Below are positions 1 to 33,527 of a stretch of DNA of 33,527 nucleotides, in pieces. The number at the start of each line of letters is the position of its first letter. Within the stretch, counting starts at the first letter, position 1. The notes beneath the pieces were generated by a model. The model did no database searches. It worked only from the letters and a program-made list of their open reading frames with translations, and was not told the DNA's origin. The stretch comes from Candidatus Puniceispirillum sp. (GTDB taxonomy: Bacteria; Electryoneota; RPQS01; DYHQ01), in contig DYHQ01000009.1 of assembly GCA_020724065.1 (NCBI GenBank), forward strand, positions 1 to 33,527, in the 5' to 3' direction. Made by a program: the position numbers and the translations under genes.

Positions 1-53
1 CGCCGAAAATGGCGGCATAGTACGGGTGACTCTTCAAAAATAGGAGGTGTGCT

Positions 54-83
54 ATGAAGTCAATTTCAACTTTGCTCAGATAA
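54..83 (+). CDS. Putative 9-codon mini-ORF MKSISTLLR
   Basis: AGGAGG at 42-47, 6 nt spacing, then ATG AAG TCA ATT TCA ACT TTG CTC AGA TAA. Followed by a hairpin at 132-158. Too short for any homology argument. Confidence 0.3.
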   Translation: MKSISTLLR

Positions 84-131
84 TCTTGATCCGATAAGGC
101 TATGGACGAGTAGTCTTCAGCTGCGTGATTG

Positions 132-163
132 AATAGCCTGGGCTCTTGCCCGGCTATTCTTCT
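132..163 (+). terminator. Possible hairpin/terminator downstream of the mini-ORF
   Basis: AATAGCC(T)GGGC-TCTT-GCCCGGCTATT, followed by a weak pyrimidine tail CTTCTT. Confidence 0.4.
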
Positions 164-185
164 TGAGGGTACATTTAGGGTATCA

Positions 186-214
186 CAAAAGAAGCCAGCC
201 TCAGTGAAGCTGGC
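186..214 (-). terminator. Rho-independent terminator of the histidine kinase gene
   Basis: On the minus strand GCCAGC-TTCACTGAG-GCTGGC is followed by TTCTTTT, just past the stop of the 235..1929 ORF. Confidence 0.65.
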
Positions 215-234
215 CGAAAAGGGGATTCGTTGGT

Positions 235-1929
235 TTAGAGCTTCATGCAGCCTACGGATTCGGGTTGAGAGAAGGGAAATCGGATGGTGAAGGTTGAGCC
301 TTTTTGCCATTCGCTTTGTACAACAACCTCGGCGCCGTAGCGGGCCAGAATGGAACGGCTCATGGAGAGGCCAAGCCCTGTCCCCGTGGGCTGACCGGGC
401 GCTCCTTTGCCCACGAGCGGCTTGGTCGTGAAAAAGGGCTTGAAAAGCCTGGGCATGTCTTCCTGCTTGATACCGATACCCGTGTCTTCAATTTCCACGA
501 ACAAGAAGCGGTCGTTGTGTCGCGTTCGCACAAGAACCCGCTTCTCTTCACGGCCATAGAGCGCGTCAATGGCATTGCGCAGGAGATTGCCGATGACTTG
601 CGACAAATCGGCATAGACCGCCCAAATCTTCGGAGCTGTTTGGTCAAGTTCGAGACGCTTTTCGACATCATGCTTGAAAAAAAGATTTGCATGAAGGAAC
701 TTCCACTCCGTTTCAATGAGCTCGACAATGGAGATTTCTTGAGGCTCGGGATTCTGCTCTTGGCGGCATTTCCGCACAAGGATTTCGATGATGTCCTTCA
801 TCACTGTGGCTTGGGCTCGAATGCGTTCCATGTCGGGCGTCTTTCCCTGCGTCATCGCCATGAGCTCGCAGGAGCCCAAGATGCTGGTCAGCGGCCCGTT
901 TAGATTGTGGGCGATGCCTGCCGCCATAGCGCCAAACTCGGCGAGTTTCGATTCACGCAAGAGTTCCATTTCGAGCTGATGCCCCGTCTGCTGGAGGAGT
1001 CTCAACTCCGTAATATCCTTGGCGACTAACATCACGGATGCAGGTCCCGGCGATTCGAACAAGAAGGAACGCGTGAGCAAGAAAGTGCGCCCATCGTTCA
1101 GAGACAGCTCCAGCGTTTGACCTTCATAAGGCGAACTGAAGCCAAGGATACCGGCTTGATCATGTTCAGCAAAGCTTGTCATCCATTCACGACAGATTTT
1201 CGGCAATTGGCTCGGCTCGAACATCTCTTCGATGGCGGGATTTGTGAAGAGAATCTCCCCCCGTTTCGAAAGCACAACCAACCCGTCGCGCAAGCTGCGG
1301 ATCGGGATTCTCATGCTCTCTTGCTCCTCGGAGCATGATTGGCCGTTTGACTGACCGGATCCGAGGTCTCGCGCGGAGAGAATGACCCACGATTCTCCAT
1401 CGTGACTCAGAGAGGCACTTCGCAATTCGATGGCACGCGGAACGAGATTCGGATTTGAAGGCATCAAAGTGAGAATCACACTTAGGTCACGACTCGGCTC
1501 TTGGCAGAATCTGCCGGCTACGGAGCCATCGCTCTTCGCGAAAATCGAGGAAAAAGGGCGCCCAACAAGGGCGTCTCTCTCTTCACCCAGCCAATCCGCG
1601 CCCGTCTGATTGCAGCGATAAATAATGCCGTCCCGCGTGTCCGTAATAAACAAGGCGTCTGGGCTTCGGTTGAAGGCTTCTACGAGCAGTTCGGCCGACG
1701 AAGCCACATCCCCTGATTGAGCAAGGTCGCCCGCGTCACCGTCTTCGACAGAATCCGAGTGGATTTTGCGCGTCAGCAGGCCAATGGCGCCATTTGCCAG
1801 TGCTCGCACCCGCGAAGCCGCCGGAGCGGAGGTGGGCGAGACAGACTGTTGCAGCACTGAAACGCCGACGGATTCAGTAGTCTCCAGAGAGGTAGTCGTG
1901 GGTGTCGGTTGTGACGGAATCTGGGTCAT
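235..1929 (-). CDS. PAS-domain sensor histidine kinase (NtrB-like)
   Basis: 564 aa. PAS-like segments (LLVEAFNRSPDALFITD; LRDGLVVLSKRGEILFTNPA), H-box EFGAMAAGIAHNLNGPL, N-box NLLRNAIDAL, G-boxes DTGIGIKQED and GTGLGLSMS. Confidence 0.93.
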   Translation of the reverse strand: MTQIPSQPTPTTTSLETTESVGVSVLQQSVSPTSAPAASRVRALANGAIGLLTRKIHSDSVEDGDAGDLAQSGDVASSAELLVEAFNRSPDALFITDTRDGIIYRCNQTGADWLGEERDALVGRPFSSIFAKSDGSVAGRFCQEPSRDLSVILTLMPSNPNLVPRAIELRSASLSHDGESWVILSARDLGSGQSNGQSCSEEQESMRIPIRSLRDGLVVLSKRGEILFTNPAIEEMFEPSQLPKICREWMTSFAEHDQAGILGFSSPYEGQTLELSLNDGRTFLLTRSFLFESPGPASVMLVAKDITELRLLQQTGHQLEMELLRESKLAEFGAMAAGIAHNLNGPLTSILGSCELMAMTQGKTPDMERIRAQATVMKDIIEILVRKCRQEQNPEPQEISIVELIETEWKFLHANLFFKHDVEKRLELDQTAPKIWAVYADLSQVIGNLLRNAIDALYGREEKRVLVRTRHNDRFLFVEIEDTGIGIKQEDMPRLFKPFFTTKPLVGKGAPGQPTGTGLGLSMSRSILARYGAEVVVQSEWQKGSTFTIRFPFSQPESVGCMKL

Positions 1930-2133
1930 GGATGTCTAAACTCTTTCACTTGGGCAAAAGTTACTGTCCCGCTCGCCGTGGACGGTTTTTTGCCCACAAC
2001 AGACCTTAGCCAACTAACTGATTAATTGAGAGTAAGCGCTCCGACGCGCGAAATGGTAATTGTCAAGGTTTCTCAGCGCAAATGTCGTTCCGCAAGGCGG
2101 CGATCTCGAGAGGAAGCGTTTGAAGTTGAACGC

Positions 2134-2162
2134 TTGACATTTTGGGCGATTTTCGGTATGTT
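2134..2162 (+). promoter_or_regulatory. Sigma70-type promoter of tRNA-Ala
   Basis: TTGACA (2134-2139), 17 bp spacer, TATGTT (2157-2162), 15 nt before the tRNA 5' end. Confidence 0.75.
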
Positions 2163-2177
2163 ATTTCGGTCAAAAAT

Positions 2178-2253
2178 GGGGCAGTAGCTCAGTTGGGAGA
2201 GCAATGCGTTCGCAACGCATAGGTCGGCGGTTCGAATCCGCTCTGCTCCACCA
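2178..2253 (+). tRNA. tRNA-Ala (anticodon CGC), CCA encoded
   Basis: Full cloverleaf: GGGGCAG/CTGCTCC acceptor with the G3:U70 alanine identity pair, anticodon stem-loop ATGCG-TTCGCAA-CGCAT, T-arm GGCGG-TTCGAAT-CCGCT, discriminator A, CCA. Confidence 0.97.
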
Positions 2254-2340
2254 CGGCGAATTTCAGGAGTTTTCCTTCCAGCGTTCGCCTTTGGGTCAGG
2301 CCTATGTGGGCGAATGAGGAAGCGAATTCTTTGTGCAGGG

Positions 2341-2369
2341 TCTAAAGATCGCTATGATGGGTCTTTAGA
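2341..2369. repeat. Perfect 8-bp inverted repeat TCTAAAGA...TCTTTAGA
   Basis: TCTAAAGA 2341-2348 and TCTTTAGA 2362-2369, 74 bp upstream of the cbs start. Confidence 0.6.
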
Positions 2370-2443
2370 AAGCTTCAATGGAATCGTTCAACTCTTGTGA
2401 GAGGCAGGCACGAGAGAAGAAATGATCGAGAGAAGGGCGTGAA

Positions 2444-3853
2444 ATGATGTTAGAGCCGGGGAAAAGAGTTTTCAGCAGCGTTTTGGAGACGATTGGGACT
2501 ACGCCATTGGTCAAACTTAACCGTATGACCAGAGGACTTCGATCTACCGTTTTGGCGAAGTTGGAGTTTTTGAATCCTGGAGGAAGTATAAAAGATCGAA
2601 TCGGGATATCTATGATCGAGGCCGCCGAAAAGCAAGGACTTATAAAACCTGGATACACAATAGTGGAACCAACCGCGGGGAACACGGGGCTTGGATTGGC
2701 ATTGGCGGCGTTGGTGAAAGGTTATAAGGTGATTTTTGCGGTCCCTGACAAAATGAGTATGGAAAAAATCAACATGCTCAAGGCGTTTGGTGCCAGAGTT
2801 ATCATAACTCCGACGGCGGTTCCCCCTGACCACCCGAGCCAATATGTAAGGGTTGCCGAGAGAATTGCCAGGGAGGAACCCAATACTTTTATGCCGAATC
2901 AATTTTTCAATCCAGCCAATCCAGAGATTCACTATAAGGCTACGGGACCAGAGATATGGGAGCAATCCGGTGGCCAAGTGACGATGTTGGTCGCCGCTAT
3001 CGGCACCGGGGGAACGATTTCCGGAACAGGAAAATATCTAAAAGAAAGAAATCCGGAAATCAGGATCGTGGGGGCGGATCCAGAAGGCTCGATGTATCAC
3101 CACGAGTTCTATGGAACAACAGGTGAAATTCACACCTATCAAGTTGAGGGGATTGGCGAAGATTTTATGCCCGCAACCCTTGACCTGAGTGTCGTGGATG
3201 AAATCGTGGTCGTGAGTGACAGAGACGCTTTCTTGACTACGAGAAGATTGGCTACGGAGGAGGGAATTTTCGCAGGAGGTTCTGCCGGAGCCGCTACCTT
3301 TGCGGCCCTACGGGTAGCAGAGAACTTAAGTGAAGATCAAACGATCGTGGTTGTTCTGCCTGACACGGGAAGAAACTACGTGACGAGAATCTACTCCGAT
3401 GAATGGATGTGCGAGCACGGATTTATAGAATCGGCGGAAGAAAGAATTCCGGTGGGAGAGATCCTGAAAGCGAAGCCAAAGCGGATCGGGAAGGTGATTT
3501 TTGTACAACCGGATGATAACATACAGACGGCGATAGCCCTTATGATGGAGCACGACATATCTCAATTGCCTGTTGTGAAAGAGGGAGTGCAAGTTGGAAG
3601 TGTAGCGGAGAGGGATTTGGTAGAGAAACTGAGCGAATTGTGCAGCAGAGAAAAGGAAGAGGGCCAGGAGATGCGCGAGCTGAAAGTCGAAGAAGTGATG
3701 GCTTCCCCTCTGCCAACGATCAATGTGACCGATAGCATTCTTCATCCCTTTCTCCTGCTCAAAGACAGGAATGCGATTGTCGTCTTGGAGGATGGACAGA
3801 TGGTGGATATGATCACGAGCGTGGATGTGATCAATTGCCTGATGAGGAGGTAA
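2444..3853 (+). CDS. PLP-dependent cystathionine beta-synthase / cysteine synthase with C-terminal CBS domain pair
   Basis: GTTPLVKLNRM, GGSIKDRIG (PLP lysine), PTAGNTGLGLA, GTGGTISGTGKYLKE, GGSAGAA. C-terminal CBS-like repeats (DNIQTAIALMMEHDISQLPVV). Confidence 0.93.
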   Translation: MMLEPGKRVFSSVLETIGTTPLVKLNRMTRGLRSTVLAKLEFLNPGGSIKDRIGISMIEAAEKQGLIKPGYTIVEPTAGNTGLGLALAALVKGYKVIFAVPDKMSMEKINMLKAFGARVIITPTAVPPDHPSQYVRVAERIAREEPNTFMPNQFFNPANPEIHYKATGPEIWEQSGGQVTMLVAAIGTGGTISGTGKYLKERNPEIRIVGADPEGSMYHHEFYGTTGEIHTYQVEGIGEDFMPATLDLSVVDEIVVVSDRDAFLTTRRLATEEGIFAGGSAGAATFAALRVAENLSEDQTIVVVLPDTGRNYVTRIYSDEWMCEHGFIESAEERIPVGEILKAKPKRIGKVIFVQPDDNIQTAIALMMEHDISQLPVVKEGVQVGSVAERDLVEKLSELCSREKEEGQEMRELKVEEVMASPLPTINVTDSILHPFLLLKDRNAIVVLEDGQMVDMITSVDVINCLMRR

Positions 3854-3856
3854 TCT

Positions 3857-5005
3857 GTGAGGTTTGTAACCAAGGCGATTCATGTCGGAGAAGAGCCGGA
3901 CTTGAGGGAAGGAAGCAGCGGCGATGTAGCGGTCCCCATCCATTTGTCTACGACTTTCGCGAGGAAAGATGTTGAAAAGCCCACGGGCGGATACGAGTAT
4001 TCAAGAACGAGCAATCCGGCGAGAGACGCCTTGGAAAAGAAATTGGCCGCCTTAGAGAATGCCGAATTTGGTTTGGCCTTCGCGTCAGGCATGGCGGCGG
4101 AATCTACTCTCTTGCTTTCGCTTCTTAAAAGTGGGGACCATGTGGTAGCCTGTGACGATCTCTACGGCGGAACACGAAGGTTGTTTAGGGATGTGCTTCA
4201 AAATTTTGTGGAGTTCACCTATGTGGACGCAAGGAACCCAGAAAATGTGAAAAAGGCTATCCAAGGCAATACGAAGCTTTTCTGGATGGAAACTCCGACG
4301 AACCCGTTGATGAGACTGTGCGATATCGAGGCCATAGCGAAGATTGCGAAGAAAAAAAACATTGTCACAGTAATAGATAATACTTTTATGACTCCGTGCT
4401 TCCAAAAGCCTCTTGATTTCGGAGCCGATGTCGTCGTTCATAGCACAACAAAATATCTTGGCGGCCACAGTGATGTTGTCGGCGGGGCCATCATGCTCTC
4501 GAACGAGACTCTCTACAAGAAGATCAAATTCAATCAAAATGCGGTGGGGGCGGTTCCTTCGCCATTCGACTGTTTTCTTGTCGTGCGAGGAATCAAGACT
4601 CTGCGGCTGAGGATGGAACGGCATGATGAGAATGCGCGAGCGCTCGCCAGGTATTTGGAGTCTCATCCGAAGGTAAAGAAAGTCTATTACCCGGGTCTGC
4701 CAAGTCATCCTCAGCACGAGCTCGCCAAGAAGCAGATGTCCGCTTTCGGTGGGATGCTCTCGTTTGAGATAAAGGGGACGGCGGAGGATGCGAAAGCGTT
4801 CCTCGGGCGCGTCAAGATATTTGCGTTGGCAGAAAGTCTGGGCGGGGTGGAATCTCTGATTGAACACCCCGCCTTGATGACGCACGCCTCCATACCCGAG
4901 GGTGAAAGAAAAAGAATTGGCATAACCGATACCTTAATAAGGGTATCTGTGGGAACTGAAGACATTGAGGACCTTCTTGGAGATCTGGAACAGGCCTTAG
5001 GATGA
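3857..5005 (+). CDS. Cystathionine gamma-synthase/gamma-lyase family (Cys/Met metabolism PLP enzyme)
   Basis: 382 aa. YSRTSNPARDALEKKLAALE, FASGMAAES, DLYGGTRRLF, DNTFMTP, VVHSTTKYLGGHSDVVGG, SLGGVESLIEHPALMTHA, RVSVGTEDIEDLLGDLEQAL. The synthase versus lyase distinction is not resolvable here. Confidence 0.93.
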   Translation: MRFVTKAIHVGEEPDLREGSSGDVAVPIHLSTTFARKDVEKPTGGYEYSRTSNPARDALEKKLAALENAEFGLAFASGMAAESTLLLSLLKSGDHVVACDDLYGGTRRLFRDVLQNFVEFTYVDARNPENVKKAIQGNTKLFWMETPTNPLMRLCDIEAIAKIAKKKNIVTVIDNTFMTPCFQKPLDFGADVVVHSTTKYLGGHSDVVGGAIMLSNETLYKKIKFNQNAVGAVPSPFDCFLVVRGIKTLRLRMERHDENARALARYLESHPKVKKVYYPGLPSHPQHELAKKQMSAFGGMLSFEIKGTAEDAKAFLGRVKIFALAESLGGVESLIEHPALMTHASIPEGERKRIGITDTLIRVSVGTEDIEDLLGDLEQALG

Positions 5006-5025
5006 AAGAAAAGGCTGGATATCTT
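4997..5025 (+). promoter_or_regulatory. Weak candidate promoter for ffs
   Basis: TTAGGA (4997-5002), 17 bp, TATCTT (5020-5025), 6 nt before the predicted RNA 5' end. Poor match at -35. Confidence 0.3.
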
Positions 5026-5031
5026 GTGTGA

Positions 5032-5151
<120 letters not shown>

Positions 5152-5193
5152 AATTCTCTGTGTAGTCAACTTCAATCCATTGGTGCGGTTATC

Positions 5194-6591
5194 GTGACCT
5201 ATACTGTTCTTGCGAGGCGGTGGCGCCCGACGAAATTTGCGGATGTGGTTGGTCAAGAACACATCACCGTTACGCTGCAGAATGCACTGACATCCGGGCG
5301 GGTGGCGCATGCGTATATCTTAACCGGCCCACGCGGCATCGGCAAGACTTCGACGGCACGCATTCTGGCGCGCGCCGTCAACTGTCTTAACGGCCCGGCG
5401 GCGGAGCCTTGCAATGAATGCGAGATGTGTCGCCAGATTCTTGACGAGCGATGCCTCGATGTCGTTGAGATTGACGGCGCTTCCAACAATTCGGTCGAGG
5501 ATGTACGGCGACTTCGAGAAACCGTGCGGCTTTCGCCCGTCTCCGCTCGCAAGAAGGTCTATGTCATTGACGAAGTGCACATGCTGTCGGGTTCTGCTTT
5601 CAACGCACTGCTCAAAACCCTCGAAGAGCCGCCTGAACATGCTCTGATTATTTTTGCGACGACCGAAGTTCACAAAGTCCCATTCACCATTCTCTCGCGG
5701 TGCCAGCGTTTCGATTTCCATCGCATTCGACCGGATGCCATGGCGGCACATTTGCGCAAAATCTGCCAGCATGACGGCATCACCATTCCCGACGAATCGC
5801 TGGACATTATTGCGCGGCGGGCCGAGGGTTCACTGCGCGATGCCGAAGGACTTCTGGATCAGCTTGTCGCTTACGCCGGAACGGATATTCCTTTCGAAGC
5901 GGTGCGGGAAGTGTTAGGGATCTTGCCGCAAGAACTCATCGAGCAAGCGACGGAGATTATCGCGCAGCATGATTTCGCCGCTGTCTTGCCGTATTTTGCC
6001 CATCTGGCGAACGCCGGAACCGACTATGCCGAGCTCTTGCGGAGTTTGCAGCATTATTGGATGGATCTGCTTTTCTTGAGAGCCGGTGCGGCTTCTGAAG
6101 AAAGGAAACCGGACCAAACACTGCGGGCTCTGGCAGACAGGTTCTCACCTGAAGACCTGCTCCGGCTGACGAAGCTTGCATCAGAAACGGAATCGGAACT
6201 GCGGCGCAGCCTAAATCCACGGACGCGCTTCGAGGTCGCCTTTCTACGATGGGTTGGGCTCGACCGAAGCGTGCAACTTGCCGATATTTTGGCCAAACTG
6301 AAAGGTGCAAGCCCCATGCCCACACCTCCAGCGGCAATCGTACCGAGCGCTCCGTTGGTAACAACGACGACGCTGCCTGAGGCGCCTCCTGCAAAGGCGA
6401 AACCGGCGGAAAGCAAGGTAAGTGCGCCGCAGGGAGAAACCGAGACAGCTTCGCCAGAAAAGACTCCCCCAAAGGGAAAGAGCGCCCCAGCGAAGACGGG
6501 TGAAGGCACGATTGATATGCTTGTGGATAAGTTCGGGGGTGAAGTTGTGGAAGTCAAAGATACGCCGAAAACCTCACCGAAAAAGGAATAG
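5194..6591 (+). CDS. dnaX: DNA polymerase III subunit gamma/tau
   Basis: VTYTVLARRWRPTKFADVVGQEHI, GPRGIGKTSTARI, zinc-binding Cys cluster, VYVIDEVHMLSGSAFNALLKTLEEPP. The listed ORF begins at 5131, but GTG 5194 fits the family N-terminus and avoids ffs. Confidence 0.95.
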   Translation: MTYTVLARRWRPTKFADVVGQEHITVTLQNALTSGRVAHAYILTGPRGIGKTSTARILARAVNCLNGPAAEPCNECEMCRQILDERCLDVVEIDGASNNSVEDVRRLRETVRLSPVSARKKVYVIDEVHMLSGSAFNALLKTLEEPPEHALIIFATTEVHKVPFTILSRCQRFDFHRIRPDAMAAHLRKICQHDGITIPDESLDIIARRAEGSLRDAEGLLDQLVAYAGTDIPFEAVREVLGILPQELIEQATEIIAQHDFAAVLPYFAHLANAGTDYAELLRSLQHYWMDLLFLRAGAASEERKPDQTLRALADRFSPEDLLRLTKLASETESELRRSLNPRTRFEVAFLRWVGLDRSVQLADILAKLKGASPMPTPPAAIVPSAPLVTTTTLPEAPPAKAKPAESKVSAPQGETETASPEKTPPKGKSAPAKTGEGTIDMLVDKFGGEVVEVKDTPKTSPKKE

Positions 6592-6648
6592 CTTTTTCTT
6601 GACAGGAAATAATCCACTTTTGAACAATTCAGAATTTGAGGAGCTTCC

Positions 6649-6975
6649 GTGAAGGGTGGAATGAACAAGCTGCTGCAGCAGGCGCAAAGACTTCAGGAAT
6701 CGCTTGCGAAAGCACAAGAGGAATTGGAAACGCTTGAAGTTGAAGCAAGCGCAGGCGGTGGAGCGGTGACAGTCATCGCCAACGGGCGAGGGGATGTTCT
6801 TTCCATTCGCATTGCTCGCGAGGTGATCACTCCCGAAGATCCAGAGATGCTGGAAGACCTCATCTTGGCCGGAGTGACGGCGGCAATTGAAAAGTCACGG
6901 GAAGCGGCTCAGGAACACATGGCGCAAGCGACGGGCGGGATTCTTCCGCCGGGAATGAGTTTGCCGGGGATGTAG
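6649..6975 (+). CDS. ebfC: YbaB/EbfC family nucleoid-associated protein
   Basis: 108 aa. MNKLLQQAQRLQESLAKAQEELETLEVEASAGGGAVTVIANGRGDVLSIRI, between dnaX and recR. Confidence 0.94.
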   Translation: MKGGMNKLLQQAQRLQESLAKAQEELETLEVEASAGGGAVTVIANGRGDVLSIRIAREVITPEDPEMLEDLILAGVTAAIEKSREAAQEHMAQATGGILPPGMSLPGM

Positions 6976-6977
6976 CC

Positions 6978-7577
6978 ATGTTCGAATTCTCTCCCGCTTT
7001 GGAAAAGTTGGTAGGTCAGCTTGCGAAGCTCCCGGGTTTGGGACCGAAATCGGCCGCTCGTATCGCGCTGCACATTTTGCGCGCGCCGAAAAGCGAGATT
7101 GACGCGCTGGTGGAAGCTCTGAGCGAGGTCAAGACCCGGATACAGTTCTGCTCAGTTTGTTTCAATCTGACGGAAGAAGACCCGTGCTTGATTTGCCTAA
7201 ATCCGAAGCGAGACCGCAGCCTCATTTGCGTGGTGGAAACACCGGGGGATGTTTTGGTGATCGAGAAGACGAAGGGTTATCGCGGACTTTTTCATGTTCT
7301 TGGGGGAGCGCTTTCGCCTCTGGATGGCATTTCACCGGAAAATTTGCGGATTCAGGAATTGCTTCAACGGGTAGATGCTTCAGTTAGCGAGGTCATCCTT
7401 GCGACGAATCCCACGACAGACGGCGACTCGACAGCTCTCTATCTGGCCAAGGCGCTGAAATCCAAAGGCGTGCGCGTGACGCGCATTGCGCGCGGTGTCC
7501 CTGTGGGAGCCGACCTCGAACATGTGGACGAGGTGACCCTGTCGAAGGCTCTGGAAGGCCGGGCGGATATTCTATGA
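6978..7577 (+). CDS. recR: Recombination protein RecR
   Basis: LAKLPGLGPKSAARIALHIL, four-Cys motif CSVCFNLTEEDPCLIC, Toprim VVETPGDVLVIEKT, ATNPTTDGDSTALYLA, ARGVPVGADLEHVDEVTLSKALEGR. Confidence 0.97.
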   Translation: MFEFSPALEKLVGQLAKLPGLGPKSAARIALHILRAPKSEIDALVEALSEVKTRIQFCSVCFNLTEEDPCLICLNPKRDRSLICVVETPGDVLVIEKTKGYRGLFHVLGGALSPLDGISPENLRIQELLQRVDASVSEVILATNPTTDGDSTALYLAKALKSKGVRVTRIARGVPVGADLEHVDEVTLSKALEGRADIL

Positions 7578-7629
7578 AAATCCCAAAGAAGTGGGCATAC
7601 CAAGGTCAAGTGCCATTGGGTGAAACGCG

Positions 7630-9165
7630 GTGAAATTTGAGCGACTATTGGTAGGGGCGGCGGTTGTCGTCGTCCTCTACTTATATACGAACGCGTTTTT
7701 TACTTTCTTTTTCCCCAGCGAGCAACCCGAGCTACTCCGCTTTGTCCTTCTCGGGGCACCGTTTGCCGTGCTCTTTTTTCTTTTTCCGCGCTTCGCTTTG
7801 GTCATTCTGGCTTTCTCTGTTTTCTCCTTCGATTGGCTCTCGTCCTATGTTAGACTCGTCCCACGCGAGTTCACCTGGTTTACCGACTTCATTGTTGTGA
7901 TTCTGCTTGTGCGACACCTCCTGCTTCTGCCTCGCGTGCGAACGCGGCCGGTTTCCGTGGCGGAAAAGTGGATTTGGGGTCTCCTGGTTTTTGTCATATT
8001 TTCAGCCCTTGTCAATCAAACGCCGACGAGCACCGCTCTCATTGGTCTGAGGGTGTCGCTAAAATATCTCTTGCTCTTCGTCGTGCTATGCTCATTGGAT
8101 CTTGAGGAGAGATTCTGTCGCGGGTTGCTCTATCTCCTGTTTGTCATTGCACTGATTCAGATCCCGATTTCGGCGATTGAATTGAAATTTCACCCCCCGC
8201 GGGAGATTGACCCTTGGGATCTCATGGGCGGCACTTTTGGATTACAGGGGACCGGGGTCCTGTCTGTTTTCCTCTTGGGATGGATCGCTTTTCTGATGGC
8301 TATTATGACGGAGCGGCGCCGCCTGCGGCTGGGGCTCTTGTTCCTCATTCTGCTTTTCTGCATTCCTCCAATTTTGGGCGAGGGAAAAGCGTTTTTCTTT
8401 GTCCTGATACCACTCACGCTCTTTATGCTGCGTCGGGAATGGCTGAGGCGGCCAGGGCTTGCTCTGGGCATCGGTTTCTTTGCCTTCCTTCTGATCATCG
8501 CCGTTGACTATGTCTTGGTCAAAACGGATTACTGGATCGCAGGCCGTAACCCGATAACTTATGTCACTCGCATAGGGGAAATCGTCGAAAAGGACTTGGA
8601 GACTCCATCAGCGACGGTTTCTGAGCGAGGAGCCGGACGCTTTTATCAAGCCAAGAGCGGCTTTCATTTTGCGACTTCCAGTCCTCGGGCATTCTTCTTT
8701 GGTCACGGCCCCGGCGCCGCGACGGAGAGCTTTTTCACTCCTCATCAATCGTCGTCGGTTCAATATTTCAAAAATTGGGGAATTTCCTCTGGAGCGATGA
8801 GTCTCCCGTGGATGCTTGTTGAATACGGCATGGCTGGAACGCTGCTCTTGATTGTACCGTTCCTTCTTTTGTATCGTCGTGCTCAGATCCTGTGTCGGAG
8901 CGAGGACGAAAGACACCGCATTCTCGCCGCCGCCTTCCAGGGGCTCACTTTTCTCTTTCTTGTGGACCTTTTTATAACCGCAACGCTGCAGTCGGACCAA
9001 CTGGGCTATTTCTATTGGGTAACGGCGGCCATCGTTGTTCAGCTCTCGTACAAGGTCAAAGCCGGAAATCCGTCCGAATCCGCCACGAAACCGGCCCATC
9101 CGAAGTGGGCATTTCCTGCACTCAATTCAAACAACATTGAGGCCGCAATAAGCCCGAGAGGCTGA
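7630..9165 (+). CDS. Multi-pass membrane protein, O-antigen ligase/polymerase-like
   Basis: 511 aa, about a dozen hydrophobic segments with a large extracytoplasmic loop containing GHGPGAATESFF. GTG start. Confidence 0.6.
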   Translation: MKFERLLVGAAVVVVLYLYTNAFFTFFFPSEQPELLRFVLLGAPFAVLFFLFPRFALVILAFSVFSFDWLSSYVRLVPREFTWFTDFIVVILLVRHLLLLPRVRTRPVSVAEKWIWGLLVFVIFSALVNQTPTSTALIGLRVSLKYLLLFVVLCSLDLEERFCRGLLYLLFVIALIQIPISAIELKFHPPREIDPWDLMGGTFGLQGTGVLSVFLLGWIAFLMAIMTERRRLRLGLLFLILLFCIPPILGEGKAFFFVLIPLTLFMLRREWLRRPGLALGIGFFAFLLIIAVDYVLVKTDYWIAGRNPITYVTRIGEIVEKDLETPSATVSERGAGRFYQAKSGFHFATSSPRAFFFGHGPGAATESFFTPHQSSSVQYFKNWGISSGAMSLPWMLVEYGMAGTLLLIVPFLLLYRRAQILCRSEDERHRILAAAFQGLTFLFLVDLFITATLQSDQLGYFYWVTAAIVVQLSYKVKAGNPSESATKPAHPKWAFPALNSNNIEAAISPRG

Positions 9166-9201
9166 TGCGGCATGCAAGATAGAAGGGATTGAAAACTCAC
9201 C

Positions 9202-10728
9202 GTGGCAACACCGAAGATTTCTCCCCGGTTGACGCTATTTCTGTTGATCCTTTCGGCTTTTCTGCTTCGTCTGCCGAACCTGGGCTACAGCTTCTATGGG
9301 GATGAAGAATTCTCTCTTCTTCGGGATAGCGACTATTTTTGGACCCATAGCGATGACTGCCATCGCCCCGTTTTCTTCACACTGCTTTTCTTGTGGCGCA
9401 CCATCGGATTTGATGGCGAGATCGGTCTGCGGTTTTTGCCGTTGATTTTCGGCTTGTTATCAGTGCCTCTGGCCTGGGCTGTTGGGCATCGCTTAGGTGG
9501 CCGCAGTTTCGCACTGGGGTTTGGCCTTCTCCTGGCAATTTCGCCCGTGCATATTGAATTCTCTCAAGAGCTGCGCATGTATTCTCTGCTCGTGCTGTTG
9601 GCTCTTGCGCAACTGCTGTGCTATCTGGATTACCGCGAACGAAGACGTTTTTCCGCTCTGATTTTGGGAGCTCTCGTTGGACTCGTTGGCATATACGCGC
9701 ATCTCTTCTACGGCTTCTGTCTGGGAGGATTTGCGTTGCTTGCTCTGCTCGACAGGCGGACTATTCGGTGGAAATCCTATTGGGTTTCCATTGTGGCCGT
9801 GGCCTTTTCTTACCTTCCCAATCTTGGGAATGTTTTGTGGTTTTACAGCATGCGCAATGTGGAGTATAGTGTGCACCTCCCAAGCGCGTTGCCGAAACTT
9901 GCGGCGTCCCTTGCCGTCGGCTTTAATCTCTTTGAATTGCCAGAACTGGCTCAGGGTCGGGGAATTGGCTGGCAAATCGTAATCGAAAACTGGTATTATG
10001 TCCTGCCTTGCATTCTCGTCTTCGGATTGCTTCTGATAGGCGCGATCAAAACATTTGCTCAGTCAAGGGAACGATTTGCGCTTTCTTTGGCGATGGCATT
10101 GCTCGTCGTCCCGACGCTTCTGGCCTATGGATTCGCCTTGGCCACCAAGAAGAACATTATGGGACCCAAGTATCTCATCTTCTTGTTGCCGTTCGTTCTT
10201 CTTCTCTTTGTGTGGGGTTTCCAGGGATTGCAAAGGCGTCTTTTCCAAATTTCGGTCGGAATCCTTTTCATCTTGCTTATAGGGCTCTCTCTCATCCACT
10301 TCTACACGGATTCGGAGCATTATGGTCGTCGCATGAATTGGCGTGCCGCCGCCGAATATCTCAGGGAGCGCGTCGGTAGTGATGTGCCCGTCATCCTCCT
10401 CCAAGGCTACGCGGAACGCTTGCTGCAGTACTATGGTTATGAGACGCGTCCTTACTGGTTGCGGGTGCCCGGAGGGGGCGATACCATCGGTGTGTCCGAG
10501 TACCTCCCTTATTTGCGGGAAAAGCTCGCTCACGTCCGAGAAGTCTACTATCTGCGGGAAGACGACCTGCAAAATGCAGTTGATCCCAACGACATTGTTT
10601 TGAAATCCTTGAGAGTGATGGGTCACAACGAAACCTTCGTCCAATACAATCCACGCCTTCAGCTCTATGGATGGGAACTCATCACAAAGAGGAAGGAAAT
10701 GCGCCGTCTCCAGATCAATCACCACTGA
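9202..10728 (+). CDS. Membrane glycosyltransferase, GT39/ArnT-like
   Basis: N-terminal FLLRLPNLGYSFYGDEEFSLLRDSDYFWTH (acidic first loop), SQELRMYSLLVLLALAQLLCYLDY, multiple TM helices. GTG start. Confidence 0.8.
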   Translation: MATPKISPRLTLFLLILSAFLLRLPNLGYSFYGDEEFSLLRDSDYFWTHSDDCHRPVFFTLLFLWRTIGFDGEIGLRFLPLIFGLLSVPLAWAVGHRLGGRSFALGFGLLLAISPVHIEFSQELRMYSLLVLLALAQLLCYLDYRERRRFSALILGALVGLVGIYAHLFYGFCLGGFALLALLDRRTIRWKSYWVSIVAVAFSYLPNLGNVLWFYSMRNVEYSVHLPSALPKLAASLAVGFNLFELPELAQGRGIGWQIVIENWYYVLPCILVFGLLLIGAIKTFAQSRERFALSLAMALLVVPTLLAYGFALATKKNIMGPKYLIFLLPFVLLLFVWGFQGLQRRLFQISVGILFILLIGLSLIHFYTDSEHYGRRMNWRAAAEYLRERVGSDVPVILLQGYAERLLQYYGYETRPYWLRVPGGGDTIGVSEYLPYLREKLAHVREVYYLREDDLQNAVDPNDIVLKSLRVMGHNETFVQYNPRLQLYGWELITKRKEMRRLQINHH

Positions 10729-10737
10729 GAATTCCTG

Positions 10738-11685
10738 ATGGTTTCGTCCGTTAGCGGTGCGCCGCCAACCCCTTCGACGGCACCCGCGCGACAAGTAACT
10801 GCGGAGGCCTGCCGCAACTGCATCTTAGATGACCTCAAGGGTGCTCTTCAGCTTCTGGATATTTCCGATGAGACGAGACAGCGAGTTCTCTCGGAGGGCG
10901 AGCGCTTTCTCTCCGGCGAATTTGAACTCTCGCGCGCTCCTTCCTATTACATTACGGCGGTTCATCGGCAATTGAAACGAATGACCGGAATGGCTGTGCC
11001 TTTTGCGGAACTGCGGCGTGCAGGCAACGAAGTCGGATTGCTGCTTTCGGAGAAGTTGCGACGGCAATTGACATCCCTGCCGCAGAAAGAAGGTTTTCGA
11101 CTCGCCGTCGAGTGGGCTATAGCAGCCAATCATCTTGACTTCCGCACAGTCGGAACCGGCTATGGATTCGCGCCCGACGAGATTGAAGAAATACTGAAGG
11201 CAAAACTGGCCAAGGGATTCGCTATTGATGAGTTCGACATGCTTTGGGACATTGTCCACACTGTGCGGAAAGTCCTCTACATACCGGATAATGTGGGCGA
11301 ATTGGCTTTCGACAGCATCGTGTTGGATTATTTGCGAGATTTCGGCTGTCATACGGTTGTTCCCTACCGAGGTGGACCGATTACTTCGGATGCGACTCGG
11401 GAGGATTTCGACTTCTTGAATACGCAGGCTCATGCGGGCGAAGTGATTTGCGCCGGACCGGACACCTTGGGGATTTCTTTGGAAGAAGCGAGTGATGAGC
11501 TTCGGGCAGCGCTGCAACGCGCCGAACTCATCGTCACGAAAGGTCAAGCGAATTTCTACACGATGTATTCAGCACAAGATAGCCTTCGGGGGCGAATCGT
11601 GTGTCTTTTCACCTGCAAATGCGATGTCGTGGCGAATCTTTTCGGACTCAGCGGGAAAATCAATATCATGAAGGTTCTGAAGTGA
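10738..11685 (+). CDS. DUF89 / ARMT1-like damage-control phosphatase family protein
   Basis: N-terminal CRNCILDDLKGAL, RRAGNEVGLLLSEKL, AIAANHLDFRT, YIPDNVGELAFDSIVLDYLR, VTKGQANFYTMY, LFTCKCDVVANLFG. Confidence 0.85.
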   Translation: MVSSVSGAPPTPSTAPARQVTAEACRNCILDDLKGALQLLDISDETRQRVLSEGERFLSGEFELSRAPSYYITAVHRQLKRMTGMAVPFAELRRAGNEVGLLLSEKLRRQLTSLPQKEGFRLAVEWAIAANHLDFRTVGTGYGFAPDEIEEILKAKLAKGFAIDEFDMLWDIVHTVRKVLYIPDNVGELAFDSIVLDYLRDFGCHTVVPYRGGPITSDATREDFDFLNTQAHAGEVICAGPDTLGISLEEASDELRAALQRAELIVTKGQANFYTMYSAQDSLRGRIVCLFTCKCDVVANLFGLSGKINIMKVLK

Positions 11686-12254
11686 AAGCACGCATGGGTC
11701 TTCCAAACAAAATTACGCTCTCTCGCCTGGCTCTCGGGCCACTCTTTCTCATTGTCTATTTGACTGACTGGCCGGGTGCCAAACTCGGAGGACTCATTAT
11801 TGCCATTCTCGTCGAGGTGACGGACATCGCGGATGGCTGGATGGCGAGAGCTCGCGGAGAAACCTCTGAAGTCGGCAAATTACTCGACCCTATGGCCGAT
11901 TCGGTCGCGCGGATTTCGTGCTTCATCGGCTTCTTGGTTTACGGGTATGCCGCCGCGTGGATGGTGGCTGTGCTGGTTTACCGCGATGTCGGCGTGGCGT
12001 ATGTGCGCACATTAGCCGCTTTGCAGGGCGTGGCGGTCGGTGCGCGTCGCAGTGGGAAATGGAAGGGTGCCATTCAGGGAACTGCAGCGATCACGATTCT
12101 CACGCTTGATCTTCTGAATATTCCTTGGCTTCAGTCGCATTTCCTGAAGATTGTCTTTTTCCTCATGCTCCTCGTGACCCTGTACACGGGATTTACTCTC
12201 GTGGACTACATCTGGGGCAATCGCAAGATACTGCGTGAGCTGCATTGGCGATAA
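11682..12254 (+). CDS. pgsA: CDP-alcohol phosphatidyltransferase (phosphatidylglycerophosphate synthase-like)
   Basis: NKITLSRLALGPLFL and the complete catalytic motif DIADGWMARARGETSEVGKLLDPMAD. The listed ORF starts at 11601 inside DUF89; GTG 11682 or ATG 11694 is more likely. Confidence 0.85.
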   Translation: MKARMGLPNKITLSRLALGPLFLIVYLTDWPGAKLGGLIIAILVEVTDIADGWMARARGETSEVGKLLDPMADSVARISCFIGFLVYGYAAAWMVAVLVYRDVGVAYVRTLAALQGVAVGARRSGKWKGAIQGTAAITILTLDLLNIPWLQSHFLKIVFFLMLLVTLYTGFTLVDYIWGNRKILRELHWR

Positions 12255-12255
12255 T

Positions 12256-14763
12256 ATGCTCGAAAAGAATAGAAACGACATCAATTTTCAAATTCCTCCT
12301 CTTGCTCATACTTCCATGTATAATTGGCACAAATACTGGGCCAGAAAGACATGGAATGTTGTGGGGGAATGGATCGAGGCTTATACGCCCGAAGGTGGAA
12401 TTATTATTGACCCATTTATGGGAAGCGGCGTCGCCGTTATCGAGGCGATTCGGAGAGGTCGGAGAGCAATAGGGATTGACTTGAATCCCATCGCTGTCGA
12501 AATCGTTGATTTGACACTCCGCCATGTTGACACAAAGGCCTTAACTCAATCGTTCGAGAAGATCGAGCGAGCAGTCAGTGAAAACATTGAAGAGCTGTAT
12601 AAAACAGAGTGCAGAAGCTGTCATGCGGAAATTGACGCCGCCTGCTTCATCTGGAATCGAGGCAAACCGGAATCGGTTCGCTATGAGTGCAATGAATGTG
12701 GAAGTCGAGAGGAGAAAGGTCGGAGACTCAAGCCTCGAGATCGAAAAATTCTCAAGAGGGCCGAGGAGTTGCTGCAATCATCAAGGGCGTGGTATCCACA
12801 AGATGCTCTATACTACCCAGACGGTTCGCCTTTCAAAGAGAAGCAGAAATACGAGAGCATTCCTGACCTGTTCACCATCCGCAATCTCTACGCACTCGCG
12901 CTTCTGATGCGTCAGATCGAGAAGGAAAAAGATGAACTTCTGAGACGCTTCCTTAAGATCACTTTCTCCTCCATGGTGCATAATTGTTCAACTATGATGC
13001 CTGTTGGCAATCCGGCTGACACAAATCATTACACTTTTTTCAGCAGCCCCGGCTGGACTCAACATTCTTACTGGCATACTCCTCGCTTCATGGAGCAGCC
13101 GGTCTGGCGAAAATTCAAGAGCGCGTTTGAAGGACATCAAGGGATTCTGAAAGCCAAGGAAGAATCGGCAGAAGTCTTCAAGAAACCGGTTCGTTTTGCC
13201 AAGACCGTTGAGCAGTTCTTAGACGGAAAAGCCGATGTTCTTCTGGTTTGTGGCTCTGCTTTGAGCACACTGCGTCACTGGCGCAAGAAGAGAGCTCTGT
13301 CCGAATACACTGACTTCTGTTTCACGGATCCTCCATACGCCAGCTCGATACAATATGGCGAATTGAGTTTCATGTGGGCGAAATGGCTCGGGCTTAACGG
13401 AGGCTATCTGCAGGATCTGTGTGAACATGAAGTCGTTGAGAATCCGCGACAAAAAAAGGATTTCGCCTATTATGAGGGGATGCTCTCAAGTACGTTGGGC
13501 GAGCTCAGCACGGCTCTTAAGCCTGGCGCTCACATGGTGCTTACCTTCCATAATCCGACCTTCAAAGTGCGCAACGCCACAATCCGCGCCGCCGTCCGCA
13601 AGGGATTCGACTTCGAGAAAATCCACCACCAACCCACGGCTGTCGTTTCAGCGAAGAGCCTTCTGCAACCTTTCGGCTCAGCCACCGGCGATTTCTACCT
13701 TCGGTTCGCCAAACCGTTTTTGCAGGAGGCGACTCCGCTCGCGCAATGGGACGAGAAACGATTTGAGCGCGTCGTCGTGGATGGCGTTCAGCACTTGCTG
13801 GCCGAGCGTTGGGAACCGACGCCATACACATTCATCATCAACTATATTGATCCACTGCTTGCCCGTGAAGGTTTCTTTCAAGAGCTGTATCCCGGTCTCG
13901 ATGTGAACACGGTGTTGAAGAACCATGAGGGCGAGGAATTTATCACCGTAGATGTGAAGATCGGCGGACAAACGGGCAAGGCGTGGTGGTTCAAACATAC
14001 CGAAAAAATCAAGATGAAAGGGATTCCTCTGGGTGAAAGAGTCGAACAGTGTGTGCTTCGCGAGCTTCTATCAAAACGCCGGGTTACATTCACGGATGTC
14101 TGGCGACGCGTCGGAGAAGAGTTCCCCAACAGCCTGACGCCCGATGCCTTGAGCATTCGGGATGTCATCCGCGAGTATGCCAAGGAGGCGCGCGGAGGTG
14201 AGTGGCAGATTCTTCCCAAATTCCAAGAACGCGTGAAGCAACATGCATTGATGATCTGGATTCTTGGCAATTTGGGAAAATCCTTGGGATATGGCATTTG
14301 GGTAGGACGCAACGAACAGAAGGAACTTACACCTTCGAGCGAGCAGCTTTCTACTCTCGTTACGACGAAAAGAGACGAATTCCTATCCGGTTCAAAGGAG
14401 GCCGTGCGTGCCGTTTCCGACATCGATCTCATCTGGCTGAAGAAAAATGAGATTGTGAGAGTTTTTGAAGTGGAATATTCCACAAGCATCACATCTGCAA
14501 TTGAAAGGTGTTCTCATCTTCCCAAGCAAGTATCCCGCTATATCGTTTTGCCGGAGGAGCGAACAGCTAAACTGAAACGAAAACTGGAGTCTCCATTTTT
14601 CAAGCAGGGTCTGCAGGGCCAAGGATGGAGGATTGTTCTTTTTGACAGAGTTTTGGACAATAGGGAGGCACTCCTGAAAGGAAAACTTGACATCGCAAGT
14701 CTCGAATGGGACTATATGAGTGACCCGCTGAAGCGTGATCGTGGACAACTGGTTCTCATTTAG
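12256..14763 (+). CDS. Large DNA methyltransferase (N6_N4-type motifs) with internal CxxC...CxxC and possible C-terminal nuclease-like domain
   Basis: MYNWHKYWARKTWNVV, SAM motif DPFMGSGVAVIEAIRRGRRAIGIDLNP (~12409), CRSC...CNEC (12610-12699), catalytic TDPPYASSIQYGELSFMW (~13324), C-terminal SDIDLIWLKKNEIVRVFEVEYSTSI (~14416-14490). ATG 12256 lies one base after the pgsA stop. Confidence 0.88.
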   Translation: MLEKNRNDINFQIPPLAHTSMYNWHKYWARKTWNVVGEWIEAYTPEGGIIIDPFMGSGVAVIEAIRRGRRAIGIDLNPIAVEIVDLTLRHVDTKALTQSFEKIERAVSENIEELYKTECRSCHAEIDAACFIWNRGKPESVRYECNECGSREEKGRRLKPRDRKILKRAEELLQSSRAWYPQDALYYPDGSPFKEKQKYESIPDLFTIRNLYALALLMRQIEKEKDELLRRFLKITFSSMVHNCSTMMPVGNPADTNHYTFFSSPGWTQHSYWHTPRFMEQPVWRKFKSAFEGHQGILKAKEESAEVFKKPVRFAKTVEQFLDGKADVLLVCGSALSTLRHWRKKRALSEYTDFCFTDPPYASSIQYGELSFMWAKWLGLNGGYLQDLCEHEVVENPRQKKDFAYYEGMLSSTLGELSTALKPGAHMVLTFHNPTFKVRNATIRAAVRKGFDFEKIHHQPTAVVSAKSLLQPFGSATGDFYLRFAKPFLQEATPLAQWDEKRFERVVVDGVQHLLAERWEPTPYTFIINYIDPLLAREGFFQELYPGLDVNTVLKNHEGEEFITVDVKIGGQTGKAWWFKHTEKIKMKGIPLGERVEQCVLRELLSKRRVTFTDVWRRVGEEFPNSLTPDALSIRDVIREYAKEARGGEWQILPKFQERVKQHALMIWILGNLGKSLGYGIWVGRNEQKELTPSSEQLSTLVTTKRDEFLSGSKEAVRAVSDIDLIWLKKNEIVRVFEVEYSTSITSAIERCSHLPKQVSRYIVLPEERTAKLKRKLESPFFKQGLQGQGWRIVLFDRVLDNREALLKGKLDIASLEWDYMSDPLKRDRGQLVLI

Positions 14764-14794
14764 TTGCCTGCTCTTCCATGACGACGGAATTGTA

Positions 14795-15259
14795 ATGAAA
14801 CGGTTGACACTCTTCATCGAGACAATTGTCACGACTGGACTGGGAACGGGATTCGCCCCGATTGCGCCGGCGACAGCGGCGAGCGCGTTGGCGTGTGTCG
14901 TCTTGTGGTTTCTGCCGGGCGCTCGAAGTTGGCCGGGACTGCTTTTCGTGTTTCCATTCTTCTTTGTTGGAGTATGGCTGGCCGGGCGCGGAGAGCAACG
15001 CTATGGACACGATGGGAAACCGATTGTCATTGACGAACTCCTGGGGCAGTGGATTACTCTTTTTTTCGCGTCGTCTTCGCTCTCGACTTTCATCGCCGCT
15101 TTTCTTCTCTTTCGGCTCTTTGATGTGTGGAAACCTTTCGTGATTCGCCAAAGTCAGAAACTTCCTCGTGGATGGGGAGTGATGGTAGACGATGTTTTGG
15201 CCGGTGTGTTGGCCCTAATATGCTCGCGGCTCTTGACTCTGACACCATTTTTTTCGTAG
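14795..15259 (+). CDS. pgpA: Phosphatidylglycerophosphatase A
   Basis: GLGTGFAPIAPATAASALA, VIDELLGQWITL, FRLFDVWKPFVIRQSQKLPRGWGVMVDDVLAGVLA. Confidence 0.92.
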   Translation: MKRLTLFIETIVTTGLGTGFAPIAPATAASALACVVLWFLPGARSWPGLLFVFPFFFVGVWLAGRGEQRYGHDGKPIVIDELLGQWITLFFASSSLSTFIAAFLLFRLFDVWKPFVIRQSQKLPRGWGVMVDDVLAGVLALICSRLLTLTPFFS

Positions 15260-15268
15260 CTTAGTTCT

Positions 15269-16567
15269 GTGGGAAAAGCAAGCGCCAGGCCTGAAGGCAA
15301 ATCCTCACGAGAAATCCAGCCGAAATTTGCGGAAATCATCACGGTCGGCAATGAACTGCTCATGGGATTGGTGGTCAACGGAAATGCCGCCTATCTGGGA
15401 CGAGCCCTCGCCGAAGCCGGTGTGCCCGTGCGATGGAGCTCGGTTGTCGCAGATCACATAGGCGAGATTCAGGCCGTGCTTGAGCGTGCACTGGAGCGCG
15501 CTTCGGTCGTTGTGCTGACAGGTGGTTTAGGCCCTACACCGGATGATGTGACAAAGGACGCGGTAGCTCAGTTCTTTGATATGCAGTTGGAACTTCGAGC
15601 GGATCTTCTGGAAGAGGTTGAAGCGCGATTCGCCCGTTTCGGTCGGACGATGCCGGAGGTCTCGCGTGGACAAGCGATTTTTCCGCGTGGCGCCAAAGCC
15701 ATTCCCAATCCGTTGGGAACGGCGTCGGGAATACATATTACGCATGGCAATTGCGTGGTGTTTGCGATACCTGGCGTGCCGCACGAGATGGAAGGCATGA
15801 TGGAAAGCTACATCGCGCCGTGGCTGCTTGAAAATATGGCAACAACTCCGATTGTCTCAAAGACTCTTCAGACAGCGGGCATTGGCGAATCGCTGATTCT
15901 GGAACGCTTGGGCGGCATCGAGCATATTGATGAATTTGTGAACCTTGCGTTTTTACCGTCGCCCGTCGGAGTGACGCTTCACCTTACGGCGAAATCTCAA
16001 GACCTGTATGAAGCGGAAGCGCAACTTGCCGAGGCGGAGGGTTTGATTCGGGAGCGTATCGGCGAATTCATCTATGCCACGGGGAAACAGAGCCTGGCTG
16101 AGGTCATCGCACGAATCCTGGCCAATCGAGGCAAGACCATTGCCGTCGCGGAATCGTGCACCGGCGGACTTGTCGCCCACACTTTTACCAACATTCCGGG
16201 AAGCTCGAATTTTTTCGAGCGAGGCTTTGTGACCTATTCGAATCGCTCAAAGACGGAGTTGCTTGGAGTACCGGAAGAGCTTATCCAGCAGCATGGGGCG
16301 GTTTCGGAGGAAGTTGTGCGAGCGATGGCCGGAGGCGCACGGCGAAAAGCGAAAACAGACTACGGCCTGGCTACAACGGGCATCGCTGGACCGGATGGCG
16401 GCACACCGGAAAAGCCCGTCGGAACGGCATGGGTGGCCGTCGCTGACGCACGCGAGACCGTCGCGGAGAAAATTCAAGTCGGATACACGCGCGAAGCGAA
16501 CAAGATGCGTTTTGCTCAGGCAGTACTCTTCTTGCTCTACAGAAAACTGATGCAAGAGACCGCTTGA
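15269..16567 (+). CDS. cinA: CinA family protein (competence/damage-inducible, nicotinamide-nucleotide amidohydrolase domain)
   Basis: AEIITVGNELLMG, VVLTGGLGPTPDDVTKDAVA, GVPHEMEGMM, C-terminal VAESCTGGLVAHTFTNIPGSSNFFERGFVTYSN and TTGIAGPDGGTPEKPVGTAWVAV. Confidence 0.95.
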   Translation: MGKASARPEGKSSREIQPKFAEIITVGNELLMGLVVNGNAAYLGRALAEAGVPVRWSSVVADHIGEIQAVLERALERASVVVLTGGLGPTPDDVTKDAVAQFFDMQLELRADLLEEVEARFARFGRTMPEVSRGQAIFPRGAKAIPNPLGTASGIHITHGNCVVFAIPGVPHEMEGMMESYIAPWLLENMATTPIVSKTLQTAGIGESLILERLGGIEHIDEFVNLAFLPSPVGVTLHLTAKSQDLYEAEAQLAEAEGLIRERIGEFIYATGKQSLAEVIARILANRGKTIAVAESCTGGLVAHTFTNIPGSSNFFERGFVTYSNRSKTELLGVPEELIQQHGAVSEEVVRAMAGGARRKAKTDYGLATTGIAGPDGGTPEKPVGTAWVAVADARETVAEKIQVGYTREANKMRFAQAVLFLLYRKLMQETA

Positions 16568-16586
16568 TCTGCGCACAAGAGTATTT

Positions 16587-17141
16587 ATGCGACTTTTCAT
16601 TGCCATAGATTTGCCCGAAGATTGGAAAGAGAAGTTGGCCCAGTTGCAGAGTTCCATCGAATGGCTCGGGCGAGGAATCAGTTGGGCAAGGTCTGAGGGA
16701 ATGCACCTCACACTCAAATTCCTCGGCGAAGTCCCCGAAGAGAAAGTCGGCGAAATTGCGGCGGGGCTTGAGCGCGCCTGCAGAGGAACCGCACCGTTCG
16801 AGATGCGTATGAAGGGAACGGGATGTTTTCCCAACTCAAAGCGACCGCGCGTTTATTGGGCGGGACTGAACGGCGGCGAAACCCTTCTGGCGCTTCAAAA
16901 ACGGGTTGAAGATGAAATGGAGCGCTTGGGATTCCCTCGAGAGGAACGCGATTTCACCCCGCACTTGACTATTGCACGAATTAAAGACCCAATGGGCAAG
17001 GAACGGATGACGAAGGCGCTTCTCGATTACGAACTGGAGACCGATTCGATTCAAGTCCGGGAAGTGCTACTAATGCAAAGCATTTTGAAGCCGACCGGTG
17101 CCGAATACCGGCCTCAATCTCGGATTGAACTCAAGGCATAG
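16587..17141 (+). CDS. thpR: RNA 2',3'-cyclic phosphodiesterase
   Basis: MRLFIAIDLPEDWKEKL, HLTLKFLGEV and HLTIARIKD (2H phosphoesterase HxTx motifs). Confidence 0.94.
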   Translation: MRLFIAIDLPEDWKEKLAQLQSSIEWLGRGISWARSEGMHLTLKFLGEVPEEKVGEIAAGLERACRGTAPFEMRMKGTGCFPNSKRPRVYWAGLNGGETLLALQKRVEDEMERLGFPREERDFTPHLTIARIKDPMGKERMTKALLDYELETDSIQVREVLLMQSILKPTGAEYRPQSRIELKA

Positions 17142-17146
17142 AAACG

Positions 17147-17620
17147 ATGCCCCGCCTACAGGTGATTGTAGATATTGATGCGCCGAGAGCGAAGGTGTGG
17201 CATCTAATCAGCGACGCGAAAGAAATGGAGTTCTGGTGCCCCAGCATTCGCGATTTGGCTTATGAACCGGCAGGGACATTGCAGGTGGGAACCCTGCGCA
17301 AAGCCCGCATCGAAGTCAACGGCAAAATTCATGCGCTTCGTACCGAGGTGACGCATTGCGAGGCGCCGAATTTCTTCAGCGAGATGCCCTGCGGCTGCAC
17401 AGCCGATTGGCTGGGAAAAGTGACATCGGCAAGGTTGACCTACCGCCTTGAAGCAGAGAGCGAAAGCCGGACCACACTGATTTTCACGGGCGAATATGAA
17501 CTGAAAGGACTTTGGGGGCAGTTTTTCGATAAGCTCATCGGCGAGGGCATGGTGCGAAGTGCGGTGAAGCAGAACCTCGAACGACTAAAAACCTACGCGG
17601 AAACGGGGAGGGTGGTTTAG
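17147..17620 (+). CDS. SRPBCC (polyketide cyclase/START-like) protein
   Basis: 157 aa. VIVDIDAPRAKVWHLISDAKEMEFWCPSIRD and a C-terminal amphipathic helix typical of the fold. Confidence 0.75.
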   Translation: MPRLQVIVDIDAPRAKVWHLISDAKEMEFWCPSIRDLAYEPAGTLQVGTLRKARIEVNGKIHALRTEVTHCEAPNFFSEMPCGCTADWLGKVTSARLTYRLEAESESRTTLIFTGEYELKGLWGQFFDKLIGEGMVRSAVKQNLERLKTYAETGRVV

Positions 17621-17720
17621 TGCTCGAATTTTCAGCGAGCCGGGCACGCGAGACGCATGCCGCGGCGAGAGTCTGCAACCGCTCGGCCCAATGTAGTATC
17701 TAATTAAGAGGAGATAGACT

Positions 17721-18779
17721 ATGGCGTCGGAAACAACTGAGAAGACGCGTGCGTTAGATTTGGCGATTGGCCAGATTGAAAAGCAGTTCGGCAAAGGTTC
17801 TATTATGCGCTTGGGTGAAGAGGGCGCGAGGGTTCAGCTCGCGGTGATTCCCACAGGCGCTTTGTCGCTCGATGTAGCTTTAGGCATCGGCGGGGTTCCG
17901 CGCGGTCGCGTCACCGAAATCTACGGGCCGGAAGCCTCGGGCAAAACCACTCTGGCACTTCATCTCATCGCTGAGGCTCAGAAAAGTGGAGGATTTGCTG
18001 CGATTATTGACGCCGAGCATGCGCTTGATCCGCAGTATGCTCAAGCGTTGGGCGTCAACCTCGACGACCTGCTCGTGTCGCAGCCGGACACGGGAGAGCA
18101 GGCGTTGGAGATCGCTGAGACTCTGATTCGCTCCGGCTCTCTCGATATCGTTGTTGTGGATAGCGTGGCGGCATTGGTACCGAAGGCGGAAATCGAAGGC
18201 GACATGGGCGACTCCTTGCCCGGACTGCAAGCCCGTCTGATGTCTCAAGCCCTGCGCAAGCTTACGGCGACCGTTTCTCGCTCCAATACGGCTCTCGTTT
18301 TCATCAACCAAATCCGAATGAAAATCGGTGTGATGTTCGGCAATCCCGAAACGACCAGCGGCGGTCAGGCATTGAAATTCTACTCCACCATTCGAATGGA
18401 AATTCGCAGAATTGCTTCGATCAAGGAAGGGGAGAATATCGTCGGCAGTCGGACGCGTGTGAAGGTTGTGAAAAACAAGGTGGCTCCGCCGTTCAAGCAG
18501 GCGGAATTCGATATTGTCTATGGAAAAGGCATTTCGCGAGCCGGCGATGTGCTCGACCTTGCTTCGGAAAAGGACATTGTCAAGCGCACCGGAACATGGT
18601 ACAGCTATAGCGACGAGCGTTTGGGTCAAGGCCGTGAACGCGTCGTCGAATTGCTGCTCGAAAATGCGGACATTCTCAAGAAAATGGAAGCTGAAGTGCG
18701 AGCGAAATTGGGCTTTGCCCTCCCCGCGACCAAGACAACTTCCGAACCTGAAACAAGACCGGCACGCAGCAAGAAATAG
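17721..18779 (+). CDS. recA: Recombinase RecA
   Basis: [83 protein letters not shown] before ATG. Confidence 0.99.
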
Positions 18780-18789
18780 CGGAATTCAG

Positions 18790-19395
18790 TTGCACAAGCT
18801 TCTAATCATTTGGCTTCTTGCCTTCCCTTCGATCCTGTGGGCTCATGACTTCGTCCTAATGACCGGTTATGCCGCTTCGCAGAAGCCCGAATTGGGTCCG
18901 ACAGTGGATCCGCACGATTTTTCGAGTGGAGGCGGGTACGCCGTGGGAGGTCGTTTTGACCTTGCAGTGGCACCACACATTTGGCTCGCCCCAGCCGTTC
19001 TATATTGGGACAATATCACGGGGGGGCAGAATGGAACCTACAATAGCCACTATGCGCAGATGCAGGTCGGAGCACGGCTTTTCGTTCATTCCTGGTCTCT
19101 GCCCATGCTCTATTTCGGGGGCGGTGTGGATTTCGCTGCAACCCGAGGAATAGTGAAAGCGGACAGGCCGGTCCCGATGTACAACAAGGGTGATATTGTG
19201 GAAGAGTTCGACGGCGAGGCACCTGTGGGGATTATTGCGGCCGGTTTCAAAGGACCCGCGCCGCTTGGGCTGGGAGTGTTGGCGGAAGTGGATTATCTCT
19301 TTGGCTTGGACGAGCCAACGGGTCTGCGACGAATCGGGCCGGCTTCAGCCGTGCTGCTGCAGATTGGAGTCTTTCTCCATGGCGCGGGGCGCTAA
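18790..19395 (+). CDS. Exported beta-barrel/outer-membrane-like protein
   Basis: TTG-initiated frame with signal peptide MHKLLIIWLLAFPSILWAHD, then Gly/aromatic-rich alternating strands. The ORF-track start (18514) lies inside recA out of frame. Confidence 0.6.
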   Translation: MHKLLIIWLLAFPSILWAHDFVLMTGYAASQKPELGPTVDPHDFSSGGGYAVGGRFDLAVAPHIWLAPAVLYWDNITGGQNGTYNSHYAQMQVGARLFVHSWSLPMLYFGGGVDFAATRGIVKADRPVPMYNKGDIVEEFDGEAPVGIIAAGFKGPAPLGLGVLAEVDYLFGLDEPTGLRRIGPASAVLLQIGVFLHGAGR

Positions 19396-19894
19396 TCGAG
19401 GAAATGGAGGCGCGGCGCTTCAAACGGCACTGAAGCTCCTGGCGCACCGAGCCTACTCCGAACGCAAACTCACCGAGAAACTTCGAGAAAAGGGATTCAG
19501 CGAAGAGGCCACACGCGAGGCCATCGCTGCCTGTCGTCACAAGCAATTCCTGAACGACCGTGAGTTTGCACGGAACTTCGTTGAGCAACGGCTGGAGACA
19601 CGACCTCGCGCAGGACATGTGCTTATTGGTGAGCTTCTGCAACGCGGGATTTCACTGCGTCTTGCCAAGGAAATCGTCGAAGAGAATGTCTCGAAGGAGA
19701 CCGAGGTCGAGGCCGTCAAAGTCATGGCACGCAAGAAATGGAGACAATATGCGCATCTTGGGGCGGATGTTTGCTTTCGGCGTGTTGGCTCCTATTTGGC
19801 AAGGCGTGGCTACTCCTGGGATTTGATCCGCGAGGCGATTCACGAGGCACAGATGACTTTTCCGGAAAGTAAACAGGAACAAATCGAGTCATGA
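19379..19894 (+). CDS. recX: Regulatory protein RecX
   Basis: ALKLLAHRAYSERKLTEKLREKGFSEEATREAIAACRHKQFLNDREFARNFVEQRL...GYSWDLIREAI. ATG at 19379 overlaps the OMP gene end; the ORF-track extension to 19190 is not homologous-looking. Confidence 0.88.
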   Translation: MARGANRGNGGAALQTALKLLAHRAYSERKLTEKLREKGFSEEATREAIAACRHKQFLNDREFARNFVEQRLETRPRAGHVLIGELLQRGISLRLAKEIVEENVSKETEVEAVKVMARKKWRQYAHLGADVCFRRVGSYLARRGYSWDLIREAIHEAQMTFPESKQEQIES

Positions 19895-22533
19895 CTTCCC
19901 GCGAAGTACGCGATAGTTTTATTGAATTCTTTCGACAGCGTGGGCACACCTTCGTGCCTTCGGCGCCACTCGTGCCTCAGGACGACCCGACACTGCTGTT
20001 CACGAATGCAGGCATGAATCAGTTCAAACCGATTTTTCTGGATCTGGAAAAACGCGATTACACGCGCGCGGCAAACACCCAGAAGTGCATTCGCGTTTCG
20101 GGCAAGCACAATGATTTGGAAGAGGTCGGCTCCAGCCCCTATCATCACACCTTTTTCGAGATGTTAGGCAACTGGAGCTTTGGAGATTACTTCAAACGCG
20201 AGGCGATTGTCTGGGCATGGGAGTTGATGACTGGAATCTGGAGAATGCCCAAAGATAAGCTCTATGCCACGGTTTATGAAGAGGATGACGAAGCCGAGCG
20301 TTTGTGGCTCTCCGAGACAGACATCGTCCAAGACCATGTGTTGCGTTATGGGAAAAAGGATAATTTCTGGGAGATGGGCGAAACCGGACCTTGCGGGCCT
20401 TGTTCGGAGATTCATATTGATCGCGGTGCGGAATTCGATGAGAATCCCGAGGCGTTCGTCAACACAGGCTCGCCACGCTTCATCGAGCTTTGGAACCTTG
20501 TTTTCATTCAATTCAATCGCCTGCCGAGCGGGCAGCTCGAGCCTTTGCCTGCAAAACATGTGGATACCGGCGCAGGACTCGAGCGCATCACGGCAGTCCT
20601 TGGCGGCAAGCGTTCCAACTATGAAACCGATCTTTTCATCCCACTTATGAAGAGAATCGAAGACATTTCGGGTAAGCCTTATGTTACAGGCGATGGAGGA
20701 ATCGCTCACCGAGTGATTACCGACCATGTGAGATGTTTGACTTTTGCTATATGCGATGGGGCGATGCCCGGAAACGAAGGGCGGGGATATGTCTTGCGAC
20801 GCATTTTGCGGCGCGCCACGCGCTTCGGTCGTAAGCTTGATGTTCACGAGCCGTTCATCTATAAGCTCGTACCGATTCTGGTCAATCAAATGGGGGAGGT
20901 TTTTCCCGAACTCAAGGCGCACCATCATCACGCATCTCTTGTTATCAAAGCCGAAGAGGAGCACTTCGGAAAAACGCTTGACCGGGGCCTTGAGATTTTT
21001 GAACAGATTGTCGAGGCGGCAAAAAAAGCCGCCCAGAACTCTCTGTCGGGCGAGGATGTTTTCCGACTCTACGATACTTTTGGCTTTCCGCTCGATTTGA
21101 CGGAGCTCATGGCTCGCGAGCACAGATTGCAGGTGGACATTGAGGGTTTTCAGTTAGCGATGGAAGCTCAGAGGGAGCGTGCACGCAAGGCTGGCCGGTT
21201 TGCTTATCAAGCAGATACGGATGAGCCGACGATATTGCTTGATCCGTCCGCACCCGATGTTTTCGTCGGATACGAACAGCTTGAAACTGAGACGATTGTC
21301 AACGGCTATGCCGGTCGGCAGCTTTATCTGCAGACCACACCCTTCTACGCCGAATCGGGTGGGCAGGTTGGCGACCGAGGCCATATTGTTGCTGACAATG
21401 TGGAGCTTCCCGTAGTTGATGTTCAATTCGACCGAGGATTGCGCGCGCATATCATCGCGGAAGACAATGCAGGGCTCTTGCCCGAACTGGTTGGCCGAAG
21501 CGTTCTCGCGCGTGTGTCAAAAATCCACCGGCTCCCCACGCAGTACAATCACACGGCGACTCATCTTTTGCATCGCGCATTGCGTGAGACTCTCGGTGAG
21601 CATGTCCATCAACAGGGCTCGCTTGTGGCGCCCGATTATGTGCGTTTCGACTATTCTCATTTCCAGAAGCCGACCCCCGATGAACTCGCGCATGTTGAAG
21701 AACGCGTCAACGAGAGAATTCGCGAGAACTTGCTCGTTACGGCACACATGCTTCCTCTGAAACGGGCGCAGGAACTGGGCGCGATGGCTCTTTTCGGAGA
21801 GAAATATGCTGAGAAAGTGCGCATGATTCAAATCGGCACGACGGATGAGTTGTTGCCATGGGGAGATAAGCACATCTTTTCGCGCGAACTCTGCGGCGGC
21901 TGCCATGTCAAGCGAACCGGTGACATCGGGCTGTTCATTATTCGAGCAGAAACAGCGGCGGCCGCGGGCATTCGACGCATCGAAGCTCTGACGGGCGCCG
22001 CGGCGCTGCACTATCTTTCGGCACGCTCGCGCATCGTGGACGCCTTTACCGATGAATTGGCCAGTCACGGCTCTGATCCATTGGACAAGCTGCGCAAAAT
22101 CCTCGAAGAGAAGAAAGCGCTGGAGAAAGAGCTGGCCAAGCTGAAAGGGAGCATGGGTGGAGCCGAGATGAAGTCACTGGCGGCTCAGGCGATGGATATT
22201 GACGGCGTGAAGCTTGCGCGTGGCCGCGTCCATGTAGACTCCCTTGACCATTTGAAGGAAATGGGAGACGCGTTGCGAGATGCGCTGGGGTCAGGCATTG
22301 GGCTTTTAGTCGCGCTCATTGATGGCAAGCCGCATCTGGCGTGCGTGGTAACGCCTGATCTTGTGGCAAAAGGTGTGGATGCGGGACCGATTATCAAAGA
22401 GCTCAGCAAACGCATCGGCGGTGGCGGCGGAGGCAAAGCCCATCTCGCGACAGCGGGCGGTCGCGTGCCGGAAGGATTGGACAAAGTCATCGAAGATGCA
22501 CCCAGAGCGGTGCGGGAACTCCTACGAACTTAG
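19891..22533 (+). CDS. alaS: Alanyl-tRNA synthetase
   Basis: SFIEFFRQRGHTFVPSAPLVPQDDPTLLFTNAGMNQFKPIFL, HNDLEEVGSSPYHHTFFEMLGNWSFGDYFK, HTATHLLHRALRE, ELCGGCHVKRTGDIG, GGGGGGKAHLATAGG. ATGA overlap with recX. Confidence 0.99.
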   Translation: MTSREVRDSFIEFFRQRGHTFVPSAPLVPQDDPTLLFTNAGMNQFKPIFLDLEKRDYTRAANTQKCIRVSGKHNDLEEVGSSPYHHTFFEMLGNWSFGDYFKREAIVWAWELMTGIWRMPKDKLYATVYEEDDEAERLWLSETDIVQDHVLRYGKKDNFWEMGETGPCGPCSEIHIDRGAEFDENPEAFVNTGSPRFIELWNLVFIQFNRLPSGQLEPLPAKHVDTGAGLERITAVLGGKRSNYETDLFIPLMKRIEDISGKPYVTGDGGIAHRVITDHVRCLTFAICDGAMPGNEGRGYVLRRILRRATRFGRKLDVHEPFIYKLVPILVNQMGEVFPELKAHHHHASLVIKAEEEHFGKTLDRGLEIFEQIVEAAKKAAQNSLSGEDVFRLYDTFGFPLDLTELMAREHRLQVDIEGFQLAMEAQRERARKAGRFAYQADTDEPTILLDPSAPDVFVGYEQLETETIVNGYAGRQLYLQTTPFYAESGGQVGDRGHIVADNVELPVVDVQFDRGLRAHIIAEDNAGLLPELVGRSVLARVSKIHRLPTQYNHTATHLLHRALRETLGEHVHQQGSLVAPDYVRFDYSHFQKPTPDELAHVEERVNERIRENLLVTAHMLPLKRAQELGAMALFGEKYAEKVRMIQIGTTDELLPWGDKHIFSRELCGGCHVKRTGDIGLFIIRAETAAAAGIRRIEALTGAAALHYLSARSRIVDAFTDELASHGSDPLDKLRKILEEKKALEKELAKLKGSMGGAEMKSLAAQAMDIDGVKLARGRVHVDSLDHLKEMGDALRDALGSGIGLLVALIDGKPHLACVVTPDLVAKGVDAGPIIKELSKRIGGGGGGKAHLATAGGRVPEGLDKVIEDAPRAVRELLRT

Positions 22534-22565
22534 ACGCCAAATCATCATCACAGAGATGGAAGAAA

Positions 22566-22838
22566 ATGGCAGAAGAGGATATTGAACAGAAGCTAACGGC
22601 GGTCATGGAGCGCTTGGAGAAAAAAGTGGACAGTTTGGAACAGCGAGTACTGCTGCTCTCGGATAAGAGACATGCTGCCCGCGGCTCCTTTGGCTATGTT
22701 TTCTGGGGCGGCATCCTCTTTATCATAGGCGCCTTGTGGCTCGCCTATGAAGAAGATTGGATTGATTTCCGCGTTGAACTGTTTCCCGTGGCACTGATCG
22801 CGCTCGGTCTGTATCTGATTCTGATGCCCCGACGATGA
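22566..22838 (+). CDS. Small membrane protein: N-terminal coiled coil plus two TM helices
   Basis: 90 aa. MAEEDIEQKLTAVMERLEKKVDSLEQRV, then hydrophobic GYVFWGGILFIIGALWLAY and LFPVALIALGLYLIL. ATGA overlap with asd. Confidence 0.75.
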   Translation: MAEEDIEQKLTAVMERLEKKVDSLEQRVLLLSDKRHAARGSFGYVFWGGILFIIGALWLAYEEDWIDFRVELFPVALIALGLYLILMPRR

Positions 22839-23818
22839 AGAAGGCCGTTTCGTTGGCTGTCGTGGGAGCGACGGGCCTGGTCGGACGCACGATGCTGCGC
22901 GTTTTGGAGGAGAGAGAAATTCCACTTAGCGATCTCTCTCTCTTCGCTTCACCACAATCGAAGGGAAAAACGCTTGTCTTTCGAGGAAAGCCTCATGAGA
23001 TTCAGACTCTTGAGGACGGCGCGCGTGCAGCAGACTATGCCTTGTTTGCCCTAAGAAACCGGCTTGCCGCCGAATGGGTGCCTCAGTTTCGTAACGCGGG
23101 CACCGTGGTGATTGACAATTCGTCTTATTTCCGAATGCACAATGGGGTGCCCCTTGTTGTGCCCGAGGTCAATGAACATGCACTCAAACACCATAGCGGC
23201 CTTATCGCCAATCCCAATTGCACGGCAGCGATTGCTTCGGTGGCGCTGGCTCCGTTGCATCGCGCTTTCCGGCTCTCTCGCTTGATTCTTTCGACCTATC
23301 AATCTGTCTCGGGAACCGGCCAGCGGGCGCTCGAAGAATTAGAAAAAGAAACGGCGAATTCCACCTATCCACCCCAAATCTACCCGCGTCCCGTCGCTTT
23401 CAATCTCTTTCCTCAGATCGGCGACTTCAATGCAGCGGGGCTATGTGTCGAGGAACAAAAAATCAGTGAAGAGCTTCAAAAAATCCTTGATGCGCCCGAG
23501 CTTTCAGTCACGGTGACGACCGTCCGTGTTCCAGTGCGCGTGGGTCACAGCTTGTCCATTTTCGCGGAATTCGAGAAAGACATCGCACTGACGGAGGCAA
23601 ATGAGTTGCTGCGCCGTGCTCCGGGACTTGTATTAATGGAGGGCCAAGAGTATGCGACGCCGTTAGGATGTGAAGGACGCGACGAGGTTTTCGCGGGTCG
23701 TTTGCGACAAGTTCCTCGAAATCAGAAGGCTCTTCTGCTTTGGGTTGTCGGTGATAACTTGCGCAAAGGAGCCGCAACGAACGCCGTTCAAATCTTGGAA
23801 AAGCTAATCGAAAAATAG
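22835..23818 (+). CDS. asd: Aspartate-semialdehyde dehydrogenase
   Basis: LAVVGATGLVGRTMLRVLEER, VIDNSSYFRMHNGVPLVVPEVN, LIANPNCTAAIASVALAPL, STYQSVSGTGQRALEEL, RVPVRVGHSLSIFAEF. Confidence 0.96.
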   Translation: MKKAVSLAVVGATGLVGRTMLRVLEEREIPLSDLSLFASPQSKGKTLVFRGKPHEIQTLEDGARAADYALFALRNRLAAEWVPQFRNAGTVVIDNSSYFRMHNGVPLVVPEVNEHALKHHSGLIANPNCTAAIASVALAPLHRAFRLSRLILSTYQSVSGTGQRALEELEKETANSTYPPQIYPRPVAFNLFPQIGDFNAAGLCVEEQKISEELQKILDAPELSVTVTTVRVPVRVGHSLSIFAEFEKDIALTEANELLRRAPGLVLMEGQEYATPLGCEGRDEVFAGRLRQVPRNQKALLLWVVGDNLRKGAATNAVQILEKLIEK

Positions 23819-23821
23819 GCA

Positions 23822-25420
23822 ATGTCCCGTTTCCTTTTTGCTTCCTGCTTCCTCTTCATCAGCGCTATTCTTCTTGCCTCGCCATATACTGCTGAAAAAC
23901 CTGCCCCCCATTTCCGGCTGACAATTCGGCCGGCAGTTGAGCATCACTTCGATTGGGATTTTGACAATACCATTTTCGGGACAAGTCACGACGAGGTTCA
24001 CCCGGACCTCTGCACGACGCCGAATGGCCAGTATTTCTATGCTTGTTGCTCTGTCTTGGATGGTGAAGGTGATTTCAGCAGCCTGCGCCTGCGCTGGTCA
24101 ACCGATGGCGGTCTTTCATGGGGGCCCGGAATAGATGTCGCCGCAGAGAATCCTGTCGGCATGGGAAGATTGGCCGCCGACAACAACTTTGTGTACTTGG
24201 TTTGTGAATTCTTCCTCGGTGAGAATGATATTGACAGTTACCTTCTTCGGCTTCCAACAGGCTCAATAGATCCACAAGAGCTTTCCGTCCTCCCGATTGC
24301 GACCACACCACTCGTTGAGAAGTCCCCTGCTATTCATTCCGACAGTCGCGATGAAATGGGAGACCCTTACATCTACATTTCGCACGCCGAACTCCATGAA
24401 ACTGATTCGCTGCGCTACTGGTTTCATCTTTCGATTGACCGGGGGATCAGCTTGCACCGCTCGGGAATTATTGCCTCCTTTGCAGGACAGTCTCTCGCGG
24501 GACGGTCAAGCGTGGCGACAGGAAAGCTCGGGGAAGAAACGCTGATATATTTTGCCTGTGAGGGAGAGAGGTCAGCGGGACGCGGTTCAATGGTTTATGT
24601 GATGACAAGCGGGGATTTCGGAATGACCTGGAGCTCGCCTCATTCGATTTCCGAGGATAATCGAGCTTTCTGCCTACCGAATCTCTGCGCTTTTGGCGGA
24701 TTTGCATTTGTGTCGTACGCGTGGTCGCCCCTTCCCCATGATTTGGATGTTCTTTACAGCTTTTCAGCGGATTCAGGGAGAAGTTGGTCGGAGAGTATTG
24801 CAGCCTCGCCCGGTGAAAGCTACGACACAGAGCCGCGAGTCGTCATCGAGCCCAATGGAGCGAATTTTCATATCGGCTGCGCGCATTTTCTTGCGGAGGA
24901 TTCCGCTGCCGGAACAATCTGGACTTGCCGAGGAAATACAGGAAATCCTGATTCCATCGGCTTGGGGACTGCTATCGAGAATGACAATTTGGCTGCGGCG
25001 GGATTTCAAATCGGAATGTGTGCGGGGCCTAATTTGCAGAATCTTCGAGGCGCGGCAATCGCATGGACTTCATATTTCGTCACAGGCGACTTGGATGTGA
25101 AATTCGATGCGTCGTGGCGAGGAGACGCTGACGCGCCCGTGATGCAGACTTTGTTGCCGCAATTTTCTTTAGAGCAGAACTATCCAAATCCTTTCAATTA
25201 TTCGACCATAATCCGGTTCGAGTTGCCGACTGCAAGTTCGGCGCAGCTTGCAATCCACGACATCATCGGACGGGAAGTCATACTGCAAAATTTCGGTTTG
25301 CTCTCTCCCGGACATCATACGGTGACCTTGGGCGCGAGCAAAATGCCTTCAGGTATCTACTTTTATACCCTGCAAACCAATCAGGCGATGCAAACGCGGA
25401 AAATGGTTGTGCTCAAATGA
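23822..25420 (+). CDS. Secreted sialidase/BNR-repeat-like protein with T9SS type A sorting domain
   Basis: Signal peptide MSRFLFASCFLFISAILLAS. Asp-box-like repeats (RWSTDGGLSWGPG, TSGDFGMTWSSPH, FSADSGRSWSES). Tail FSLEQNYPNPFNYSTIIRFELP...IIGREV...SGIYFYTLQTNQAMQTRKMVVLK. Confidence 0.88.
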   Translation: MSRFLFASCFLFISAILLASPYTAEKPAPHFRLTIRPAVEHHFDWDFDNTIFGTSHDEVHPDLCTTPNGQYFYACCSVLDGEGDFSSLRLRWSTDGGLSWGPGIDVAAENPVGMGRLAADNNFVYLVCEFFLGENDIDSYLLRLPTGSIDPQELSVLPIATTPLVEKSPAIHSDSRDEMGDPYIYISHAELHETDSLRYWFHLSIDRGISLHRSGIIASFAGQSLAGRSSVATGKLGEETLIYFACEGERSAGRGSMVYVMTSGDFGMTWSSPHSISEDNRAFCLPNLCAFGGFAFVSYAWSPLPHDLDVLYSFSADSGRSWSESIAASPGESYDTEPRVVIEPNGANFHIGCAHFLAEDSAAGTIWTCRGNTGNPDSIGLGTAIENDNLAAAGFQIGMCAGPNLQNLRGAAIAWTSYFVTGDLDVKFDASWRGDADAPVMQTLLPQFSLEQNYPNPFNYSTIIRFELPTASSAQLAIHDIIGREVILQNFGLLSPGHHTVTLGASKMPSGIYFYTLQTNQAMQTRKMVVLK

Positions 25421-25425
25421 GCGCC

Positions 25426-26829
25426 CTACCTCAAGACAAACGACTCGCCTTCTTTTGGATAGCGGATGTCGAAGGCGTTCCAGCTCTTGAGGTTTTCGAT
25501 GAAGGGAAGGGATTGGTCGGGTTCGCCGTGAACTACGAAGACCTGGCGCAAGCGAGGCGAGTTCTGGCGAACCCTTTTTACATATTCGAGCAGGCCGTTT
25601 CGGTCTGCATGACCGGAGAAGGAATTCAGGATTTTGACACGGGCGCGAAGTTTCAAGAGTTCACCGAAGATAGCCACCTCGGGTTGACGCTCGGCGATTC
25701 GCCGACCCAGAGTGTGTTCCGCTTGAAAGCTGACGATGAGAATGGTATTGCGCGGGTTTTCGATGTTGTTGCGCAAGTGATGGACGATTCGTCCCGCTTC
25801 GCACATTCCCGATGCAGCGATGATAATCATGGGGTCATGCCTCTCATTCAGCGCCATCGAATCGGCCACACCCCGAATGATGGTCAACTGCGGGAAACTG
25901 AAGGGCCGCACACCCGCGTCCAACAGCTTGCGCGTCTCGGCGTCATAGCATTCAGGATGATTGCGAAAGACTTCGGTCACATCGGCTGCAAGAGGACTGT
26001 CCAAATAGACTGGAAGAGGCGGGATTCGGCCTTCATCTTGAAGCCCGGCGAGGTGATATAGCAGTTCCTGCGTCCTCTCGAGGGCAAACGCGGGAATAAT
26101 GACTTTGCCGCCTTTCTCGGCTGTGCTGCTGATGACCTCAGCCAGTTCATTTCCCGCCTCAGAGGCCGAGTCATGGGTGCGATTGCCATAGGTGGATTCA
26201 ATGACGAGACCATCCAAGCCGGACAGAATCTCCGGATCTTTGAGAATCGGGAGGTCAAAACGGCCGAGGTCGCCGGTGAAACCGAGGCGGTAGGCTTTGC
26301 CATTTTCATGTAATTCAATTAGTTCCTGTGCTGATCCCAAGACATGGCCGGCATCAAGCAACTGAACCGATATTCCAGAAATGGGCTGAAATTGACGACC
26401 ATAATCCGAGGAGACGAACTGGCCTAAAATTCCGTCTGCATCTTCCAGTGAATAGAGGGGATTGAAGAGAGGCAGACCCTTACGCCGATGGATTTTATTA
26501 ACAAATTCAAGATCTTTTTGTTGGACATGGGCGGCATCGCGAAGCATGTGGGTGCAGAGATCGGCAGTGGCATGCGTGCAATGAATCTCGCCAGCGAAAC
26601 CTTTGGCCTTGATTCTTGGGAGGTTACCGCAATGGTCGAGGTGCGCGTGGGAAAGCACAACCGCTCCGATCTTCACGACAGGATAGCGGGGGTGCCGATT
26701 GCGGCGGTAGGTGGCTTCGCGCGGCCCCTGGAAAAGGCCACATTCCAGCAGAAGATTGTTGCCTTGAACTTCAAGCAGGTATTGTGAGCCTGTGACGCCT
26801 TGGCAGGCGCCGTGAAAGGTAATACGCAT
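25426..26829 (-). CDS. Beta-CASP metallo-beta-lactamase fold RNA-processing exonuclease-like protein
   Basis: MRITFHGACQGVTGSQYLLEVQGNNLLLECGLFQG, LSHAHLDHCGNLPRI, GFTGDLGRFD, IESTYGNR, AASGMCEAGRIVHHL, NSFSGHADRNGLLEY. Confidence 0.96.
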   Translation of the reverse strand: MRITFHGACQGVTGSQYLLEVQGNNLLLECGLFQGPREATYRRNRHPRYPVVKIGAVVLSHAHLDHCGNLPRIKAKGFAGEIHCTHATADLCTHMLRDAAHVQQKDLEFVNKIHRRKGLPLFNPLYSLEDADGILGQFVSSDYGRQFQPISGISVQLLDAGHVLGSAQELIELHENGKAYRLGFTGDLGRFDLPILKDPEILSGLDGLVIESTYGNRTHDSASEAGNELAEVISSTAEKGGKVIIPAFALERTQELLYHLAGLQDEGRIPPLPVYLDSPLAADVTEVFRNHPECYDAETRKLLDAGVRPFSFPQLTIIRGVADSMALNERHDPMIIIAASGMCEAGRIVHHLRNNIENPRNTILIVSFQAEHTLGRRIAERQPEVAIFGELLKLRARVKILNSFSGHADRNGLLEYVKRVRQNSPRLRQVFVVHGEPDQSLPFIENLKSWNAFDIRYPKEGESFVLR

Positions 26830-26845
26830 ATTCAGAAGATACTAC

Positions 26846-26874
26846 TTGACTTTTTGGCAAACGCAGTGTATATT
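26846..26874 (+). promoter_or_regulatory. Sigma70-type promoter
   Basis: TTGACT (26846-26851), 17 bp, TATATT (26869-26874), upstream of the 26901 ORF. Confidence 0.65.
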
Positions 26875-26900
26875 TCTATATTGGAAATGGAGTCGAGGGT

Positions 26901-27299
26901 ATGCAGCGCTTTACTTTTGTCGTAGCCTTTCTTTTTGGCGTCGCGTCGGCGGCCTTCGCTGGCGCGGAGATTATCGAGTTTGAAGCCCTGAGCTTGGGTG
27001 ACCGATGCCAGCTTGTCTGGCGCACGGCCCAGGAGACAAACTTCGAGATGTTCGTCGTTGAGCGGTCATCAGACGGTTCGCGGTTCTTGCCTGTGGGCAC
27101 GGTGGAACCCCAGGGCTCGTATTCGAACTATCAATATACGGATGTGAGTCCGTTGGCGCAATCATCGCGAGTGTTTTTCTATCGGCTGAAGCTGCTGGAT
27201 AGAGACCAGTCCTTTGATTACTCCGTCGTCCGTGAAGTGTCTCTGGTCTTTTCGGCGCTGAGGCATACTTGGGGTTCGATCAAAGCGATGTTTCGATAA
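26901..27299 (+). CDS. Small exported protein with fibronectin-III-like segment
   Basis: Signal peptide MQRFTFVVAFLFGVASAAFAGA, then RTAQETNFEMFVVERSSDGSRFLPVGTV...YQYTDVSP...VFFYRLKLLDRDQSFDYSVVREVSL. Confidence 0.75.
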   Translation: MQRFTFVVAFLFGVASAAFAGAEIIEFEALSLGDRCQLVWRTAQETNFEMFVVERSSDGSRFLPVGTVEPQGSYSNYQYTDVSPLAQSSRVFFYRLKLLDRDQSFDYSVVREVSLVFSALRHTWGSIKAMFR

Positions 27300-27350
27300 A
27301 GGACTTAGCCCCGCCGTCAAAACTTTTTCATGGTTTTGACCTCCTACCAG

Positions 27351-27388
27351 GCCCCGTGCTTCCTCCCCGCGCGGGGCTTTGGTTTTTT
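27351..27388 (+). terminator. Rho-independent terminator
   Basis: GCCCCG (27351-27356) / CGGGGC (27372-27377) enclosing CCCCGCGCGGGG, followed by TTTGGTTTTTT. Confidence 0.7.
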
Positions 27389-27441
27389 CCGTGTGAAGGA
27401 TTTGTTCGCACAGGATGAGGAGACTTTGTGGATGGGTCCGC

Positions 27442-27756
27442 TTAGGGAGCTACGCGCAGCCCGATGTGAGATTCGGTCAGGAAGTACCGATTGCGGCCGA
27501 TGGAGTTCAGTTCGTGGACGAAATCCTGCAAAGTATCCAAATCCGGATACTCGAGCGCCGCCATCATGCTCCAGCCCGAAGAAAAATGGCAATCGTAGGT
27601 GCCGAGCCACTTCACTCCATTCTTGGTCCATTTCTCGATGATGACGTGCTGTTTCTTGCGATAGTCGGCGCGTTCCTTTTCGGTCAGAGAATACCAAATA
27701 TCGCGCGGACGCCAGAAGACGATGGCACCGAAAGGGGCTGAGGTCTTTTTTGCCAT
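27442..27756 (-). CDS. Uncharacterised ~104 aa protein
   Basis: GGAGGTGTGTC-ATG start context. MAKKTSAPFGAIVFWRPRDIWYSLTEKERADYRKKQHVIIEKW..., resembling a small alpha-beta barrel fold but not assigned. Confidence 0.75.
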   Translation of the reverse strand: MAKKTSAPFGAIVFWRPRDIWYSLTEKERADYRKKQHVIIEKWTKNGVKWLGTYDCHFSSGWSMMAALEYPDLDTLQDFVHELNSIGRNRYFLTESHIGLRVAP

Positions 27757-27790
27757 GACACACCTCCAAGAAAGTTTTGTTCTTCTATTT

Positions 27791-30700
27791 CTATCGAATA
27801 AGCAGCATCTTGTGGACTTGGCGGAAGCCGACCGCGCGCATCTGGCAAAAATAGAGGCCTGAGGGCAGATCTCTGGCGTCGAAGTCGAGTTCGTGGTATC
27901 CCGCTTCTGTCCAGCCGTCTGTCAAGCGCGCGACTCGTCGTCCAAGAACATCATAGACATCGAGGCGCACGAAAGAGCGTTGAGGAAGCCCATACCTAAG
28001 TCTCGTTGTCGCATTGAAGGGATTCGGATAGTTCGGAGAGAGGAAGAAAGCGCTCGGGATGTCGGCTTCGTGGTCTGAGCTGACGCTGCTGACAGTCACC
28101 TGCACATGGTTGCTCGTATCGCTCTCGCCGCCCTCATAAACCGCTACAACCCAGTATTCATACTCACCGGGCGACACGCCTTCCACATAGGTTGTCTCCT
28201 CGACCGCAGCGCGAAATTCCCCATCTCGATAGACCTTGTAGTGCGAAAGGCTCTCGATGCTGCCGCCACCCTTTGAGGGACCCAATTGAATAGCGGATGG
28301 AGTGGTTCCGTGCTCCATGCCAGATGATGTCGGCTCAGGGAGTGGTGGCTGCCATGTGAGCGTGACGACCGTATCCTCTATGCTTGCCTGTAAATTGCTC
28401 GGCGGATCAAGCCGCCAGATTTCGAAGGTGACCCAAGTCATGACGCCCGAATCAACTGTGGCTTCTTGCAGTCCCACTTCGTAACCGGGATAGGTCGCTT
28501 GCATCCGATAGGTGCCTGCCACAACGGAATCCACAGCAAAACACCCTTGCGTGTCAGAGTAAAGGCGATGACAACCAAATGTAATGATGACTTCCGACAT
28601 ATCCTCAAGCGGTGGGACGGCATATACCTGCCCAGCGACGCTGCCATAGTCCGTTGGAATGGCTGTTGTAAAACGAATAGCTGTGCCGGACCGAATCGGG
28701 AAAGCGCTCAGATTGTAACTGGTGTCAAAGACAATTTGCACGCCGGTCAACTCGTCCGGACTCTCGATGCCGACGGTTCCGCCGTCGTCTCGCTCATCGT
28801 AGAAATACTGGAGGAGCGCGTATTGGAGAACGATTTCGCCATCGCAAGAAGGCGTCGGGCAAACCAGAGGATCGTAGAGAATGAGTTGAAATGTCGCCAG
28901 AGAATCATGAGGGCGACGCTGAGGCACTCGATTGAACTCGATGATGAACCGCCCTTGCAGTTCAGCATAGTACGCCGAGACATCTCCTCCCACCAGAACA
29001 TCCATGTCATCCCAGAAAGGCGCTATCATTGCGGCAGGGCCATCTGAGTCGGGGATGGGACTTTGAGTGCGGTCGGCCTCATTCGTGAATCCTAAGGCCA
29101 GCCAGCCGTCTGCGCAGAGAGTCGCTTCGGTGTAATCATAACCGTAATACCGGAAGACAAAAGGCAGAGCAAAATGAGCGAGAGAATCGCTATGGGAAAA
29201 ATGGATTGCTGCGCCGGGTCCGCCGAGCGATGGGCTGATTTCCAGCCAGTCGAAGTGCGCGCGCTGTTCGATGTCATTCTGTTCGTAGGCGATATAGCCA
29301 TAGGTGTCTGGACCCGATGGTAGAAAACGGAGATCGAAAAGCTCAAAAACAACCTGCACAACTTCACTTTCGGGAAGGAAGACTGTCGTATCCGCCATGC
29401 TGCCCTCGTAGTCTGCCACGATTTGATAGACCGCCGCGCCGGGAGCTGAGAGAGAAAAATAGCCCACCGTATCCGTTCGAGCAGCAGGAATGGGCGTTTC
29501 GGCCAAGGAAATCATTGCACCTGCGACCGGTAATCGGCCCATGTTATGAACATAGCCCTCTATGGTGGCGGAGATGGCGAGCGTCAAATCGAAATCATGG
29601 AGAACTTCGGCAACATTTCCCACCGCGACGAGTTCGGTGTCAGGCCGATAACTGTGTAGCCAGGCACGAATTGCATAGGTGGAATCACGAGAGACGGGCA
29701 AGGCGAACTGGCCATCAATGTTGGCATTCACAAAAGGTGCACCACCGGCAGCTTCGACTTTTGCCGCGAGCGGCTCTTGGGAAATGGAATCGCGCACGAA
29801 GCCGCTCACGAGAGCCATGGTGCTATTGAGCATCACATTGCCGACGACAGCGAAAGATTGTGTTTCACTTCCGGGAAGAATGCCGCCGACATAGAGCGTC
29901 CATGGGCCGGATTCGGGAGCATCCACATGAACCCGCTCGACAACATTCACGCTGTCAATTCCTGTTCCTGCAGGCAAGTCGGGATCTGCTGGATTCAGAA
30001 CCCACGGTCTGAATGTTGCCGCGCTGGGCGAGACAAGCCAAAGATCCAGATCATTGACAAGCGCTGGAGCGACATTGTACTCACCGGGAACATCGCTCCA
30101 AGCCAGCGAGATGTCAAGGGTTGACAGGGTGTCGGGGACCTCGAAAAGCTGCGAGAAGGTTTCACCGGCAGTGAGTTGCGCTTCGAAGAAACCGAGATTC
30201 AATAGGAAATCTATCGCCTTCTGGATATTGATCACGCCATAGCCGAACCCAAAATCCGGCCCGATGTTTCCTCGGTCAAGGGCGCTGGCGACCAGCAAGG
30301 CCTTCACCGTTTCAGGAAGCGGGGCAGGAAGATCAGGCAAAATGCGATGCCATTGTTCCAGAAGAAGAGCGATGCAACCCGAAACGACAGGTGTTGCCAT
30401 CGAAGTGCCGCTGATGCGGTAATAATCGTTGCCAGGAAAAGTCGAGGTGATATTGACGCCCGGGGCGCAAAGCTCAGGTTTCAAGCGGCCGTCATCGGTT
30501 GGCCCCCACGAGCCGAAGGACGACATGTTGTCCTCATCGTCGGAAGCGCCGACCGTGATGATATTTTTTGCTCCCGCAGGAACTCCCATCGTGCCGTAGC
30601 CGTCGCCGCATCGAGCCGGTGGTTGCCGCTCGTTGCCCGCCGCGAAGACAACGATGAAAGGCTGCCCCAAAGAGCCGCAAACGATGGCGTCCAGGAGCTG

Positions 30701-31774
30701 CGAGGTCGTTTCGTAGTCTCCTTCCCACTCGCACGGATAGCCGTTCGTTGCCACATTGGAGCTCAGAGAGTTGTTCGCGACCTCCGCTCCGTGGGTGGTC
30801 ATAGCCTCTTGATAGTTCCCTTCGATGTCCTGCGGCGAATCATACAGACAATTGGGCACGCACGCTTCATACTCCATGGAAACCATGCGGACTTCGGGCG
30901 CCATGCCTCGATATTGGCCGCTTGAGTTCGCTCCGTTGCCCCCGAGAGTCCCCGCAACATGAGTCGCGTGCCAGAGGGGCATGTAGTATTCACCTAAGAC
31001 AACACGATTCGGACTAAAATCATTGTGCGTTCTGTCCACGATGTCGCCGTCATAGACCAGAGCCGTAACACCGCGGCCGCTGAGATCATAAGGTAAGAGC
31101 TGCACTTCGTCCGCATGGACGCGCTGCCGAGCGATGTCGTTTGTCGGCGTGAGCGGCGGTGGCGCTTCGGCAATGTGCAGGACGAAATCCAGAGCAGCAA
31201 GTTCGCGGACCTGCTCGGGAAGGGCGGCAACGAAAAGAACATGAGTCGAATGAAGCTCCTCACCAACCTCATAACCGCGTAAAGCAAGGGCAGTGCGCGC
31301 TGTCTCCAGTCCAACATCCTTCATCAGGCTGACCGCAAAGACGTGCCTCGTCGCATCGTAGCGACTCCAATCTCCAAAGAGGCCTTGTAGAATCCGGGGA
31401 TGTATTTTGGAGTCTATCGGCAGCGGCCCTGCCCAGCGCACACCCTGTTTCTGAAGAACAGACTTCTGAATTTCGCAGGGCATGGATATGACATACGCGC
31501 GGTCAGGGAAATAATGAAGCAGACGAATTCCGTGAGATTCAAAGCGCGCGCGGTCGCCTACTTGCAAGTGTTTCTCAAGCTGCATGAGTAGGTGGATGCG
31601 CTCATCCTTGCCATTGGGAATGGATGAAGGAATGAAAAACTCTCCAGCGGGAGGAATGAAAGGATGGTTTCGGAGGGCGATTTCGTAGGGCGCCGTTTCC
31701 GCCATGACAGCGAACGGAGCTCCAATGAGCAGCAAAAGGAAGATTCTCCGAAAAGAGAGCTGCCAGTTTCGCAC
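27791..31774 (-). CDS. Secreted S8 (subtilisin-like) serine protease with accessory domains and T9SS type A sorting domain
   Basis: Signal peptide VRNWQLSFRRIFLLLLIGAPFAVMA. Catalytic-type motifs VYDGDIVDRTHNDF, HATHVAGTLGGNG, GTSMATPVVSGCIALLLEQW. Carboxypeptidase-regulatory-like and FN3-like segments. Tail FFLSPNYPNPFNATTRLRYGLP...DLPSGLYFCQMRAVGFRQVHKMLLIR. Start revised from 31858. Confidence 0.92.
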   Translation of the reverse strand: MRNWQLSFRRIFLLLLIGAPFAVMAETAPYEIALRNHPFIPPAGEFFIPSSIPNGKDERIHLLMQLEKHLQVGDRARFESHGIRLLHYFPDRAYVISMPCEIQKSVLQKQGVRWAGPLPIDSKIHPRILQGLFGDWSRYDATRHVFAVSLMKDVGLETARTALALRGYEVGEELHSTHVLFVAALPEQVRELAALDFVLHIAEAPPPLTPTNDIARQRVHADEVQLLPYDLSGRGVTALVYDGDIVDRTHNDFSPNRVVLGEYYMPLWHATHVAGTLGGNGANSSGQYRGMAPEVRMVSMEYEACVPNCLYDSPQDIEGNYQEAMTTHGAEVANNSLSSNVATNGYPCEWEGDYETTSQLLDAIVCGSLGQPFIVVFAAGNERQPPARCGDGYGTMGVPAGAKNIITVGASDDEDNMSSFGSWGPTDDGRLKPELCAPGVNITSTFPGNDYYRISGTSMATPVVSGCIALLLEQWHRILPDLPAPLPETVKALLVASALDRGNIGPDFGFGYGVINIQKAIDFLLNLGFFEAQLTAGETFSQLFEVPDTLSTLDISLAWSDVPGEYNVAPALVNDLDLWLVSPSAATFRPWVLNPADPDLPAGTGIDSVNVVERVHVDAPESGPWTLYVGGILPGSETQSFAVVGNVMLNSTMALVSGFVRDSISQEPLAAKVEAAGGAPFVNANIDGQFALPVSRDSTYAIRAWLHSYRPDTELVAVGNVAEVLHDFDLTLAISATIEGYVHNMGRLPVAGAMISLAETPIPAARTDTVGYFSLSAPGAAVYQIVADYEGSMADTTVFLPESEVVQVVFELFDLRFLPSGPDTYGYIAYEQNDIEQRAHFDWLEISPSLGGPGAAIHFSHSDSLAHFALPFVFRYYGYDYTEATLCADGWLALGFTNEADRTQSPIPDSDGPAAMIAPFWDDMDVLVGGDVSAYYAELQGRFIIEFNRVPQRRPHDSLATFQLILYDPLVCPTPSCDGEIVLQYALLQYFYDERDDGGTVGIESPDELTGVQIVFDTSYNLSAFPIRSGTAIRFTTAIPTDYGSVAGQVYAVPPLEDMSEVIITFGCHRLYSDTQGCFAVDSVVAGTYRMQATYPGYEVGLQEATVDSGVMTWVTFEIWRLDPPSNLQASIEDTVVTLTWQPPLPEPTSSGMEHGTTPSAIQLGPSKGGGSIESLSHYKVYRDGEFRAAVEETTYVEGVSPGEYEYWVVAVYEGGESDTSNHVQVTVSSVSSDHEADIPSAFFLSPNYPNPFNATTRLRYGLPQRSFVRLDVYDVLGRRVARLTDGWTEAGYHELDFDARDLPSGLYFCQMRAVGFRQVHKMLLIR

Positions 31775-31804
31775 GGCTCTTCCGATCTTGACATTGCCAA
31801 ACAG

Positions 31805-31833
31805 AATATAGTGAAGAAGTCGTCCGTTTGCAA
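31805..31833 (-). promoter_or_regulatory. Candidate promoter of the S8 protease gene
   Basis: Minus strand TTGCAA (31833-31828), 17 bp, TATATT (31810-31805), ~30 nt upstream of GTG 31774. Confidence 0.5.
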
Positions 31834-31893
31834 GACTCGGATTGACCCTGTCCTCCACTTATCTGAGATGAAATGCAGTTCCTTGAGAACTGA

Positions 31894-31922
31894 GTTGACT
31901 TTTATTGAAAACTTTTGCATAT
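31894..31922 (+). promoter_or_regulatory. Candidate promoter of gltA
   Basis: TTGACT (31894-31899), 17 bp, CATATT (31917-31922), upstream of the AT-rich leader of citrate synthase. Confidence 0.6.
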
Positions 31923-32019
31923 TGAAATTGAGGCAAAGTTGCGCCTTTAAGTCAATAAATATAAAAGAAATAAAAAGTGAAAAGTTTCTCACAGTCTCAA
32001 CCTCACAAAGGAGTAGATT

Positions 32020-33300
32020 ATGTCTCGGTTACATGACAAACTCGCTGCCATCATTCCGGCCATGCGAGAAGAAATCCAGGGCGTCAATAAGGAGTTTGGC
32101 GACAAGGTCATCTCTCAGGTGACCGTGGCGCAGGCTTACGGCGGTATGCGGGGGATTATTGGCCTCATTTGCGATACTTCGGAAGTGCCGCCGGACAAGG
32201 GACTTATCATTCGCGGAATCCCCGTCAAGGAGTTGGCCAATCGGCTTCCCGAAGAAATCTTCTGGCTGCTGTGCACAGGCGAGCTGCCCTCGAAGGAGGA
32301 TTTGGCGGATTTACAGATGGATTTGGAGAGTCGCTGCGAAGTTCCCGACTATGTCTGGAAAGTACTGGAGGCGATGCCCAAGGATTCGCATCCGATGGCG
32401 ATGCTCGACACCGGCATTCTCGTCATGGAGCGCGAATCGGTTTTCCGCAAGCGCTATGACGAAGGTATGAAGAAAGCGGAATACTGGATGCCGACTCTTG
32501 AAGACTCGCTGAACCTCATCGCACGCATTTCACCTTTGGCGGCAGGAATCTATCGCATGCGATTTGGCAAAGGCGCTCGGATTGCTCCCAAGAAGGGCCT
32601 GGATTGGGCGGCGAATTACGGACACATGCTTGGCCTCCCGGATCCAACGGGCGAATTCGCCAACCTGATGCGCCTTTATATGGTGCTTCACAGTGATCAT
32701 GAGAGTGGGAATGTGTCGGCTCACACGGCCCACTGCGTCGGCTCGGCGCTCTCGGACGCCTACTATGCCGTTTCGGCGGGACTCAACGGTTTGGCCGGCC
32801 CGCTGCATGGTCTCGCCAATCAGGAATGCCTGGATTGGGTTCTGATGGTCAACAAGAAGTTCAATGGCGCTCCTTCGGAAGAGCAACTTCGCCAGTTCGC
32901 TCAGGAAACGCTGGATGGCGGCAAGGTTATCCCGGGCTATGGCCATGCGGTGCTCCGCATCACGGATCCGCGTTTCGATGCCTTCCACGCTTTCGGCGCT
33001 CGCGTGTGCCCCGACGATGCAACCTACAAGACCGTGGCGAGGGTTTACAAGGTTGTCCCGGAACTGCTGAAGCAAATTCAAAAAATCAAGGACCCGTGGC
33101 CCAATGTGGACGCGGCTTCCGGATGCCTTCTCTACCACTTTGGCATGACGGAATTCAGCTACTACACGGTGCTCTTCAGCGTGTCCCGTACGATGGGACT
33201 GTGCTCGCAGCTCGTGGTGTCGCGCGCATGGGGTGAACCAATTGAGCGTCCGAAATCCCAGCCCACGAAGTGGGTCAAGGAGAAGGTGAAGTCTCTATAA
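32020..33300 (+). CDS. gltA: Citrate synthase, mitochondrial/eukaryotic-like type
   Basis: HSDHESGNVSAHTAHCVGSALSDAYYAVSAGLNGLAGPLHGLANQE, VIPGYGHAVLRITDPRF, DPWPNVDAASGCLLYHFGMTEFSYYTVLFSVSRTMG...ERPKS. SD AAAGGAG before ATG. Confidence 0.97.
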   Translation: MSRLHDKLAAIIPAMREEIQGVNKEFGDKVISQVTVAQAYGGMRGIIGLICDTSEVPPDKGLIIRGIPVKELANRLPEEIFWLLCTGELPSKEDLADLQMDLESRCEVPDYVWKVLEAMPKDSHPMAMLDTGILVMERESVFRKRYDEGMKKAEYWMPTLEDSLNLIARISPLAAGIYRMRFGKGARIAPKKGLDWAANYGHMLGLPDPTGEFANLMRLYMVLHSDHESGNVSAHTAHCVGSALSDAYYAVSAGLNGLAGPLHGLANQECLDWVLMVNKKFNGAPSEEQLRQFAQETLDGGKVIPGYGHAVLRITDPRFDAFHAFGARVCPDDATYKTVARVYKVVPELLKQIQKIKDPWPNVDAASGCLLYHFGMTEFSYYTVLFSVSRTMGLCSQLVVSRAWGEPIERPKSQPTKWVKEKVKSL

Positions 33301-33354
33301 GAATACTTCCTGAGTTGGAGAATCTCCAGCTCATTCATTCTGCCAAAACGAAGT

Positions 33355-33393
33355 CAGCCGACCTCGGAATCCAAGGTCGGCTGGTTTGTTTTT
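33355..33393 (+). terminator. Rho-independent terminator of gltA
   Basis: CAGCCGACCT (33355-33364) / AGGTCGGCTG (33374-33383), followed by GTTTGTTTTT. Confidence 0.85.
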
Positions 33394-33527
33394 GGCGATA
33401 TTGGCTGCTATGCATATCCGCACTATCTACGATTTGAAGCTACCGGGGCGGAGTCCAAATCGGCCAAAATGGCAGTAAAATGGCAGAAGCAAAAATCTTT
33501 GTGTCGGTTCAGATTCTTCTTGACTTT

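What the first reader, a model, noticed from the sequence alone, without database searches (positions are those of the whole stretch)
12256..14763. Possible single-chain modification/restriction-like protein: methyltransferase with CxxC insert and C-terminal PD-(D/E)XK-like module
Sequence shows an FMGSG SAM motif near residue 55, a DPPY catalytic motif about 300 residues later, a CxxC...CxxC pair between them, and ~450 residues after DPPY. The far C-terminus contains SDIDLIWLKKNEIVRVFEVEYSTSI, which looks like the D...ExE core of a PD-(D/E)XK-like fold after a conserved helix (HALMIWILGNLGKSLGYGIWVG). DPF-GSG type motifs are common in beta-class enzymes, where DPPY precedes GSG; here the order is reversed, as in alpha or permuted enzymes. 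The nuclease fold is inference; it could be a DNA-recognition module only.
Basis: partly seen in the sequence, partly recalled or inferred. Interest (0 to 1): 0.62.

Follow-up and report, generated by a model that had tools for sequence, protein, structure and literature searches.

The report
Solo-gene DNA methylase fused to nuclease
One bacterial gene, dropped alone into a lipid-synthesis operon, appears to encode both halves of a DNA-defence system (a methylase that marks the cell's own DNA and a nuclease that cuts unmarked DNA) in an unusual order that joins a BREX-type methylase to a restriction-enzyme module.

Summary
Window 12256-14763 encodes an 835-residue protein with a DPFMGSG SAM motif, a CxxC...CxxC insert, DPPY, a winged-helix region and a C-terminal D...ExE module. 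The C-terminus is significantly related to the PADLOC Type II restriction-enzyme model PDLC03534 (E 2e-8). In 33 relatives, D724 is 33/33, E738 32/33 and E740 28/33. The same module occurs in an apparent two-gene R-M pair, fused to EVE modified-base readers, and in plasmid proteins annotated as Type II REases. AlphaFold gives the expected strand order, but Foldseek found no significant fold match, so the fold is supported rather than proven. The methylase half is of the BREX type-3 (PglXI) kind, yet no BREX gene lies nearby. A same-family genome without the gene has pgsA and pgpA adjacent, so it arrived as a single gene. A 42% identical paralogue sits alone between nuoF and nuoG. Best explanation: a self-sufficient single-chain R-M enzyme with N-terminal methylase and C-terminal nuclease, an order for which the one precedent I found is BtgZI. 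Related genes include forms with degenerate methylase motifs and forms with a degenerate nuclease motif. Activity is untested.

The parts
12256..14763 (+). Whole gene: N-terminal DNA methyltransferase, winged helix and C-terminal PD-(D/E)XK-like (ExE) module, 835 aa
12409..12429 (+). SAM-binding motif I, DPFMGSG (res 52-58)
   Evidence: sequence; Pfam N6_N4_Mtase res 25-83 against profile 160-218; degenerate in L028/L029
12586..13290 (+). Insert between motif I and DPPY (res ~111-345), probable target-recognition domain
   Evidence: PADLOC PglXI match res 159-451; BrxXI description of a ~250-residue insert TRD with a 4-Cys Zn finger (PMC12839542); insert boundaries inferred
12610..12699 (+). 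Four-cysteine (CxxC...CxxC) zinc-finger-like motif, C119/C122/C145/C148
   Evidence: all four invariant in alignment A3 of 11 full-length relatives; zinc binding inferred
13327..13338 (+). Catalytic motif IV, DPPY (res 358-361)
   Evidence: invariant in A1; TSPPG/TSPPR in L028/L029
14029..14211 (+). Winged-helix-like segment (res ~592-652)
   Evidence: AF2 H592-607 H612-622 H632-641 and strands; Foldseek hits to winged helices, prob up to 1.00 but E 0.008-0.1
14221..14655 (+). PD-(D/E)XK-like nuclease module (res ~656-800)
   Evidence: PADLOC REase_II PDLC03534 E 1.9e-8; HMM and conservation across 33 proteins; AF2 order H-E-E-E-H-E, pLDDT mostly 70-94
14425..14427 (+). Predicted catalytic D724
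   Evidence: 33/33 conserved; start of strand 725-729
14467..14475 (+). Predicted catalytic E738-V-E740 (ExE)
   Evidence: E738 32/33, E740 28/33; end of strand 732-739
11601..12254 (+). Upstream neighbour: pgsA-like CDP-alcohol phosphatidyltransferase (longest ORF; true start may be downstream)
   Evidence: Pfam CDP-OH_P_transf; directly followed by pgpA in G025, G031, G028 and G027
14795..15259 (+). Downstream neighbour: pgpA (phosphatidylglycerophosphatase A)
   Evidence: Pfam PgpA; start

Best explanation
A self-sufficient, single-gene restriction-modification enzyme. The N-terminal half (res 1-490) is a DPPY-type, probably N6-adenine, DNA methyltransferase of the BREX-type-3 kind, whose target-recognition domain with a 4-Cys zinc finger is inserted between the SAM motif and DPPY. 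A winged helix (res ~592-652) joins it to a C-terminal PD-(D/E)XK-like nuclease with a D-x13-ExE active site. Both activities share one recognition site: methylated host DNA is spared and unmethylated incoming DNA is cut. The gene moves between genomes on its own and lands inside housekeeping operons. Shown: domain content and order, conservation of motifs, homology of the C-terminus to restriction endonucleases, and single-gene insertion. Inferred: nuclease fold and activity, methylated base, shared specificity and a defence role.
For: Methylase motifs intact. REase_II profile hit to the C-terminus, E 1.9e-8. D724/E738/E740 conserved across 33 domains while the rest of the domain diverges fastest (56% identity to L009 against 69-82% in the methylase and linker regions). 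The same module occurs behind winged-helix domains, one copy convergent with an N6_N4 methylase gene 25 bp away (L112); in EVE fusions (L032 E 2.3e-5, L035), and EVE-PD(D/E)XK proteins are described as putative Type IV enzymes (PMC7641849); and in plasmid proteins annotated as Type II REases. The full architecture is conserved in KSB1, Rokubacteria, Elusimicrobia and Dehalococcoidales MAGs. Solo insertion: pgsA-pgpA adjacent in the same-family genome G025; the paralogue L002 sits between nuoF and nuoG, which are adjacent in G025. Precedent for the domain order: BtgZI (PMC4081073).
Against: Foldseek of both AF2 models gave no hit at E<=0.001, a PDB profile search found nothing, and hhalign with one small PD-(D/E)XK-like protein was not significant. 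Active-site ExE is rarer than ExK. Stand-alone relatives on plasmids have no methylase beside them, and two distant full-length relatives have degenerate methylase motifs, so the module does not always work in a classical R-M pair.
Confidence: 0.7

Rival explanations
1. Orphan (epigenetic) methyltransferase whose C-terminal REase-like domain is catalytically silent and serves DNA binding or oligomerisation.
For: A sister group of ~905-936-aa solo methylases carries the same domain with E740 replaced by V, i.e. probably dead; no significant fold hit; ExE rather than ExK.
Against: In the window's own clade D, E and E are all retained (E738 is Q in one distant member) while the rest of the domain drifts; the E-to-V forms are a separate clade.
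Confidence: 0.17
2. Modification-dependent or abortive (Type IV- or Pgl-like) effector: the methylase-like half is chiefly a DNA or modification sensor and the nuclease acts on modified or invading DNA rather than on unmethylated cognate sites.
For: The module is fused to EVE modified-base readers elsewhere; two homologues from the Chloroflexota-side search have lost GSG and DPPY yet keep D and F(E/Q)VE.
Against: The window protein keeps every methylase motif, and the closest relatives with a methylase N-terminus do too.
Confidence: 0.1
3. Not defence: a regulatory or housekeeping gene belonging to the phospholipid operon.
For: It starts one base after the pgsA stop and probably shares its transcript.
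Against: Absent from the pgsA-pgpA site in G025, G031, G028 and G027; relatives sit at unrelated sites, lysS and nuoF/nuoG; rare in phyla, 4/39, 3/301, 1/95 and 1/82 genomes.
Confidence: 0.02

Closest known systems
BtgZI (Type IIC/IIG; PMC4081073)
   Same: N-terminal methyltransferase with SAM motif before DPPY (alpha order) and C-terminal variant PD-(D/E)XK in one chain
   Different: BtgZI's variant replaces E by Q; here the motif is D...ExE, the methylase is Pfam N6_N4/PglXI-like with a 4-Cys insert, and a winged helix precedes the nuclease. No sequence comparison with BtgZI could be made here.
BrxXI/PglXI methyltransferase of BREX type 3 and the MTase of DUF499 BREX-related systems (PMC12839542)
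   Same: Methylase core with a large insert TRD carrying four cysteines; PglXI profile E 6.6e-30 for the window protein, 9/9 relatives match
   Different: No BREX genes alongside; the C-terminus carries an intact REase-like module instead of the described triad of HTH domains; single-gene element. The paper reports no homologues of the insert TRD outside BREX; here the PglXI match covers most of the insert in a non-BREX solo gene.
Canonical Type IIC/IIG enzymes (Eco57I, MmeI, BpuSI)
   Same: Nuclease and methylase in one polypeptide
   Different: Those have an N-terminal nuclease and a gamma-class (NPPY) methylase; order and class differ here
EVE-PD(D/E)XK putative Type IV endonucleases (PMC7641849)
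   Same: L032/L034/L035 carry the same nuclease module behind an EVE-like domain (Pfam significant for L032 only)
   Different: The sensor there is a modified-base reader, not a methylase

Membership tests
Type IIC/IIG restriction-modification enzyme | Methyltransferase and endonuclease domains in one polypeptide | tested here: met
   Domain level only; activities not tested
Type IIC/IIG restriction-modification enzyme | Usual (not obligatory) order: N-terminal PD-(D/E)XK then gamma-class NPPY methylase | tested here: not met
   Nuclease is C-terminal, motif is DPPY after GSG; BtgZI shows the class admits this order
Type IIC/IIG restriction-modification enzyme | SAM-dependent or SAM-stimulated site-specific cleavage and methylation | not testable with these tools
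   Needs biochemistry
PD-(D/E)XK superfamily | Conserved D...(D/E)X(K/E) residues | tested here: met
   D724 33/33, E738 32/33, E740 28/33
PD-(D/E)XK superfamily | alpha-beta-beta-beta-alpha-beta core fold | tested here: inconclusive
   AF2 secondary-structure order fits, with D at the start and ExE at the end of a hairpin, but no Foldseek hit at E<=0.001
BREX type 3 | BrxXI/PglXI-type methylase with 4-Cys insert TRD | tested here: met
BREX type 3 | Operon with BrxC-like ATPase, PglZ, helicase | tested here: not met
   Neighbours in the window and of relatives are housekeeping genes
BtgZI-like enzymes | Sequence homology to BtgZI | not tested
   BtgZI sequence not obtained

The most novel reading that the evidence does not exclude
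A mobile one-gene defence family in which a BREX-3-type methylase was joined to a D...ExE nuclease, and whose halves can be lost separately (nuclease-degenerate solo methylases; methylase-degenerate proteins that keep the nuclease residues), so that some members are not R-M enzymes but methylase-derived sensors driving a nuclease.
Probability: 0.25. Interest if true: 0.7.

Novelty: new variant of a known kind. Interest (0 to 1): 0.5.

Why it matters
If active, it would be a second example of a single-chain R-M enzyme with N-terminal methylase and C-terminal nuclease, and it would link BREX type-3 methylases to stand-alone restriction. The natural series (both halves intact, nuclease degenerate, methylase degenerate, module swapped onto EVE or winged-helix sensors) gives a ready-made set for testing how self/non-self discrimination is rewired. 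Because specificity and cleavage reside in one gene, it is also a source of new site-specific enzymes.

Tried and rejected
Foldseek of the C-terminal (res 500-835) and full-length AF2 models against the PDB, and of the C-terminal model against BFVD: no significant hit; top PDB hit FokI E 3.7e-3, otherwise winged helices and methylases. PDB sequence searches with the protein, its C-terminus and the 28-row domain profile: only methylase matches, none for the nuclease. hhalign against a 135-aa PD-(D/E)XK-looking neighbour in L035: aligns D and ExE/ExK but is not significant. Searching viral contigs with the protein: none; with alignments: one BREX-like methylase, one partial relative, one divergent methylase fusion and EVE fusions. 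Considered and rejected: methylase-only protein (significant REase homology); part of a BREX operon (no BREX neighbours); integral part of the pgsA-pgpA operon (empty sites in relatives). Junctions compared by eye: no obvious duplication or repeat at the insertion site.

Full report
WHAT IS THERE. The ORF at 12256-14763 (+) encodes 835 aa. The window lies in a MAG (G000:C28) whose nearest named relative found here is a candidate division KSB1 bacterium. The protein has DPFMGSG at 52-58, C119xxC122 and C145xxC148, DPPY at 358-361, and H663...G678 followed by D724...E738-V-E740. Pfam N6_N4_Mtase matches residues 25-83 with the END of its profile, so the SAM motif precedes DPPY. The insert and DPPY region (159-451) match the BREX type-3 methylase model PglXI at E 6.6e-30, and all nine members of alignment A1 match it. 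The C-terminus alone matches PADLOC REase_II PDLC03534 at E 1.9e-8.

RELATIVES. Full-length relatives (41-71% identity) occur in KSB1-type MAGs (L009, L015), Rokubacteria (L010), Elusimicrobia (L011), an unnamed bacterium (L012, cut by its contig end), Dehalococcoidales (L013) and L016, plus a paralogue in the same genome, L002. They are rare: 4/39, 3/301, 1/95 and 1/82 genomes of the four phyla searched. Two more distant full-length proteins (L028, L029) have FAHSD/FCQAD in place of FMGSG and TSPPG/TSPPR in place of DPPY, but keep D and FEVE (L028) or FQVE (L029).

THE C-TERMINAL MODULE. An HMM of the domain finds it in 33 proteins. Across these, D724 (33/33) and E738 (32/33) are the two most conserved columns and H663 is 30/33. 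E740 is 28/33; the five exceptions (E to V) are exactly the long solo methylases L080, L083, L084, L085 and L087 (~905-936 aa where complete), a separate clade with support 1.00. Architectures: (a) this methylase fusion; (b) a second methylase fusion without the four-cysteine insert (L033, L074-L077); (c) a short N-terminal, winged-helix-like segment plus the module, 246-262 aa (weak Pfam hits only: HARE-HTH 0.013, forkhead 0.004), one of which (L112 5635-6423) lies tail-to-tail 25 bp from an N6_N4 methylase gene (PF01555, E 1.1e-59), i.e. an apparent two-gene R-M system; (d) EVE-like + module (L032 Pfam EVE E 2.3e-5; L034 subthreshold; L035 by similarity to L032); (e) ~415-aa stand-alone proteins on plasmids, many annotated 'type II restriction endonuclease'. 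EVE-PD(D/E)XK fusions are published as putative Type IV endonucleases (PMC7641849). These contexts are why I read the module as a nuclease.

STRUCTURE. AlphaFold2 models of residues 500-835 (pLDDT 71; most of res 654-816 at 70-94) and of the full protein (pLDDT 70) give helix 654-676, strand 680-683, strand 725-729, strand 732-739, helix 745-752, strand 760-765. D724 lies at the start of one strand of a hairpin and E738/E740 at the end of the other, as in PD-(D/E)XK enzymes; an ExE variant is known from BamHI (own knowledge). Foldseek, which could only be run on whole models, returned nothing at E<=0.001; FokI was the top PDB hit for the C-terminal model at E 3.7e-3. The fold is therefore supported by homology and topology, not demonstrated by structural match.

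GENOMIC SETTING. The gene starts one base after the stop of a pgsA-like gene and is followed by pgpA and cinA. In the only same-family genome searched (G025) pgsA is followed by pgpA after ~41 bp with no gene between, and they are also adjacent in G031, G028 and G027. The paralogue L002 sits alone between nuoF and nuoG, which are adjacent in G025. L009 and L015 sit directly behind lysS. The unit that moves is thus one gene. Its G+C is 0.50 against mostly 0.52-0.57 for neighbours. The nuclease module is the fastest-diverging main domain (56% to L009 against 69-82% for methylase and linker) although its D/E/E residues are kept.

COMPARISON. The standard review of Type II enzymes says most Type IIC enzymes have N-terminal nuclease and gamma methylase, with at least one exception, BtgZI: N-terminal alpha methylase and C-terminal variant PD-D/EXK with Q for E (PMC4081073). 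The window protein has that order. Its methylase, however, resembles BREX type-3 BrxXI, whose ~250-residue insert TRD has a four-cysteine zinc finger and, according to the authors, no homologues outside BREX (PMC12839542). Here such a methylase occurs without BREX genes and with an intact REase-like C-terminus where BrxXI has three HTH-like domains. Relationship to BtgZI at sequence level was not tested.

VERDICT. Most likely a single-gene R-M enzyme: a new variant of the Type IIC kind (0.7). The main rival is a methylase with a silent REase-like domain (0.17), supported by the E-to-V clade but not by the window's own clade. Open issues are the stand-alone modules without methylases and the methylase-degenerate homologues, which suggest that the module can also work outside classical R-M.

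Noticed in passing
L017, L018, L019, L020, L116 (plasmids): Stand-alone ~415-430-aa relatives of the C-terminal module have no methylase beside them; in Hymenobacter, Cupriavidus, Variovorax and Enterococcus they lie next to copper or metal-resistance type genes (copper oxidase, CopE/CzcE, CopY-family regulator, DUF305/DUF4396). The recurrent co-location is unexplained.
   Followed up: partly
L010 3437-4078; L011 615-1181: A small gene with UPF0758 (RadC) N-terminal helix-hairpin-helix domains, two stretches each, overlaps the start of the methylase-nuclease gene in Rokubacteria and Elusimicrobia: a possible accessory partner (Pfam PF20582).
   Followed up: partly
L028 1450-3960; L029 1326-3905: Full-length homologues with degenerate SAM and DPPY motifs but a retained nuclease D and FEVE/FQVE: apparently methylase-dead forms.
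   Followed up: partly
L108, L109, L110, L111: Solo ~905-936-aa PglXI-like methylases inserted among housekeeping genes, carrying the REase-like domain with E740 replaced by V.
   Followed up: partly
L003 1399-4032 (same genome, contig C127): A related methylase is followed directly by a 364-aa protein with no Pfam hit whose sequence FIDDIPFDLKV looks like a D...DxK nuclease motif: a possible two-gene R-M system.
   Followed up: no
L021, L022 (plasmids pND2a and pSpe): MTase-only relatives of the N-terminal half sit beside DUF2357 and AAA (or uncharacterised) genes, a different partner set.
   Followed up: no
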